A DNA stretch of 64,000 nt from Tetragenococcus koreensis (lineage in GTDB: Bacteria; Bacillota; Bacilli; Lactobacillales; Enterococcaceae): NCBI RefSeq assembly GCF_003795145.1, contig NZ_CP027786.1, positions 2,356,001 to 2,420,000 of the forward strand, in the 5' to 3' direction. Of this stretch, positions 1 to 64,000 are shown in pieces. The translations under genes and the position numbers were made by a program. The notes under the pieces were generated by a model that was not told where the DNA came from, searched no databases, and saw only the letters and a program-made list of their open reading frames with translations. Each line of letters begins with the position of its first letter. Positions within the stretch are counted from its first letter, which is position 1.

Positions 1-2
1 CC

Positions 3-935
3 CAGCAAATAGAAATAAGCACTGGTAATATCTCACCCTCTAAAGAAAAAACAGAAGATGTGACGTTAAATTTTATTGAACAAATTGGGGAGACTGCGCG
101 TGAAATTGGACAAAAAGAGGACTTGTATGCTTCAGTGATGATCGCACAAGCGACTTTAGAATCGGGCAGTGGACAAAGTCAGCTAAGTCAAGTTCCTTAT
201 TTTAATATTTTTGGTATTAAAGGCCAATATGAAGGTCACGGCGTTTCTTTACCAACACAGGAAAGTGATGGAAAGGGTCAAATGTATACTACTCATGCTA
301 CTTTTTGCCAATATGAAAACTATGAAGCATCATTAAAGGACTACGCCAAATTAATGAAAAACGGCTTATCTTATGATCCAATATTTTATCAAGGAACTTG
401 GAAAACAGAAACGAGGGACTATACAGAGGCAACACGATTTCTGACCGGCCGTTATGCGACAGACCCTCATTACCAGGAAAAACTAGATAATCTAATTGAA
501 ACATATCATTTAACAAAGTATGACGAGGCCAAAAACATTGGAAACGAGGAAAGCGACTATATTCTTCCAACGGATGATGCTATTATTACTTCTACTTATG
601 GCAGGCGTGAGCAAGGATTTCATCGAGGAATTGATTTAGCGGTAAAACAAGGAACAGACATTATAGCGGCAAAAGAAGGACAAGTAACACGCTCGGAGTA
701 TCACCCGTCTTGGGGAAACTATGTGACAATTCTGCATCCAGATGGATTGACAACCTTGTACGCTCATTGTAAACAAAATTTAGCTCAAGCCGGCCAGATA
801 GTCAATCAAGGCGAAACGATTGCATTAGCAGGCAGCACGGGTCACAGTACTGGCTCTCATGTACATTTTGAAATCAATCGTTCGCAAAATTTAGAACAGA
901 ACCAACTGCTTGATCCATTGGAAGTGTTGAAATAA
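3..935 (+). CDS. Bifunctional cell-wall hydrolase (GH73 glucosaminidase + M23 endopeptidase), 5' partial
   Basis: The frame is open to the left edge, so the gene starts before the window; the internal GTG at 60 is probably not the start. Numbering from that GTG, residues 1-150 form a GH73 beta-N-acetylglucosaminidase domain (ATLESGSGQS with candidate catalytic Glu34, then YFNIFGIKG). Residues about 170-290 form an M23/LytM endopeptidase with the zinc ligands of GFHRGIDLA and GSHVHFEI. This pairing cuts both glycan strands and cross-bridges and is typical of conjugation or phage-tail lysins and of autolysins. No C-terminal wall-binding repeats follow. The missing N-terminus may hold a membrane anchor. 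A strong terminator follows directly. Confidence 0.85.
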   Translation, partial: QQIEISTGNISPSKEKTEDVTLNFIEQIGETAREIGQKEDLYASVMIAQATLESGSGQSQLSQVPYFNIFGIKGQYEGHGVSLPTQESDGKGQMYTTHATFCQYENYEASLKDYAKLMKNGLSYDPIFYQGTWKTETRDYTEATRFLTGRYATDPHYQEKLDNLIETYHLTKYDEAKNIGNEESDYILPTDDAIITSTYGRREQGFHRGIDLAVKQGTDIIAAKEGQVTRSEYHPSWGNYVTILHPDGLTTLYAHCKQNLAQAGQIVNQGETIALAGSTGHSTGSHVHFEINRSQNLEQNQLLDPLEVLK

Positions 936-943
936 AAAAACAC

Positions 944-981
944 AAAAAATCAGTTAGGTAATGACATCTAGCTGATTTTTT
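944..981 (+). terminator. Rho-independent terminator of the hydrolase gene
   Basis: A-rich left arm 944-956 (AAAAAATCAGTTAG region) pairs with CTAGCTGATTTTTT at 968-981, one G-U wobble, ending in a T run. The A/T symmetry would let it work in both directions. Confidence 0.8.
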
Positions 982-1582
982 GTACGAAAGTCAAAAAAAT
1001 TTGACTTTTACTGACGTTATTTTTTTCAGTTAAATAAAACAACAGCGTAAAATATTTTCACAAAGAAATTTCAACCATCAATTTTATCAATAAAAAATGT
1101 TATGACGATATTCAAAAGTAGAGTATTTCCCTAAAATAAAGCCTAATACAGATTATTCTGACAATAAAAAACGTTATTGATTGTAATTTACCTATTTATT
1201 AAAATGTGAAAAAATAAAATGAAACAATTACCTTTTGTATTACTGATACCAGGTCATTTGTAAACGTTATTAAATAAAAGATAAAATAGTGTTTTTATCA
1301 AACCTTCGTTTTTTTAATCAATAAATTTCACAAAAAAATTTTTCTAGCATGAATAAATCGCGATGTTGAAAGTCCTTGTCTTACAAGGATTAACGATTGT
1401 AATAAAAAAGAAATCGGAAGGTAAAACCCTATGAAATGAGGATTTGGCCTTTCCGATTTCTATTTTTTTAGAATTTCACGGTATAAATGAAAATAGAAAA
1501 AAGAATCATAAGAAAAGCCGACAAATCGAGCGATTTCCACTATAATAGTAGTAACGACAAAACTAAATAGGAGGCTTTTCTT
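982..1582. other. AT-rich non-coding region
   Basis: No credible gene. The only structured parts are two hairpins at 1364-1469, listed separately. The last 60 bases hold the upstream region of the IS transposase, including GAGG before its ATG. Confidence 0.6.
1364..1469 (+). ncRNA. Candidate small structured RNA ending in a terminator
   Basis: A compact hairpin (AGTCCTTGT/ACAAGGATT with an outer AATCG/CGATT pairing) is followed by a 13-bp stem, 1410-1422 with 1449-1461 (AGAAATCGGAAGG), and a T-rich tail, a canonical terminator. There is no ORF upstream for it to terminate, so it may close a short RNA or be the decayed end of a lost gene. The family is not recognised. Confidence 0.35.
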
Positions 1583-2844
1583 ATGAATTCTGAAACTATT
1601 GTACCATACAATATCAACTTATTTGAAGATTTTGATTGCGGACCGCTTCAAGAGTTTGAAGCTCTATTAAATCAGATCCCTTACCAGCACTTGATCCAGG
1701 AATTAGATGACCGACGTGCGAGCGGACGCGATGATTGGCCGAACGACGCGATGTTTCGCTGCTGGATTGCGATGTTTGTCTTCCATCATCAAGGGCCCAC
1801 GGAGTTAATCAATGAACTTGAGCGGAATCCTTTTTTACGTCATGCTTGTCATCTTGAACCACGCTACAATCGAAAAAACGGCCGCAAAAGTTTAGCTCCT
1901 AGTCCTTCAGCTTTCACACGATTTCAAAGGCGACTGATCGATGTTCAAGACCTGCTCGACGCCCTATTTGCCCATATGACCGAGGAGCTACAAGAAGCGC
2001 TCTCCGACCTCGGCGAAAGCTTAGCTTTGGATGGCAAAATTATTGAAGCCTATGCCCAAAGACCGCCAAAAAAGAAAAAATGCGAGGGCGCCGAGATCAC
2101 GATGCCAATTATACCCAAAAGTCTTATACCTCTACGACAAAAGAAGGGAAAATCCAAACAAAATCCGCTTGGTTTTATGGTTATCGCGTGCATCTAATCG
2201 CCGATGCCAGATATGAGTTGCCCCTTTTATTTCGAGTAACACCCGCGGCGAATGGGGAAAAAACGGTGGCTAAGGAAATGGTGGCCCAAATGCCTTCCTG
2301 GCTGGCGGAACGTTGCGACCATTTATCCGCAGATAAAGGCTATGACGGAGGAAAATTACGCGAGATCATTGAAGATCGAGGGATGAAGCCGATCATCGAT
2401 ATCGTAAATCATTGGCAAGGAGAAAGCACCCGACAATATCAAGATACCGACTTCGTTTATACTTATAAAGGTGAAGTTTATTATGTGAGCCATCGAGGAA
2501 AGCTTATCCGAGCGCAATACAAGGGGTATCATGCCGCTTCGGACACCCTTCGTTATGAAACGCATCCGAAAAATGGGGCGGGGATTCATCGGGTTTCGAT
2601 TCCACGCGCCGAAGATCCACGGGTCTTTAACTTGATCGGGCGGGATTCGAAAAAATTTCAACGTTATTATAACGAGCGCTCCGCCGTGGAACGGGTTAAC
2701 GGCCGGATCGACCGCGATTATCTCTTTGAAGATCATCGGATACGGGGCTTAGCGAAAATGAAATTGCATGTGACCACCACATTTTGCTTGATGTTAGCGA
2801 AGAAAAAACGCGCCTTAGCCCAAGAAAAACGACCCGCGGCGTAA
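1583..2844 (+). CDS. IS1182/IS5-type DDE transposase, two frames joined at an A-AAA-AAG heptamer
   Basis: The first frame (1583-2197) carries the N-terminal domain and first catalytic Asp (SLALDGKIIEAYA). The second (2080-2844) carries the second Asp (LSADKGYDGGKLREI) and the Glu (YNERSAVERVNGR). The frames join where A-AAA-AAG lies at 2068-2074 in the zero frame; a -1 slip gives one continuous protein of about 420 residues, close to family length. This is either programmed -1 frameshifting, known in several IS families, or a one-base indel in an A run. The ribosome site is GGAGG before the ATG. Codon use is more GC-rich than in the neighbours, consistent with recent arrival. Element ends were not found with confidence. 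Confidence 0.8.
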
Positions 2845-3160
2845 CTCTCGCCATCATAAAAAAACACGGTGTATTTTTACCCGTGTCTTTCGTGCGCTCT
2901 TTTTTAAAGAAAGACTGTTCAAGAAAAAAAGAAAACGTTTATTTTTCCTTATTAAAATGGGAAAAAACGTGGATTTTCTTCTTTTTATTTCTTTTTTTAT
3001 CTTTTTTACGAAAAAAATGAAGCAGCGCAAAAGATTCTAGCATAAATACCCCTTTTTATTTTTAAGGAATTTATGTATACTAGGTATGTTTATAGGGTTA
3101 CTTACTTTTTATAATATAAGCAAGTTTATGTTTTGTGATAAAAGGGGTGTTTATTAATTA
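2845..3160. other. IS downstream region and promoter region of the capsule operon
   Basis: A small hairpin (ACACGG/CCGTGT, about 2864-2887) follows the transposase. The next 150 bases are a low-complexity A/T tract in which no inverted repeat could be assigned. A possible promoter precedes the capsule genes: TATAAT at 3110-3115, with only a weak -35 (TGTTTA, 3087-3092, 17-bp spacer). Confidence 0.45.
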
Positions 3161-4021
3161 ATGGAGAAGCCATTTTTAAAACATGCCAGTGTGCTGATAG
3201 CAGCGGTTCTTGCACTGGGGATTTGTGTAGGTGGTTACTATGTATCAAACCAAAAGCAATATCAACAACGAGTAGCTTATGCGAATGCAGCACAATCAAA
3301 TGAAAAAGCAGTACTAAATGACTTAGAAAAACAAGTCAATGAGCTTTATACAGATGATGAAAAAGAGCTTCTCAAAGCAGAAACAACGTCAGCTGAAGTA
3401 GACAAATTAAGAACAGATCTTGATCGGGTGAAAGTGACAGCAGAAGATTTTCAAATTAAAGAAGAATCCTTGCCTGCGGATATGCAAGACTTAGCAAAAG
3501 AAAAGGAAGTTGTTGCTGATAGTTTGGCAGATGTCACAGATAAGCTTCAGGTACAAAATGAAGTTGATTCACTTTTTACCGAAGAAGTTCCGAGTTGGCA
3601 AAAGTTTGAAGATTCTGCGGTGGTAAAAGATGATCTTAAAAATGAAGAGGTCAGTGATATTACCGAAGAGCTTGGCTTTTTTGCGGAAGACCAATGGATG
3701 GATATCGTCCAATCCTACTTATCAAGTGCATCAGATCAAGTACAAGCAATAAATGAAATCCAAGAAAAGCTGGCAACCTATAAAGAAGAAGAGTTCAGCT
3801 ATGATCAGTATGCAACATTATCTGAACAAATCGAGCAAGTCCGCAACCAAAAGCAACATGATAAATTTGAAGAAGCAGCGGATGAACTAGGCGAACGATT
3901 CGGTGTTTCGACTGAAGGCGCTGCGGCCGAAAGCGCAGAGGCAAACGTAAATGTTGAAGATGAAACGATTTATGTTGAACAAGGTGTACCAACAGAACCA
4001 GAAGATACTGAAGCGTATTAA
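3161..4021 (+). CDS. Exported or anchored coiled-coil protein of unknown function, first gene of the capsule locus
   Basis: 286 residues. A basic N-terminus and one hydrophobic segment (about residues 9-27, ASVLIAAVLALGICVGGYYV) form an uncleaved signal anchor or signal peptide. The rest is highly charged, Glu/Lys/Gln-rich and predicted helical with heptad-like spacing, ending in an acidic tail (TEPEDTEAY). No LPXTG or enzymatic motif is seen. The stop is 33 bases before the LCP start, so the two are probably cotranscribed. A surface protein that organises or tethers the polysaccharide machinery is a guess; I do not recognise the family. Confidence 0.65.
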   Translation: MEKPFLKHASVLIAAVLALGICVGGYYVSNQKQYQQRVAYANAAQSNEKAVLNDLEKQVNELYTDDEKELLKAETTSAEVDKLRTDLDRVKVTAEDFQIKEESLPADMQDLAKEKEVVADSLADVTDKLQVQNEVDSLFTEEVPSWQKFEDSAVVKDDLKNEEVSDITEELGFFAEDQWMDIVQSYLSSASDQVQAINEIQEKLATYKEEEFSYDQYATLSEQIEQVRNQKQHDKFEEAADELGERFGVSTEGAAAESAEANVNVEDETIYVEQGVPTEPEDTEAY

Positions 4022-4053
4022 TTCATTGCTTCACTTAAATGGAGGAAAATGAT

Positions 4054-4983
4054 ATGGCAAGAAGAAGCCACAAGAAAACAAGTCGTGGAAAAAAAGTTTT
4101 CCGCGCGTTATTAATCGTTGTACTTATTTTAGTCTTAGCAATTGTTGGAGTAGCTGTCAAAGTATATTTAGATGTGTCTGGTTCTGTGGGCAATACTTAT
4201 GAAAATGTTGATCGTGATAATTCGCGTAATATCGATTTTAGTGATGAAGATCCCTTTAGTATCTTGTTACTAGGAATTGATAGTGGTGATTTAGGACGAG
4301 AGGAACAAGGCCGTTCGGATACTTTAATGGTCGCAACAGTGAATCCGCAAGAAAATAAATCCACTTTAGTGAGTATTCCGCGGGATACTTATGTAGATAT
4401 TGTGGGCGAAGATAAGCAAGATAAAATCAACCATGCTTATGCTTTTGGTGGAACTTCCATGGCAATGGATACGGCCAGTGAGTTCTTGGATATTCCAATT
4501 GACCACTATGTTTCGATTAACATGAAAGGTATTAAAGAATTAGTTGACGCTGTGGGTGGCGTGGATGTAAATAATGATTTGGAATTTACCTTTGATGACT
4601 ATAATTATGAATTCGGTAAAATTCATTTAAATGGCGATCAAGCCTTGGGCTATTTACGGATGCGTCACGATGATCCAGAAGGAGATTATGGTCGTCAAGG
4701 ACGGCAACGGGCTGTGGTGGAAGCCGTGGTAGATAAAGCTTTGTCCCTTTCAGGAGCAACTCAATATCGCAGTATTTTGGATGCTTTAGAGGGCAACATG
4801 AAAACTGATTTAAGCTTTTCAAATATGCGTACGATTGCTCTTGATTATCGCAATGCCTTTTCAAATATAGACCAATTGCAACTACAAGGAGAAGGCTTCA
4901 TGCAAGATGGCGTTTCTTACCAACGGGTAGATGAAAACGAATTGCAAGAGGTTCAAGAGGCTTTACAAGACCAATTACAGTAA
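4054..4983 (+). CDS. LytR-CpsA-Psr (LCP) family phosphotransferase
   Basis: LCP enzymes move undecaprenyl-linked polymers onto peptidoglycan outside the membrane. The basic N-terminus and one transmembrane segment (about residues 17-42) are followed by the LCP core: ILLLGIDSG, GRSDTLMVATV, the SIPRDTYVDI Arg/Asp cluster, KINHAYAFGG, VDAVGGVDV and LRMRHDDPEGDYGRQGRQR. The ATG at 4054 is chosen because GGAGG at 4041 sits 8 bases before it; the ATG at 4039 overlaps that site. The place ahead of cpsC/D/B suggests it attaches this capsule to the wall. Confidence 0.9.
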   Translation: MARRSHKKTSRGKKVFRALLIVVLILVLAIVGVAVKVYLDVSGSVGNTYENVDRDNSRNIDFSDEDPFSILLLGIDSGDLGREEQGRSDTLMVATVNPQENKSTLVSIPRDTYVDIVGEDKQDKINHAYAFGGTSMAMDTASEFLDIPIDHYVSINMKGIKELVDAVGGVDVNNDLEFTFDDYNYEFGKIHLNGDQALGYLRMRHDDPEGDYGRQGRQRAVVEAVVDKALSLSGATQYRSILDALEGNMKTDLSFSNMRTIALDYRNAFSNIDQLQLQGEGFMQDGVSYQRVDENELQEVQEALQDQLQ

Positions 4984-5007
4984 TACCAAATAGAAAGTGG
5001 AGAAAAA

Positions 5008-5799
5008 ATGGAAGAGACGATTAGTTTAAGAGAAATATTTGATATATTAAAACAACGCTACGCAATGATTTTAACCAGCATGTTTGCTGGACTTGCTTTA
5101 GCTGCGATCGTAACTTTTTTCATTATGACACCGCAGTACAGCTCCCGGGCGCAGATGATTGTGGCACTACCACAGGATGAGGGCACGGATGAAAACCTAA
5201 ATACCGTGAATTACAATTTACAGATGCTAAACACTTATAAGGATATTATTGAAGAAGGCGATGCATTGGCAAGCACTGTTCAAGACCGCCTTGCTTCTGA
5301 GTATGATTTAGAGATGACCATCCGCGAAATTAAAGACAGCATGGAAGTCGAACAATCCGAAGAATCGCAAATGTTCTCGATTGTGGCAACTGGAGAAACG
5401 GCAGCAGACGCCGAACATATCGCAAATACAGCAGCGGAAGTTTTTCAAGACACCGTTCAAGACGTGTTAACCAACGTTGATAAAATTACGATCGTCTCTC
5501 GGGCAACAGCAAGTAATCGTCCAGTGTCGCCGAATAATACTTTGAACCTAGCTATTGGGCTTATTTTAGGACTTTTGGTGGGGATTGCCCTAGCTTTCTT
5601 AAGAGAAGTTTTAGACCGAACGGTGAAAGACAGCCGTTATGTTACCGATACTTTGGGTCTAACTGTTTTAGGGAATGTACCGAAAATGAGCCAAAAAGAA
5701 ATCGAAGCGACAACACAAAAACTACGCGACACGCAGCGGTCAGATGATCAGGATAATAACACAAGTAGCGGCGGACGTCGTAGTCGCACTCGCGTATAG
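5008..5799 (+). CDS. cpsC: Wzz/CpsC-type chain-length regulator and kinase modulator
   Basis: A membrane protein of 263 residues with two transmembrane segments (about 18-38 and 175-195) flanking an extracytoplasmic helical domain. The second is followed by the FLREVLDRTVKDSRYV stretch typical of Wzz proteins. In Firmicutes this subunit activates the separate cytoplasmic tyrosine kinase CpsD, encoded next. The C-terminal tail is Arg/Ser-rich. It sets polymer length and links synthesis to kinase state. The ribosome site is GTGGAG. Confidence 0.9.
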   Translation: MEETISLREIFDILKQRYAMILTSMFAGLALAAIVTFFIMTPQYSSRAQMIVALPQDEGTDENLNTVNYNLQMLNTYKDIIEEGDALASTVQDRLASEYDLEMTIREIKDSMEVEQSEESQMFSIVATGETAADAEHIANTAAEVFQDTVQDVLTNVDKITIVSRATASNRPVSPNNTLNLAIGLILGLLVGIALAFLREVLDRTVKDSRYVTDTLGLTVLGNVPKMSQKEIEATTQKLRDTQRSDDQDNNTSSGGRRSRTRV

Positions 5800-5811
5800 G
5801 AGGGGAAATTG

Positions 5812-6510
5812 ATGATAAAAAAAGAACGAAAAACAACGCAGTCTAGTCCAGTTAGCCTAGTTTCTTTAATTGATCCTTCTTCTCCTGTAGCAGAACAATA
5901 CCGTACAATTCGGACAAATATTCAATTTGCTTCCTCGGCGGATCAGCGAGTAAAAACGTTAGTGGTCACTTCTTCTGGTCCTAGCGAAGGGAAGTCATTA
6001 ACTTCTGCGAATTTAGCGGTGGTATTTGCACAAGCTGGGCAAAAGGTACTGTTAGTAGATGCAGATATGCGTAAACCGACGATTCATAAAACCTTTCAAT
6101 TAAGTAATGAAGCTGGTTTAAGTACGGTGTTAAGTACTGGAGTAAGTCCAGAAGAAATGGCACAAAAAACCACAGTGGAGAATTTTTCTATATTAACTAG
6201 CGGGCCTAAGCCACCGAATCCTTCAGAGTTATTAGGATCTGCTAAGATGACACAAATCATGGAAGAAGCGCGTAATCTATTTGATATCGTCATTTTTGAT
6301 ATGCCGCCGGTGGTTACTGTGACTGATGCGCAAATTATGTCTTCTAAAGCAGACGGTACCTTACTGGTCGTACGAGAAAACTGGACGCGCAAGGATGCAT
6401 TAAACAAAGCGAAAGAACTATTAGCTTTAGTCAAAGCTCGTGTGCTCGGCGTCATTTATAATGGCAGCGAGCAAGATAAAGACAAAGCTTACTATTATTA
6501 TTCCGATTAG
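5812..6510 (+). CDS. cpsD: CpsD-type bacterial tyrosine kinase
   Basis: BY-kinase with Walker A (SSGPSEGKSLTSANLA, near residue 62), Walker A' (KVLLVDADMRKP) and Walker B (FDIVIFDMPP), ending in the autophosphorylated tyrosine cluster AYYYYSD. It forms the cytoplasmic partner of CpsC; its phosphorylation cycle is opposed by the PHP phosphatase downstream. The ATG at 5812 follows AGGAGGGG; a TTG at 5809 is also possible. Confidence 0.92.
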   Translation: MIKKERKTTQSSPVSLVSLIDPSSPVAEQYRTIRTNIQFASSADQRVKTLVVTSSGPSEGKSLTSANLAVVFAQAGQKVLLVDADMRKPTIHKTFQLSNEAGLSTVLSTGVSPEEMAQKTTVENFSILTSGPKPPNPSELLGSAKMTQIMEEARNLFDIVIFDMPPVVTVTDAQIMSSKADGTLLVVRENWTRKDALNKAKELLALVKARVLGVIYNGSEQDKDKAYYYYSD

Positions 6511-6525
6511 AGGAGGATGTTTGTG

Positions 6526-7278
6526 ATGATCGATCTACATTGTCATATCCTTCCAGGCATCGATGATGGCGCGGATAGTATGGGAACAAGTCTAGCGATG
6601 GCTAAAGAAGCTGTATCACAAGGGATTACACATATCCTATGCACGCCCCATCATAATAATGGACGTTACGAAAACTCAAAAGCGACGGTGGTTCAAGCCG
6701 TCGCTTTGTTGCAGGCAGAATTAGACAAAGAGCAGATTGCATTAACCTTATTCGAAGGACAAGAGGTTCGTATTTCAGGAGAGTTATTGCAAGAAATCAA
6801 TAACGATCAGATCCTTTTTACTGATTTAGGAGATACTTACTTATTAATCGAGCTTCCTACGATGGATATCCCAGCTTACACCGAAGAGCTGTTTTTCGAA
6901 TTAAGAACAAAGGGAAAAGTACCGGTGATTGTTCATCCGGAACGTAACGCTAAATTTAGGGAAGATCCCAATCGCTTGCTTCCTTATTTGGAGATGGGCT
7001 GTTTAGCCCAGTTGACTGCGCCAAGTTTGGTAGGAACATTTGGGAAATCCATTCAAAAGACTGCTCAAGAGATGGTAGAACATAACTTAGTACAAATGAT
7101 GGCTTCTGATGCGCACGGCGTTCATAAACGCAAGTTTCATCTAAAAGAAGCTTATGAGTTAATGGGAAAGGAAAAAGCAGAATTAATGCAACAAGTAGCC
7201 AAAGATTTGGTCAACGGGGATCAGGTGAGTTATCCGTCCCCGGAAAAAGTGAAAAAGAGAAAGTTTGGTTTGTTTTAA
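6526..7278 (+). CDS. cpsB: CpsB/YwqE-type PHP phosphotyrosine phosphatase
   Basis: A manganese-dependent phosphatase of the PHP fold that dephosphorylates the CpsD tyrosine tail. The metal-binding pattern is plain: DLHCHILPGIDDG at the N-terminus, CTPHHNN, VIVHPERN and MASDAHG near the C-terminus. The ATG at 6526 has AGGAGG 9 bases upstream; the ATG at 6517 overlaps that site. Here the order is C-D-B, as in enterococci and bacilli, rather than the streptococcal B-C-D. Confidence 0.92.
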   Translation: MIDLHCHILPGIDDGADSMGTSLAMAKEAVSQGITHILCTPHHNNGRYENSKATVVQAVALLQAELDKEQIALTLFEGQEVRISGELLQEINNDQILFTDLGDTYLLIELPTMDIPAYTEELFFELRTKGKVPVIVHPERNAKFREDPNRLLPYLEMGCLAQLTAPSLVGTFGKSIQKTAQEMVEHNLVQMMASDAHGVHKRKFHLKEAYELMGKEKAELMQQVAKDLVNGDQVSYPSPEKVKKRKFGLF

Positions 7279-7290
7279 GGAGATGTTGGT

Positions 7291-9110
7291 GTGTTTGCCT
7301 TAACACGGAAAAGGAAAATTGCGGTTTTAATTGGGGTTGATTTAGCGCTTATTGTCTTTGCGACAATCGCAGGGTATTACTTTTTAAATCCATTTATTTT
7401 GATCCCTGCTTCTTTTATTGGACGTTTATTAATTTCCAGTATGGTGCTGTATTTAATTTTTGGTTGGGCCTTTCGAGTGTTTACTCGAATTAATCGCTAT
7501 ACGAATTTAAGAGAAATCATAGCGATCCTTTTAGCAACCACTTGTACCGCTATTGGGAATGCCATTTATTTGATAAGTTTTAGTGAGGCTTTCAGCAAAC
7601 GGCTTATTTTATTTACCTACATATTATCGGCTTTTTTCATTATTTGAGCCGTTTAGCGTGGCGTTTATTTGTCGAACGAAGAAATATGCGCCCCGCAGAT
7701 AAAGACCAGCCCGTTAAACAAACGTTGATTATTGGCGCAGGTGAAGGCGGACGAGTCCTATATAATTCCTTTTTAGGCTCTAAAACAGCTACAGACATTC
7801 ACGTGGTAGGCTTTGTCGATGATGACCCCAATAAACAAAATGTGTATTTATCAAATGTAAAAGTGTTGGGGAAAATCAAAGATCTGCCGCAGTTAATACA
7901 AAAATATAATATTGATATGGTGACAATCGCCATGCCTTCTTTACCCAGAAAAAAACTGCGCGAGATTTTTGACTTATTGGAAAATAACCAAGTAACGGTG
8001 AATACCATGCCGTCAATGGAAGAGTTGGCTGCGGGAAAAATTAACATTTCCAAGTTAAAAGAAATCGATGTGGTTGATCTATTAGGTCGGGATGAAGCTG
8101 AATTAGATGTGGATTCGATTAAAGATCAAATTACTGGTAAAACGATTTTGGTCACAGGAGCGGGCGGTTCGATTGGCTCTGAGATTACGCGACAAGTGAT
8201 TAAATTTAACCCACGTCAATTGGTCTTGTTGGGTCATGGAGAAAATTCGATTTATCTCATTCATCGAGAACTGAATAGTCGATATAAAAACCAAACGACC
8301 GAGATTGTTCCTATTATTGCCGATGTGCAAAATCGTGAAAAAATCTTTGAAGTTATGAAGAAATATCAACCAGAAATTGTCTACCATGCCGCAGCTCATA
8401 AGCATGTTCCTCTAATGGAATTTAACCCAAAAGAAGCGGTAAAAAATAACATTTATGGGACGAAAAATGTAGCAGAAGCAGCGAAAGCTAACGCAGTCGA
8501 ACACTTTGTCATGGTTTCTACCGATAAAGCCAACAATCCACCGAATGTTATGGGGGCAACGAAACGTATTGCAGAAATGATCGTGACAGGGATGAATGAA
8601 GAGGGTACGACGATGTTTTCCGCCGTACGTTTTGGCAATGTCCTAGGCTCACGCGGCAGTGTCATTCCGCTTTTCCGTGAACAGTTAGCCAATGGCGGTC
8701 CACTTACGGTGACCGATTTTCGTATGACCCGCTATTTCATGACGATTCCAGAGGCGAGCCGCTTAGTGATTCAATCGGGAGCCTTAGCCAAAGGTGGGGA
8801 GGTCTTTGTTCTTGATATGCACGAACCCGTGAAAATTGTCGATCTTGCAAAAAATATGGTTCGCCTTAGTGGGTACTCTGAAGATGACATAGAAATCGTA
8901 GAGACAGGCATACGTCCTGGAGAAAAATTGTATGAAGAGTTGTTGTTAGATAAAGAGCGCAGCGAAGAACAAGTGCACGATCAGATCTTTGTGGGCAATG
9001 TTAATGGCTATTCCTTAGATAAAGTCTTAGATTTTGTTAGTCATTTACCAGAAGATGATGAACAACTAGCATACGAAGTGGTCGGTTTTGCCAATAGTTC
9101 AAACAAGTAG
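7291..9110 (+). pseudogene. CapD/PglF-type UDP-GlcNAc 4,6-dehydratase, split by a frameshift
   Basis: The N-terminal frame (7291-7647) holds four hydrophobic segments; the second (open through 7644-9110) holds a nucleotide-binding region (IIGAGEGGRVL) and the dehydratase domain (TGAGGSIGSEI, AAAHKHVPLME, STDKANNPPNVMGATKR, FGNVLGSRGSV). Together they give about 606 residues, the normal size of membrane-bound CapD proteins. The break lies at T-TTT-TTC (7632-7638); a -1 shift there restores ...FHYLSRLAWR without loss. It is probably a one-base indel in a T run or a sequencing error, though slippage could make some full-length enzyme. The product, UDP-4-keto-6-deoxy-GlcNAc, would feed the primer sugar. 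Confidence 0.85.
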
Positions 9111-9123
9111 AGGAGGAAAATGA

Positions 9124-9738
9124 ATGTATCAAAAATATATAAAAAGAATCATTGATTTTATCCTTGCCCTACTTGGCGTTATCGTACTCTCACCTATTTT
9201 GTTACTCATTTGTCTTGCGATCAAAATAGATTCTAAAGGTCCTATTATTTTTAAACAAAAGCGTGTAGGCAAAGAAAAAGTTCATTTTAATATTTATAAA
9301 TTCCGCACAATGAAAAATGATACACCTAAAGAAATACCAACGCACTTATTAAATAAACCAGATGCATTTATCACTAAAGTGGGCAAATTCTTGCGAAAAA
9401 CCAGTTTAGATGAACTCCCTCAATTATTTAATATTTTAAAAGGCGATATGTCCGTCATTGGTCCTCGCCCTGCGCTTTGGAACCAATACGATTTGATTGC
9501 AGAAAGAGATAAATATAGAGTAAATGAGGCTCAACCTGGGCTAACAGGACTAGCACAAATTAGCGGCCGCGATGAATTAGAGATACCTGTAAAAGCACAA
9601 TTAGATGGAAAGTACACTGAAAATGTCAGCTTTATGATGGATCTTAAATGTTTTGTAGGTACGCTACTTTCGATTGTGAAAAGCGATGGCGTAGTAGAAG
9701 GCGGAACGGGCACAAAGAAAAAGGCTGATGATGAATGA
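9124..9738 (+). CDS. PglC/EpsL-type undecaprenyl-phosphate sugar-1-phosphate transferase
   Basis: The initiating transferase, which moves a sugar-1-phosphate from a UDP-sugar to undecaprenyl phosphate. At 204 residues it is the short monotopic form: one N-terminal hydrophobic re-entrant helix (residues 8-33) then KFRTM, the Asp-Glu dyad in TSLDELPQLFN, and MSVIGPRP. The order 4,6-dehydratase, small transferase, reductase suggests the primer is a 6-deoxy-HexNAc such as QuiNAc or FucNAc (inference). Its stop overlaps the next start as ATGA. Confidence 0.9.
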   Translation: MYQKYIKRIIDFILALLGVIVLSPILLLICLAIKIDSKGPIIFKQKRVGKEKVHFNIYKFRTMKNDTPKEIPTHLLNKPDAFITKVGKFLRKTSLDELPQLFNILKGDMSVIGPRPALWNQYDLIAERDKYRVNEAQPGLTGLAQISGRDELEIPVKAQLDGKYTENVSFMMDLKCFVGTLLSIVKSDGVVEGGTGTKKKADDE

Positions 9739-10592
9739 AGCGGATTTTAATTACGGGGAAGAATAGTTATATAGGGAACTCATTTGAAAAATGGGTAGCA
9801 GATGATGATAATTTTTATGTTGAAAAAATCTCTGTAAGAGACGATAACTGGAAAAATTTAAATTTTTCAACCTTTGATGTGGTCTTTCACGTTGCGGGAA
9901 TAGCTCATGTATCTTCTGATCCAAAGATGGAAGAACGCTATTATAAGGTAAACAGAGATTTAACAATTGAAGTAGCAAACAAAGCCAAAAAAGATGGAGT
10001 TAAACAATTCATTTTTATGAGTAGTATTATCGTTTATGGGGACAGTGACAAATCAGATGGGACTATTAGTATTTCGACTATTCCTAAACCAAGTAATTTT
10101 TATGGTAATAGCAAGCTACAAGCAGAAGAGGGAATAGCAAATTTACAAGCAGATAATTTCAATGTTGTTGTTATCCGCCCCCCTATGATTTATGGTAAAG
10201 GTTCAAAAGGGAATTACCCTAAGTTAGCTAAATTAGCAAAAATAACCCCAATTTTCCCAAATTTTTCGAATAAACGAAGTATGTTACATATAGATAATTT
10301 ATGTGAGTTTATTAAGTTGATGATAGTTAATAATGAAAAAGGCCTCTTTTTCCCACAAAACAAAGAGTTTGTTAATACGAGTGAGTTGGTTCGAATTATT
10401 AACAAAGTACACGGGAAAAAAGTGCTTTTAATTTCAATCTTTAATCCTATTATAAAAAGATGTACCTATTTTGTCGTTTTTAATAAAGTTTTTGGAAATT
10501 TAGCGTATGATCAACATTTGAGTTATTACTATAAAAATTATCAAATTAGAAATTTTAAAGAATCTATAGAGTTAACGGAGAGGGGGAAATAA
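9735..10592 (+). CDS. Extended SDR, likely UDP-4-keto-6-deoxy-HexNAc reductase/epimerase
   Basis: Rossmann-type NAD(P)-dependent sugar-nucleotide enzyme, 285 residues. The N-terminal ILITGKNSYIG is a degenerate glycine motif; FHVAGIAHV, the MSSIIVYGDS serine and YGNSK (YxxxK) complete the catalytic set. It overlaps the primer transferase by four bases and follows the dehydratase, like the wbpV/wbpL arrangement that makes QuiNAc or FucNAc precursors. The exact product cannot be read from sequence. Confidence 0.75.
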   Translation: MKRILITGKNSYIGNSFEKWVADDDNFYVEKISVRDDNWKNLNFSTFDVVFHVAGIAHVSSDPKMEERYYKVNRDLTIEVANKAKKDGVKQFIFMSSIIVYGDSDKSDGTISISTIPKPSNFYGNSKLQAEEGIANLQADNFNVVVIRPPMIYGKGSKGNYPKLAKLAKITPIFPNFSNKRSMLHIDNLCEFIKLMIVNNEKGLFFPQNKEFVNTSELVRIINKVHGKKVLLISIFNPIIKRCTYFVVFNKVFGNLAYDQHLSYYYKNYQIRNFKESIELTERGK

Positions 10593-10593
10593 T

Positions 10594-11697
10594 TTGGCAA
10601 AGAAAGTCCTTTTTTTAGTAAATCACGATGTTGTAATTTATAACTTTAGACGAGAATTAGTGGAACATTTACTTTCAGAAAATTACCAAGTCATTATTTC
10701 TTCTCCTTATGGTGAAAGAATTGATCAGCTCATTGAAATGGGATGTGTCTATGATGAGGTTAAAATCGAAAGACATAGCACGAACCCTTTGGATGATATG
10801 AAATTATTTCTATATTATAAAAAGATAATGAAAAAATACGAGCCAGATGTTGTGTTAACTTATACTATAAAGCCTAATGTTTATGGCGCTATGGCTGCCA
10901 AAATCGCGAAAATACCCTGTATAGCTAATATAACAGGTTTAGGTACAGCGCTAGAAAAAAAAGGAGTCATGCAAAAAATTACACTAACCTTATATAAAAT
11001 AGCTTTTTCTAAGATAAGTAAAGTCTTTTTTCAAAACACCGAAAACCTTGAGTTCTTTAGGGAACATGGTATTGCTACAAAAAGACATAGATTGCTCCCA
11101 GGATCAGGAGTGAACTTGAACCACTTTCAATTAATGGATTACCCACCAGACGATGTAGTAAAGTTTGTTTTTGTATCAAGAATCATGAAAGAAAAAGGCA
11201 TCGATCAGTATCTAGGAATGGCAGAGTATATAAAGCAAAAATACCCTAATGTTGAATTTCATATTCTCGGATTTTGTGAGGATTCTTATGAAAAAGTGTT
11301 AAAGAAAATGCAACAAAGAAATATTATTAAATACCATGGAATGCAAAGTGATGTTAGGAATTTTCATAAGTTCTCGCATTGCACAATTCATCCTACTTAT
11401 TATCCAGAAGGAATGTCGAATGTTTTATTAGAGAGTGCTGCATGTGGTAGACCTATAATTACAACAAATCGTAGTGGATGTAGAGAGATTATAGACGATG
11501 AAGTCAATGGTTATATAGTAGAACAAGAAGATACTAATGACTTAATCGAGAAAGTTGAAAAATTTTTGAGCTTGAATTTTGAAGAGAAAAAAGCGATGGG
11601 ATTAGCTGGAAGGAAGAAAGTAGAAAGAGAATTTGATAGAAAAATAATAGTTGATGCTTACCAAGAAGAAATTAATGTAATTTTGGAGAATAACTGA
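10594..11697 (+). CDS. GT4-family glycosyltransferase
   Basis: Retaining GT-B glycosyltransferase, 367 residues. The N-domain begins KKVLFLVNHDVVIYNFRREL; the C-domain has FVSRIMKEKGID and the donor-binding region HPTYYPEGMSNVLLESAACG. It resembles CapM/WcaA-like capsule transferases using UDP-HexNAc or UDP-Gal. Start is TTG at 10594 after GAGAGGGGG. From about here GC content falls sharply, usual for serotype-specific segments of capsule loci. Its TGA overlaps the ATG of the next gene by one base. Confidence 0.85.
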   Translation: MAKKVLFLVNHDVVIYNFRRELVEHLLSENYQVIISSPYGERIDQLIEMGCVYDEVKIERHSTNPLDDMKLFLYYKKIMKKYEPDVVLTYTIKPNVYGAMAAKIAKIPCIANITGLGTALEKKGVMQKITLTLYKIAFSKISKVFFQNTENLEFFREHGIATKRHRLLPGSGVNLNHFQLMDYPPDDVVKFVFVSRIMKEKGIDQYLGMAEYIKQKYPNVEFHILGFCEDSYEKVLKKMQQRNIIKYHGMQSDVRNFHKFSHCTIHPTYYPEGMSNVLLESAACGRPIITTNRSGCREIIDDEVNGYIVEQEDTNDLIEKVEKFLSLNFEEKKAMGLAGRKKVEREFDRKIIVDAYQEEINVILENN

Positions 11698-12593
11698 TGG
11701 ATTATAAAAAAATCATAAAAAATAAAGACTTACGAATAAAAATATTACACTACTTAAAATGGGTTCCAGATACATGGGTATTAAACCTACAATATATGAT
11801 TAAAATGAAACGAAGACTTAATTTGAAAAAACCTAGAAGATTTACTGAAAAAATACAATGGTATAAAGTAAATTATCGAAATCCTTTACTGACTGTTTGT
11901 GCCGATAAATATATGGTTAGAGAGTACGTAAAGATGAAAGGACTAGCTCATAAGCTTACTGACTTATACTTTGTAACGGATGATCCTACAAAACTAAAAA
12001 TTGAAGACCTTCCTAACAATTTTATAATAAAGACAACGAATGGAAGTGGTACCAATATAATCTGTAAAGATAAGTTTTCAATAGACATTAACAATATACA
12101 AAATAAATTAAATAATTGGTTAAACAGAGACATTTTTGCAATTGCTAGAGAATGGTCATATAAGGATATAAAACCCAAAGTAGTTGTTGAAGAATATCTT
12201 GAAGATACAGAAAATAGTTTCGAGGGGATTAACGATTATAAATTTTTCTGTTTTAATGGTAAACCGTGTTATGTTGTTTTTGACATAGACAGACATTCCG
12301 GACATAAAAGGAATATTTACGACATTGATTGGAATTATATTGATGTGAATACTGACCGTAATAATTTTGGTGATATTGTACCGAAGCCAGAGGGTTACGA
12401 AGAAATGGTAAATATAGCTAAAATTTTATCTGAAGATTTTCCTTTTGTCAGAGTAGACTTGTATTATGTGAATAAAAAAGTTTATTTTGGCGAATTAACT
12501 TTTTACCCTTGGTCTGGTTATGTTCAATTTAATCCGGATAAATTTGATCTTATTTTAGGGGAAAAGCTTTCCTTACCTACGAAAAATTCGTAA
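11697..12593 (+). CDS. TupA-like ATP-grasp protein
   Basis: 298 residues of the TupA-like ATP-grasp family found in polysaccharide loci. Visible marks are the N-terminal FTEKIQWYK, the ADKYMVREYV stretch, IIKTTNGSGTN as nucleotide-binding loop, VVVEEYLED, DYKFFCFNGKP and VRVDLYYVNKKVYFGELTFYP near the end. By analogy with TupA (peptide-like amide formation on a polymer) it may attach an amino acid or similar group to a sugar, for example as an amide on a uronic acid; uronate genes lie downstream. A second member of the family is at 18471. Confidence 0.8.
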   Translation: MDYKKIIKNKDLRIKILHYLKWVPDTWVLNLQYMIKMKRRLNLKKPRRFTEKIQWYKVNYRNPLLTVCADKYMVREYVKMKGLAHKLTDLYFVTDDPTKLKIEDLPNNFIIKTTNGSGTNIICKDKFSIDINNIQNKLNNWLNRDIFAIAREWSYKDIKPKVVVEEYLEDTENSFEGINDYKFFCFNGKPCYVVFDIDRHSGHKRNIYDIDWNYIDVNTDRNNFGDIVPKPEGYEEMVNIAKILSEDFPFVRVDLYYVNKKVYFGELTFYPWSGYVQFNPDKFDLILGEKLSLPTKNS

Positions 12594-12670
12594 CAAATTA
12601 TTATAAAATAATTTTCACAAAGAAGATAAGTACAATATATTTCAAAAGAATACAGCGGGGGTAGAAAATA

Positions 12671-13753
12671 GTGTTCTATTATTATTTTTTTATAGGACTT
12701 TTAATTTTAAACTTAATTACTGATAAATCTCCATTTCAAAGTAATTTTTACGCAAAATTGCTCCTTGTTTATATGATCGCGTTGACTTTAATAGTAGGTA
12801 TAACTAACACATTAACAGCTGATATGCGAATATATTTGAAATATTTAAACATTATGGGAAATGTGAGTCTATCTGACTCAATGAGCTTAACAAGATGGGA
12901 ACCAGGTTTTGTTATTTTTCAATGGCTTTTATCTAAAATAAGTACCTCCTATATGTTTTTTATTCCTGTATCAGCTTTATTAATTTTATTATTAATAATT
13001 AAACCTTTAAAGGAAACCATTCCGTTTAATAAGATTCCATTAGTAATGTTTGGTTATTTAAGTTTATTTAGCTTTTATAATTTATTAAATAATATTTTAA
13101 GACAAGGTTTCTCAGTTGCTTTTTTGTTAGTAATGCTTGTTTATTTAGAAAAAAATAGATATCTACATGCTATTATTTTTCTTATTATTGCTACTGCTTT
13201 TCATAAGACCGCTATTATTGGAATTATAATAATTATATTATATAAAATGAGTATTTTGCTTAGTAAGTATGTTTATATCTATTTTCTAGCATCTTTAACG
13301 ATGGTTTTCAATATAAACCAAAAACTTGTAACGATACTCCCATTTTCACTGATTAACGATACAGAAAGTTACTTACAGCAATACACGTCAGATTCCAGTC
13401 TATTAAAGTATGGGTCAGTAAATAGGTTAGATTTCCTTTTATTTAGTGTTTTTTGGTTTCTCTTAGGTTTATTTTTCTACAAAAAATATCTTTCTAACGA
13501 TTCATTTTATTTATTAGTTATTAAAGCATACGCTATTTATGGGACAGTATTCTTTTTATTAGGTTTTATAAGTTTTTCAGATAGGTTAGCAATTTATTCG
13601 TGGTTTTTAATCCCGATAGTGTTATTTTATCCAATAATAAAAATGGAGTCTAAATTTAAACTGTTTTGGAGTCTTTTCGGAATTGTTGTTTGTATGGCGA
13701 TGATGCACATTTTCGATGTTTCTGACCACTTTTCAGTTCTTATTCAATTTTAA
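12671..13753 (+). CDS. wzy: EpsG/Wzy-type polysaccharide polymerase
   Basis: 360 residues with about ten hydrophobic segments, pI-neutral loops and very AT-rich DNA, as usual for Wzy. The segment LLNNILRQGFSVAFLLVM matches the conserved NxxRQ region of the EpsG family, and AFHKTAIIGI follows. It would join repeat units at the outer membrane face. Start is GTG at 12671 after GGGGG. No other polymerase candidate is present in the locus. Confidence 0.8.
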   Translation: MFYYYFFIGLLILNLITDKSPFQSNFYAKLLLVYMIALTLIVGITNTLTADMRIYLKYLNIMGNVSLSDSMSLTRWEPGFVIFQWLLSKISTSYMFFIPVSALLILLLIIKPLKETIPFNKIPLVMFGYLSLFSFYNLLNNILRQGFSVAFLLVMLVYLEKNRYLHAIIFLIIATAFHKTAIIGIIIIILYKMSILLSKYVYIYFLASLTMVFNINQKLVTILPFSLINDTESYLQQYTSDSSLLKYGSVNRLDFLLFSVFWFLLGLFFYKKYLSNDSFYLLVIKAYAIYGTVFFLLGFISFSDRLAIYSWFLIPIVLFYPIIKMESKFKLFWSLFGIVVCMAMMHIFDVSDHFSVLIQF

Positions 13754-13803
13754 GGAAATATATACAGAAATCTTGTAAGCTAAAAAGAAAGTGAGTGTTT
13801 AAA

Positions 13804-14589
13804 ATGGATATTTCAGTTATTACGTCAGTTCATAATTCTGAAAAGTATATAAAAGATTGTGTTGAATCTGTTCAGCGACAAACATTGCCATACAATCTAA
13901 CTTTGGAACATCTTATTGTGGACGACGGGTCTACTGATGGTACTAAAACTATTATTAACCAGTTGCAAAAAAAATACACTAATATAAAATATTTTAATTA
14001 TGGAAAAATTGGCAGAGCAAAAGCTTTAAACAAGGCTGTTGATAATTCCAAAGGCACTTTTATAGCAAATATTGATTCGGATGATGTGTTTTTAACGAAC
14101 AAATTGTACATGCAGTATCGATTTATGTTGCTTCACGAAGATTGTGATTTATTAACCACAAATTTTATTACATTTAATGATGAAATACCTTTAAGATCCA
14201 AAGAAAAGACAACTTACGAACGTATTGATCATGGTTTGCTAAAAAAAAATACAATAACTCATAGTAGTGTTTTATTTAGACAACAACAACTTTTAGAGAT
14301 TGGGAAATATGATGAGAAAAGGAATTCACAAATTGATTTAGAGTTATGGTTAAGATATTTGTATTACGGAATGAATGTTTATAATTTAGACTCAATTTTA
14401 ACTGGTAAAAGAATTCATGCGAACCAAAGTTTTGAAAAGAAAGATAGAGTTAGGTATTTAACAGTAGGATCAAAGCTAAAATTAGAATATATTTTTAAAA
14501 TGAGTAAATACCAATATATTCCTGCAGTTGGTGTACGTTTTTTAGCAGGATTGTTACCTGAAAATTTCAGAAAAAAATTTAGAACTTAA
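13804..14589 (+). CDS. GT2-family (GT-A) glycosyltransferase
   Basis: Inverting glycosyltransferase of 261 residues: DISVITSVHNSEKYIKDCVESV, LIVDDGSTDGT and the metal-binding NIDSDDVF, then a HSSVLFRQQQL acceptor region. The ATG at 13804 is preferred over GTG at 13795, which lies inside the likely ribosome site (GAAAGTGAG). It adds one residue of the capsule repeat unit. Confidence 0.88.
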   Translation: MDISVITSVHNSEKYIKDCVESVQRQTLPYNLTLEHLIVDDGSTDGTKTIINQLQKKYTNIKYFNYGKIGRAKALNKAVDNSKGTFIANIDSDDVFLTNKLYMQYRFMLLHEDCDLLTTNFITFNDEIPLRSKEKTTYERIDHGLLKKNTITHSSVLFRQQQLLEIGKYDEKRNSQIDLELWLRYLYYGMNVYNLDSILTGKRIHANQSFEKKDRVRYLTVGSKLKLEYIFKMSKYQYIPAVGVRFLAGLLPENFRKKFRT

Positions 14590-14624
14590 AAAGGATAAAC
14601 TTCTCTTATAAAGGGGTGCAACAG

Positions 14625-15632
14625 ATGAGAATTTTAGTTACAGGCGCAGCGGGCTTCATAGGCTTTCATTTAAGTAAAGCAATTTTAGAAAAAGGAAATA
14701 AAGTTATAGGAATCGATAATCTCAATGATTACTATGTACAAGATTTAAAAACTTCTCGTTTGGAAATTTTAAAAAGAATGCACGGTTTTACATTCCATAA
14801 AGTAGATTTAAAAGATAAAACTGATGTGGAGGCCATTTTTGAAAAATATCAACCTGAATACGTAGTTAACTTAGCAGCACAAGCTGGAGTACGTTATTCA
14901 ATTGAGAATCCGTATGCTTATGTAGATTCAAATTTGGTTGGGTTTATGAACGTTTTAGAAGCTTGTCGGCACTTTCCAGTAAAACATCTATTGTATGCTT
15001 CCTCAAGCTCGGTTTACGGAGGAAATAAAGTAGCTCCTTTTTCCACCAATCATAATGTAGATCATCCAGTTTCTTTATATGCAGCTACAAAAAAATCTAA
15101 TGAACTAATGGCCCATGCTTATAGCCATTTATATGAAATTCCAACCACTGGCCTGAGATTTTTCACTGTGTATGGTCCGTATGGTAGACCTGATATGGCT
15201 TACTTTTCTTTTACGCAAAATATTTTATCTGGAAAGCCAATTAAAGTATTTAATCACGGAAAAATGGAGAGAGACTTTACATATGTTGATGATATTGTAG
15301 AAGGGATCGAAAAGTTAATACCATTAGCACCGTCGGCTAATCCTGATTGGAATGAAAGCGAAGATGATTTGAGTACAAGTTTTGCTCCATATAAAATTTA
15401 TAATATTGGAAATAATAGCCCAGTGCCCTTAATGAGATTTATTAATGCGTTAGAGACTGCATTAGGAAAAGAAGCTGAAAAAATTTATATGGATATGCAA
15501 CCAGGAGATGTAATGAGGACCTATGCAGATGTAACTGATTTAGAGAGAGATATTAATTTTAAACCAAGTACATCTATAGAAGATGGGTTGCAAAAATTTG
15601 TAGATTGGTACAAAGAGTATTATCAGATTTAA
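14625..15632 (+). CDS. UDP-glucuronate 4-epimerase
   Basis: NAD-dependent extended SDR. RILVTGAAGFIGFHL is the dinucleotide motif, YASSSSVYGGN the serine, YAATKKSNE the YxxxK pair. The stretch GIDNLNDYYVQDLKTSRLEIL is the signature that separates UDP-GlcA epimerases from GalE. It makes UDP-GalA from UDP-GlcA, which the next gene supplies. The ATG at 14625 follows AAGGGG by 8 bases; GTG at 14616 overlaps that site. Confidence 0.88.
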   Translation: MRILVTGAAGFIGFHLSKAILEKGNKVIGIDNLNDYYVQDLKTSRLEILKRMHGFTFHKVDLKDKTDVEAIFEKYQPEYVVNLAAQAGVRYSIENPYAYVDSNLVGFMNVLEACRHFPVKHLLYASSSSVYGGNKVAPFSTNHNVDHPVSLYAATKKSNELMAHAYSHLYEIPTTGLRFFTVYGPYGRPDMAYFSFTQNILSGKPIKVFNHGKMERDFTYVDDIVEGIEKLIPLAPSANPDWNESEDDLSTSFAPYKIYNIGNNSPVPLMRFINALETALGKEAEKIYMDMQPGDVMRTYADVTDLERDINFKPSTSIEDGLQKFVDWYKEYYQI

Positions 15633-15653
15633 TTTATGTATACGGAGGTTATT

Positions 15654-16820
15654 ATGAAGGTATCAGTTTTTGGGTTAGGGTATGTTGGTTTAGCAAACGT
15701 GTTGTTGTTGAGCCAGAATGAAGAAGTGAAAGCGTATGATATTGTTGAAGAAAAAGTGCAAATGCTTCAACAAAGACAGTCGCCATTGGAAGATAAAGAA
15801 GTACACGAATTTTTAAAGCGTGATGATTTAAGTGTTGAATTTACAAATGATTTTGAGGATGCGGTAAAATACGCTGATTATCTAGTTATCGCTACGCCAA
15901 CGGATTATGATGAAAAGAGAAATTATTTTAATACATCAACAGTGGAAGATGTGATTACGAAGGCACTAGAGATTCGACCTGATGCCACTTTCATCATTAA
16001 ATCAACAGTACCAGTTGGATATACTTTAGATGCAAAAGCAAAGTTTGGTACGGATAATATTATTTTTTCACCTGAGTTTTTACGTGAAGGTAAAGCATTA
16101 TATGATAATTTATATCCTTCCAGAATTATTGTGGGTGAAGATTCAGATCGTGGACGTGAGATAGCGCATATGTTTAAAGAGAATGTGTTTAAAGAAAATG
16201 TAGAAGTCTTATTGACTCATCCGACAGAAGCAGAAGCAATTAAGCTATTTTCAAATACATACCTTGCGATGCGTGTAGCTTATTTTAACGAATTAGATAC
16301 TTATGCTGAATCGAGAGGTTTGGACACGAAAGAAATCATCGAAGGAGTCAGTCTAGATCCTAGAATTGGAAGTCATTATAATAATCCATCATTTGGTTAT
16401 GGAGGCTATTGTTTACCGAAAGATACAAAGCAACTTTTAGCCAATTATACTGAAGTACCACAAAATATTATGACGGCGATTGTAGACGCTAATCGCACAA
16501 GAAAAGACTTTGTTGCTGACCAGATTATCGCAAAAGATCCGGAAGTTGTCGGGATTTATCGGTTAACAATGAAAGCTAATTCGGATAATTTCCGTCAATC
16601 GGCGATTCAGGGAATTATGAAGCGTATTAAAGCAAAAGGGATCGAAGTTGTGGTTTATGAACCGTCTTTGTCTGAAAAAGAGTTCTTTAATTCAAGGGTG
16701 ATCGAAAGTTTTGATGAATTTAAAGAAATAGTTGATGTTGTTGTTTCAAATCGTATGGAATCAGAATTAAATGATGTAAAAGATAAAGTTTATACAAGGG
16801 ACATTTTTTATCGAGATTAA
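15654..16820 (+). CDS. ugd: UDP-glucose 6-dehydrogenase
   Basis: Oxidises UDP-glucose to UDP-glucuronate with two NAD. Motifs: [18 protein letters not shown] (Rossmann), [17 protein letters not shown], and the catalytic Cys in [12 protein letters not shown]. Length 388 matches the short Gram-positive type. ATG at 15654 follows GGAGG (15643); the upstream ATG at 15636 lacks a site. Together with the epimerase it shows the polymer contains uronic acid. Confidence 0.93.
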
Positions 16821-16923
16821 GCTGAATGAAGGTATTGTTGTTAATCTTAAAGTTTCAATTATACGGAATTATTTTGAAAAACGTACTTTTTTGAAAATAA
16901 CGCTGGAAGAATAGAGGATTTTT

Positions 16924-18351
16924 TTGAAGAAGACATTAAGTAATTTTATTTATCAAAGTATTTTTCAGGTAACGAAAATCTTATTACCATTTATTACTAT
17001 ACCGATAGTTTCTCAAGCATTAGGTCCTAGTGGTATCGGTGTCTATAATTACACTCGGTCTATAGCACAATACTTTGTTTTAATAGCTGGATTAGGCATA
17101 GGAGTATATGGAAATAGACAAATTGCAATACATAGAGATAACAAGATAGATTTGTCGCGAACTTTTTGGGAAATTTTTTCTATGAGCTTTTTTATATCTG
17201 TGTGTTCATTATTTGTTTATTTTATTATTATTAGTTTTTCAGAAGATAAAATTTATTTTTATTATCAGTCATTGATTATAATTGCTGCTGTTTTTGATAT
17301 TTCTTGGTTCTTTATGGGAATGGAAGATTTTAAAAAATCTAGTTTGAGTAGTTTAGCTGGTCAAATAGTTGCATTTATTCTGATTCTTGTTTTTGTAAAT
17401 GATCAAAATGATTTAAATAAATATATATTAATTCAAGGATTTAATATTTTATTTTCTCAACTCGTTATGTGGGGATTTGTTCGAAAATATATTATTTTTT
17501 GTAAGGTTTCATTCAAAAATATTAAAAAACATTTCTTTCCCGCTTTACAATATTTTATCCCTAAAATTGCAATAATGCTTTACACTAATTTAAATAAGAC
17601 ATTGCTTGGTTGGCTTGGAACATCTGCACAGGTTGGCTTTTATTCAAATACGGTGCAAATAAATGGTGTACTAGTGACACTTATTACGACATTGGACTTG
17701 GTTTTACTACCTAAAATGAGTAATTTGTTCTCTAAGGGCAAATTCAATGAGATTCTAAACGTATTAAAGAAAAGCTTACACTTACAATTGTTTTTTTCAA
17801 TACCATTAGCTTTTGGGTTGTTAACTATTACTTCTCAATTTGTTCCCTGGTTTTTTGGCGAAAAATTTGAATTTATAACTAAGACTATCCCATTAGTTAC
17901 CCCTTTGTTAGTAGTTATTCCTTTAGGTATTGCTGTAGGTAGGCAATTCTTAGTCCCTATGAATAGGGTCAAAGTATATAATATGGCAGTTATTAATGGA
18001 GCTATTGTTGGCGTTATAACAAACTTTATTTTAATCCCAAGAGTTGGAATATATGGTGCTATTGTGGCAACTATTTTATCAGAACTTTTTGTAACGATTA
18101 CTCGTGTGTATGCCTTTATTCGAGAAACGCATTTTAAGTTCGATTTTATGATGATAACGAAGTGTGTGCTTTCAGGATTGATGATGTATTTAATAACAAC
18201 GTGGACTACTTCAGGATGGAATGCGTCTATAAAAACAACTATAATCCAAGTCATTATAGGCATAGTTGTTTATATGGTGCTCATGACAGTACTTAAAGCT
18301 AATCCTATTTTTGAATTGATTAAAAGCAGGGGTAAGTCAATAAGAAATTAG
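16924..18351 (+). CDS. wzx: Wzx-type polysaccharide flippase (MOP/PST family)
   Basis: 475 residues with about 12-14 hydrophobic segments; begins NFIYQSIFQVTKILLPFITIPIVSQALGPSGIGVYNYT, the usual opening of Wzx/RfbX proteins. It exports lipid-linked repeat units for the Wzy polymerase. Start TTG at 16924 with AGAGGA upstream. Very low GC, like the polymerase. Confidence 0.9.
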   Translation: MKKTLSNFIYQSIFQVTKILLPFITIPIVSQALGPSGIGVYNYTRSIAQYFVLIAGLGIGVYGNRQIAIHRDNKIDLSRTFWEIFSMSFFISVCSLFVYFIIISFSEDKIYFYYQSLIIIAAVFDISWFFMGMEDFKKSSLSSLAGQIVAFILILVFVNDQNDLNKYILIQGFNILFSQLVMWGFVRKYIIFCKVSFKNIKKHFFPALQYFIPKIAIMLYTNLNKTLLGWLGTSAQVGFYSNTVQINGVLVTLITTLDLVLLPKMSNLFSKGKFNEILNVLKKSLHLQLFFSIPLAFGLLTITSQFVPWFFGEKFEFITKTIPLVTPLLVVIPLGIAVGRQFLVPMNRVKVYNMAVINGAIVGVITNFILIPRVGIYGAIVATILSELFVTITRVYAFIRETHFKFDFMMITKCVLSGLMMYLITTWTTSGWNASIKTTIIQVIIGIVVYMVLMTVLKANPIFELIKSRGKSIRN

Positions 18352-19060
18352 GAATTGTAAAATAAAGGGCTTTTAGAAGTAAGTGTGAAGGTCGATATTA
18401 GAGGGTTTATAAGGTTGCCCTTCAATAATTTAAAGATTAAAACCTTAAATATGGAATTTAGGGTTTAGTTATGAAAAAAATATTACGTAAAATTTTTAAT
18501 TATATGCAAGAGGTTTCTCCAATTTTTTCGTTAAGGGTATTATATTTTATGGCTACTAAAAAAGTGAAATTGAAACTTTCCGACCCAGAAACTTTTGACG
18601 AAAAAATACAATGGTTAAAATTCTATTGGCAAGATCCTTTAGTTGTTAAATGTGGAGATAAATATACTGTTAGAGAATATATTGAGGACAAAGGGTTAAA
18701 AGAAATATTGCCAAAAATTTATGGAAGTTATGATAGCCCAGATGAAATGGATTATCATAAGTACCCATCAAAATATGTAATCAAAACATCGAATGCGTGT
18801 AAAACGATCATCATAGTAAATGACGCAAATTATATTGATAAGAAGAAGATAAAAACACAATTGGAAACTTGGCAAAAATTGGATTATAGTAAAACTTCGT
18901 TAGAACCACACTATAAGTATATGTTTCCTAAGATAATTGTGGAAGAGTTTTTGGAAGATGGCACAGGTCTTTTCCCAACAGATTATAAATTTTTCTGTTT
19001 TAATGGAATACCTAAATTTGTCGAAGTTATGACAAATCGTGATGAAAATCATAAGATTGA

Positions 19061-20595
19061 GGTTCTCTGTCAAACAACGTTGGTAAAGAATAAAGTCAAA
19101 TAATAATAGATTTTGGAAGAGGATGTACAACGAGCTTACGCTGCTGTATGTTCTCTTTCTTTTTCTATCATTTTGATTTTATTTCTGATTGGTTTTAAAT
19201 TGAAGTGCAGGATAATGCGATTTTTATAATGAATAAAGTTACCGTAACCATAGGCTACCCGGTTCAATACTTTGATCTTGTTATTGATTCCCTCTATCTT
19301 TCCATTGTTATAAGGATAATAGAAGGTGTTTTGGATATGAGGAAAATGAGCGCTCAACGTCTTTAAACTGGTTTTCATGTATCCAGATAGTTCAGGAGAA
19401 GCGGGTTGATCTAAAACAGTTCTTAACTGTTTTGAGTCATTGTGTTCGACGGCTTTAAGAATAGCTTGATACATTGTATAAGTTGCTTTTAGTTCTGGAT
19501 CGTACGCCAACATCTCAGAAACGATTGCTGATTCCAGACGCTGTCCGAACATGGGAAAGTATTGATAGGTAGTATAAGACAACTCGGACTCTTTCTTCAG
19601 TAGTTTCTTCCAGAAGCGTTTGAGTCGTCTGTACTTCTTTTGGTCTTCTCCATTGGACGTTCGAAGTCGATTCATGACTTTTACGCGTGTTTTGTTCATC
19701 GCTCGGTTCACGAGCTGAACGATATGAAATCGATCAATAATGATATCAGCGTTTGGAAACAGTTCAGGGATGAAGCTGACGTAACTGGCATTCATGTCTG
19801 TCGTAATCGTTTTGACCTGATTTCTCTGGTTTTGGCTGTATCGAGAACAGAAGTGATCTTTGATTGTACGAGTATCTTTGCTTTCTAAAATATCTAGTAT
19901 CGTTCCTGTTACGACATCAATATACTCAAAAGCCATTTGCCCATTACCATACTTAAACTCATCAAAAGACAAGTTCTCCGGCAATGAATGATAGTAAGGT
20001 CGATAATACTTCACCTGTTCATTGATGATTCTTTGAATCGTTGTGGAAGAGACATTCGTCTCTTCTGCCAAGCTCTTGATCGAACGAGCATCAGCTGACT
20101 TCGCCAGTATTTCTGCTTTGATAAAATTAGAGATAAAACACGCCTCTTTTACAATCGGTGTTTCCGCAGTAAATGTTGCTTCACAAGATGTACACTTGAA
20201 CCGCTGCTTTTTCACTCTAAGATAGGTCGGGTAAATGCCAGATATTGGAAAAGTGATTCTAGAAGTCTGAGTCCCATTTTTATAGATAGAGAAGTCCTTG
20301 TTTGGTTCCTGACATTTCTTACATTCCGTAGGAATATAAGTCAATGTACAGTCTATAAATTTACATTTCTTTTGTTTGTGTATCCCATAAGACACGCAGT
20401 TATCTTCGAAAATCATGTTTTTGTCTTGAATATCTAGTACATTTTGCATATCATTTGATGTAGGCAAGTGAGTTCCTCCTATGGATATTTGGTTTTTGTC
20501 GACTATTATTCTACAGGAGAACTCACTTGTTTTCTATTTTCTGAGACAAAAAAAGACGCCAGTGATTTCTCACCAACGTCATATATTATAGAACC
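19061..20595 (-). mobile_element. ISL3-family insertion sequence with 8-bp target duplication
   Basis: The ends form an imperfect inverted repeat: left GGTTCTCTGTCAAACAACGT, right (reverse complement) GGTTCTATAATATATGACGT, both then continuing TGGT. The target repeat AAGATTGA occurs at 19053-19060 and 20596-20603. Length 1535 bp. One transposase lies on the minus strand. Confidence 0.93.
19136..20467 (-). CDS. ISL3-family transposase
   Basis: 443 residues. An N-terminal zinc-binding region (CTLTYIPTECKKC and RFKCTSCEATF) and helix-turn-helix are followed by the DDE domain: Asp in ITTDMNASYV, Asp in IIIDRFHIVQLVNRAMNKTR, Glu in NGKIEGINNKIKVLNRVAYG. Full length and undamaged, so the element may still move. 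Confidence 0.93.
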   Translation of the reverse strand: MPTSNDMQNVLDIQDKNMIFEDNCVSYGIHKQKKCKFIDCTLTYIPTECKKCQEPNKDFSIYKNGTQTSRITFPISGIYPTYLRVKKQRFKCTSCEATFTAETPIVKEACFISNFIKAEILAKSADARSIKSLAEETNVSSTTIQRIINEQVKYYRPYYHSLPENLSFDEFKYGNGQMAFEYIDVVTGTILDILESKDTRTIKDHFCSRYSQNQRNQVKTITTDMNASYVSFIPELFPNADIIIDRFHIVQLVNRAMNKTRVKVMNRLRTSNGEDQKKYRRLKRFWKKLLKKESELSYTTYQYFPMFGQRLESAIVSEMLAYDPELKATYTMYQAILKAVEHNDSKQLRTVLDQPASPELSGYMKTSLKTLSAHFPHIQNTFYYPYNNGKIEGINNKIKVLNRVAYGYGNFIHYKNRIILHFNLKPIRNKIKMIEKEREHTAA

Positions 20596-20986
20596 AAGAT
20601 TGAACGTCATTTTTATGATTTAAACTGGGAACCTCTAAATTATACTGATATAAAGCAAAAACAGTCGTTAAAAAAGCCAAAATTATTTGATGAAATGATA
20701 TGCGTTTCTGAAATATTAAGTGAAGATTTTCCCTTTGTGCGGGTTGATTTATATGAAATTAAAGATCAAATAGTTTTCGGTGAGTTAACATTTACGCCAA
20801 GCTCAGGGATGGCAACATATTTTACAGAAGCTGCGCAGCAAGAAATTGGAAACATGCTTGAACTTCCGGCAGATAAAAAAGTGGGGTTTAAATAAGATTA
20901 GCGAAACCCTGAATGGTTATAGTATTTATGTTTTATTGTTGGATAAACATTCTAGAAGGTAAAGTTAGAAAGAGAGGTTCCAAGTT

Positions 20987-21313
20987 TTGTTTTTCTTAGT
21001 ATCGGTGGTGCTTGCAGTAGGCTTAATTATTCGTGAATTTCAAAATTATGGCGGAATAGTTCCTGTACGTGCTATTAATAATCAAACAAGAATAATTAAT
21101 TTGATACTTATGTTTGTACAGCGCTTTTCGACTATTTCAGTGGGAGGCTATATAGTTGAATTTTTGGATAACACTTTAATATCGACATTGTTTATCCCTA
21201 TTTTCATATATTGTTTATTTGTAATAGTTATGCTTTTTATCCTTCTTTATATTGATATTATAACTTATCTAGAAGAGAAAGAGAAAAAGAAACCGAAAAA
21301 ACCATACAAATAA
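20987..21313 (+). CDS. Small membrane protein, unknown
   Basis: 108 residues with an N-terminal hydrophobic segment and a longer one near the end (LISTLFIPIFIYCLFVIVMLFILLYIDIITYL), then a basic tail (EEKEKKKPKKPYK). Start TTG at 20987 with GAGAGG upstream. It lies at the end of the capsule locus but shows no link to it. No family recognised. Confidence 0.5.
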   Translation: MFFLVSVVLAVGLIIREFQNYGGIVPVRAINNQTRIINLILMFVQRFSTISVGGYIVEFLDNTLISTLFIPIFIYCLFVIVMLFILLYIDIITYLEEKEKKKPKKPYK

Positions 21314-21405
21314 ATTTAAATTATCGATTGTGATAGGTAATCTTATTGCTTGAAAATTCAGGGAATAGTGTCAATTATTAAGAACAAATTTTTAAGGAGT
21401 AAAAA

Positions 21406-22283
21406 ATGTATTGTAATCAATGTGGTAAAGAAATTAATAAAGAGATGCGTTTTTGTCCTTTTTGTGGTGCAGAGCAAAAACGTAGAATGCTGGTAAGTCC
21501 AACGTTTCTGAAGAAAAAGAAACTAAAGAAGAAGCACAAGGAAAAAGCCAGAAAAGAGAAACAACGTTTGATAAATCAAACGAGGAACAAAATAGTACAA
21601 AAGAACCTAGTAAAATAGAAACTGAAAAAAGTTCAGTTAAAAAAGAGGCTGAAGATACTTCTGAAAAGAAATCTAACAGTCAAACAAAAGATACTAATAA
21701 GGGCGAGAAAAACAATAGTTGGGATTCTTGGAGATCTTTATTTGGTCCGATTTACTATTTTCAAGAAGGTCTTTGGAAGAAAGGACTGTTATTACTTAGC
21801 GTCATATTTTTAGCTAGCAGCATTCTTTTTAATGTGTTTCCTCGGACATCTTTTCTTTGGATTTTTCTTATTCTGTATATTACTGTTTTTGAATACATGC
21901 CAAGAAAAGATATAGAGAGAAAAAAACAAACTAATGAAACTATGTGGAAAGAACTACCTCCGTTTTTTAATAAAGATGTAGTTGTAATTGCTTCCATAGT
22001 AGTCTCAGCTTTTGTATTATTCGTCTCTTCAGGTAGTGCAAGAAAGTCACGATTAGAAGAAAATGTTGAGCCCGTTGTAACTGACGTTTTGCAAGATAAT
22101 TATGGATTAGACTATACTTGTGACAATGTAAATATTACTGAAGAATATGATAATAACAATTATAGAGCAGCTGCTACATTAGATGATAATAGTGTGATTC
22201 ATGTAAATATTGAAACTTATCCGCGAGATAAAGATAATTTTAATGTTCAAGTGCCATATGAAGAAGTCTATCTAATGGAGTGA
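21406..22283 (+). pseudogene. Zinc-ribbon membrane protein, frameshifted after the ribbon
   Basis: The first frame starts MYCNQCGKEINKEMRFCPFC, a double-CxxC zinc ribbon, then runs into a basic nonsense tail. From 21486 another frame is open without stop to 22283: a Glu/Lys/Ser-rich linker, SWRSLFGPIYYFQEG, two hydrophobic segments (KKGLLLLSVIFLASSILF and an ILYITVF region), a third (VVVIASIVVSAFVLFVSS), and a small acidic C-terminal domain. One missing A near 21486 (AGAATG to AGAAATG) would join them into a protein of about 292 residues. Zinc-ribbon plus transmembrane plus extracellular domain is a common Firmicute design. Confidence 0.8.
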
Positions 22284-22465
22284 TAGTTAGTACAAACTTT
22301 TTTACTTTGCTAATTTTCTATTTTAGACGAGCTCAAGTTAGCTGAATTGTAAATAAGCGGGCAGAGCTGGGAATCTTATTATTATGAAAGGAGTTTTTTT
22401 ACTTCTTAATAAGACTTTTTATTGTGAAATAATTGGGACGATAAATAAAAGAAAGGAGGGAGTTT

Positions 22466-22978
22466 GTGACATTTTTAGGTTTAGAAGTAGGAAGTTGGGC
22501 TGAATGGGTTTCAGGATTGTCAACTCTTGCAGCCGTGTTATTCTCTTTAGTAAGTGCTTATAGAGCAAACAATGCCAAGCTTATCTTTTTTTCTGGTAAG
22601 ACGAAGTATTTGAAAAATTATGTTGAAAGTAGTGAAAATGAACCTGTTTATACAAACAGCTCACCTGTTTTTGTTCATAGTAAACGAAACTCTTCAAGTA
22701 AAATTAAACTTGCGAAATTCTTTTATAAAGCTAAGGGAAACTCTGAGGCTCCTATAGATACATATGTCTTAACTAGTATGAGTGAAAAGGACGTAAACGG
22801 TTATTATAACATTGGTTCACATGATTATAAAGAAATACTAACAATTGATTTTTTTGAACTAGATAAAATGATGGGTATTAGTAAGTTAAATGAACCTAAG
22901 ATTTTTTTAGAATTTGAGGAGATAAAGGGAAAAAGATATTCTTTAGAAGTTAATGTGCAGGATCCTAAACGAATTTAA
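22466..22978 (+). CDS. Hypothetical protein with one N-terminal membrane segment
   Basis: 170 residues, GTG start after a strong AAAGGAGGG site. N-terminal segment (WVSGLSTLAAVLFSLVSAYRA) then a soluble, beta-rich-looking domain of about 130 residues. No recognised motif. The intergenic DNA before it (22284-22465) holds only a weak hairpin. Confidence 0.6.
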   Translation: MTFLGLEVGSWAEWVSGLSTLAAVLFSLVSAYRANNAKLIFFSGKTKYLKNYVESSENEPVYTNSSPVFVHSKRNSSSKIKLAKFFYKAKGNSEAPIDTYVLTSMSEKDVNGYYNIGSHDYKEILTIDFFELDKMMGISKLNEPKIFLEFEEIKGKRYSLEVNVQDPKRI

Positions 22979-23063
22979 GGCAGTAGTTATGTTAATATAA
23001 TCAATTTATACTTTATGCAATTGGGTTATGAACATAGGTTTGAAAGAAATTTTACTGTAATAA

Positions 23064-23165
23064 TGGTTTTACGTCAATATTTCGGAGACGATGACATTCC
23101 CGAGAGTGGATTCGTTTCGAAAAAAGACTCTCGAAAAATGTGTCCAAAATATTGACGTAAAACCA
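23064..23165. repeat. 102-bp MITE-like palindromic element
   Basis: Perfect 18-bp inverted repeat: GGTTTTACGTCAATATTT at 23065-23082 and its complement at 23147-23164. Inside, CGAGAG/CTCTCG form a second stem. ATAA lies on both flanks (23060-23063, 23166-23169), a possible but weak target duplication. The arm shares GGTT.T..GTCAA with the ISL3 end at 19061, suggesting a non-autonomous ISL3 derivative. Confidence 0.6.
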
Positions 23166-23253
23166 ATAAGAATCTGTTTTTTAGTCGTTAAAAGTAATTT
23201 AATTGTTGGAGTAATTTTTTTAATAACTTATTAATGTAAGGGGGAATGATCTT

Positions 23254-23502
23254 ATGTATGCTATATACGATAGAGTTACAAAACAATACTGGAATGGAAA
23301 GTTCACAAATCAAAGTGGTTATACGAAACCAACATTAACTAAGTGGGCTTACAGTAAAAGTAAAATGAAATTTACACCAAAGACTTATACTTCTGAAAAA
23401 AGGGCTCAAAAGGGTCTTGAGATTATGTTAAATAAGTTAGATGTGATATCAAAACAAAATCATGATTTTGTAATAGTTGAATATGAAACAAAGGAATTTT
23501 AA
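23254..23502 (+). CDS. Small hypothetical protein
   Basis: 82 residues, basic (MYAIYDRVTKQYWNGKFTNQ), ATG after AAGGGGG. Compact soluble protein of the kind found on phage or plasmid segments; no family recognised. Confidence 0.55.
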   Translation: MYAIYDRVTKQYWNGKFTNQSGYTKPTLTKWAYSKSKMKFTPKTYTSEKRAQKGLEIMLNKLDVISKQNHDFVIVEYETKEF

Positions 23503-23649
23503 CCTTTTATGGATAAGTTAATGCCTCCTGATTATAGCTAATTTGTTAATTTACCAACATTTATTCGATCTATTTGTTAAAATAGATGCAAGGCTTTTTA
23601 CAGTAAGGCCATTATAATCGTGCACTCGTTGTTGCATAGGAGGATTCTC

Positions 23650-24590
23650 ATGTACAAATCACAACCTTACATCCAAATTTCTTTTGAAGATTTCAACCAG
23701 CCCTTAGGCCTTCATATGAATCCAGAAAACCGTTGGGTAAAAAAAGCGGAACGAATTCCTTGGAGCGCATTGGAAAAAGACTATGCCAAAAACTTTCCTA
23801 ATCCCAAAGGGAATGTGGCCCAGTCGATACGTATGGCGTTAGGAGCGCTTTTAATCCAAAAGGAATATCACTACAGTGATGAAGAAACCGTGGCTCAAAT
23901 TCAAGAAAATCCTTATTTGCAATTTTTCGTGGGGCTCCCTGGCTATCAGGAAGAAGCGCCTTTTGAAGCGTCCTCCATGGTCCATTTTCGTGAGCGCTTG
24001 GATGAAGTCACGCTGATCGAAATCAATGAAAAAATCTTGGCCTACAATCAAAAAGATGACGATGATACAACACCGCCCACAGACAGTTCCAATAGAGCCG
24101 CCCGTCTAGAATATTGCAGTTTCAATGCTTATAACGAGTCAGACATTTTAATTTCTACGATTCGTCGTTACCATGAACGGCATGGCTACTACCCTGAACG
24201 CGTCTTAGCAGACAAGATTTATCGGAATCGAAAAAATCTTAACTATTGTAAACAGCGAGGCATCCGGCTATCGGGACCTGCGCTGGGACGAACGAAAAAG
24301 AACGAAGTTCGTGATAAAACAACCGAAGATCAAGACAATGCGGATCGTGTCGCTGTCGAACGTGGCTTTAGCCAACTAAAGAGTTGCTTTGGCGCCGATT
24401 TGATTGGATAACAACCAAACGAAAAGATACCACGCTTTCAAGTATTGCTTTAAGAGTTTTGGCACTCAATCTGTCTCAATTGACGGCAAATTTTTTACGC
24501 CAAATTTTGTCTAGCCTCTGCAAAAGGAGGCAAATAAAAAATCAGACAGTTTATTTTAGCTTTTTTACAAAGTTCACAATTATTCAGTAG
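23650..24590 (+). pseudogene. IS1182-type transposase remnant: internal deletion plus frameshift
   Basis: Starts normally at ATG 23650 (AGGAGG upstream) with the family N-terminus (YIQISFEDFNQPLGLHMNPE). After the DDDDTTPP linker it jumps to ARLEYCSFNAYNESDI, the region after the second catalytic Asp, so about 150 residues including the first Asp motif are missing, in frame. The part with VLADKIYRNRKNLNYCKQRGIRLSGPALGR is retained. Near 24400 the frame shifts, and the C-terminus (ITTKRKDTTLSSIALRVLALNLS) continues in the frame running to 24590. Dead element. Confidence 0.85.
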
Positions 24591-24607
24591 GCATTAAATT
24601 AGGGGCT

Positions 24608-24949
24608 CTATTTTCTTATTTTTTTGATCGAATGACGATCCTTGGAAGCGTAATAGCTCGACTTTGTTGTTTCGAACACGTTCGTCAACGTCCATACCGT
24701 GTGTTCTTGGCTTTCCTCAACAATTAATTCATGAAGCAACGAATCACCCGTTATTCTTTCATGAATGTGGTGATAGTTCTTTAGGGAATTATTCTCCATT
24801 TTTAAACGATGTATTTCTTTTTCTATTTGTTGAAGGTCCGTTGCTTTTTTGATTTCACTATCCGGTGTATAAACTTTTTCCTTTTTATAAATTGTTTGTT
24901 CTACAATCCTACATTCATGTGCTAGAGAAGATACACTTCTCCAGATCAA
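24608..24949 (-). pseudogene. IS3-family remnant (orfA end fused to orfB start)
   Basis: 113 residues on the minus strand: a coiled-coil stretch (EIKKATDLQQIEKEIHRLKMENNSLK) typical of the IS3 OrfA C-terminus, then HTVWTLTNVFETTKSSYYASKDR, the usual opening of OrfB. The helix-turn-helix and the integrase core are gone. A second, more decayed copy lies near 44745-45010. Confidence 0.6.
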
Positions 24950-25068
24950 TTATTTAACGAAGAGAATCGGAAAAGTAGCAGAGACAAAACTAGAAATAAA
25001 TTTCGATGTGGGACCAATGTGTGACTTATTTTTAAAAGTAAAATGAATGGAGATGGGATAAAACTATT

Positions 25069-27090
25069 ATGAAAATTCATAAAGTAAGAATAGAAAATTT
25101 TAGATTGCTTAAAGATTTTGAACTGGATTTTAGAGAGGAAATATCACTTATAGTAGGTAAGAATAATTGTGGAAAGACATCAGTTTTGACAATTATGGAT
25201 AAATTCCTAAGTTCAGGAGACATAAGCTTTAGTTGGAATGACTTTAACTTGGATTTTCAGAAAGAATTTTACGAAAAGCTTTTTGAAAGAGAAGTATCTG
25301 AAGTTGAGTATAATTTTATAAACAATGGCATTAGGATGCAGTTATTTATCGATTATAATGAGTCAGATAACTATATCAATATTCAAAGCCTTATGATGGA
25401 TCTAAACCCAAGAAATAATATCATAGTGTTAGAATTTATTTACACTTGTAAAGAAGATATGTTGAAACAATTAAGAAATGACTTAAACCAACTCAAAATA
25501 AATACATTTGAAGAATTTTCTAACTTTATGAATAAAAATTCCTCAAGATACTTTGAGCTTCAAAGGTATTCAAGAAGATTTGATTTTGATAAGAAAGAAG
25601 TAACCGAACAGACCTCCGGAAAGTTTACTTTTTCCGAGATTAAAAAACTAATTAATTTTAGGAGTATTAAAGCTAATCGAGAAGCGTCAAATAAAGCAAA
25701 TGATCATTCTTTGTCATCGCTTTCTCAGAAGTACCATAATATTAATTCTTTAGATGAAGATATGGTCATAACTGAATTACAAAAAACCATCCAAGTTGCT
25801 GATCAAAACTTAAATGAAACATATAATGGAACAGAAGAACATCCAGGAATATTTAATGAAGTTTTTGAAAGTGTAAGAAAATTTGGTTCTGATGCTGATA
25901 TTTCAATTCAGTCAACTATTTCAGAAATGGATTTGCTTAAAAACAATACTACTTTATACTACAAAAATGATAATTTAAAGCTACCTGAAAGTTACAACGG
26001 CTTGGGCTATTTAAATTTAATAGGTATGATTTTTGAAATTGAAACGATTATTTCAGAGTTTCATAGAAAACTAAATGAAAAACCTGCAGATATAAATCTT
26101 TTATTTATTGAGGAACCTGAAGCACATACTCATCCACAGTTACAGTATGTATTTATTAAAAATATTAAGGACTTAATTAAAGAACGAGTAGTGAAAAATG
26201 ATTCTAGCATTAACATACAAACACTTATTACAACACACTCCTCTCATGTTGTTTCTGAGTGTGATTTTAGTGACGTTCGATATTTGGTAAGGAAGAATAA
26301 TAAAGTAATATCTAAAAACTTTCAGGAGCTCCAAGAAAAGTATGAAACAGATAAACTTGCATTTAAATTTGTTAAGCAGTATTTAAATCAAAATCGTTCA
26401 GAATTATTTTTTACAGATAAAGTTATTTTTATAGAGGGAGATACTGAAAGAATTTTATTACCAGCTATGATGCAAAAGATCGATAAAATACACGAAGAGG
26501 ATAAGAGGTACTTACCACTTTTATCACAAAATATCTCAATTATAGAAGTTGGCGCTTATGCTTACAAATTTAAGTCATTAATTGATTTTTTAGATATTGA
26601 AGCTTTAATCATTACTGATGTTGATGGAGTAGAGAAAAATGGTGGAAGTAGTTGTGCTTCTAAGCATGCTAAATTTACTTCGAATTTTTCGTTGAGAGAT
26701 TTTTTTAATCTACCTAATGATGATAGACAATTTAGTAAATTAACAAGAAAGTCATTTAATGAGAAAGCATTGGGTAATACTCGTATTGCATACCAAACGG
26801 AGATACCTTTTGCAATAGAGAAATACCAGCCTAGAAGTTTTGAAGATGCTTTTATATGTCAAAATTTTATTTATACAAAGAAAAATAAAAATAATTTTGA
26901 ACAAGGGTTAAAAAAGAGAAACTTATTTGAAAGATCGGCTCTTGATTTTTATGAAATTTCTCAAGAATGTGTAGCTAAGAAATCAGCATTTGCGTCCGAA
27001 ATTTTATATTACGATGGCTTCACTGAAGGAGAAACATGGGTAGTTCCTGATTACATCAAGGAGGGGTTAGAGTGGCTGCAAAAGAAATAG
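25069..27090 (+). CDS. gajA: GajA-like OLD-family ATPase/TOPRIM nuclease
   Basis: 673 residues. The N-terminal ABC-type ATPase has Walker A GKNNCGKTS (residues 30-38) and Walker B LLFIEEPEAHTHPQ (near 346), followed by TTHSSHVVSE. The C-terminal TOPRIM domain shows the Glu of VIFIEGDTERILLP (near 453) and the Asp pair of ALIITDVDGVEK (near 518). In Gabija this protein is the nucleotide-sensing nuclease that pairs with a UvrD-like helicase, exactly the next gene here. It is about 95 residues longer than the Bacillus cereus GajA. The frame overlaps gajB by 19 bases. It is intact, but alone it may not protect, because its partner is interrupted. Confidence 0.85.
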   Translation: MKIHKVRIENFRLLKDFELDFREEISLIVGKNNCGKTSVLTIMDKFLSSGDISFSWNDFNLDFQKEFYEKLFEREVSEVEYNFINNGIRMQLFIDYNESDNYINIQSLMMDLNPRNNIIVLEFIYTCKEDMLKQLRNDLNQLKINTFEEFSNFMNKNSSRYFELQRYSRRFDFDKKEVTEQTSGKFTFSEIKKLINFRSIKANREASNKANDHSLSSLSQKYHNINSLDEDMVITELQKTIQVADQNLNETYNGTEEHPGIFNEVFESVRKFGSDADISIQSTISEMDLLKNNTTLYYKNDNLKLPESYNGLGYLNLIGMIFEIETIISEFHRKLNEKPADINLLFIEEPEAHTHPQLQYVFIKNIKDLIKERVVKNDSSINIQTLITTHSSHVVSECDFSDVRYLVRKNNKVISKNFQELQEKYETDKLAFKFVKQYLNQNRSELFFTDKVIFIEGDTERILLPAMMQKIDKIHEEDKRYLPLLSQNISIIEVGAYAYKFKSLIDFLDIEALIITDVDGVEKNGGSSCASKHAKFTSNFSLRDFFNLPNDDRQFSKLTRKSFNEKALGNTRIAYQTEIPFAIEKYQPRSFEDAFICQNFIYTKKNKNNFEQGLKKRNLFERSALDFYEISQECVAKKSAFASEILYYDGFTEGETWVVPDYIKEGLEWLQKK

Positions 27091-28472
27091 AACTGGAAGT
27101 TGAACGAGCTCTCGAATGTATCGAATGCGAGAAAAATTTTATTTTGACCGGAGGAGCAGGTAGTGGAAAAACTTATTCACTGATTTCTCTTATAGAAGAA
27201 ATTGGAAATAAATATCCGCTAAGTTCAATTGTTTGTATTACTTATACAAATAATGCTGTAGCAGAAATTAGAGATCGTATCACAAACAGTAATTTACGAG
27301 TCTCCACAATACATGAGTTCGTTTGGTCAATAATTTCTGAATTTCAACGAGAAATAAAAGAAACTCTGATAGAATTGGTTAATGAAGAAGAAAAGGGAAA
27401 ATTTAAACAACCTAAAGAACTTGATGATGGACAAAAGATAGGTGTAGATTATTTTAATGATAGTAACATCGTATACGGCGGTTATTACGATTTAAAAAAA
27501 CATGAAGTAAGTAGTATTAATCATGATCAAGTTTTAATACTTGCAGAAAAAATGTTCGAAAAATACTCGAAGCTTTGCGATATTTTGAAAGATATAGCAA
27601 AATTCATCTTCGTTGATGAATATCAAGATACGAGCCCACTAATAAAAGAAATTTTGCTTAAACACTTGAAACAAAGTTCCAAAAAGAACACTGTAGGTTT
27701 TTTTGGTGATTCAATGCAAGCAATTTATGACGGTAGCGTGGGAGCAATTACTGATGGTAGTCTTGTACGTATAGATAAGAAGCAGAATAGAAGGAATCCA
27801 CAAACTGTTATTGATTTAGCAAATCTGTTAAGAGAAGATGAGATTGAACAGGTACCTTCAGACGATTTAAATGCTCCTAATATGGACAACGGTATAATTT
27901 TACAAGGAAGCATTAAATTTGTATATGCAGATAGTATTGATGGAGTTAACTCTTTGCGTAATTTACCCTATTTTAAAGATTGGAATTTTTACGATAGTAA
28001 ACAGACTAAAGAATTATGGTTAGTTCAAAAAGCAAATGCAAAAAGAGCAGGCTTTCCAAAGTTATTTGAATTATATAATTCTGATAAGATTATTGAACTG
28101 ATAGATAGAACACAGAAAAAAGTAATACATAAAGGTATTGAAACAAGTAATAGAACTTTTGAATCTGTGACAGAGGAGGCGGATGTTTGGGTTAAAAAAA
28201 GAGGAAACTTATTAGAAAATATAAGAGCAGACTCAACTTATAGTTCAGTTTTTGAGCGGATAAAGGCTAATGATTGGGACAAAGTGAGTAACTATAGAGT
28301 GAATAAAGAATCTTTGTTGTCTTATAAATTTAATGGTTTAATGGGGAAATATGAATCTAGGCCTCAACGAGATAAAATATTGTGTCATTTGGATTCTATT
28401 TATGAGCTTATGGAACTTTATGAAAATGGGGTTTATAATGATTTTTTAAGAAAAACGGAAAAAAATATAATA

Positions 28473-29996
28473 ACTCAAGTTTCGCACACCAAATCTGGGA
28501 GATAAGCCTTGATATAACGGGGCAGAGTATCCACCCAGTGTTGGAGTTGACTTGTAATAAAATCTTGTAATTGGCTTCCTGATTCTTCACTTACCGCTTG
28601 AATAATATGTACTAATTCGATAAGAGCAGCGGACCAATCGAGTTCTTTTATTTGATCGCCCAGTTCATAAAATAAGCCACCTAAGGTCCGCTCATCATTG
28701 GCACAGCGCTGCTGCCAGCTTAATAAAATATACCGTGTGAACACAATGGTGGTGTGACAAATTAAGGCTTGATAATGTCGCGTTTGTGTTTCTTTAGTCA
28801 GATGAAGCAATGATTTCGATGCCTTAAAAAATGTCTCGATGTCCCATCTCGCCGAGTATGTTTTGACCATTTCTTGGGAAGATAAATCCAGATCATCGGT
28901 CATAATCGCCAACCAAGCACTTTTCTTATTGTGATTTTTGACAAAAACGATTTTCACGGGATTTTTGCCGGAGCTTGGTTTCACCACAATCGAGGAAATA
29001 ATCGCTTCTTGTGTATATTCTTTCGTAGATTTGGCATAAAGTTCTTCCAGCTTGTATAAACGTTGATGAAAAAGGTATTTGGTTTTTCCATTTTTCACCA
29101 TCCCAATGGTGTGAATCCCCATATCGTGTAATTGGTCTATCATTTTAGGGGAAGTAAACCATTTATCCATCAACACATGGGTGGCGTAAATCCCTTGGTT
29201 CAAGGCGCGTTGAACCATCTCAAGTGCCACTTCGGGCATTTTACGACTTGATTCGTTGAATCGTTTGGCTCCTACGGTTCGTTGATCTTTTTCTGCTATT
29301 GTTTGGTTCACTTTTTTCTTACCGGATAGTAACCCGAAATCAATCGGAATGAAAGAATAGCCATCGGAGAACCCTAAAGTAAGCATACGATACCCTTTGT
29401 ATCCTTGTTTGAGCGCATGATCCCAAAGACGAGCTAAGCCTGGTACCTCTTGGCTTCGATTACGATAAAACGTCGAATCATCCAAGATCAACGTCCGAAT
29501 ATGGGTTTTCGTATCCGTTAAAGAATGGAGCTTTTCGATGACAGACGCACTAAACCGAAGTAAAAACAGACGCCAGTTGTTATGGGGATTGTTCATCCAT
29601 CGATACACGGTATCTTTTTTCATGTATTGGTCGCTTTCCCGCCCACTGAGAACTTGGTTTAAGGATTTTCCTTTAAAGACGAGGCTAAAGAGAAAAGTGA
29701 ATAGAATAGCCACCGAATACCCTTTTTGCTTTTCCATATGGGCTTGTTTTAAAAATTGCGTGACTTTTAATTCAGAAAAAAGGGCTTTTATTTCATTCGG
29801 TAATTGATTTTTAATAGCTTTTAAGTGTACCATAAAGGCAAGAACTCCTTTGTTTTTGGTTTGTGGTTAAATCAATTATAAAACAAAAGGAGTTCTTTTT
29901 GTATAAAAAGGTAGGCAGTCAATATCAGGACTTTTTTCGACCTAAGAGTTGATAAGACCGTTGTTTAATATCATTTTACATGTGCGAAACTTGAGT
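28473..29996 (-). mobile_element. IS4-family insertion sequence in the helicase gene
   Basis: Perfect 16-bp inverted repeats: ACTCAAGTTTCGCACA at 28473-28488 and its complement at 29981-29996. AATA at 28469-28472 and 29997-30000 is the likely 4-bp target repeat. Length 1524 bp. The transposase stop codon lies inside the left repeat. Confidence 0.92.
28475..29833 (-). CDS. IS4-family transposase
   Basis: 452 residues. DDE residues visible as LILDDSTFYRNRS, HVLMDKWFTSPKMI and YSARWDIETFFKASKSLL, the last being the Y-R-E signature of the IS4 group. Start ATG with AGGAG upstream on the minus strand. Full length. Confidence 0.9.
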   Translation of the reverse strand: MVHLKAIKNQLPNEIKALFSELKVTQFLKQAHMEKQKGYSVAILFTFLFSLVFKGKSLNQVLSGRESDQYMKKDTVYRWMNNPHNNWRLFLLRFSASVIEKLHSLTDTKTHIRTLILDDSTFYRNRSQEVPGLARLWDHALKQGYKGYRMLTLGFSDGYSFIPIDFGLLSGKKKVNQTIAEKDQRTVGAKRFNESSRKMPEVALEMVQRALNQGIYATHVLMDKWFTSPKMIDQLHDMGIHTIGMVKNGKTKYLFHQRLYKLEELYAKSTKEYTQEAIISSIVVKPSSGKNPVKIVFVKNHNKKSAWLAIMTDDLDLSSQEMVKTYSARWDIETFFKASKSLLHLTKETQTRHYQALICHTTIVFTRYILLSWQQRCANDERTLGGLFYELGDQIKELDWSAALIELVHIIQAVSEESGSQLQDFITSQLQHWVDTLPRYIKAYLPDLVCET

Positions 29997-30507
29997 AATA
30001 ACTTTAAAAGACAAAGTAAATTTAAAAGAGGGGATGGATCAACTAGCTAATAGGGACCTTACGATCGGTCAATGTATAGATAGAGCAGAAATAATTTTAA
30101 ATATCCAAAACGATCCGTTTGAAACTTTTATAAAAGACCGAGGAGTATATTTATGGCAACGAATTAAAGAACTTCCATTTAGTGAATATGTACGCTCTAT
30201 TGAGTATCAAAAAGAATACTTGCCTTTTGCTACTCAGCATAGTATTAAAGGTAGTGAGTTTGATAATGTATTAGTTGTTTTAGATAATGGTAATTGGCAT
30301 AATTATAACTTTGAAACTCTATTTAAAGAAGTAGAAGTTAAAGATACTGTTATTACACGAACGAAAAAATTATTTTACGTATGTTGTACTCGAGCAAAAA
30401 AGAATTTATGTGTGTTTATGCCAACTTCAGATACTACTGTAATAGAAAATGCTAAAGAACTATTTGGGGAAGATAATGTATTTCACTGTGGTTAAACTAA
30501 TAGATAT

Positions 30508-30603
30508 ATACATAGTGGAGCAATGATTGAAGATAGGTTTAGATAGCTATGTATTAATTTAATTGATGTTTGGTTCTTAACTTTTATTATCGAACTGAAC
30601 ATC
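30508..30603 (+). ncRNA. Two-hairpin RNA candidate upstream of the reverse transcriptase
   Basis: Hairpin 1: ATACATAG (30508-30515) with CTATGTAT (30547-30554). Hairpin 2: GATGTTTGGTTC (30565-30576) with GAACTGAACATC (30592-30603), twelve pairs of which two are G-U. No T run follows, so it is not a normal terminator. Defence reverse transcriptases (retrons, DRT2, DRT9) often carry a structured RNA here. The wobble pairs suggest an RNA-level structure rather than a protein operator. Confidence 0.4.
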
Positions 30604-30607
30604 TATT

Positions 30608-32269
30608 TTGACTAATCATGTTAAAAAGAAGAATATATTGTTTTATATAGAAAAGAGTGAAAAAGTGGCTGAACGACGTAGAAGCGTTTTGGAAATGAAT
30701 AATACCGAAGCAAAAGTTTTTTTTATGAAATCCGAAAGCTATTTTAATGCAAAATTGCCGGATTATATAAAATTTGACGCAGCTTTAAAGTCTGCTGAAA
30801 AAATTTTAAAAAATAAAAAGGGTCAACCAAAAGATATAGAATCAGTAGCTGAACATAAGACATATAAAGAACGTGATGATTTAAATTATACAATTATCAT
30901 GAATAAAAATGGTCATTATTCTTGGCGCCCACTAGTTCTTATTCATCCAATATTGTATGTGGACCTAGTTAATTATATCACTAACAAAGATAACTGGAAT
31001 GAATTGTTAAAAAGATTTGAAGAGTTTCAAAATGAGAGCAATATAAAATGTTACTCAATCCCTTTAGAAGCAACTAACCAATCCAAAAAAACAGATACTA
31101 GCGAAACGATTCTAAACTGGTGGGAACATTTTGAACAAGAAAGTATAGTGAAAAGTATTGATTATCAGTATGCTATGTTTACTGACATTACAGATTGTTA
31201 CCCATCAATCTATACGCATTCTATAACTTGGTCATTATATGGTAAAGAGTATGTGAAGAAAGATAAAAATAAATGTAAAGGTTCATTTGGGGATAAAATC
31301 GATAAAAAAATTTCTGGATTACAATATAATCAGACAAATGGAATTCCACAAGGATCTGTACTAATGGACTTTATCGCTGAATTAGTTTTAGGTTATGCAG
31401 ATCTAGAGCTATCTACAAGTTTGAAACAAGAAGGCTTGGTAGAAGATTACGAAATAATTAGGTACAGAGATGATTATAGAATTTTTTCAAATAGTAGAGA
31501 ACAGTTAGAACACATTACTAAATCTTTATCTGAAATATTAAATGAATTAAACTTTAAATTGAATTCGAAAAAGACCTTTATAACAGAAAATATAGTTACT
31601 GACTCTGTTAAACCTGAAAAGTTGTATTGGGAACAAATTATTAGTAGTTTTCGGAACGTTTCTGTGCTCGACAACAAGAAGGGAACAGTCACTTATAGTA
31701 TTTCTTTACAGAAACATTTATGGGAGATCAAAAAATTAAGTAATAAATTTCCAAACTGTGGGATCTTAAAAAAAGCTTTAACCAATTTTTATAAAGAAAG
31801 AGTAACTAGGATAGGTGCTACAACCAAGACCTCAGATATGCTTCCCTTAATAAGCATACTTATAGATATTATGACTAATAATCCTAACTGTTTGTCACAA
31901 TCTATTTTAACTATTGGAACATTATTAGACCATATAGAAGATGATGGTAGAGCACTTCAGATTATTGAGGCTATTCTAAATAAATATAAAAAGAAGTCTA
32001 ACACTGAGTTTTTAATTGTGTGGCTTCAGCGATTAGCATTACTATTTCCTGGTTATCCGTTAAAGACACTGTATATACAAGATCGTCCACTTACTTATAA
32101 AGTAGAGCATCAAGATGGGACGAAATTGTTTACAGACGATTGGTTGAACAAGTCTGAACAAGGGAAGTTTGTTGAAGATAATTTAATAGATGATGAACAA
32201 ATTAAGAAGATGAGAAGAGGAATTAAACTTTCAGAGATTAACATTTTTGATGATTATTCCGTAGGTTAA
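30608..32269 (+). CDS. Defence-type reverse transcriptase (Abi/UG-like, YRDD active site)
   Basis: Up to 553 residues. RT fingers and palm: TDITDCYPSIYTHS (motif A, near 192), NGIPQGSVLMDFIAELVLGYAD (motif B), IIRYRDDYRIFSNS (motif C, near 285) and LNFKLNSKKTF (motif D). Motif C is YRDD where retroviral and retron enzymes have YxDD with A or V. The C-terminal 200 residues look like helical repeats (SILIDIMTNNPNCLSQSILTIG), as in AbiK/AbiA-type enzymes that make untemplated or RNA-primed DNA. Start is uncertain: TTG at 30608 gives the longest product, while ATG at 30695 gives MNNTEAKVFFMKSESYFN, closer to the usual start of this group. It follows the helicase with about 110-200 bases between. 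Confidence 0.85.
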   Translation: MTNHVKKKNILFYIEKSEKVAERRRSVLEMNNTEAKVFFMKSESYFNAKLPDYIKFDAALKSAEKILKNKKGQPKDIESVAEHKTYKERDDLNYTIIMNKNGHYSWRPLVLIHPILYVDLVNYITNKDNWNELLKRFEEFQNESNIKCYSIPLEATNQSKKTDTSETILNWWEHFEQESIVKSIDYQYAMFTDITDCYPSIYTHSITWSLYGKEYVKKDKNKCKGSFGDKIDKKISGLQYNQTNGIPQGSVLMDFIAELVLGYADLELSTSLKQEGLVEDYEIIRYRDDYRIFSNSREQLEHITKSLSEILNELNFKLNSKKTFITENIVTDSVKPEKLYWEQIISSFRNVSVLDNKKGTVTYSISLQKHLWEIKKLSNKFPNCGILKKALTNFYKERVTRIGATTKTSDMLPLISILIDIMTNNPNCLSQSILTIGTLLDHIEDDGRALQIIEAILNKYKKKSNTEFLIVWLQRLALLFPGYPLKTLYIQDRPLTYKVEHQDGTKLFTDDWLNKSEQGKFVEDNLIDDEQIKKMRRGIKLSEINIFDDYSVG

Positions 32270-32660
32270 TTATTAACCTACATAAAAAACTGATGTTTTA
32301 ATATTTAATCAACCAATAAACTTGCTAACAGAATTACATGAATGTCGGATTGATGAAAAATATCAAATTAAAAATTTAAGAGATCGTGAAAAAGAGGTGA
32401 AGTTTATATAATTATATAAAAGTATAAAGTATTAAAAATCATTGATCTTAGTTTGAAGTACTAAAGGCTTACTCAAATAAGGATTAATAATAATAATTTG
32501 CGTACATTCTACATTTGAAAACGAAGAAATTATTTGAAAAATAGCGTGATGATACCTATTAAAATCTTATGAGTAGGTTTTCTCTGAAGTTATCAGATTA
32601 TAAAGAACCTTGTGTTAATTAATGATAAGCATTAACTGGAACTCAAGTATATTTTAAATC
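32270..32660. other. AT-rich non-coding stretch after the reverse transcriptase
   Basis: No complete gene. An open stretch ending at 32410 encodes LTELHECRIDEKYQIKNL and a short tail, possibly the end of a deleted gene, but I do not recognise it. The remainder shows no structure that I can support. Confidence 0.4.
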
Positions 32661-32663
32661 TTC

Positions 32664-32692
32664 TTGACACCGATTACATCGTGGATTATATT
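32664..32692 (+). promoter_or_regulatory. Sigma-A promoter of the beta-glucoside operon
   Basis: Perfect -35 TTGACA (32664-32669), 17-bp spacer, -10 TATATT (32687-32692). Eighteen bases downstream lies the antiterminator site, as in LicT/BglG-controlled operons. Confidence 0.85.
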
Positions 32693-32709
32693 ATTCATTA
32701 GTAAAATAC

Positions 32710-32787
32710 GGACTGTTACTGACTCGATCAGGCATAACCTACGTTCAAAAACATGCTTTTGGCTTGTGTTTTTGGCGTATTTTTTTG
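32710..32787 (+). promoter_or_regulatory. LicT-type ribonucleic antiterminator (RAT) and overlapping terminator
   Basis: 32710-32739 (GGACTGTTACTGACTCGATC then AGGCATAACC) matches the BglG/LicT RAT pattern, GGA..GTTACTG...CAGGCA.AACC. It is followed by CAAAAACA/TGTTTTTG hairpin arms (32746-32774) and a T run to 32787. In the intact system, LicT binding in the presence of beta-glucosides prevents this terminator from forming. Confidence 0.85.
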
Positions 32788-32805
32788 GAAAGGAGGTTTA
32801 AGTGG

Positions 32806-32877
32806 TTGAAGTTTCAAAAAAAGATCAATAATAGTGTGGCTTGGGTTATTAATGAGCAAAATGAAAAAGTTGAGTAT
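32806..32877 (+). pseudogene. licT: licT (BglG-family antiterminator) N-terminal fragment, cut by IS21
   Basis: TTG start 9 bases after AAAGGAGG. The 24 residues left (KFQKKINNSVAWVINEQNEK then VEY) match the start of the CAT RNA-binding domain of LicT, whose hallmark is K..NN.V..V.D....E. Everything after, including the PRD regulatory domains, has been lost at the IS21 left end. The placement right after the RAT confirms the identity. Confidence 0.75.
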
Positions 32878-33082
32878 TGCGGACGCATTGAGCCACTTCT
32901 GCGGAGTTGGGAGCCAGCTAATGCGGAGAATGGAGCCAGTAAATGCGGAAATATGGAGCCATTGAAATAGTTTCGTACTATTCTGGATACGCCGCTCTCA
33001 AAGAACCACTTTGACGGAATGGATGGAGCCAGTTAAAACGCCATTTTGAGGACCATCTGAATCGCTAAATCTAGAGCCAGTC

Positions 33083-33118
33083 AAGCTAATGATCCTTCTA
33101 CGGATCACTAGCTTTTTT
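33083..33118 (+). terminator. Terminator at the left end of IS21
   Basis: AAGCTAATGATCC (33083-33095) pairs with GGATCACTAGCTT (33102-33114) followed by a T run. It would block read-through from outside promoters into istA. Confidence 0.75.
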
Positions 33119-33194
33119 GCTTCCTTGGGCAAACTCCGGTATAAATAAAGTGTGCAAGGGATACTTTGTACAAAATTAATTGGAGGTGGCAATA

Positions 33195-34748
33195 ATGCCC
33201 AACTATTTAGAGATTCTCAGGCTTCACGAATTGTCGGTGAGCATGCGTCAAATTAACCAATCGGTCGGTTCTGGACGCAATACGGTCAGTAAGGTTCTAC
33301 GAATGGCACGAGAAAAGCAATTAACCTATCACGAATTGTCGCAATGGGAGGAACAACGCGTGGAGGAATTCTTTCGTTCTAAAGCCACGAAATCTAGCCA
33401 GAGACAGTCGCATTTTGTCCTGCCGGACTATGAACAGTTAGCCAAAGAACTCGCCAAACCAGGCGTCACCATGCAGCTTTTATGGGAAGAATATGTGGAC
33501 CAATGCCGACAGTCGAATCTTGTTTATTATCAGCTAACCCAGTTTAAAAAGTATTTTCATGAGTATTTAGCCAAGCAGCCTTTTGCCCACGTCATTCATC
33601 ACAAAGCAGGAGAAAAAGTCCAAGTAGATTGGGCAGGAACGAAAGCTCATTGGATCGATCCGGACACGGGCGAACAAATCAAGGGCGATCTTTTTGTCGC
33701 TGTTTTGCCCTTCAGTGGGTATTCCTTTGCTTTAGTTTGTCCCAATATGAAGCAGGCAAGCTGGATTCATGCGCATATTCAATGTTTTGCCTTTTTTGGA
33801 GGGGTCCCTACGTTAATTATTCCGGATAACCTAAAAGTGGGAGTAACCAAACACACGCGCTCAGAAGTGATTCTTAATCAAAGCTATGAAGAATTTGCGA
33901 ACGCTTGTCATACGGTCATTATCCCTGCACGTGTACGCAGACCACGTGATAAAGGGGCCGTTGAAAATACGGTCAAGCAATTGACGACGCATTTAATCGC
34001 TCGTATACGTAACTATCAATTCTTTAGTATGGAGGAATATAATGAACCGTTAGCGATTGAGTTACGAAAATTTAATCAGAAACCCTTTCAAAAGAAAACG
34101 GGTTCTCGCCAATTCATTTTTGAAACCATAGAACAAGCCGCTTTACAGCCATTACCCATCTATCCTTATGAGTATGGTAAATATAAAACCGCAAAGGTTT
34201 ACGCCAACAGCCATATTAGTTATCAAAAACACTACTATTCTGTTCCTCATGCTTACATTGGAAAATCAGTCACTTTAAAGATCTACACGAAGGTTTTAAA
34301 AGTTTTTGACGGGTCTACGCTTTTATGCCAGCACACCACACAATACAAACATCCTGGACAATATACAACAGAGGCGGAACATTTACCGGAAAATAGTGCG
34401 CATTACGGTGACTGGAATAGTTCTCGTTACCAAAAATGGGCACGACGTATAGGCCCTAACGTGGCGATTGTGGTGGAAAGAATGTTTTTGGAAGCCAAAA
34501 TTGAACAACACTATTATCAACGTGTTCATGCATTATTAAAATTGGCAGACCCCTATTCCGACCAAAGATTAGATCAAGTCTGCCAACAAGCTTTAGAAAA
34601 GAATAGCACTCCTAGCTACTCCCTTCTCAAATCACTACTTGAAAAGCAAGCTAAGAACGCTTCTTTTTTCCAGAATAGCACGTCATCCACCCAGGAACAA
34701 GCTTATTTGAGAGGAGCCGATTATTATGACAACAACTTCTCCAAATAA
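33195..34748 (+). CDS. istA: IS21 IstA transposase
   Basis: 517 residues from the ATG at 33195 (GGAGGTGG site). N-terminal helix-turn-helix (MRQINQSVGSGRNTVSKVLR), then the rve integrase core with Asp in EKVQVDWAGTKAHW, Asp in TLIIPDNLKVGV and Glu in DKGAVENTVKQL, and a C-terminal beta domain. The last 23 bases overlap istB. Confidence 0.95.
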   Translation: MPNYLEILRLHELSVSMRQINQSVGSGRNTVSKVLRMAREKQLTYHELSQWEEQRVEEFFRSKATKSSQRQSHFVLPDYEQLAKELAKPGVTMQLLWEEYVDQCRQSNLVYYQLTQFKKYFHEYLAKQPFAHVIHHKAGEKVQVDWAGTKAHWIDPDTGEQIKGDLFVAVLPFSGYSFALVCPNMKQASWIHAHIQCFAFFGGVPTLIIPDNLKVGVTKHTRSEVILNQSYEEFANACHTVIIPARVRRPRDKGAVENTVKQLTTHLIARIRNYQFFSMEEYNEPLAIELRKFNQKPFQKKTGSRQFIFETIEQAALQPLPIYPYEYGKYKTAKVYANSHISYQKHYYSVPHAYIGKSVTLKIYTKVLKVFDGSTLLCQHTTQYKHPGQYTTEAEHLPENSAHYGDWNSSRYQKWARRIGPNVAIVVERMFLEAKIEQHYYQRVHALLKLADPYSDQRLDQVCQQALEKNSTPSYSLLKSLLEKQAKNASFFQNSTSSTQEQAYLRGADYYDNNFSK

Positions 34749-35499
34749 AAAGATCGAAGAGCTAACACAAAAATTAAGGCAGATGCGTTTGCCTATCATG
34801 GCCGCTCAATTACGCGCGATTTATACAGAAGAATTGGTCGATTCCATGACGCCCCTGGATCTATTGGAACAACTCGTTACCGAAGAATTTTATACTCGTA
34901 AACAAAATGCGATCGATAGGAATCGTAAAAAAGCGAAACTATCAAACACTACAGCTCATTTAGGAGACATCCATCACTCTCCCGAACGAAAAATCAATGC
35001 GCAAGTACTAGAGCAATTAGCCACCAATCAATACATTTATTCCCAACGGAATGTGATCATCCAAGGAGCTACCGGCACAGGAAAAAGTTATATGGCTAAC
35101 GCGCTTGCCAACCATGCTCTTGAAGCCAGCTATACTGTAAGATATTTTCGTATGACAGAACTCCTCAACGAGTTACACTTAGCTGAACTGGAACATGAAA
35201 TGGTCAAACGGCTGAAACAATTAACCAAAGTGGATATTCTTGTCATTGATGATTTTCTCCTCACTCCTACAAGTGAACTCGAACAAAAATATTTAATGGA
35301 AGTTTTTGAACTGCGCAATCGCTCCAAACCGCTTATTTTATGTTCCCAAATGAGTACCGCCGAATGGCACAAAAAATTAGGCGGTGGCGCCATAGCCGAT
35401 GCCATATTAGATCGGGCGATCTCTAATGCTTATCAACTAATCATTGAGGGCAGTTCTCAACGAAGAGCTCCTTCGACTGGTTCCAAAAACAACGATTAA
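34726..35499 (+). CDS. istB: IS21 IstB helper ATPase
   Basis: 257 residues, AAA+ protein: Walker A GATGTGKSYMANALA, Walker B VDILVIDDFLL, sensor region LILCSQMSTAEWH. It works with IstA to choose targets. The GAGGAG ribosome site lies within istA, indicating coupled translation. Confidence 0.95.
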   Translation: MTTTSPNKKIEELTQKLRQMRLPIMAAQLRAIYTEELVDSMTPLDLLEQLVTEEFYTRKQNAIDRNRKKAKLSNTTAHLGDIHHSPERKINAQVLEQLATNQYIYSQRNVIIQGATGTGKSYMANALANHALEASYTVRYFRMTELLNELHLAELEHEMVKRLKQLTKVDILVIDDFLLTPTSELEQKYLMEVFELRNRSKPLILCSQMSTAEWHKKLGGGAIADAILDRAISNAYQLIIEGSSQRRAPSTGSKNND

Positions 35500-35509
35500 G
35501 AGGGTTCCC

Positions 35510-35547
35510 AAAAACGCGATTTACGTGGTATCGTAAATCGCGTTTTT
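35510..35547. terminator. Perfect 16-bp stem terminator at the right end of IS21
   Basis: AAAAACGCGATTTACG and its exact complement with a 6-base loop. A and T runs at both ends make it bidirectional. Confidence 0.85.
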
Positions 35548-35573
35548 ATGGCTCTTTGGCGACGCCGTTTGCA

Positions 35574-35950
35574 AACAGAAGACGAATTAGTTAGAGCGGG
35601 AGGTAATTTATAATCATCTTATAGTTATGGTCTATTCTTCCGTACTTAGCGGTCTAAAGGTCTGCACTGTTGGTCTGTTTTAAATACCGTATTCAGTTCT
35701 TTTATTCAACCGAAAGTTGAGGAAAAGAACTTTTAGAAAAAAGAACACGCCATTGTTTAGGATCTCTTGGAAAAATTTATAAATTATTCAGAAAGTATTA
35801 TTTAGCTTTCAGTAGTCTTGTTTATTTATAGCGTTCCTTATACGAATAAAGTAGTTTTAACTATCATACTTTTCAAACGCACGATAAAAAGAGGTACGCA
35901 ATTCTTGACTTTTATCTAATTTCCATACTACCCATGGTTGTAACATATAA
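35574..35950. other. Decayed region between IS21 and the PTS fragment
   Basis: No intact gene. Right after the IS, QTEDELVRAGGNL is open and then stops. On the minus strand around 35860-35943 the end of an unidentified frame reads PWVVWKLDKSQELRTSFYRA before a stop. Both look like gene ends left by deletions. Confidence 0.4.
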
Positions 35951-36757
35951 GTAACTGCGGGGATTTTAGCATTATTAGGTATTACAGAACCGGCTATGTA
36001 TGGGGTGACTTTGAAGTTAAAAAAACCTTTTATCGGAGCGATGACAGGTGGAGCAATCGCTGGGGCAGTACTTAATATATTCAGTGTTAAAAGTTTCAGT
36101 ATGGGGGTACCAGGACTGATTGTACTTCCGGGTTATGTGGACCCCAATAATGGAATGAACTTCCCAATTACCATTATGGGCTCAATTCTTGCCATTGTAG
36201 TTGCTTTTTCCGTTACCTGGATTATAGGATTCGAAGATGAAACGACTGACGAAGTTGAAAAAGTTGATTCTTCAGCAAATGTAGAAAAAACTTCGGGAGA
36301 ACAAATTAAAATAGCTTCTCCAGTGAACGGACAATTTGTTGCTGTTGAAAATCTTAGCGATGAAACCTTTGCTCAACAAATTATGGGACAAACCACAGCT
36401 ATTCAACCAAGTTCAAATGAAATTGTTGTACCATTTGATGCTGAGGTCACTTTAGTGGCAGAAACAAATCACGCGATAGGAGTGAGAAGTAGTGAGGGGA
36501 TTGAGTTATTGATTCATTTAGGCATTGATACTGTTGAATTAAAAGGAGAAGGATTTAAACCGCAAGTAAAACAAGGGGATCAAGTAACACAAGGCGATCT
36601 ACTGATGGAAATGGTTGTAGAATCTATCAAAGAAGCAGGTTATGATCCAGTGGTATTAAGTATCGTAACCAATACTGCTGATTACTTAGACGTTATTTCA
36701 ACGGCAACAGAAGAAGATATTGTTGTGGGAGATAATATAGCTGCCGCAATAAATTAA
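35951..36757 (+). pseudogene. bglP: Beta-glucoside PTS EIIBCA, only the end of IIC and the IIA domain remain
   Basis: The reading frame becomes recognisable at GILALLGITEPAMYGVTLKL, a conserved IIC region, and continues through a transmembrane end (FPITIMGSILAIVVAFSVTWIIGF) to a complete glucose-type IIA domain (ASPVNGQFVAVENLSDETFA, active His in LLIHLGIDTVELKGEGF). IIB and most of IIC are missing; a stop lies just upstream at 35948. An ATG at 35996 could in theory start a free IIA-like protein, but no ribosome site precedes it. Confidence 0.8.
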
Positions 36758-36777
36758 GATGAAGAACATGATAGTTA

Positions 36778-36972
36778 TTGGTTCACCTATTTGCGTATAT
36801 CGAACAAATAGGTGAAGCTTTGGAAAATAGTAGTGATGTAGATCACAATGATTGTAGAGAAAGTATTTTAAATTGTTGTCTTAAAGATACTTTTGATTGG
36901 TACAAACAAGTTATTACAACAATTGGAGAAAATTATGGTTGTAATAAAGAGAGAAACTGTAAAAAGTTTTAA
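36778..36972 (+). pseudogene. 6-phospho-beta-glucosidase (GH1) C-terminal remnant
   Basis: The frame encodes YIEQIGEALENSSDV, matching the HI.Q..EAI.DGVDV region of GH1 phospho-glucosidases, and then DTFDWYKQVITTIGE, matching the SF.WYK.VI..NGE ending. The part between (normally about 25 residues with GYT.WG.ID) is shortened. It is the expected third gene of a licT-bglP-bglA operon. Confidence 0.65.
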
Positions 36973-36979
36973 TAAAAGA

Positions 36980-37023
36980 GCCTAGGAAATGGCAAAGAAA
37001 ATCGTCTATTTCCTAGGCATTTT
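36980..37023 (+). terminator. Terminator of the former beta-glucoside operon
   Basis: Perfect 11-bp stem GCCTAGGAAAT (36980-36990) with its complement at 37008-37018, then CATTTTTG. Confidence 0.88.
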
Positions 37024-37158
37024 TGTTGAGTGAAAAGGAATATAGTGGAATTTATGCTTTGATAGGTAACGTGTTATAACCTTAAGTATACATTTCTTGC
37101 TTTTATTTTGTTTTTTTAGTAAGATGTAAGAAGTAAGACATCTGAAGGAGGGATTTTT

Positions 37159-37437
37159 ATGATCGACCAAGTAACTCCTAAAACTTCTAAAGTTTCTAGT
37201 AAAGGACAAGTTGTTATTCCAGTTGAACTTCGTCGTAAATTAGGTTTACAAGATGGCGATCAAGTCACCATTGATGTTAATGATAATAATGAACTTGTTC
37301 TTAAAAAATTGCCAACTGCTTTAGATTGGCATAACTTAATTACGTCTATTCCTAATGAAAAGGTTGATGTTGATCAAAATGGCCATTATAATCCCAAAAA
37401 AGCTCCGCATTTTCATGATTGGATGAACGAAGACTAA
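37159..37437 (+). CDS. AbrB/MazE-type antitoxin
   Basis: 92 residues. The swapped-hairpin AbrB domain is clear: SKVSSKGQVVIPVELRRKLG, then DGDQVTIDVNDNNELVLKK. The C-terminal half (DWHNLITSIPNEK..., HFHDWMNED) would wrap the toxin. AAGGAGGG site upstream. The end touches the toxin gene, so the two are translated together, and AbrB dimers probably repress their own promoter. Confidence 0.8.
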   Translation: MIDQVTPKTSKVSSKGQVVIPVELRRKLGLQDGDQVTIDVNDNNELVLKKLPTALDWHNLITSIPNEKVDVDQNGHYNPKKAPHFHDWMNED

Positions 37438-37442
37438 CTTTT

Positions 37443-37772
37443 ATGGAACCTATGGAACTTTATATTGCTGATGTTCCTTTTGACGAAAACAATCAATCTA
37501 AAATTCGGCCAGCTTTAGTTGTGGAAGTTAAAAGTAAGTATGTTACTTTATTCAAAATCACCAGTCAATATACGCATAAATCTGAAACAATCAAAGAGCT
37601 TTATTACCCCATTAAAGATTGGCATGCAGCAGGATTAAAAAAAGCTTCTTATGTTGATACACATCGTACTTATGATGTGACTAAAGCAGCAGTTTTTAAA
37701 CGTCGTCCCTTAGGGAAATTAACTGCCCTTGATATTATGGGTCTGTATAAGTTTATTCAAAAAAAGTATTAG
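37443..37772 (+). CDS. PemK/MazF-like toxin
   Basis: About 109 residues. Starts LYIADVPFDENNQSKIRPALVVE, the MazF/PemK opening with the conserved RPALVV, then FKITSQYTHKS and a long Lys/Arg-rich end. Likely an mRNA interferase. Alternative starts: TTG 37419 and ATG 37452. Both genes are intact, unlike the pair at 49863. Confidence 0.7.
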   Translation: MEPMELYIADVPFDENNQSKIRPALVVEVKSKYVTLFKITSQYTHKSETIKELYYPIKDWHAAGLKKASYVDTHRTYDVTKAAVFKRRPLGKLTALDIMGLYKFIQKKY

Positions 37773-37966
37773 TTTTGTCTGAACTAATGCTTTTTTCTTG
37801 AATTAACTTCATTTTTGATACTTAATTACGCTTATTGATGTCCTGCGCTAGAAAGCTTGGCAAAAGCTATAACAGTCAGACAAAATAATAAATAACTGTT
37901 CTTTCAATTGCTTATTCCCAATTACTTTGCTATATTTAAGGTTAAATAACAAAGGGAATGTAAGAA

Positions 37967-38917
37967 AAGGCAAAAACTCATAAATGTACAACGGATACAG
38001 TTCACTACACTTAGTACAAAGAGCATGAACTTATTTTGATAATTGATAACGGTGACAAGGTGGTTTTTGAAACAAGAGAAGTATCGGATAATCAATTTAA
38101 TTTTCACTCAACGACAGAAGCGATTTCGGAACTTAATTGGGATTATGTTTATCCTCTTTCTGGTCCAGTTTACATCAATGGTGCGGAACCAGGAGATACC
38201 TTGGCTGTAGAAATCCTTGATTTGAAAACAAAACGCTGGGGATGGACGGCGGTTTTACCTGGTTTAGGATTATTAGCTGAAGACTACCCTGATGCATATT
38301 TGCGTACCTTTGATTTATCAGATGGAAAGTATATTCATTTTAGTGAAGATATTAAAGTCCCAATTGAACCTTTCTTAGGAACAATGGGTGTTTGTCCTAA
38401 AGATGGAGATGGTACTCCGATTATGCCTCCTGGGAATTTTGGTGGAAACTTGGATGTACGACAATTAACCGTAGGAACGAAGCTGTACTTGCCAGTACAA
38501 CAAGCTGGAGCACTGTTTAGCTGTGGAGATGGTCATGCGGCACAAGGTGACGGAGAAGTATGTGTGTCGGCTCTAGAATGTCCAATGTATGCTAGCTTGA
38601 AATTCACAGTAATAAAAGCAGCAGAAAAATCAATCCCATCCCCACAGTTTCAAACGAAGGGTGGTTTAACCCAAAAAGTAAATCACGATGATTTTTACGG
38701 CACGACAGGCGTAGGACCAGATTTGATGACGGGCGCTCAGGAAGCTTTACGTTCGATGATTGATTACGTATCTGAAACTTATTCCATTGAGAAAATCGAT
38801 GCATATTTGCTTGCTAGCCTTTGTGTCGATTTGAAAATATCTGAAGTTGTTGACGCAGGACAGTATGTTGTCAGTGCATTATTGCCGCTTTCGATATTTA
38901 ATGACTCACAGGAATAA
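37967..38917 (+). pseudogene. Acetamidase/formamidase, first copy, start lost and early stop
   Basis: Nearly identical over its whole 951 bases to the intact gene at 46159. The start ATG is AAG here, and codon 16, TGG in the intact copy, is TAG. The remainder stays open (a TTG at 38036 could restart). The 60 bases upstream (from CAATTGCTTATTCCCAATTA at about 37907) and the terminator downstream are also duplicated. The enzyme family (FmdA_AmdA) hydrolyses small amides to ammonia. Confidence 0.9.
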
Positions 38918-39807
38918 ATTTTTATTCGATTAATTTATTAGGAATTCATCAAATAGACGTAAAATAGTAGTACAATATCACAACTACGACATTGTACTAT
39001 TATTTTTTTATAATATACAATTATTTTTATAATTTATCATTTTTGATATCTAGAGTAAGAACGTTTCGACATCCTTCAATATCGTAGCCGACAATGTAGA
39101 ATTCTTTGGATACGATGGTGCTCACGAATATTCATATAGCGCGACAAACAAAAAGAAAGAATGAGTAGCATCTTTAAGCTCCTAATGCTGCGTTGATACC
39201 ATCTGTTTGATTAATTTGGAAATAAATGATTTTGCAAACGTCCTCTGTAAGTAGTTCAATTCTTTATATGATTTTTTGGATCAAAATGCTCTGGTATTAT
39301 CATTTTTATCAGTTATCAATTAAGAGTAAAGAGTGCTCGCTGGTTGATAACGTTCGGAAAGTGTGGGGCTAAAGTCACTTTTCAATGAATATATAATTTC
39401 AAGGTTCTTATAAGAATTGTAAAAGTTCGAGCATAATGGAGTTGCTTTGAGAAAAACGTCCTTTTGCTCGCTCGTAACGTAAGTCCAGCTTATATGCATT
39501 GATTCTACTGTCCATTCATCAATTAATTAAAATCGTAATCATTAATATTTCGTCACGCCGCATTTGTGAGTCGTTTTTTTGAATTTCTTGGCCTTCAAAG
39601 GTAAGACACATGAGATTTATCGAGGTCGATCCTATTCAAGTACGCTTTTTTGTTAAAAACAGTATACAAGTAACTATAAGTCAGAGTCCTTTTATTGCTT
39701 ACACAATTACATGATCATAACCTAGGGGATTTTTGAAATTTATTAGTTGTTACTAATTACAGTTTAAAAACATTTTATTTAAAATATTAATTTTCATTAA
39801 ACTAATT
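38918..39807. other. Non-coding left flank of the restriction-modification island
   Basis: The first 100 bases hold the duplicated acetamidase terminator (about 38968-39007). The rest has no ORF with a start and ribosome site. A minus-strand stretch at about 39325-39520 is open and encodes DEWTVESMHISWTYVTSEQK and more, but no family is recognised. Probably eroded gene debris. Confidence 0.45.
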
Positions 39808-40944
39808 CTAATAGATCTTTTTTTGTGTTTTAAATAATTCAGCTTTCATTTCGCTAGCTACTGCTTGCATCATGGGCACTGCTACAGAATTACCGAACTG
39901 TTTATACATCTGAGTCCGAGAAACAGGCACAACGAATTCATCGGGGAACCCCATTAATCTTTTACATTCAAGTTTAGAGAATAACCTTATGCCAGTTTCT
40001 CCTCCTTTTACAAAAGTTCCTGTTAAACGTTGGATTTTATGATAACTTGCTACTAATGTTTTTGCTTGCATAGTCGAATTTTTATCCACTAACTGAGGCT
40101 TGCCATCATTTTTTTTAAATAAATAATTATCTTGTAAATGTTTTGATATTGAATAGCCGTCAGGTGCGGTCTCTAAAATTGTGCCGACAGCTTTTTTAGA
40201 ATATACGTTTCCAGCAGGAAAGTTAAAAGTATTTATTTTTAAATCTTTTCTCATACCAACAATTACTAACCGTTTTCGTATTTGTGGTAAATTAAAATTT
40301 TGAGCATCTAAGACTTTATAAAAAACATCATAGCCTTCATTAATAAGAGAATTATAGATGATATTGAAAGCCTCTCCACTTTGTATTGTTAACAGGCCAG
40401 GAACATTTTCAAGTAAAAACATTTTAGGCTTGTGATAGCTAATAATTCTTAGGACATCAAAAAAAAGTGTACCTTGTGTAGCATGTTTGAAGCCTTCACG
40501 TTTTCCAATCATTGAGAATGGCTGACATGGAAAACCAGCTAATAAAATATCATGTTCTGGTATATCTTGTTCTTTTATTTTTGTTATATCGCCTTCAGGT
40601 TTTTCGTTGTAGTTAGCTTCATAGGTTTTTTGAGCGTATTTGTCCCATTCTGAACTGAATACACAGGTAGAGTTTTCGTCTTCAAATGCTTGTCTAATTC
40701 CTCCTATTCCAGCGAACAAATCTATAAATTTTAATTTATCAGTCACTGAATCCACATCCTTTTGTTTAGTTACATTCAATCCAGAGTTAATTAAATATAA
40801 GCATTTTTTATTAAAACTGTTACATTGGTCAATATTTAATGAGCGTATTTTTTCATATAAGTCTTCCGATAGATATATAGTCTTTGCAACTTTTTTATTT
40901 TGGTTAGGTTTTCTTCCAGAACCTTTTCTATATCCGCCTCTCAT
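39808..40944 (-). CDS. DNA (cytosine-5) methyltransferase, HpaII-type, with N-terminal DNA-binding extension
   Basis: 378 residues. Residues 1-60 are basic (RKGSGRKPNQNKKVAKTIYL, then SEDLYEKIRSL) and look like a ribbon-helix-helix repressor. From 70 the C5-methylase motifs run in order: FIDLFAGIGGIRQAF (I), FPCQPFSMIG with catalytic Cys near 140 (IV), LLENVPGLL (VI), QIRKRLVIVG (VIII), and YKQFGNSVAVP (X). The divergent neighbour is an HpaII-like endonuclease, so it should methylate CCGG (inference). Fused N-terminal regulators are known in enzymes such as M.SsoII and M.EcoRII; a ribbon-helix-helix version would be of a different type. Confidence 0.9.
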   Translation of the reverse strand: MRGGYRKGSGRKPNQNKKVAKTIYLSEDLYEKIRSLNIDQCNSFNKKCLYLINSGLNVTKQKDVDSVTDKLKFIDLFAGIGGIRQAFEDENSTCVFSSEWDKYAQKTYEANYNEKPEGDITKIKEQDIPEHDILLAGFPCQPFSMIGKREGFKHATQGTLFFDVLRIISYHKPKMFLLENVPGLLTIQSGEAFNIIYNSLINEGYDVFYKVLDAQNFNLPQIRKRLVIVGMRKDLKINTFNFPAGNVYSKKAVGTILETAPDGYSISKHLQDNYLFKKNDGKPQLVDKNSTMQAKTLVASYHKIQRLTGTFVKGGETGIRLFSKLECKRLMGFPDEFVVPVSRTQMYKQFGNSVAVPMMQAVASEMKAELFKTQKKIY

Positions 40945-40984
40945 ATTAAAAACTCCTTATAATCTTTCATTTAATATACTCTAT

Positions 40985-41019
40985 TTATTTTGATTTTGCA
41001 ATTAAAAAAATCAAAATAA
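40985..41019. promoter_or_regulatory. Operator-like inverted repeat between methylase and endonuclease genes
   Basis: Perfect 13-bp arms TTATTTTGATTTT (40985-40997) and AAAATCAAAATAA (41007-41019), 9-bp spacer. It lies centrally in the 144-bp divergent promoter region. The methylase N-terminal domain is the obvious candidate to bind it, delaying the nuclease until methylation is established. Confidence 0.6.
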
Positions 41020-41088
41020 GCCCGTTTCTTTTTATTATTTTTAAAATATGAGATAATCCGTTAAAAGTGTATAGAAAGAGGGAAGATT

Positions 41089-42165
41089 ATGAGTAATAAG
41101 TACAATAAAGGAGAATGGTCAGAATTATATGCATTTTTGTATTCATTGACTAATGGTGTAATATATGGTGCAGATGAGGATTTAAATAAAGATAAGAATA
41201 TTAAATATAACGTTGTATCAGCATTTCAAAGTGACATAGAATATATGAGAAATCTAGAAAAAGAAATTGTAGAGTTTATAATCAATGGAGAAAGTTGTTT
41301 CGTAACAATTGAGGACTTAAAAAATAATACAGAAAGATTATTCTATCAAATTAAAGATGGACGTGGGAGCACGTTTGAAATACCTGATATTGAAAGCCTT
41401 ATAGAAAAGTTGGGTATCAGAACTTTGAAAGCTGGCAATAGACTGAAAGGTGACTTAGTTTTAAAAATACATGACCCCATGATTGCCTCGGAACCAGTAT
41501 TAAGTTTTAGCGTTAAGTCGCATATTGGAAGTAAACCAACACTTGTAAACTCTTCAAAAGGTACAAACTTTTTGTTTAAGATTGCTTCAGCTTCAGGATC
41601 AGAGGAACTTTCAAATGAAGTTGTAGGTGAAATTAATGGTATTACAGGAAGTGGGAAAATCAAAAAAAGAATTTCAGAAATTTATGATAAAGGAAATACT
41701 TTAGAGTTAAAAGAAGTATCGTCAGCAGTTTTTTCAAGAAATCTCAAAATGATAGATTTTAAAATGCCAGAAATATTAGCTGCGTTATGTTTAGAATCGT
41801 ATTTTGTAAAAGGGAAAAGAATCCCAGATGTTGTTGATTCATATGCAGCAAACAACTCTCTAGAGGATAAGGGACTAATTGAGTATAAAGTTAAGCAGTT
41901 TTTAATTGCTTGCGCATTGGGAATGGTCCCTTTGACTCCATGGGAAGGTTTAGAAGAAGCTAATGGAGGCTATCTAGTTGTTAAGGACGACGCAGATGTT
42001 CTTTGTTATCATATTTACAATAGAAATAAGTTAAGCCAGTATTTATACACACATACGACTTTTGATACACCTAGTACGAGTAGATATTCAGTTGGCAAAA
42101 TTTTAAATGATCAAATAACTGGGGAAAGAAATTTTAGATTAAATTTACAAATAAGATTTTCTTAA
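41089..42165 (+). CDS. HpaII-family type II restriction endonuclease
   Basis: 358 residues, the length I recall for R.HpaII. Begins MSNKYNKGEWSELYAFLYSL; contains the nuclease-like LKGDLVLKIHD and VLSFSVKSHIGSKPTLVNSS (probable Asp/Glu-x-Lys active region with SVKS), and RNFRLNLQIRF at the end. Expected to cut CCGG. Divergent from the methylase, 144 bases apart. AGAGGG site before the ATG. No damage seen. Confidence 0.8.
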   Translation: MSNKYNKGEWSELYAFLYSLTNGVIYGADEDLNKDKNIKYNVVSAFQSDIEYMRNLEKEIVEFIINGESCFVTIEDLKNNTERLFYQIKDGRGSTFEIPDIESLIEKLGIRTLKAGNRLKGDLVLKIHDPMIASEPVLSFSVKSHIGSKPTLVNSSKGTNFLFKIASASGSEELSNEVVGEINGITGSGKIKKRISEIYDKGNTLELKEVSSAVFSRNLKMIDFKMPEILAALCLESYFVKGKRIPDVVDSYAANNSLEDKGLIEYKVKQFLIACALGMVPLTPWEGLEEANGGYLVVKDDADVLCYHIYNRNKLSQYLYTHTTFDTPSTSRYSVGKILNDQITGERNFRLNLQIRFS

Positions 42166-42172
42166 AAAATTA

Positions 42173-42214
42173 GTTACGCTGACAGAGTTAAAATAAAGCG
42201 TAACAACTTTTTTA
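42173..42214 (+). terminator. Terminator of the restriction endonuclease gene
   Basis: GTTACGCT (42173-42180) with AGCGTAAC (42197-42204), flanked by AAAAAATTA and AACTTTTTT. The rest of the region to 42618 is AT-rich with no gene. Confidence 0.8.
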
Positions 42215-42618
42215 AGTTTTTTAATGAGGCTAAAACATAAGTTATTTTTATAATAAAACATCCAAACTATAAAGAAGAGAGACTTTTTTTAATATTTAGA
42301 AATGTCCTAATAATAATTCGTATGTTTTTTTGCTTTATCTTTATCTATGTCACTATTCCATTCGAAATTATTTTTAAATGGGTTAGATGTAACAAAGTAG
42401 AAAATTGCATCATTATTATAAAAAACAAGCATATCAAAAGTCATTTTGTGTTGTTTTTATTAAAAACGTTTATTTTTTATATTAGAATCAATTTCATAAT
42501 TCATTGCCTTGTTAAATCCTTGATATGACAACACGTTCAAAAAACACAAAAAAGGAACCTCCCCATATGGTACACTTAGGTTGTCCTAGACAGACAAGTA
42601 CGCCAGGAGGGATTCCTT

Positions 42619-43878
42619 ATGTCTATTATACAACAACCAACTTTATTTGACATCGATTATTTAGAAAAATTGGATATTCAGGAGAAGTATAAAGAAATTT
42701 TCTCCCCAATCGATTGGACAAAAGTGTTAGATTTATTTCAAAAAGATACGAAAGTCGGTCCGTCTATTACCGTCAATTATGAAGCGGTCCTCCGTTCCTT
42801 AATGGCACGTATTGATCAGAAAATTCCTACACAAAAAGCCTTGATTCAACGTTTGAAAAGTGATTTACGTTTGAAACTAAGCGTCGGTTTTCTTTATTCT
42901 GAACCCATTCCTTCAGAAGCCACCTATTCGCGAGTGATGGCGATCTTGGCAAACCATCTTTCTGTTTTGGAAAGGATAAACCAGCAATTACTCCAACTCA
43001 TTCATGAAGAGTTGGACATTTTTACAGAGAATGTGGCGATTGATGCGACTTCGATCGAAGCACGGACAAAGCCTGTAAAAACAGATAATCCAAAGCTCCC
43101 ATCGACTGAAGCACAACGAAGCATGACCACAGAAGCCATTCTTGAGACCCTACCTTCTTATGCTTCATGGGGCGTGAAGAAAAATAGTCAAGGCAAGAAT
43201 TATTTTTGGTTTGGCTATAAAGGGACACTCGCTGTTTCTACGAAAAGCCAATATATTTTAAACATGCATATCGCTTCTGCTTTTGCTTCAGATGTTACTT
43301 TAGCGATTCCCACCATTCGCAAGGTGGCAGAAGCGTTAAGAATGGAAAAAGAGGCCCCTTATCTCTCTTTAGATAAAGGCTATGACGCCAAAGAAATCTA
43401 TCAGGAATGTCACGCCTTAGATATCGAACCCATCATTCCATTAAAACGAATAGCGAAAAACGATGGCGAAGTAGACGCTCACTACGCACCGACCTGTCTG
43501 CTTGAATATGGCTATAAATATGACAGTTATGATAAAAGATATGGGGCGTTGAAATATGCTCGACCCGAAAAATATTGTAGAGATTGTCCACTACAGCACG
43601 AAGGACTTTGCCAAAAAGTCATCAAAGTCAAACAAATGAATGACCCAAGAAAGTATAATCATCCAGCTCGAGGAACGCGTGCCTGGAAATTGAAATACAA
43701 TGAACGAAGCAGTGTCGAACGTGTTAATGGGTATTTAAAAGAGAATCATCAGCTTGATGATACCCGTTTTTATCAGCCCAGTCATGCGATTGCTTTTTAT
43801 CACTTGATCCAGCTCACTTATAATGCGCGAAACTTTGCCAATCAACGTGTCGCTAAGACAACGAAGAAAAAGAAATAG
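42619..43878 (+). CDS. IS1182/IS5-type DDE transposase
   Basis: 419 residues, intact, ATG after CAGGAGGG. Catalytic residues in NVAIDATSIEARTK, LSLDKGYDAKEIYQE and YNERSSVERVNGYLK; a zinc-like CRDCPLQHEGLC insertion precedes the Glu. It separates the restriction gene from vsr. IS ends lie roughly at 42535-42560 and 43935-43965 (TTC-AAAAAA-CA-like arms), not fixed. Confidence 0.88.
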   Translation: MSIIQQPTLFDIDYLEKLDIQEKYKEIFSPIDWTKVLDLFQKDTKVGPSITVNYEAVLRSLMARIDQKIPTQKALIQRLKSDLRLKLSVGFLYSEPIPSEATYSRVMAILANHLSVLERINQQLLQLIHEELDIFTENVAIDATSIEARTKPVKTDNPKLPSTEAQRSMTTEAILETLPSYASWGVKKNSQGKNYFWFGYKGTLAVSTKSQYILNMHIASAFASDVTLAIPTIRKVAEALRMEKEAPYLSLDKGYDAKEIYQECHALDIEPIIPLKRIAKNDGEVDAHYAPTCLLEYGYKYDSYDKRYGALKYARPEKYCRDCPLQHEGLCQKVIKVKQMNDPRKYNHPARGTRAWKLKYNERSSVERVNGYLKENHQLDDTRFYQPSHAIAFYHLIQLTYNARNFANQRVAKTTKKKK

Positions 43879-44094
43879 TCATAGAATTTCGAAAAAATCA
43901 CACAATTCGAAATTGGATGAGTGTTTGCTTTTTTGGAAAAGTGAATTATGAAATTGGTTCATTAATATGTCTAAGTTTCTGCGCAAAGTTTTTCAGCAAT
44001 GAACTGTAAAGAATAATAAAGATACTTAGTGCATGTATAACTTCTTGTACAAAAAGTTATGTTACTTAGCTTATGCTCTCTTTTGCATCTTTCC

Positions 44095-44544
44095 CTAATT
44101 CATATTATTTTTTTCATCAACTGTTTTTAGAATTTTTTTTACACAATCATCTGTTTTTTTCAATACTTCATGACTTTCCCAAAAACGAAGGACTGTCCAG
44201 CCTAGCTTTCTTAACTCTTCATTCTGATATTTATCTCTAGCTATATTCTTTTCAATTTTGGAAATCCAGTATTCTCTATTTGATTTAATTCGTTCTTTTT
44301 TAGTTCTCCAATCATAGCCGTGCCAAAATTCTCCATCTACAAAAACAGCAATTTTATATTTTGTTATCGCAATATCAGGTTTCCCAGGTAGTCTTTTATA
44401 ATTTTTACGATATCTAATACCATGGTGCCAAAGTTTTTTTCTCAACAATACTTCTGCCTTTCCGCCAGTTGATTTGATTTTTGACATCATTTGTGAACGG
44501 TATGCAGTGGTTTTCATTTTTTTTGTCATGGTTGTTTTCCTCAT
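44095..44544 (-). CDS. vsr: Vsr very-short-patch repair endonuclease
   Basis: 149 residues. Contains the Vsr core: RSQMMSKIKSTGGKAEVLLRKKLW, GKPDIAITKYKIAVFVDGEFWHG (metal-binding Asp and His), and the C-terminal LGWTVLRFWESHEV. It nicks T-G mismatches made when 5-methylcytosine deaminates, so it protects the genome from mutation at the methylase sites. Vsr genes often accompany C5 R-M systems. The true start may be one of the Met codons a few residues in. Confidence 0.93.
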   Translation of the reverse strand: MRKTTMTKKMKTTAYRSQMMSKIKSTGGKAEVLLRKKLWHHGIRYRKNYKRLPGKPDIAITKYKIAVFVDGEFWHGYDWRTKKERIKSNREYWISKIEKNIARDKYQNEELRKLGWTVLRFWESHEVLKKTDDCVKKILKTVDEKNNMN

Positions 44545-45407
44545 TCTAAGTAATTTTGGTTATAAAATACGGAGTTATGTCAATATTTATCACATTTTTT
44601 GAAAATATTTTTTCCAAAATGATGACATGGGGCTCGTGGGAAAATTTCTCAAAAAATGTGTAGAAGAAACCAGAGTTCTCCATCAGTTTTTGAACTTAAC
44701 CTTGTGTCTGCAGAGATGTTATAAAAGTTTCTTTTTTAACTGGTTAGGTTCTTAGCTCCTTTAACTGGAGCGAGAATGTTTGGAAGTGTAATAGATCAAT
44801 TTTATCGTTTTGGGAATACCAGTAGTAACTGTATCGGGTGAGCTTGATGTCCTTCATCAATTACCTCATAAATGGAGAAACTAACGGTTATTCTTTCATA
44901 AATAGCATTATAATCTTTTTAGAATATCAGTTTTCTGCTTTAAATTTTGTATATCCTGGTCTATTTTTAGAGAAAGGCTTGTCTTTTTCCATTTCTTTAT
45001 TCGATGAATATTTATAAAATGTTTGATAATTCCATATTCGTACGTCAGAGAAGCTATATTCTATCCTTACTTATTCAATTGAAAAAACAATTATTTGTTT
45101 TATTGTTATATTGTTTTGCTGTAAATAGATATTCTTTCGTAGAATACCATAGCATTTTATGAAAATGTGTCTGCAAAACCAGTTTAACACCAGTTATTTA
45201 GTAGAGCAATATTGTGTCGATAGATATTGCATTACAGTTTTTTTATGATAGAATACCAAACGAAGAGCTAAAATTTAAGAAAAACTAGCTAATTTGTCAA
45301 TATATATATAATAGTTCACATTTTTTGTAATTTTTTCTGTAAAGCGTTTTCTTTTTCGTTTATTTATTCTATAATAGATGTAATCCAATATGTAAGGAGC
45401 GAAAAAA
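44545..45407. other. Non-coding region with a decayed IS3 remnant
   Basis: About 44745-45010 resembles the IS3 remnant at 24600-24950 (for example TTGGAAG.GTAATAG.TC and GTTATTCTTTCAT.AAT), minus-strand orientation, with no open frame left. Around 44570-44660, GTTATGTCAATATTT and TCAAAAAATGTGT recall the palindrome at 23064. The last 80 bases match the comK promoter duplicated at 47230-47309. Confidence 0.5.
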
Positions 45408-46095
45408 ATGGAAGAAAAAAATAGCTCTATTTCAGAGCTAAACGCTGAACGAGACGTAAACGAGCAAAAGAACCGTTGGAATATAAGCCTAAGTTCACAG
45501 ACCTTTCCTGTTTTAGAAATCGAGCAATAAATGAACCTGTGGATTTAGACAGGCTTTGTAATGAAATTAGCATTGGAACAAACGTTGATTTTAATGAAGA
45601 GCTCTACGCTATTATACCTTGTATGAGTGAGTCTGCGTATACGTACGTTATATATCAAAATACGATAAAGTTAGTTGAATTAGGTACGGATACTATCTCT
45701 GAAAAATTTTTATATCATTATTGGAAGTTAGGATTTGCGGAATATAAACAAACGATAGAAGATTTTTTAGGCTCGAATGCAAACAGTATTCCATTATCTT
45801 GTGAAATTTTTAATTTTATGCCTTTTAGTATTTCCTCACAGCCGAAAAGAGATATATGGATTAATCCTGGGCGTATAAAAGAATTAAAAATTATTTCTGA
45901 TAAAAAGACAGTCGTTTCATTGTTTAATAATTTTGTTTTTTATTTAGACCGTAAAGGAAGTTCATTTATGAACGGATGAATCGAACTTTTTTAGTGTACG
46001 GTATTGTAAAGCGTTATTTAGGTATTATGCCAGATGCCTTTAAAATGGGGCTGTTAGAGTAACTAAACATTTCTTCCTCTTACAACTCTAATCTC
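45408..46095 (+). pseudogene. ComK-like gene, broken copy
   Basis: Homologue of 47310-48140. ATG at 45408 with the same AAGGAGCGAA site, but the frame breaks near 45474, continues in a second frame (45476-45979: INEPVDLDRLCNEISIGTNV, FNFMPFSISSQPKRDIWINP), shifts again near 45965 to RMNRTFLVYGIVKRYLG, then stops and runs directly into the acetamidase promoter. The last 55 residues of the intact protein are absent. Confidence 0.85.
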
Positions 46096-46158
46096 CCAAT
46101 TGCTTATTCCTAATTACTTTGCTATATTTAAGGTTAAATAACAAAGGGGGCGTAAGCA

Positions 46159-47109
46159 ATGGCAGAAACTCATAAATGTTCAACAGATACAGTTCACTAC
46201 ACTTGGCACAAAGAGCATGAACCTATTTTGACAATTGATAGCGGTGACACGGTGGTTTTTGAAACAAGAGAAGTATCGGATAATCAATTTAATTTTCACT
46301 CGACGACAGAAGCGATTTCGGAACTTAATTGGGATTATGTTTATCCTCTTTCTGGTCCAGTTTACATCAACGGTGCGGAGCCAGGAGACACTTTGGCTGT
46401 CGAATTCCTTGATTTGAAAACAAAACACTGGGGATGGACGGCGGTTTTACCTGGTTTAGGATTATTAGCTGAGGACTACCCTGATGCATATTTGCGTACC
46501 TTTGATTTATCAGATGGAAAGTATATTCATTTTAGTGAAGATATTAAAGTCCCAATTGAACCTTTCTTAGGAACAATGGGTGTTTGTCCTAAAGATGGAG
46601 ATGGTACTCCGATTATGCCTCCTGGGAATTTTGGCGGAAACTTGGATGTACGACAATTAACTGTAGGAACAAAACTGTACTTGCCCGTTCAACAAGCTGG
46701 GGCCCTGTTTAGCTGTGGAGATGGTCATGCGGCACAAGGTGATGGAGAAGTATGTGTATCGGCTTTAGAATGTCCAATGTATGCTAGTTTGAAATTCACA
46801 GTAATAAAAGCAGCAGAAAAATCAATTTCTTCCCCACAATTTCAAACAAAAGGTGGTTTAACCCAAAAAGTAAATCACGATGATTTTTACGGCACGACAG
46901 GCGTAGGACCAGATTTGATGACGGGCGCTCAGGAAGCGCTACGTTCTATGATTGATTATGTATCGGAAACTTATTCCATTGAGAAAATCGATGCGTATTT
47001 ACTTGCCAGTCTTTGTGTGGATTTGAAAATATCCGAAGTCGTTGATGCAGGACAATATGTTGTGAGCGCCTTATTACCACTTTCAATATTTAATGACGCA
47101 CAGAAATAA
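46159..47109 (+). CDS. Acetamidase/formamidase (FmdA/AmdA family), intact copy
   Basis: 316 residues. Hydrolyses formamide, acetamide or similar small amides to the acid and ammonia. The family marks are visible: GPVYINGAEPGDTLAVE, FLGTMGVCPKDGDGTPIMPP, GNLDVRQLTVGTKLYLPV, GALFSCGDGHAAQGDGEVC. Full length, ATG with GGGGGCGTAAGC ahead. It is flanked by two comK-like genes in the same direction. Confidence 0.9.
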   Translation: MAETHKCSTDTVHYTWHKEHEPILTIDSGDTVVFETREVSDNQFNFHSTTEAISELNWDYVYPLSGPVYINGAEPGDTLAVEFLDLKTKHWGWTAVLPGLGLLAEDYPDAYLRTFDLSDGKYIHFSEDIKVPIEPFLGTMGVCPKDGDGTPIMPPGNFGGNLDVRQLTVGTKLYLPVQQAGALFSCGDGHAAQGDGEVCVSALECPMYASLKFTVIKAAEKSISSPQFQTKGGLTQKVNHDDFYGTTGVGPDLMTGAQEALRSMIDYVSETYSIEKIDAYLLASLCVDLKISEVVDAGQYVVSALLPLSIFNDAQK

Positions 47110-47186
47110 ATTTTTATTAGATGGACTGACTTGAAACGGCAGGATGGTTGTATGCTTTAGGCTTTTTCTCAGGTATACTAAGATTA

Positions 47187-47227
47187 GTAGTGTAATATCA
47201 CGCTGGTGGCATTGCATTACTATTTTT
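47187..47227 (+). terminator. Acetamidase terminator
   Basis: TAGTAGTGTAAT pairs with ATTGCATTACTA, two G-U wobbles, then TTTTTA. The homologous structure follows the pseudogene copy at about 38968-39007. Confidence 0.75.
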
Positions 47228-47309
47228 ATAAAAACATTCAGTGAAGCGTTTTCTTTTTCGATCATTTATTCTATAATAGACGTAATTAAATAAGTAAGGA
47301 GCGAAGTAA

Positions 47310-48140
47310 ATGGAAGAAATGAATAGCCCAGAATCGAGGCTAAACGCTGAATATAAAGCAAACAAGGACATAAAAACGCTAGGATACAAACCTAATTTAA
47401 TGAGTCTTGCTGGTTTTATAAACCGAGCGATGAATGAGCCCGTGGATTTGGACCAACTTTATACAGAAATTAGTATTGGAACTAGTGTCAATTTTAAAGA
47501 AGAAATTTATGCCATTATACCTTATGAACGAGAAAGTGCTCATACCTTTATTGTCTATCGCGATACGGCAAAATTAGTTGAATTAGGGACGGATGCTATC
47601 GCTAAAAAATTTTTGTGTCATTATTGGAAAATGGATTTTGCTGGATATAAACAAACGGTCGAGAATTTCTTGGGTTATAACGCAAAAAATATTCCATTAG
47701 CTTGTGAAGAATTTAGTTTAATGCCTTTTAGCATTTCGAGAGATCCGGACATAGATATATGGTTCAATCCAGGTCGTATATGGGATACAAACCTAATTTC
47801 AGGTAAAGAAAAAACGATTATTACATTGTGCAATGGTTTTAGTTTCTATTTAGATCGCAAAGGGAAATCCATCTATGAACAAATGTATCGGGCTTTCATC
47901 GTGCATGGGATTTTAAGACGGTATAGAGGTGTTGCGCCGGCAGAACCGACAATGGGATTGTTAGAATATCTCGACATTTCTTCCTCTTCTGTGACACGCA
48001 AGGTAACCAAGGGGTTAGAATTCCGGCATATCCCAGGTTATGAGAAAGATTTTTGCGAAATCTTTTTAAAGCTACATGATCAATTTGTTAAATTGGGTGA
48101 AAAGCAACGAATCTTGTCTAGTCTTAATATCTCGGAATAG
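47310..48140 (+). CDS. comK: ComK-like competence transcription factor
   Basis: 276 residues. The central part aligns in order with ComK: EIYAIIPYERESAHTFIVYR, the YKQTVENFLGYNAKNIPLAC region (SSY.GR....), LMPFSIS...DIDIWFNPGRI (where ComK has LFPT....C.WISH.HV), and FYLDRKGKSIYEQMYRA (ComK SFENQVYRTAWL). It has extra N- and C-terminal sequence. In bacilli ComK binds AAAA-N5-TTTT boxes and switches on DNA uptake genes. A ComX-like sigma gene lies at 54305. I cannot tell whether competence genes are active here. AAGGAGCGAA site. Confidence 0.65.
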   Translation: MEEMNSPESRLNAEYKANKDIKTLGYKPNLMSLAGFINRAMNEPVDLDQLYTEISIGTSVNFKEEIYAIIPYERESAHTFIVYRDTAKLVELGTDAIAKKFLCHYWKMDFAGYKQTVENFLGYNAKNIPLACEEFSLMPFSISRDPDIDIWFNPGRIWDTNLISGKEKTIITLCNGFSFYLDRKGKSIYEQMYRAFIVHGILRRYRGVAPAEPTMGLLEYLDISSSSVTRKVTKGLEFRHIPGYEKDFCEIFLKLHDQFVKLGEKQRILSSLNISE

Positions 48141-48170
48141 TAAAACACTTATTTAACGCTATTATTTATA

Positions 48171-48210
48171 ACTTGACTTTACCTACAAAGGCTAAAGTCG
48201 AGTTTTTTTC
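48171..48210. terminator. Terminator after comK
   Basis: ACTTGACTTTA (48171-48181) with TAAAGTCGAGT (48193-48203) and a T7 run. The same structure, with two changes, lies after menE at 54266. Confidence 0.85.
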
Positions 48211-48300
48211 AGTGTTTTTCTTTAAAAATAATTTTCTTAAGCGCGTTCGATGGCAGTGACAGTTTTGACGTGATAGGCCGGTTTTTTGTAGTGAAAGAAC
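48209..48300 (-). pseudogene. C-terminal fragment of a ComX-like sigma factor
   Basis: Minus-strand translation gives LQKTGLSRQNCHCHRTRLRK then LFLKK, matching the end of the intact sigma gene at 54305 (LLENTELSRQNRHRYRMRLR then KLFKEN). This and the preceding terminator show that the segment around 48171-48300 and the one at 54266-54395 derive from one ancestor. Confidence 0.75.
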
Positions 48301-48378
48301 GTCCTAATCGTTTACTTCATAATCTTTTGACTGTCTTTTTTTATAGGCTGTTTTTTGTTTTCTCATTATTCCCAGATT

Positions 48379-48525
48379 TTAATCGTTATCCCTTTTGGTA
48401 ACTGCTTTCTGAAAATCAAAAAGAGAAATAACGCTGGCGCCAAAATGCTTCGCTACATTCGGGATTTTTACATCCCCAGTTGGGCTTCCGGCATTTAATT
48501 TACTATTTGATACTTCATTAGTCAT
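48379..48525 (-). pseudogene. Remnant of a DUF4411 (PIN-like) gene
   Basis: 48 codons overlapping the end of the protease gene: MTNEVSNSKLNAGSPTGDVK then IPNVAKHFGASVISLFDF. The second part fits the C-terminus of DUF4411 proteins, which normally follow ImmA/IrrE-type genes in a toxin-antitoxin-like pair. About 110 N-terminal residues with the PIN active site seem deleted. Confidence 0.5.
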
Positions 48526-49696
48526 AACAACACAATTTTTCAATCTTATCAAAAGTTTTTCTATTCGTGTTTAACAATCGATAGGCATCTGTATATTGGG
48601 TGTTACCACTTTTTATATCATTGGATAGAAATTCAAAGAACCTTTTATCTATTCTAGAGGTAGCATTATTGATTCCATCCCCACCAACTTTTTTCTTTCG
48701 GTCTTTTTCTTTTTTATAGTACTTTAAACTTTCACTTCTTAACTTATAGTACTCTTCTTCATCAATGTATTTATTCTTTAATGCTTTAACAGCTACAGCT
48801 AACATGCTAATTTTACATTTTTGAGCAATATCCTGAATTTTATTAAATACGTTCTTTTCAGTGTTTTCCATCCATAACTCTTTAAAATAAGGAGCGGGGA
48901 TGCACAATTCAGAAGCAATATTATTACACAATACTTCTAAATCATTTCTGTATATGGGATTACTGACATTATTATCATTAAACAGATCACTTTCACCTAG
49001 AAAAATATGAGCTAGCTCGTGAAAAAGAGAAAAAATCTTCCCGCCGTTACTATCTGTACTATTAATAAAGATTAAAGGGGCGTACTCGTCAACTAAAACA
49101 AAAGCTCTAAATTCGTCCACATTCAAAGGCCTATGAGTATTTGCCTTAACTATTCCGTTTTGCATAACAAGTATTCCAGCATTTTCAAATTTACTTCTTA
49201 AATAATTGAAAGATTTATTGCCTTGACAGTCTAAGAACCATTTTTCGTTTAATTGCAAAGTTTTTCTAATGTCTTTAGCAATTGCTTGGATGCTGTCTTT
49301 TTTAGTAAATTTTCCTACAAAGTTAAGTTTTTCGTAGCTATTTCTGATTAAGAAGTCTCTCATCCAATTTTGTTTATCTTCCATGTCGTCTATTGTTTCC
49401 AAAAGGTCCCTGCTTGGTTTATCTACTTCATTATTTAAAATTGTTCTATATTCAATTAGAGAAGAGGACTCCTTTTGAATGTCATTTAATAAAAGATAGC
49501 CAAAGGGGACTTTGATTTTTTTGCTTAACTGATTGAGTTGATTAAAAGTGGGTTGTGCTGATGAATCTAACCAACCATTAATATTTTTTAAATTGGCATC
49601 TTTTTCTAAATCTTCCAAATCAACGTTGCTTGTTTCAATGTAGTACTTGATAACGTACGGAGTTATTGGTACTCGTGCAGCAACCATTTTAATCAC
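48518..49696 (-). CDS. ImmA/IrrE-family metallopeptidase (DUF955)
   Basis: 392 residues. An N-terminal helical DNA-binding-like part (VPITPYVIKYYIETSNVDLE) is followed by the gluzincin zinc motif FHELAHIFLGE and the third ligand region NNIASELCIPA. Such proteins cleave a repressor or act as antitoxin beside a DUF4411 toxin. The partner is reduced to a fragment here, so this is an orphan half-system. The gene ends 8 bases inside the remnant. Confidence 0.85.
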   Translation of the reverse strand: MIKMVAARVPITPYVIKYYIETSNVDLEDLEKDANLKNINGWLDSSAQPTFNQLNQLSKKIKVPFGYLLLNDIQKESSSLIEYRTILNNEVDKPSRDLLETIDDMEDKQNWMRDFLIRNSYEKLNFVGKFTKKDSIQAIAKDIRKTLQLNEKWFLDCQGNKSFNYLRSKFENAGILVMQNGIVKANTHRPLNVDEFRAFVLVDEYAPLIFINSTDSNGGKIFSLFHELAHIFLGESDLFNDNNVSNPIYRNDLEVLCNNIASELCIPAPYFKELWMENTEKNVFNKIQDIAQKCKISMLAVAVKALKNKYIDEEEYYKLRSESLKYYKKEKDRKKKVGGDGINNATSRIDKRFFEFLSNDIKSGNTQYTDAYRLLNTNRKTFDKIEKLCCYD

Positions 49697-49862
49697 CTTC
49701 CTCTCTTCTATAGTATAACATGAAAGTTTATAGCAAGGGCAAGCTAGGTTTAAAAAAAGACTGAACTTTTCCTTCGTTTTACTTTTTACACAATTATCAA
49801 GTGTAGTTATACTTGGTTATTTTGGTGTTAGCAAGTATAATCAAATTGAAGAGGTGATTTCC

Positions 49863-50099
49863 ATGCTAAAGACAAAAGCAAGAGCTCAAGGTAGATCTAT
49901 CGTGATTACCTTGCCAGCTGAAAAAGAGTCAACGGTTTTTCCTGGTAAAGAATACCTCGTGTCTTACGGGGATGATGGAACGATTGTTTTGTTTCCTGAA
50001 ATTGAAGATCCGTTTGCTGATGTTACAGAAGGAGCTTTTTACGAATCAGATGTATGGGAAAATATGCCAGCAGTTGGTAAAGAGGCGCTGGATGACTAA
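49863..50099 (+). CDS. PemI/MazE-like antitoxin
   Basis: 78 residues from ATG 49863 (GAGGTG site). AbrB-like: KARAQGRSIVITLPAEKE, YLVSYGDDGTIVLFPE, acidic C-terminal tail (DPFADVTEGAFYESDVWENM). It overlaps the toxin start by 8 bases, as usual in this family. With the toxin truncated it may persist only as a repressor or a decoy. Confidence 0.75.
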   Translation: MLKTKARAQGRSIVITLPAEKESTVFPGKEYLVSYGDDGTIVLFPEIEDPFADVTEGAFYESDVWENMPAVGKEALDD

Positions 50100-50190
50100 T
50101 CACTATATACCAGAAAAGGGAGATAGGGAGTGGATTGCCTTTGATCCTTCTATTAAAATAGATTCACCAACTAGATACAGTCTTTCATAA
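50092..50190 (+). pseudogene. PemK-like toxin, truncated after about 20 matching residues
   Basis: MTNHYIPEKGDREWIAFDPS is a standard PemK/MazF opening (GD.VWI.FDPS), but the frame ends at residue 32 (PTRYSLS) and the RPALV region and catalytic core are absent. Confidence 0.7.
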
Positions 50191-50255
50191 AATGACAAAA
50201 CAAAAGGATTTCATAAAGCTAAAAGATAATCAAATATTCTTGGGAGCATCTGTCT

Positions 50256-50870
50256 ATGATAAAAAATATTGTTTTTGATATGGGAAATGTACTGATCAAA
50301 TATGATCCTAGCCAGTTTATTGGAGAATTTACTTCTAATGAAAAGCACCAACAAATGCTATTGGAGAAAATTTTTTATACAGATGAATGGGAACAATACG
50401 ACGAGGGGACAATTACCAAAGAGGAAATCATAGCTAAAGCAAGAAATCTCTTGCCGAAAACACTTCATTCCGCTATTCCGATCGTTATGGATACCTGGTT
50501 TGAAAAAATGACGCCCATATCGGGTATGGAAGAAGTGGTTGAAACCTTAAAGAAGAATGGTTATTCTGTTTATCTTCTATCCAATGTATCTCAGGATTTC
50601 TATTCTTTTAGAGATATTGTTCCAGGAATGACGTATTTTGACGGAATATTTATTTCGTCCGACTGGAAGTGCATCAAGCCAGACGCTAAAATATATCAAT
50701 TATTTTTTAATCATTTTCATCTTGTTCCCACAGAAAGTTTTTTTATCGACGATTTAGCCATAAACATCGAAGCAGCTGCCAGTCAAGGCATGCAGGGGCA
50801 CGTATTTGATGGAAATATCTCCTACCTGTTTTCTTCTTTGAAAGAAAAGGGTGTAATGATAATGATTTAG
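50256..50870 (+). CDS. HAD-superfamily phosphatase (YihX-like)
   Basis: 204 residues. Motif I FDMGNVLI (nucleophile Asp, with Gly-Asn as in YihX), motif II VYLLSNVS, motif III/Lys CIKPDAKIYQ, motif IV SFFIDDLAINIEAA. A small sugar-phosphate phosphatase, with sugar 1-phosphates as plausible substrates. Confidence 0.8.
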   Translation: MIKNIVFDMGNVLIKYDPSQFIGEFTSNEKHQQMLLEKIFYTDEWEQYDEGTITKEEIIAKARNLLPKTLHSAIPIVMDTWFEKMTPISGMEEVVETLKKNGYSVYLLSNVSQDFYSFRDIVPGMTYFDGIFISSDWKCIKPDAKIYQLFFNHFHLVPTESFFIDDLAINIEAAASQGMQGHVFDGNISYLFSSLKEKGVMIMI

Positions 50871-50921
50871 CTCATTTTTTTAATAAAGAAAGGTAAATGT
50901 TTTGAGTCGGAAAAAAGCGCA

Positions 50922-51029
50922 TTCATATTTTAGAAATAGTATGCTATAATGGATTACGAAACGAGAGAATCTTTGCTGCAAGACAGCACAAAAGCCAGCT
51001 CCTACTCATTATAGGGCTGGCTTTTTTTA
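50922..51029 (+). ncRNA. Small RNA, RNAII-like unit 1
   Basis: Promoter TTCATA (50922-50927), 17-bp spacer, extended -10 TGC-TATAAT (50945-50950). The transcript of about 75 bases ends in an AAAGCCAGC/GCTGGCTTT terminator with T7 (50991-51029). On the opposite strand a decayed Fst-like reading (51060-51112) converges on the same terminator, the layout of par/Fst type I toxin-antitoxin loci. Confidence 0.55.
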
Positions 51030-51059
51030 CGTTAGATGCGTCGGCTAACGTGTGCAGTT

Positions 51060-51112
51060 GGATAGCAACTTGTTATCAATCGTCTTTGTCCTTTTCTTCC
51101 AATCAATGAGAA
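51060..51112 (-). pseudogene. Possible Fst-type toxin tail, decayed
   Basis: Minus strand: KFELFSH-stop-LEEKDKDD-stop. Fst toxins typically end ...LF.HWL..RDKD, so a TGG-to-TGA change at the conserved Trp would explain the break. The upstream hydrophobic half is not recognisable. Very short, so weak. Confidence 0.35.
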
Positions 51113-51185
51113 AATAGCTCAAATTTTTAAGGCAAAGTAAATACGTAGGTGAAAGCGTGCTAAATATGTACGTTTTTAATCTATA

Positions 51186-51272
51186 TGCTATAATAAACTT
51201 GCGAAATGTGATTAATGTGCAACTGAGCCACCAGGAAACCACCCTACGGCAATAGGGCGGTTTTTTCTTTTT
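51186..51272 (+). ncRNA. Small RNA, RNAII-like unit 2
   Basis: Same extended -10 (TGC-TATAAT, 51186-51194) as unit 1, followed by a short transcript ending in AACCACCCTA/TAGGGCGGTT plus T6 (51237-51268). The two units share TATGCTATAAT and GCGAAA/ACGAAA starts. No toxin is seen on the other strand before the thioesterase gene. Confidence 0.5.
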
Positions 51273-51367
51273 ACTAGTCAATCGAAGTAGGGTCCAAAAA
51301 TAAGATTTACGGCCCCAAGTCAGTCAAAGAGAGGGCCAGAAATGCCCCCTTCTTTATTAAACTTTCT

Positions 51368-51748
51368 TCACTTTTCTTTTGCAACTACCCCTAGCGTGCA
51401 TCGAGAAACACAAATCAGTTGGTCATTTTCGTTGGTGATATTGATTTGCCAAACCATAGTTCTTCGACCAATATGGATGGGTGTTGCTTTGGCAGTGACC
51501 GTTCCTGCAGCTTTGCTTTTGATGTGATTGGCGTTGATTTCTATGCCAAAAATCGTTTCGCGTGTAGAATCGATGTTGGCAACTGCGCCGATGCTAGCGG
51601 CTGTTTCTGCCAGAGCAGCGCTGGCGCCACCATGTAAATACTGGGCTGGCTGACGGGTACGGTGATCTACTGGCATAGTCATGACGACCCTATCTTTTTC
51701 TACGGAAACAATCTCCATGCCCAGAGCCTCCATTAATGTATTTTCCAT
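51368..51748 (-). CDS. Hotdog-fold (PaaI-type) thioesterase, likely DHNA-CoA thioesterase
   Basis: 126 residues: QPAQYLHGGASAALAETAAS carries the hotdog active region (HGG.....E). It lies beside menB and menE, divergent, so 1,4-dihydroxy-2-naphthoyl-CoA is the natural substrate (step between MenB and MenA). Other small acyl-CoA substrates are possible. Confidence 0.8.
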   Translation of the reverse strand: MENTLMEALGMEIVSVEKDRVVMTMPVDHRTRQPAQYLHGGASAALAETAASIGAVANIDSTRETIFGIEINANHIKSKAAGTVTAKATPIHIGRRTMVWQINITNENDQLICVSRCTLGVVAKEK

Positions 51749-51890
51749 TTTTCTTCATCTCCTCGTCTTTTAGTGTAGGAAAGGAAAGCAATGGTGTCAA
51801 TTTTATCTTAAGCGGTTTCCTTGAGAAATCGGAGAAAAAGTAATAAATTGGATTCGCAATCATTTTTTAAATAACGAGGAGGAATTCGAA

Positions 51891-52709
51891 ATGGAAGTCG
51901 CTTGGGAAAAAGCCGGAGACTATGAAGAAATTATTTATGAAAAATACAATGGGATCGCTAAGGTCACGATGAACCGTCCGGAAAAAAGGAACGCCTTTAC
52001 ACCTTTGACAGTCAATGAGATGATCGATGCGTTTGCGGATGCTAGGGATGATTCCTCTGTGGGTGTGATTATTTTGACAGGCGCAGGCGAAAAAGCTTTT
52101 AGTTCTGGTGGTGACCAAAACGTTCGAGGCAATGGTGGTTATGTGGGTAAGGACCAAGTACCACGTCTAAATGTTTTGGATTTGCAACGATTGATCCGTA
52201 CGATTCCGAAACCAGTGATTGCGATGGTCGCAGGTTATGCGATTGGCGGCGGTCATGTGTTACATGTTGTTTGTGATTTAACAATTGCAGCTGATAACGC
52301 CATTTTTGGTCAAACAGGTCCTAAAGTCGGGAGTTTTGACTCTGGTTACGGCGCTGGCTTACTGGCAGAAATGATCGGACAAAAACGTGCTCGAGAAATG
52401 TGGTATTTATGTCGTCAATATGATGCTAAAGAAGCCTTTGACATGGGTTTGGTCAACAAAGTCGTGCCGTTGGACCAATTGGAAGCAGAAACTGTGCAAT
52501 GGTGCCGTGAAATTTTGGAAAAATCACCAACCGCTTTGCGCTTTTTGAAAGCCTCTTTCAACGCTGCGACTGATGGCCTGGCTGGCTTACAACAAATGGG
52601 CGGCAATGAAACCCTCTTATATTATACGACCGATGAAGCCAAAGAAGGCCGTGATGCTTTTAAGGAAAAAAGAAAACCGGACTTTGATCAGTTTCCACGT
52701 TTCCCTTAA
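51891..52709 (+). CDS. menB: 1,4-dihydroxy-2-naphthoyl-CoA synthase
   Basis: 272 residues of the crotonase fold: [18 protein letters not shown] (MenB-specific oxyanion-hole stretch), [38 protein letters not shown]. It closes the second ring of the naphthoquinone from o-succinylbenzoyl-CoA. AGGAGG site. It forms a menaquinone (or demethylmenaquinone) block with menE and the thioesterase. Confidence 0.95.
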
Positions 52710-52801
52710 TGGTGTCTTAAATATAGCAACTTTTGTTTAATAGCAGGAGTTGCTATATTTCGCTATGGATTTAATTTATTGAGAAAGTGAGTTTTTAAAT
52801 A

Positions 52802-54253
52802 ATGACTGAAGTAATCCCCCATTGGTTAACTAAACAGGCAGACTTGAAACCTGACCAGTTAGCACTTGAATATAATGGAAACGAAAAGCTGACTTTTCAA
52901 GAGCTATGTCAAGCCAGTCAATCGATGGCTCGACGATTAGCCAATCTAGGTGTTACAAAAGGAAGCCATGTGGCGCTGTTATCGCAAAATGATGTTCATA
53001 TGGTGATCCTCATTCATGCCTTAAGTTATCTGGGAGCCGTGGCTGTTTTATTAAACATCCGCTTAAGTTCTGATGAGTTACAATTTCAGATCGATGATGC
53101 AAAGGTACATTTGTTAGTGGCATCAGATCGTTTTAGTGAAGAGATGGCAGAGATCGATGTTACTCAGAAAAAAACGTTTTCTGAACTGCAACAAACGCCT
53201 GAAAAAAAAGTTGCGCTTCAAGAGGAACTGGCGTTAAGTGATCCTTTTACCATCATTTATACTTCGGGCACCACAGGTTTTCCTAAAGGCGTTGTGCACA
53301 CTTATGGGAATCACTGGTGGAGTGCGATCGGCTCAGCGCTTAATTTGGGTATATCGGCCCAAGATAAGTGGTTGGCTGTGTTACCGTTATTTCATGTGAG
53401 CGGCTTGTCTATTCTATGTAAAAGCGTGATCTATGGCATGCCTATTTATTTGATGGAAACTTCTGATCCAGAAAAAGTGCATCAGGCATTGATGAATGAA
53501 AATATTACCATGATTTCTGTGGTGACAGTGATGTTGCAGCGTTTGTTAGAAAAACTGGGGAATAAAAGCTATCCTGAACAACTGCGGTGCATGCTGTTAG
53601 GAGGCGGACCTGCGCCCAAACCTGTCCTTGAACAAGCTCGTAAAAAAGAAGTACCGGTCTTTCAAAGTTATGGCTTAACCGAAACTTCTTCGCAGATTGT
53701 GACCCTAAGTCCACAAGATGCCCTGCGTAAAATTGGTTCTGCGGGGAAACCCTTAGTTCCCGCCCAATTAAAAATTAAAGCTCAATCTTCACAAAATGTG
53801 GGTGAGATCTATGTGAAAGGACCGATGGTAACCAAAGGGTATTTCAACAACCCAGCAGCTGATCAAAAGGCGTTTCAAGCAGGCTGGATGAAAACAGGAG
53901 ATCTAGGTTATCTTGATGAGGAAGGATTTTTATATGTAGTGGATCGCCGGAATGATTTGATCATTTCGGGCGGTGAAAATATTTACCCTTCTGAAATCGA
54001 AAGTGTGATCACTGAACTTACTGACGTCCAAGAAGTTGGTGTGACAGGCAAGCCAGATGATAAATGGGGAGAAGTACCGGTCGCCTTTATTGTAAAAGAC
54101 AAACAAAAGAGGTTAGATGGAGAAGTGGTTCAGGCTTATGTGAGAGAGCGTTTAGCTTCCTATAAAGTTCCCAAACAGATTTATTTTGTTGTCCAACTAC
54201 CCAGAAACGCCTCCAACAAACTCATGCGCCATAAGCTTCGCGAGTGGCTCTAG
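52802..54253 (+). CDS. menE: o-Succinylbenzoate-CoA ligase
   Basis: 483 residues, ANL adenylating enzyme: AMP motif TIIYTSGTTGFPKGVVHT, FQSYGLTETSSQ, TGDLGYLDEEGFLYVVDRRNDLIISGGENIYP, and the C-terminal Lys in NASNKLMRHKL. Supplies the substrate of MenB. The 92-base gap to menB holds a small A/T-rich hairpin (TAGCAACT/AGTTGCTA) but no T run strong enough to separate the operon. Confidence 0.92.
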   Translation: MTEVIPHWLTKQADLKPDQLALEYNGNEKLTFQELCQASQSMARRLANLGVTKGSHVALLSQNDVHMVILIHALSYLGAVAVLLNIRLSSDELQFQIDDAKVHLLVASDRFSEEMAEIDVTQKKTFSELQQTPEKKVALQEELALSDPFTIIYTSGTTGFPKGVVHTYGNHWWSAIGSALNLGISAQDKWLAVLPLFHVSGLSILCKSVIYGMPIYLMETSDPEKVHQALMNENITMISVVTVMLQRLLEKLGNKSYPEQLRCMLLGGGPAPKPVLEQARKKEVPVFQSYGLTETSSQIVTLSPQDALRKIGSAGKPLVPAQLKIKAQSSQNVGEIYVKGPMVTKGYFNNPAADQKAFQAGWMKTGDLGYLDEEGFLYVVDRRNDLIISGGENIYPSEIESVITELTDVQEVGVTGKPDDKWGEVPVAFIVKDKQKRLDGEVVQAYVRERLASYKVPKQIYFVVQLPRNASNKLMRHKLREWL

Positions 54254-54265
54254 TGATTTTTATAC

Positions 54266-54302
54266 TCGACTTTACCCACAAAGGATAAAGCCGAGCATTT
54301 TA
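54266..54302. terminator. Bidirectional terminator between menE and the sigma gene
   Basis: CTCGACTTTA and TAAAGCCGAG with a CCCACAAAGGA loop, then ATTTTATTTT. Homologous to the terminator at 48171. Confidence 0.85.
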
Positions 54303-54304
54303 TT

Positions 54305-54775
54305 TTATCTGTTTTCTTTAAATAATTTCCTTAAACGCATCCGGTAGCGATGACGATTTTGACGCGATAGTTCGGTATTTTCTAACAGAGCTAAGACTTT
54401 TCTTTGATCTTTTGCTAGTAAGTGATTGTAAACTGTAATGAATTCATCTAAAAGTTCGATTTCATTAAAGTTTGTCTCCGCTTGTTGTAAAGAAAGGGCA
54501 TCTTCGTCATTAACTTCTTGATCTTTTGGGTCTTTCTTTCGTTTTTTATCGATGATACTCCATAGTAAAAAACGATAAAGATAGCTCACATTGTTGTCTG
54601 CTTCAAATAAACCGCGTGTCTCGTAAGGCTTTGCTTTTAAGAAAAATAGTAGACGTAGTTCTTGCATATGGTCTTCATAATCTGGCTGTCCTGGGAAAAT
54701 ACTGCATTTACGTAGGACTTTATAAAATAGGCGTTGGTAGTCTTGGACGAGTTGATCTAGTTCTTTTGTTTGCAT
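54305..54775 (-). CDS. ComX/SigH-like sigma-70 family factor
   Basis: 156 residues from the ATG at 54775 (GGAAG site). Region 2 is recognisable: YQRLFYKVLRKC, DYEDHMQELRLLFFLKA, NNVSYLYRFLLWSIIDKKRKK. Region 4 is short (LLAKDQRKVLALLENTELSR then QNRHRYR). Its size and layout match the competence sigma factors of streptococci and the enterococcal/lactobacillar homologues. A fragment of a paralogue follows comK at 48209. Confidence 0.8.
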   Translation of the reverse strand: MQTKELDQLVQDYQRLFYKVLRKCSIFPGQPDYEDHMQELRLLFFLKAKPYETRGLFEADNNVSYLYRFLLWSIIDKKRKKDPKDQEVNDEDALSLQQAETNFNEIELLDEFITVYNHLLAKDQRKVLALLENTELSRQNRHRYRMRLRKLFKENR

Positions 54776-54835
54776 ATCGTGTTGCTTCCTTTTTCTTATT
54801 ATTCCTCGAGGTAGCTTTACTATAATAAGAACCAT

Positions 54836-55136
54836 GCGAAGAGGAAAATCGGCGGACGGTGGGAAGACAGCGGAAATGGCTGGAAAGGGGTTAAAAAGAA
54901 TTGGATGCTAATGGACGAATAGGGATTTAGGACGATTTTTAGTTTCGTTGGGCTGTTTTTCTTGGTTATTTTAAGGGGGATTCGCTCGTTTTGCTGGGTT
55001 TTAGGGCAAGTCAAACATTTCCTGATTTTTGATACCCTCTGGAGATATTTGTATAAAAAATGAACATAATTGTGTTTGAAATAAAGCGGATGCATGCTAT
55101 GATTGTGACAGAATTAAGACCAAGGGAGGAAGTTAT
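54836..55136 (+). promoter_or_regulatory. Intergenic region with promoter of the RHH antitoxin gene
   Basis: TTGAAA at 55076-55081, 16-bp spacer, TATGAT at 55098-55103, 30 bases before the AAGGGAGG site. The DNA between 54836 and 55050 holds nothing recognisable. Confidence 0.65.
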
Positions 55137-55370
55137 ATGGCTACTATTACCGTTTGTGTGACTGATGAAGAAAAAGATTTTTTAGCAAGTGTGGCAAAAT
55201 TTGAAGGGAAGAACCTATCTGAATTTTTGAAAACTACGGCATTATCCTCCTTAGAAGATGCTTATGATGCACTTAGTGGAGATGCGGCCTATGATGAGTA
55301 CTTAAAAAATTCACAATCCCGTCCTCTGTCAGACTCATTAGAAGAATATGGAATAGGAGAAAGTAAATGA
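55137..55370 (+). CDS. RelB/DinJ-like ribbon-helix-helix antitoxin (DUF6290-type)
   Basis: 77 residues: ATITVCVTDEEKDFLASVAK is the RHH strand and first helix, KNLSEFLKTTALSSLEDAYD the second, then an acidic toxin-binding tail (DEYLKNSQSRPLSDSLEEYG). Its stop overlaps a short frame (55367-55456, MTFHVERAYFFQ) that begins like a RelE toxin and then ends, so the toxin seems truncated. Confidence 0.7.
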   Translation: MATITVCVTDEEKDFLASVAKFEGKNLSEFLKTTALSSLEDAYDALSGDAAYDEYLKNSQSRPLSDSLEEYGIGESK

Positions 55371-55428
55371 CTTTTCATGTGGAGAGGGCTTATTTTTTTC
55401 AAAAAATGGAAAAGGAGGACACGCCATT

Positions 55429-55548
55429 ATGGAAGTTGGAAACGATGATAAATTAAAGGCTAGTTTAGAAATTGTTGAAATGTTGAAAGAAGCAGAAAAC
55501 AGCGGAATTATTGATATTAAGGAAGCTAGGAAAAGACTTCAGTTATGA
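55429..55548 (+). CDS. Small acidic helical protein, 39 residues
   Basis: ATG at 55429 with AAGGAGG 11 bases ahead. MEVGNDDKLKASLEIVEMLK then EAENSGIIDIKEARKRLQL. It fits an amphipathic helical peptide. It may be a real small gene or the tail of a lost one that gained a start. Confidence 0.4.
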   Translation: MEVGNDDKLKASLEIVEMLKEAENSGIIDIKEARKRLQL

Positions 55549-55643
55549 TTTGTTCGCTGAATTTCCTTATTGTTGGAAGGACGCCACAACGTTTGAAAGC
55601 ATGTCTTGAATAAAAAACTGTATCAAAAAGTGCAATAAATCAA

Positions 55644-55690
55644 CCCCGCAAACAGCTCTATGCCCCCTGTTTGCGGGGGCTTTTTTTTAT
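55644..55690 (+). terminator. Strong terminator
   Basis: CCCCGCAAACAG (55644-55655) with its exact complement at 55667-55678, then GGC and T8. Confidence 0.92.
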
Positions 55691-55797
55691 TTATTGAAAA
55701 AACTTAGCTAGATCCGTGACATTTTTCTTCTTAACCACGTTTATAGATAGTGTAGGCGGCGCTGCTTATTAAAAATAAAATTTAGAGGAGAATGACT

Positions 55798-56025
55798 ATG
55801 AAAAACTTAGAAAAAACAAAACTATCGGTTGAACTCAGCCAACCAGACGATGATAAAACGATTAAGCAAAATTTTAATGATGTGGTGTCAGAACCAGCTG
55901 AAGCTGCTGTATTAGCGCTTGGCGAAACAATAGCAAGTTTAGCACCGGAAGAAAATGAATTGGTTTTGGTGACTGAAACAGTGGAATATTCGCACGTGCA
56001 AGAAGCAGAAGAAATTACAGAATAA
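55798..56025 (+). CDS. DUF1659 protein
   Basis: 75 residues from ATG 55798 (GAGGAG 7 bases ahead). KTKLSVELSQPDDDKTIKQN, then SEPAEAAVLALGETIASLAP. It occurs paired with DUF2922, as here; function unknown. The pair often precedes cell-wall hydrolase genes in Firmicutes. Confidence 0.7.
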   Translation: MKNLEKTKLSVELSQPDDDKTIKQNFNDVVSEPAEAAVLALGETIASLAPEENELVLVTETVEYSHVQEAEEITE

Positions 56026-56044
56026 AAATTAGGAGGAAAATCAC

Positions 56045-56257
56045 ATGAAAAAATTATATCTAACATTCTTAAATGAAGAAGGTAAAGCGCACAATTTAAT
56101 CCCTAAAGTAGCGGCAGAGGATTTAACAGAAGACGTAGTCCGAGAAGCAATGGAACAATTACGCGACTTAGATATTTTTGATAAAGATGGAGTAAAGTTG
56201 TATCAAGATATTGATAGCGCTAAATACGTAGAGACAATCGAAACCCCATTGTTTTAA
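56045..56257 (+). CDS. DUF2922 protein
   Basis: 70 residues: KKLYLTFLNEEGKAHNLIPK, VREAMEQLRDLDIFDKDGVK, then YVETIETPLF. Starts 19 bases after DUF1659, AGGAGG site. A small terminator (GCGAGAGGAG/CTTCTCGC region, 56258-56296) follows. Confidence 0.75.
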   Translation: MKKLYLTFLNEEGKAHNLIPKVAAEDLTEDVVREAMEQLRDLDIFDKDGVKLYQDIDSAKYVETIETPLF

Positions 56258-56317
56258 CGAAGTAAAGCGAGAGGAGTTCTCTTCTCGCTTTTTTTAAAAC
56301 AGTAAAGGAGGAATTTT

Positions 56318-57187
56318 ATGATTCCCAAACCGATTATTATCGACATTAGTGAATGGCAAGATCCGCAGCAAATCAATTATGACCAACTAGCTGCAAAGAT
56401 CGATGGCGTTATTGTACGTGTGCAATATGGCTCCAACTATATAGATAAGCATTATAAAACGCATATCAAAGAATTTCAAAAACGGAATGTGCCAGTGGCT
56501 GTTTATGCTTGGGTACGAGGCTCGTCTTATGCGGATATGGAACAAGAAGCACAAGATTTTTATCAAAGAGCGCAACAATTTGAACCTACCTTTTGGTGGT
56601 TGGATGTAGAAGAACAATCAATGAAGGACATGCGTGGCGGCTGTGAAAAATACCGGAAAAAGTTAAAGGATTTAGGCGCAGAAAAAGTGGGCGTTTATGT
56701 TGCTAACCATTTGTATGCACAATTTAATTTAGCTACGGAAAAATTTGATGGCGTTTGGCTACCCACTTATGGGAAAAATACAGGACAATATCAAGGGGCA
56801 AGGCCAACCACAACAAATAGCTATGATATTCATCAATACACTTCAAAAGGAAAGCTTAGTGGTTACAATGGGGATTTAGATTTAAATCAGATCGTCAGGA
56901 GGGATCTGTTCTACTTTTTTCGTCAAGATCATCAAACTCCTGATAAAGAAAATAAAAAAGAAGTGGAGGGCATTGAAATGAAGACCATTACCACAACAGC
57001 AAAGAAAGTGAAATTACGCAGCTCGCCCAAAGTTGGCAACAATATTATTGTCGCTCTGGGCAAAGGAACTTCCATCAAGATTAATAACATCGTTTTTGGC
57101 GATGGCTTTGTCTGGGGCGTACAACCTAGAAGTGATGGGAAAAAAGGCTATATTGATATTGGGAAAAGCGTTGCTTGGGTAAAATAA
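56318..57187 (+). CDS. GH25 lysozyme with C-terminal SH3-like domain
   Basis: 289 residues. GH25 muramidase: IIIDISEWQDPQQINYDQLA, YAWVRGSSYADMEQEAQDFY, FWWLDVEEQS (catalytic Asp-x-Glu), DIHQYTS. From about 225, KTITTTAKKVKLRSSPKVGN is an SH3-like wall-binding repeat. No signal peptide, so release needs a holin or lysis. AAAGGAGG site. Prophage-like, but no other phage genes are near. Confidence 0.9.
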   Translation: MIPKPIIIDISEWQDPQQINYDQLAAKIDGVIVRVQYGSNYIDKHYKTHIKEFQKRNVPVAVYAWVRGSSYADMEQEAQDFYQRAQQFEPTFWWLDVEEQSMKDMRGGCEKYRKKLKDLGAEKVGVYVANHLYAQFNLATEKFDGVWLPTYGKNTGQYQGARPTTTNSYDIHQYTSKGKLSGYNGDLDLNQIVRRDLFYFFRQDHQTPDKENKKEVEGIEMKTITTTAKKVKLRSSPKVGNNIIVALGKGTSIKINNIVFGDGFVWGVQPRSDGKKGYIDIGKSVAWVK

Positions 57188-57199
57188 AAGGTGAATAAG

Positions 57200-57235
57200 G
57201 ACCTTCAACAATTGAATTTGTTGGAGGTCTTTTTG
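57200..57235 (+). terminator. Terminator of the lysozyme gene
   Basis: GACCTTCAACAA (57200-57211) with TTGTTGGAGGTC (57218-57229), one G-U pair, then T5. Confidence 0.85.
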
Positions 57236-57259
57236 GATCGTACATGTAATCTAGCTGTG

Positions 57260-57610
57260 TTAAGAATCAAAGCGTTTATTTATTTTTTTGACCAATAAAG
57301 TTAATGCATTGGCAATTTCTGCCTGATCTTCATCCGGCAATTTCTCAAGAGAATCGTTTAATTCACGGATTTCTTCGCTACTTGTAGGAAACTTCCAATT
57401 AAAAAAAGTAGCGTCCGTTTCACCTAAAGCATCAATAATTCTTTCCACTGATTCTAATTCAAGGTTGGGAGCGTTGGTCTCGATTCTGCTGATGTGTTTA
57501 GAGTCCAGGCCGGATAGTTCTGATAATTTATCTTGGCTTAACCCTTTTTTCGAACGAAGATATTTAGTTCTTTTTGAGATATATTGTCTTACGCTTAAGT
57601 TTTCCTCCAT
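57260..57610 (-). CDS. XRE-family repressor
   Basis: 116 residues from ATG 57610. Helix-turn-helix: YLRSKKGLSQDKLSELSGLD then SKHISRIETNAPNLELES. The C-terminal helix-rich part (LNDSLEKLPDEDQAEIANAL) may dimerise. Direct repeats just upstream of its start are probable operators. Confidence 0.85.
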   Translation of the reverse strand: MEENLSVRQYISKRTKYLRSKKGLSQDKLSELSGLDSKHISRIETNAPNLELESVERIIDALGETDATFFNWKFPTSSEEIRELNDSLEKLPDEDQAEIANALTLLVKKINKRFDS

Positions 57611-57643
57611 AGTAATCACCTCTAATCATAGAATATAGTGTTT

Positions 57644-57707
57644 TCTAATACACTTTAACCTGTTTTAAATACACCGTTTATGGTCTATGTTGTTGTTAAA
57701 TACACCG
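57644..57707. promoter_or_regulatory. Direct repeats, probable XRE operator
   Basis: TTAAATACACCG occurs exactly twice (57665-57676 and 57696-57707, 31 bp apart) and as TCTAATACACTT at 57644-57655 (21 bp before the first). The spacing of two and three helical turns puts all copies on one face of the DNA. Confidence 0.6.
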
Positions 57708-57719
57708 AAAAGTGATATA

Positions 57720-57946
57720 GTTATTCCAGATAAACGTTTTATCGTAATTTTTGAAAGGGCTTTATTTTATATGTATATGGGGAGTAACTCATAATAGGCT
57801 TAACCCAAATTTTTCTTTATTATTTTTGAAGAAGAACTTGGGTTTTTATTTGTTTGAAATTACATAAGGAAGGGGTGACTTTTTGGAACAATAAATGAAG
57901 AATGAACTTTTTTTAATAGATATAAAAATATCAGGAGGAATTTTCA
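57720..57946 (+). promoter_or_regulatory. Leader of the deoC operon with terminator/attenuator
   Basis: AACCCAA (57802-57808) and TTGGGTT (57838-57844) followed by T5ATTT form a hairpin about 95 bases before deoC. It may end an upstream transcript or act as an attenuator. A weak GGGGTG and a 3-codon frame lie between it and deoC. Confidence 0.45.
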
Positions 57947-58645
57947 ATGCAAAAAGAAATTCTAGAGAATATCGCTCACTATTTTGATCATAGTTTAGTG
58001 AAGGCGGATGCAAAAGAAGAAGAGGTTTTACGTTTTTGTCAGGAAGCTAGAGACTATGGATTTGCTTCTGTAATTGTTAACTCAAGTTATGGCGAGTTAT
58101 GTACAAAAGAATTGAAGGATTCCAATGTTCATGTAGGACTCACTATAGGCTATCCGTTAGGAGCTGCTACTACTGCTATAAAAATTTTTGAAGTTAATGA
58201 GTGTGTCAAATTGGGTGCAGATGAATTGGACGTTGTTATGAATATAGGAAAATTTTTAGACAAAAAATATAACGAAGTTGTTGATGATTTGAAAGAAGTG
58301 GTAGAAGCATTTAAAAAGTTTGGCGACGAAAAAATTGTAAAAGTTATTATTGAAACGTCCATTATTGGAAACGATAAAATTGATCAAGCAATTGAATGTG
58401 TTATTGATGCTGGAGCAGATTTTGTAAAGAATTCCTCTGGATACGCGAATTATGGCACCACTATTGAAGACATTACTGAGATGGAGAGAGCAGCCGGAGA
58501 TCGGATTCAAGTAAAAGCTTCTGGAGGCATCCGAAGTTTAGAAGATGCACACAAGTATATCGAACTTGGCGTAACTAGAATAGGTGGTACAGGAGGAGTT
58601 AATATCACTAAAGAGGCAAAGAAAATGTTAGAGAATATAAACTAA
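57947..58645 (+). CDS. deoC: Deoxyribose-phosphate aldolase family (DeoC-like)
   Basis: 232 residues, class I aldolase TIM barrel: LVKADAKEEEVLRFCQEA, GYPLGAATTAIK, ADELDVVMNIG (proton-relay Asp), the Schiff-base Lys in ADFVKNSSGYA, and second Lys in RIQVKASGGIRSLED. In place of the usual FVKTSTG the site reads FVKNSSG, so the substrate may differ from deoxyribose 5-phosphate. It begins an operon with PTS and dehydrogenase genes rather than nucleoside genes. AGGAGG site. Confidence 0.88.
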   Translation: MQKEILENIAHYFDHSLVKADAKEEEVLRFCQEARDYGFASVIVNSSYGELCTKELKDSNVHVGLTIGYPLGAATTAIKIFEVNECVKLGADELDVVMNIGKFLDKKYNEVVDDLKEVVEAFKKFGDEKIVKVIIETSIIGNDKIDQAIECVIDAGADFVKNSSGYANYGTTIEDITEMERAAGDRIQVKASGGIRSLEDAHKYIELGVTRIGGTGGVNITKEAKKMLENIN

Positions 58646-58685
58646 TTAGTTCATTGAAAATTTAATAAGATGTAGGAGAGAGTAT

Positions 58686-59162
58686 ATGAGAAAAGGACTT
58701 TCATCTGTTTTAAGAGAAGAAACATTTTATATAGATATTGCTCCGTTTCGTAATAAAGAGGACGTGTTTCAACATCTAGCAGAATGGTTTACTGAAGCTG
58801 GAATAGTTAACGATACAACACTTTTTAAGAAAGCTCTTTATGAACGAGAGGCTCTTGGTTCTACCTTCATGGGGAATTCCATTGCGTTGCCTCATGCAAA
58901 GAGTGATAGTGTATTGAAGCCTGCAGTTTTATTTTGTCGCACAAAAGAACCTTTCGTATATGAATCAGGCGGAGAAAAGGGGATGGTGCAATATATATTT
59001 ATGTTAGCTGTACCTATTAAAGGCTCCGGAGAGACGTACCTTAGGATGCTGGCAAATTTAGCAGGGCTTTTAGCGAAAGAAGAATTTTTAGAAAAATTAA
59101 AAGATATTGAAACGCGACAAGAGCTCTTAGATTATGCTACTGAATTTAATGAAGATACTTAG
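58686..59162 (+). CDS. PTS EIIA, fructose/mannitol class
   Basis: 158 residues; phosphorylated His in NSIALPHAKSD. Passes phosphate from HPr to the EIIB below. Start ATG after TAGGAGAG. Confidence 0.9.
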   Translation: MRKGLSSVLREETFYIDIAPFRNKEDVFQHLAEWFTEAGIVNDTTLFKKALYEREALGSTFMGNSIALPHAKSDSVLKPAVLFCRTKEPFVYESGGEKGMVQYIFMLAVPIKGSGETYLRMLANLAGLLAKEEFLEKLKDIETRQELLDYATEFNEDT

Positions 59163-59176
59163 AAAGGAAAAATACA

Positions 59177-59476
59177 ATGAAAATTATAGCAATTACATCG
59201 TGTGCAACAGGAATTGCCCATACCTACATGGCTGCTCAAGCAATAAAAAAAATATGTAAACAAAAAGGACATGATTGTAAAGTTGAAGTCCAAGGGGCGC
59301 TAGGAATTGAAAATGAGCTAACACAACAGGATATTCAAGGAGCAGACATTATCGTGTTAGCAAATGATGTCAAGATCCAAAAAGGAGAAAGGTTTGAAGG
59401 CTTAGAAAAAAATATAATTCATACAAACCCGCATGAAGTTATTAAAAAACCAGAATTAATATTTGAAAGGGCGTAA
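59177..59476 (+). CDS. PTS EIIB, fructose class
   Basis: 99 residues; KIIAITSCATGIAHTYMAAQ with the phosphorylated Cys, then VEVQGALGIENELTQ and IVLANDVKIQ. Separate subunit. AGAAAGG site 9 bases before ATG. Confidence 0.93.
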   Translation: MKIIAITSCATGIAHTYMAAQAIKKICKQKGHDCKVEVQGALGIENELTQQDIQGADIIVLANDVKIQKGERFEGLEKNIIHTNPHEVIKKPELIFERA

Positions 59477-59481
59477 CGGTT

Positions 59482-60510
59482 ATGAAGCAGACTTTAAACG
59501 ATATCAAAAGTAGTCTAATGACTGGCGTTTCGTGGATGCTTCCTTTTGTTGTTGCAGGCGGAATACTTGTAGCTTTAGGATTTTTATTTGGGGGTATCAA
59601 CATTGAAGAAGCAGTCGAGCCCTACGGTACTTTCATTAGTAGCATATATTGGATTGGTCAAAATGCTTTTAGCCTAATGATCCCTGTTTTAGGCGCTTAC
59701 ATAGCCTATTCAATTGCAGATAAGCCAGCACTTGCATCAGGTATGGTAGGTGGATTACTAGCTGATGAAATGGACGCAGGATTTCTGGGTGCGTTAATCG
59801 CTGGGATTATTGCGGGCTTCTTCGTTCGTGAACTTAAAAAGATCCCTGTTCCTGGCAGCATGAGATCGGTTTTATCAACACTCATTATACCGATTATTAG
59901 TGTAGTAGGTATCGGATTATTAATGGTGTATATCATTGGACAACCTGTAATGGCGATTACTTCGGGGATGATTAGTTGGTTAAATAGCATGAGTTCGGCT
60001 AATGCGGTTATTTTAGGAATTATTACAGGTTGTATGTATGCATTTGATTTAGGAGGTCCTTTTAACAAAGCTTCTTACGCTTTTGCTTTAGCTGCAAGTG
60101 CAGGAGGGAACTGGGAACCTATGGCGGCTGCAGCTTTAGCTTGTATGACTCCTCCTTTGGGAATTGGTATCGCAATGCTTGTACAAAAGCATCGTTTTAC
60201 TAAAGAGGAACGAGCAAGTATTCCTGGTTTAATCACTGGAGGGATAGCTCAGATTACGGAATTTGCCATTCCTTTTGCTGTGGAGAATCCAATTCGTGTG
60301 ATACCTGCGCTTATGGCAGGTTCATCTGTGGCTAGTGTGTTAGCTTATGTAACTGGGCTAACAATGCACGCTCCGCATGGTGGGATATTTGTGATACTAC
60401 TCTATAATAAACCACTATTAATGATATTGTATTTACTTATTGGTTCTTGTGTAACTGCACTTTGTTTTCTTTTATTACGCAAAGATCCAGAAGAATTAGA
60501 AGAAAATTAA
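59482..60510 (+). CDS. PTS EIIC, fructose class
   Basis: 342 residues, eight to ten membrane segments. MTGVSWMLPFVVAGGILVAL opens the family; GGPFNKASYAFA and ITEFAIPFAVENPIRVIPAL (the GITE-like sugar loop) are typical. With EIIA and EIIB it forms a complete permease. The sugar is unknown and might not be fructose, since no 1-phosphofructokinase is present. Confidence 0.92.
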   Translation: MKQTLNDIKSSLMTGVSWMLPFVVAGGILVALGFLFGGINIEEAVEPYGTFISSIYWIGQNAFSLMIPVLGAYIAYSIADKPALASGMVGGLLADEMDAGFLGALIAGIIAGFFVRELKKIPVPGSMRSVLSTLIIPIISVVGIGLLMVYIIGQPVMAITSGMISWLNSMSSANAVILGIITGCMYAFDLGGPFNKASYAFALAASAGGNWEPMAAAALACMTPPLGIGIAMLVQKHRFTKEERASIPGLITGGIAQITEFAIPFAVENPIRVIPALMAGSSVASVLAYVTGLTMHAPHGGIFVILLYNKPLLMILYLLIGSCVTALCFLLLRKDPEELEEN

Positions 60511-60529
60511 AATCACAAAGGAGAAGATT

Positions 60530-61501
60530 ATGAGAAGATTTAACTGGTGTATTATCGGTAGTGGTTGGATCGCTCATGAGATGGGCGATGTTTTGCAACA
60601 ATTGGATGGAATTTATGGAGTGTTTAATCACTCAAAAGAAGAAGCAAAAAAATATGCGGAAGAATATAATGTATCGCATGTTTTTACTAAAGAAGAAGAG
60701 ATGTTGGCAGATGAAAACATTGATATTGTTTATGTAGCTACACCTCATAATCTACATTATCAATTTACGAAAAATGCACTGCTTGCAGGCAAAAACGTTT
60801 TTGCTGAAAAAGTGATCACAGTTAATAGCGAACAGTTAGAAGAGTGTGTAGCTATCGCTAAAGAAAAAAATTTAATGATCATGGAAGGTATGACACTGTA
60901 CCATATGCCGTTATTTAAAGAAATGAAACGAAGGATCGAGACAGGAGACATTGGGAAAGTGAAGCTAGTCCAAGTCAATTTTGGTAGCCATAAAGAGTAT
61001 GATACGACTCATCGTTTCTTCTCTAAAGAGCTGGCAGGAGGCGCTTTATTAGACATTGGGGTTTATGCTTTATCATTTGCTCGCTTTTTCTTAGAACAAA
61101 AACCTAATGTGGTATTGTCGACGGTGAACTATTTTGAAACAAGCGTAGACGAAGAATCCGGTATATTGATGAAAAATGAACAAGGACAAATGGTTGTAAC
61201 GGCTCTGACGATGAGGGCAAAACAACCCAAGCGTGGTGTAGTTGTAGGTGAGAAAGGCTATATTGAGATTGAGGAATACCCTCGTGCAGATAAAGGAAAG
61301 ATTGTTTATACCGAGACAGGAAAAGTCGAAGAGATAAGCTCAGGAAACTCTGCAGACGCTTTAAAGTATGAAGCTTTAGCCTTACAAAAATGTATTGAAG
61401 ACAATGATAATGGAGAAGAGTTGAGATATACAAGAGACGTTAATGCGCTTTTGACGGAGGTAAGAAATATTTGGGGATTTAAGTATCCGTTTGAAGAGTA
61501 A
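60530..61501 (+). CDS. Gfo/Idh/MocA-family oxidoreductase
   Basis: 323 residues. N-terminal Rossmann fold (WCIIGSGWIAHEMG), the VYVATPHNLHYQFTKNALLA and FAEKVITVNSEQL (E-K-P-like EKV) signatures, and a C-terminal alpha/beta domain with GGALLDIGVYAL. It would oxidise or reduce a sugar or sugar phosphate with NAD(P), presumably the PTS product. AAAGGAG site. Confidence 0.9.
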   Translation: MRRFNWCIIGSGWIAHEMGDVLQQLDGIYGVFNHSKEEAKKYAEEYNVSHVFTKEEEMLADENIDIVYVATPHNLHYQFTKNALLAGKNVFAEKVITVNSEQLEECVAIAKEKNLMIMEGMTLYHMPLFKEMKRRIETGDIGKVKLVQVNFGSHKEYDTTHRFFSKELAGGALLDIGVYALSFARFFLEQKPNVVLSTVNYFETSVDEESGILMKNEQGQMVVTALTMRAKQPKRGVVVGEKGYIEIEEYPRADKGKIVYTETGKVEEISSGNSADALKYEALALQKCIEDNDNGEELRYTRDVNALLTEVRNIWGFKYPFEE

Positions 61502-61559
61502 AGTAAACATTTTTCGTTTGGAAAGTCATATTTAAGAATGCATTTGAATAAAATGGAAA

Positions 61560-61616
61560 AAAACACTCTATTTTCTTGTCAGATAAATTTATCTACACAA
61601 GAAAGTAGAGTGTTTT
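61560..61616 (+). terminator. Terminator of the deoC-PTS-dehydrogenase operon
   Basis: Nearly perfect 20-bp stem AAAACACTCTATTTTCTTGT (61560-61579) with 61597-61616. Short AT-rich DNA follows to 61723 with nothing else recognisable. Confidence 0.9.
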
Positions 61617-61723
61617 AAAATCGATTATAACACCATTAATTAAAAAAACAGGTTCCTACAATTTCAGGGCGCTGCTACTAGAAAATACATATCCTTGATT
61701 TTGTAGTGAGCAGGGTTTTAGCA

Positions 61724-62059
61724 TTAATTTTCTTCTTTACCATCGGTTAAATCAATGATTTCATTAAAAACTTTTATGTAATCATTTTTAGAAAGACTAT
61801 GTTCAATTCGTTGTAATAGATGATTTACTTCATCTTCATCATTTTCAATACTTTGAAAGAAAGTGGACAAATTAACATTTAAAACATTTGCAATTTTTAC
61901 TAAAGTTTCTATGGTAGTATTTCTTCGACCAGTTTCAATAAAACCAATTGTTTGCTGACTTAATCCAATTCCATCAGCTAATTCTTGTTGTGATAGCCCT
62001 ACTTTATTTCGATATTTTGCAATATTGGGCCCTATTTCGTTCAATTGTATTAAATCCAT
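61724..62059 (-). CDS. XRE-family regulator
   Basis: 111 residues: YRNKVGLSQQELADGIGLSQ, then QTIGFIETGRRNTTIETLVK is the helix-turn-helix; an acidic helical tail follows. Divergent from the ascorbate-type PTS and likely its regulator, binding the palindrome at 62126. Confidence 0.85.
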   Translation of the reverse strand: MDLIQLNEIGPNIAKYRNKVGLSQQELADGIGLSQQTIGFIETGRRNTTIETLVKIANVLNVNLSTFFQSIENDEDEVNHLLQRIEHSLSKNDYIKVFNEIIDLTDGKEEN

Positions 62060-62125
62060 ATTTATTCTCCTAATGAATACTTTCTATAAATCAATTATAG
62101 AGAGGAATCGCTATGGTATGTAGTT

Positions 62126-62184
62126 ACTTAAAGTAAAAACGTTTTTAATATTTATTTACTTTAAGTTGTTAAACGTGCTATAAT
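62126..62184 (+). promoter_or_regulatory. Operator palindrome and promoter of the ascorbate-type PTS operon
   Basis: ACTTAAAGTAAA (62126-62137) and its exact complement TTTACTTTAAGT (62155-62166), 17-bp spacer. The right arm covers a -35-like TTACTT (62156-62161), with TATAAT at 62179-62184, so a bound repressor would block the polymerase. Confidence 0.65.
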
Positions 62185-62302
62185 TTATGTAGGTAATGAA
62201 ATCGCATTATCTGTTTTTATTTGTTTAAGAAGTAAAGAAGGTGATCGATGATTTAGTTATCGTTTATGGGAACTTATAAAAGATATTTTTAGGGAGGTTA
62301 AA

Positions 62303-62761
62303 ATGTTAGAAAAATTAATTACTTCAGACACATACCAGTATACAGAAACAGATCTCGATTGGAAGGAAGCTATAAGGTATGCTTCTGAACCATTACTTGC
62401 TAAGGGCTATATTACGAATAAATACATTGAAAAAATGATTGATAATGTCGAAAAATTAGGTCCATTTATTTACTTAGGAAAAGGGATAGCTATCCCTCAT
62501 GCTAGACCAGAATTTGGAGTAAACGAAACTTCAATGAGTGTACTACGAGTTAAAAAACCCGTACTTTTATTAAATGATTCTGAATACGCAATTAAAACTT
62601 TTATTGTACTCGCTGCCGGAGACAATGATAAACATTTGGAAGCTTTAAAGCAGCTAACGAATATTTTAACGGTAGATAAATATGTAGAGAAAATAAACAA
62701 TTCAAATAATTTTTCCGATATAGAAATAATCTTAAAAGAAAATAATGGAGAGGAAGAATAA
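62303..62761 (+). CDS. PTS EIIA, ascorbate/mannitol class
   Basis: 152 residues; active His in KGIAIPHARPEFGVNE. Matches UlaC-type EIIA. AGGGAGG site. Its stop is 2 bases before the EIIB start. Confidence 0.88.
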   Translation: MLEKLITSDTYQYTETDLDWKEAIRYASEPLLAKGYITNKYIEKMIDNVEKLGPFIYLGKGIAIPHARPEFGVNETSMSVLRVKKPVLLLNDSEYAIKTFIVLAAGDNDKHLEALKQLTNILTVDKYVEKINNSNNFSDIEIILKENNGEEE

Positions 62762-62762
62762 T

Positions 62763-63053
62763 ATGTTACGAATAGGAACAGCCTGTGGATCTGGGTTAGG
62801 TTCAAGCTTTATGGTGGAAATGAATATTGAAAAAATATTAAAGAACAAAAATGTTGATATGAGTGAAGTAAAAGTTGACCATTACGATTTAGGAAATGCA
62901 TCAAGAGGAGATGCAGATATTTGGATCGTTGGAAAGGACCTTGAAAATTCAGTCAGTCATTTAGGAGATGTCCGCTTTTTAAATAGTATCATTGACCTAG
63001 ACGAACTGGAAGGCGTAGTAGATCAAATTATCAAAGAGAAAGATTTAGGATAG
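62763..63053 (+). CDS. PTS EIIB, ascorbate (SgaB/UlaB) class
   Basis: 96 residues from ATG 62763: MLRIGTACGSGLGSSFMVEM holds the Cys and P-loop, then VKVDHYDLGNA. GAGAGGA site inside the EIIA end. Confidence 0.88.
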   Translation: MLRIGTACGSGLGSSFMVEMNIEKILKNKNVDMSEVKVDHYDLGNASRGDADIWIVGKDLENSVSHLGDVRFLNSIIDLDELEGVVDQIIKEKDLG

Positions 63054-63064
63054 GAGAGAACTAA

Positions 63065-64000
63065 ATGAATAATTTTTTAGCAGTCATAACTGATATTGCA
63101 AGTACGCCGGCTATACTGGTAGCTATAATTGCAATACTAGGATTAGTACTTCAAAAAGCTTCCTTAAGTGATACAGTCGTTGGAGGAATAAAAACTTTTG
63201 TTGGTTTTTTAGTCTTATCAGCAGGCGCCGATGTTGTGAGTGGATCATTAGAGCCTTTTGGAGAAATGTTTCAAGAAGCGTTTAACATGCAAGGAGTTAT
63301 TCCTAACAATGAAGCGATTATTGCCACAGCTTTAGGTGAATATGGCTCTATTTCGGCCTTAATTATGCTAGTCGGTATGATTTTTAATATTTTAATTGCA
63401 AGGATCACAAAGTATAAATATATTTTTCTAACAGGACATCACACCCTTTATATGGCTGCAATGATTGCCATCCTTTTGACAGTTGTAGGTTTTGACTCAA
63501 CGCCAATGATTATTGTCGGAGGGTTAGCTTTAGGACTTATTATGACTCTTTCTCCAGCTATAATACAAAAATTTGTTGTAAAAACAACTGGACAAGATAA
63601 TATTGCTTTAGGACATTTCGGTGCAGTCGGGTATATGTTAAGCGGTTTTATTGGCAGTAAATTAGGGAAAAATTCGAAATCCACAGAAGACATAAACTTT
63701 CCTAAGGGACTTTCATTCTTGCGTGACACTACTGTAAGTATCACGATTACGATGGGTGTTACTTATCTGATTGTTGCGTTGTTCGTTGGTCCTTCTTATA
63801 TTCAAGAAGCTTTAAGTGATGGAACAAATTATATCTTATATGCTTTAATTTTAGCCGGGGAATTTGCAGCAGGGGTAGCTATTATTCTCCAAGGAGTCCG
63901 TTTAATTTTAGGTGAGATTGTTCCAGCATTTAAAGGAATTTCTGAAAAATTAGTTCCAGATTCTAAACCAGCGTTAGATTGTCCTATTGTATTCACTTAT
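63065..64000 (+). CDS. PTS EIIC, ascorbate (UlaA/SgaT) class, 3' partial
   Basis: ATG at 63065 after AGGAGAG; open to the right edge (312 codons). Hydrophobic throughout: VLQKASLSDTVVGGIKTFVG, YIFLTGHHTLYMAAMIAILL, GQDNIALGHFGAVGYMLSGF, all typical of the SgaT/UlaA fold. With the two preceding genes it gives a complete permease. The substrate may be ascorbate or another acid sugar, as no ulaG or ulaD gene is in view. Confidence 0.9.
   Translation, partial: MNNFLAVITDIASTPAILVAIIAILGLVLQKASLSDTVVGGIKTFVGFLVLSAGADVVSGSLEPFGEMFQEAFNMQGVIPNNEAIIATALGEYGSISALIMLVGMIFNILIARITKYKYIFLTGHHTLYMAAMIAILLTVVGFDSTPMIIVGGLALGLIMTLSPAIIQKFVVKTTGQDNIALGHFGAVGYMLSGFIGSKLGKNSKSTEDINFPKGLSFLRDTTVSITITMGVTYLIVALFVGPSYIQEALSDGTNYILYALILAGEFAAGVAIILQGVRLILGEIVPAFKGISEKLVPDSKPALDCPIVFTY

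Follow-up and report, generated by a model that had tools for sequence, protein, structure and literature searches.

Very probably, judging from its sequence and by analogy with Abi-P2 of Escherichia coli, the reverse transcriptase (RT) encoded in the 64,000-nucleotide stretch of Tetragenococcus koreensis DNA analysed here (the window) is an abortive-infection polymerase of the AbiP2 type, the leader before its gene probably being an ordinary spacer and the neighbouring Gabija locus a separate system. The evidence comprises profile and structure matches over nearly the full length of the protein, residues conserved across its relatives, a comparison of leaders within the family and a survey of gene neighbourhoods.

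Assignment of the reverse transcriptase

A preliminary description of this DNA had recognised an RT with motifs A to D and a YRDD catalytic centre, and this was borne out: the frame was uninterrupted to its stop at 32269, with TDITDCYPSIYTH as motif A, QTNGIPQGS as motif B, YRDD as motif C and motif D also present. The features of the gene are as follows.

30665..32269, plus strand: AbiP2-family RT gene, 534 aa from the likely GTG (PADLOC, PDB, family N-terminus, tree)
30764..30766, plus strand: codon of Tyr34 (numbered from GTG 30665), aligned with Tyr61 of 7r08, the priming residue of Abi-P2
31463..31474, plus strand: YRDD catalytic motif, read from the sequence and also found in 7r08

The first TTG of the open frame, at 30608, is probably too early as the start of the RT, and GTG 30665, about 20 codons later, is the likely start; a purine stretch precedes this GTG and the N-terminal stretch common to relatives (..S[VI]L-x-M/L...EA..FFLK.ESY) fits it. 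At the other end of the gene, the stop codon lies partly within a perfect palindrome (32261-32281, seen by eye) made of two ten-base arms separated by a single T.

PADLOC matched the protein best with AbiP2 (PDLC03744; E 4e-174, 578 bits), residues 23-550 (numbered from the TTG frame) aligning with positions 3-486 of the 489 in the profile, against 193 bits for the runner-up class RT_UG14, 164 for Drt6 and 140 for Drt4. The match to this profile ran on through almost the whole of the part behind the RT core, previously described as a helical C-terminal extension. Pfam gave the general RT domain only, and no NCBIfam model exceeded its cut-off for this protein. The best solved match in the PDB was Abi-P2 (7r08; E 6.7e-72, next chain E 7.4e-19), in which the RYRDDYRIFSNS stretch of the RT was matched; because 7r08 carries YRDD too, the motif is not unusual. 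Retrons typically carry YADD, and the earlier view that the enzyme is not a retron held, with no Rfam match anywhere in the window at gathering thresholds and with the retron St85 RT model scoring 30.9 bits where its cut-off is 235. With the AbiP2 profile best over its full length, YRDD, the motif A aspartate and an equivalent of the priming tyrosine, the RT is classed from its sequence as a full-length, intact AbiP2, a known phage-defence family, and by that family is assigned to the anti-phage RTs and not to the retrons. The search against RT-class profiles proposed as a check on the preliminary description thus returned a known class without an associated RNA, and the suspicion of a poorly described system had to be dropped, since AbiP2 has a solved structure and biochemistry. 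AbiP2 is PADLOC's DRT class I, so named in the available text of PMC11811056, which includes it in a catalogue of systems and also mentions Gabija; classification is treated in the parts available of that paper and of PMC8934634.

Plasmid searches with the RT returned 209 records, the top one from Enterococcus faecium (57% identical residues, 87% of the query covered), and viral contigs searched with the window RT protein alone returned no relative. A profile scan of genomes, using the patterns RYRDDY[RS]I and NWW, gave 331 relatives, the best 80 of which were kept and came from Bacillota, Bacteroidota, Cyanobacteriota, Chloroflexota, Pseudomonadota, an archaeal bin and others; a scan of viral contigs, with no YRDD in its pattern, found 27. 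Among 395 genomes of the order (its own included), five matched the RT at E 1e-40, the leaders of the other four being left out of the leader counts given below. From 121 tblastn subjects we obtained 118 translated, 113 full-length and 109 distinct proteins, a second copy of the window protein and three duplicate rows having been dropped and the window kept within the 109; these were drawn from the genome scan (best 80 of 331), viral contigs, and phage and plasmid loci. The motif A aspartate was present in 109/109 aligned full-length proteins, as was YRDD, which in the genome-scan loci was partly selected because the search pattern contained it. All 109 likewise had P-x-Y at the site equivalent to Tyr61 of 7r08, a site absent from all search patterns; at the place of Tyr46 of 7r08 the window RT has Phe.

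In a tree built by a quick method, where E. faecium is represented by a frame of partial length and L011 sits on a long branch, the window RT was sister to the E. faecium plasmid RT (support 99) and then joined L015 and L016 (99), within a group of 14 rows whose named rows were all Bacillota (support 88, below the mark of 95). The Abi-P2 proteins of P2 phages shared a set of 98 rows with it (support 92). Four of five more distant RTs used as outgroup fell well outside this set, and the fifth paired with a Listeria-phage row (L013) just outside it, a row that is counted among the 109 though it lies outside the main AbiP2 set. The characterised Abi-P2 type is carried by P2-like phages, and the protein from E. 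coli P2-like prophages has the same near full-length homology, YRDD, P-x-Y priming tyrosine and C-terminal profile as the window RT. In contrast, the window RT is 33% identical to the P2-phage proteins, is extended by a longer segment after the RT core, falls in the Bacillota part of the tree and is encoded on a large contig next to Gabija genes rather than within a P2 prophage. The nearest relative found, the RNA-directed DNA polymerase of the E. faecium vanA plasmid, differs in that its gene is broken by an IS30 element (L007:5787-8437) and its leader is unlike that of the window; the larger downstream part of the interrupted gene, annotated as RT, is without the priming tyrosine region.

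The spacer before the gene

Two stems, of 8 and 12 bp, had been described as filling the gap before the RT with no T run behind them, and the leader had been proposed to encode an RNA. The region contains:

30496..30664, plus strand: spacer from gajB to the RT gene (24% G+C), for which searches returned no homologue
30508..30554, plus strand: stem 1 (30508-30516 with 30546-30554), 9 pairs, 29-nt loop
30565..30603, plus strand: stem 2 (30565-30576 with 30592-30603), 12 pairs including two G-U, 15-nt loop

Both stems exist, the second as described and the first with nine pairs rather than eight. With a start at GTG 30665 the spacer is about 169 nt long, so the stems do not fill it. A short U-rich TATTTT (30604-30609) directly follows stem 2 where no T run had been noted, although a scan for terminators was negative. 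Among 2000 dinucleotide shuffles of the spacer, 329 had a stem of at least 12 pairs, counting G-U and allowing loops of at most 60, and 238 had such a stem plus a separate one of at least eight pairs. The whole spacer folded at z -1.2, a value matched by 28 of 200 shuffles, and in a second calculation at z -1.0, and the 150-nt version of the leader at -2.05; smaller segments, picked post hoc as holding stems, gave -2.3 (30496-30607), -1.0 (stem 1 alone) and about -5 (stem 2 alone, likewise after the fact). Stem 1 is within chance, whereas stem 2 taken by itself is notable, exceeding its shuffles in stability; the two-hairpin leader is probably AT-rich spacer of an ordinary kind.

Behind gajB, stem 2 may act as a weak terminator. 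Its local stability, its U-rich tail and its position, together with stem and T-run sequences seen by eye behind gajB in two Gabija relatives (L150, L153), make it possible, if tentatively so, that stem 2 and TATTTT form a weak intrinsic terminator, placed between the Gabija operon and an RT gene with transcription of its own. Against this, the scan found no terminator site, and the sole plus-strand promoter-like site (30563-30590) overlaps stem 2, an overlap of little weight with three promoter-like sites found in all and 2.0 expected.

Similarity searches tied the spacer to no other sequence. It has no second copy in its own genome, and a 2.1-kb query containing it matched eight other genomes of the genus in a sole stretch of 50 bases, which lies inside the RT gene. 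Searches by nhmmer and blastn against the upstream stretches of relatives gave weak short matches (best E 0.005 over 33 bases), and the window leader was in none of the 118 plus-strand pairs from an all-against-all leader comparison (E 1e-3). When the window was compared with the E. faecium locus (L007), the first 130 coding bases aligned at z 12.7 and the preceding 170 bases at z -1.8; the leaders of L015 and L016 showed no similarity to that of the window over shuffles (z -2.1 and -0.6). None of these three leaders, which belong to the nearest relatives, held a stem of more than 10 pairs, and their own folds had z-scores of +2.2 (L007), +0.8 (L015) and -2.8 (L016), the last leader being mostly the coding end of the preceding gene, which stops 7 nt before the RT. 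The window leader aligned with none of five Gabija relatives either, and DNA similarity to these stopped before or near the gajB stop. With no leader match to the RT relatives and the Gabija likeness ending before or near the end of gajB, the spacer is assignable by homology to neither module.

We also compared leaders across the family. An upstream gene was called in 101 loci (window included) and lay on the same strand in 84, with a spacer, approximate because starts were picked by a script rule, below 60 nt in 33/84 and below 100 nt in 39/84. Among leaders with a spacer of at least 100 nt, 12/62 had z <= -2, compared with 33/150 control leaders taken from other genes in the same loci; this is a comparison of counts only, made on 150-nt leaders that with a gap of 100 nt or more can include coding sequence of the preceding gene, and one of the 150 controls had no z-score. 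The leader of retron Ec48 in L012, a positive control, gave z -4.8 by the same method. On the counts of 12/62 against 33/150, the AbiP2 family is without a general structured leader by this test. Single leaders, those of L050, L070, L029, L011 and L040, folded at z -4 to -5.7 (150 nt), much lower than the bulk of the family. A conserved stretch of about 50 nt before the RT in several Bacteroidota loci was considered as a candidate RNA and set aside because the proteins in most pairs were 83-97% identical and because the similarity begins and stops at integron-cassette-like marks.

In DRT2, DRT9 and retrons, too, the gene of an anti-phage RT is preceded by a spacer, and these systems use an encoded RNA (DRT2 and DRT9, available text of PMC12596737 and PMC12483538; retrons, that of PMC12405507), whereas no such RNA is supported for the window RT. 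A structured RNA, encoded by the leader and bound and copied by the RT as in those systems, would place the two stems where they are expected and would fit the z-scores of stem 2, of 30496-30607 and of the 150-nt leader; we nonetheless regard it as very unlikely, given the missing Rfam match, leaders of the three nearest relatives that could not be aligned, the many loci with no room for an RNA, the lack of excess structure over controls by a method that detected the Ec48 leader, and the purification of Abi-P2 free of nucleic acid reported in the available part of PMC9508834. The earlier proposal of an RNA-encoding leader found no support in the comparison with relatives, in which the leader was unalignable, structure was not in excess and room was often wanting. 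The preferred reading is an ordinary spacer.

The Gabija neighbour and other settings of AbiP2 genes

The features upstream of the spacer are:

25069..27090, plus strand: gajA, the OLD-like nuclease of Gabija, frame intact (PADLOC GajA, E 5.1e-233)
27072..28505, plus strand: 5' part of gajB, its frame entering an insertion element (PADLOC GajB, positions 1-439 of 603)
28473..29996, minus strand: IS4-type element in gajB (transposase NF049925, E 1.7e-158), with terminal inverted repeats and AATA on both sides, the ends and AATA read by eye
30034..30495, plus strand: 3' part of gajB (PADLOC GajB, positions 451-601 of 603)

The Gabija-like pair described before the RT was thus confirmed by PADLOC as GajA and GajB, with the difference that gajB is interrupted. 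Gabija requires gajA and gajB both intact, and here gajB is in two parts; because it is split by the IS4-type element, the neighbouring Gabija, a same-strand neighbour of the RT yet a separate system, is probably inactive. The genome contains 25 matches to this element, a total that includes the copy in the window as well as incomplete or diverged ones. What we take to be transposase-like frames flank the Gabija-RT stretch at 23620-24411 and 33180-35499 (IS21-like pair). The broken gajB and the 25 element matches could suggest that the RT too survives there only as a silent relic, this part of the genome being rich in insertions, a reading that is unlikely for a gene whose frame, catalytic residues and priming residue are all intact.

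The RT gene lies 169 nt behind gajB on the same strand, an arrangement that could be expected if the RT were a third Gabija component supplying or sensing DNA for GajA and GajB. Searching 115 loci (L007-L121, their genome part being the best 80 of 331) found no relatives of GajA or GajB by tblastn (E 1e-6) and no GajA by phmmer (E 1e-5), with the window's own proteins as queries, so that a distant GajA may be missed, and with short contigs limiting the search (at least 4 kb upstream in 82 and at least 4 kb downstream in 78 of 114 loci measured). Five of the six Gabija relatives were read further, and none of the five had a Y-x-DD frame of at least 150 codons on the gajB strand in the 3.5 kb that follow the gene. 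Since the pairing was repeated neither in the 115 loci nor in the five Gabija relatives, we rejected a partnership of Gabija and RT; with gajB split by an insertion element and the DNA similarity to Gabija relatives ending before or near its stop, a Gabija component is highly improbable, and the joint action with the OLD nuclease and helicase suggested in the preliminary description is likewise unsupported.

Other AbiP2 genes occur in settings of their own. Family scans covered 73/100 upstream and 67/96 downstream neighbours, with the 25 commonest families listed; type I restriction specificity (HsdS) was a recurrent setting (9 of the 73 upstream neighbours scanned), and the upstream neighbours in L047, L063 and L083 looked by eye like the ends of HsdS genes. 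In Escherichia phage pro147 (L012:2257-3447 and 3998-5542) a retron Ec48 region adjoins the Abi-P2 gene; an AbiP2 RT beside an Ec48 retron is mentioned in the available text of PMC8934634. Eleven loci, mostly of Bacteroidota AbiP2 (L023, L024, L025, L033, L038, L042, L044, L045, L048, L056 and L061), resembled integron cassettes: a mark of the GTTA or GTTT type, some 50 nt upstream of the gene, is where similarity between loci begins, and in seven of the eight loci with downstream DNA read (L056 being the exception) a TAAC mark, often the complement of the first, lies at most about 20 nt downstream. The gene preceding that of L038 was closest to an integron integrase (TIGR02249; 221.7 bits, cut-off 265). 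When the 260 nt following the AbiP2 gene were scanned by script, 0/12 loci showed a complete attC-like pair, an integron integrase exceeded the cut-off in 0/10 host genomes, weak matches occurring in 14/14 control genomes as well, and our literature search found no paper mentioning integrons together with AbiP2.

Proposed activity and place in the family

Family membership, an intact frame and conserved catalytic and priming residues are established for the window RT, and its oligomeric state, priming and template independence would follow from the literature on Abi-P2. In the available text of PMC9508834, Abi-P2 forms trimers, was purified with no nucleic acid attached and synthesises DNA untemplated, and a change of Tyr61 abolished DNA synthesis, whereas a change of Tyr46 did not. 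Untemplated synthesis is described for AbiA, AbiK and Abi-P2 in the parts available of PMC9508834, PMC11077055 and PMC12483538, and for 'class 1' UG/Abi RTs in that of PMC13275509, where AbiP2 adducts were measured; protection of E. coli from T5 by Abi-P2 is given in the available text of PMC11077055. By analogy with the E. coli protein, the window RT would trimerise via its C-terminal helical domain, attach the first nucleotide to its own Tyr34 and extend from it DNA of unspecified sequence with no template. In an infected cell, such synthesis would halt the production of phage and cost the cell its life or growth.

Recombinant Abi-P2 free of nucleic acid may still be compatible with an RNA in the native cell. 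It is most improbable that, in this lineage alone, the 169-nt spacer is an RNA, with stem 2 as its core, that binds AbiP2 and templates or restrains its untemplated synthesis; if it were, the window RT would be an AbiP2 that works with an RNA. Without homologues, a pair of stems upstream of an RT is not evidence for such a partner, and we retain the ordinary spacer as the probable reading. The window RT, whose host is, judging by its relatives, apparently Gram-positive, adds a diverged AbiP2 to a family known structurally and biochemically, in the parts of the sources available, from E. coli Abi-P2, and the priming tyrosine is kept in 109/109 proteins from many phyla, including those of the best 80 of 331 genome relatives.
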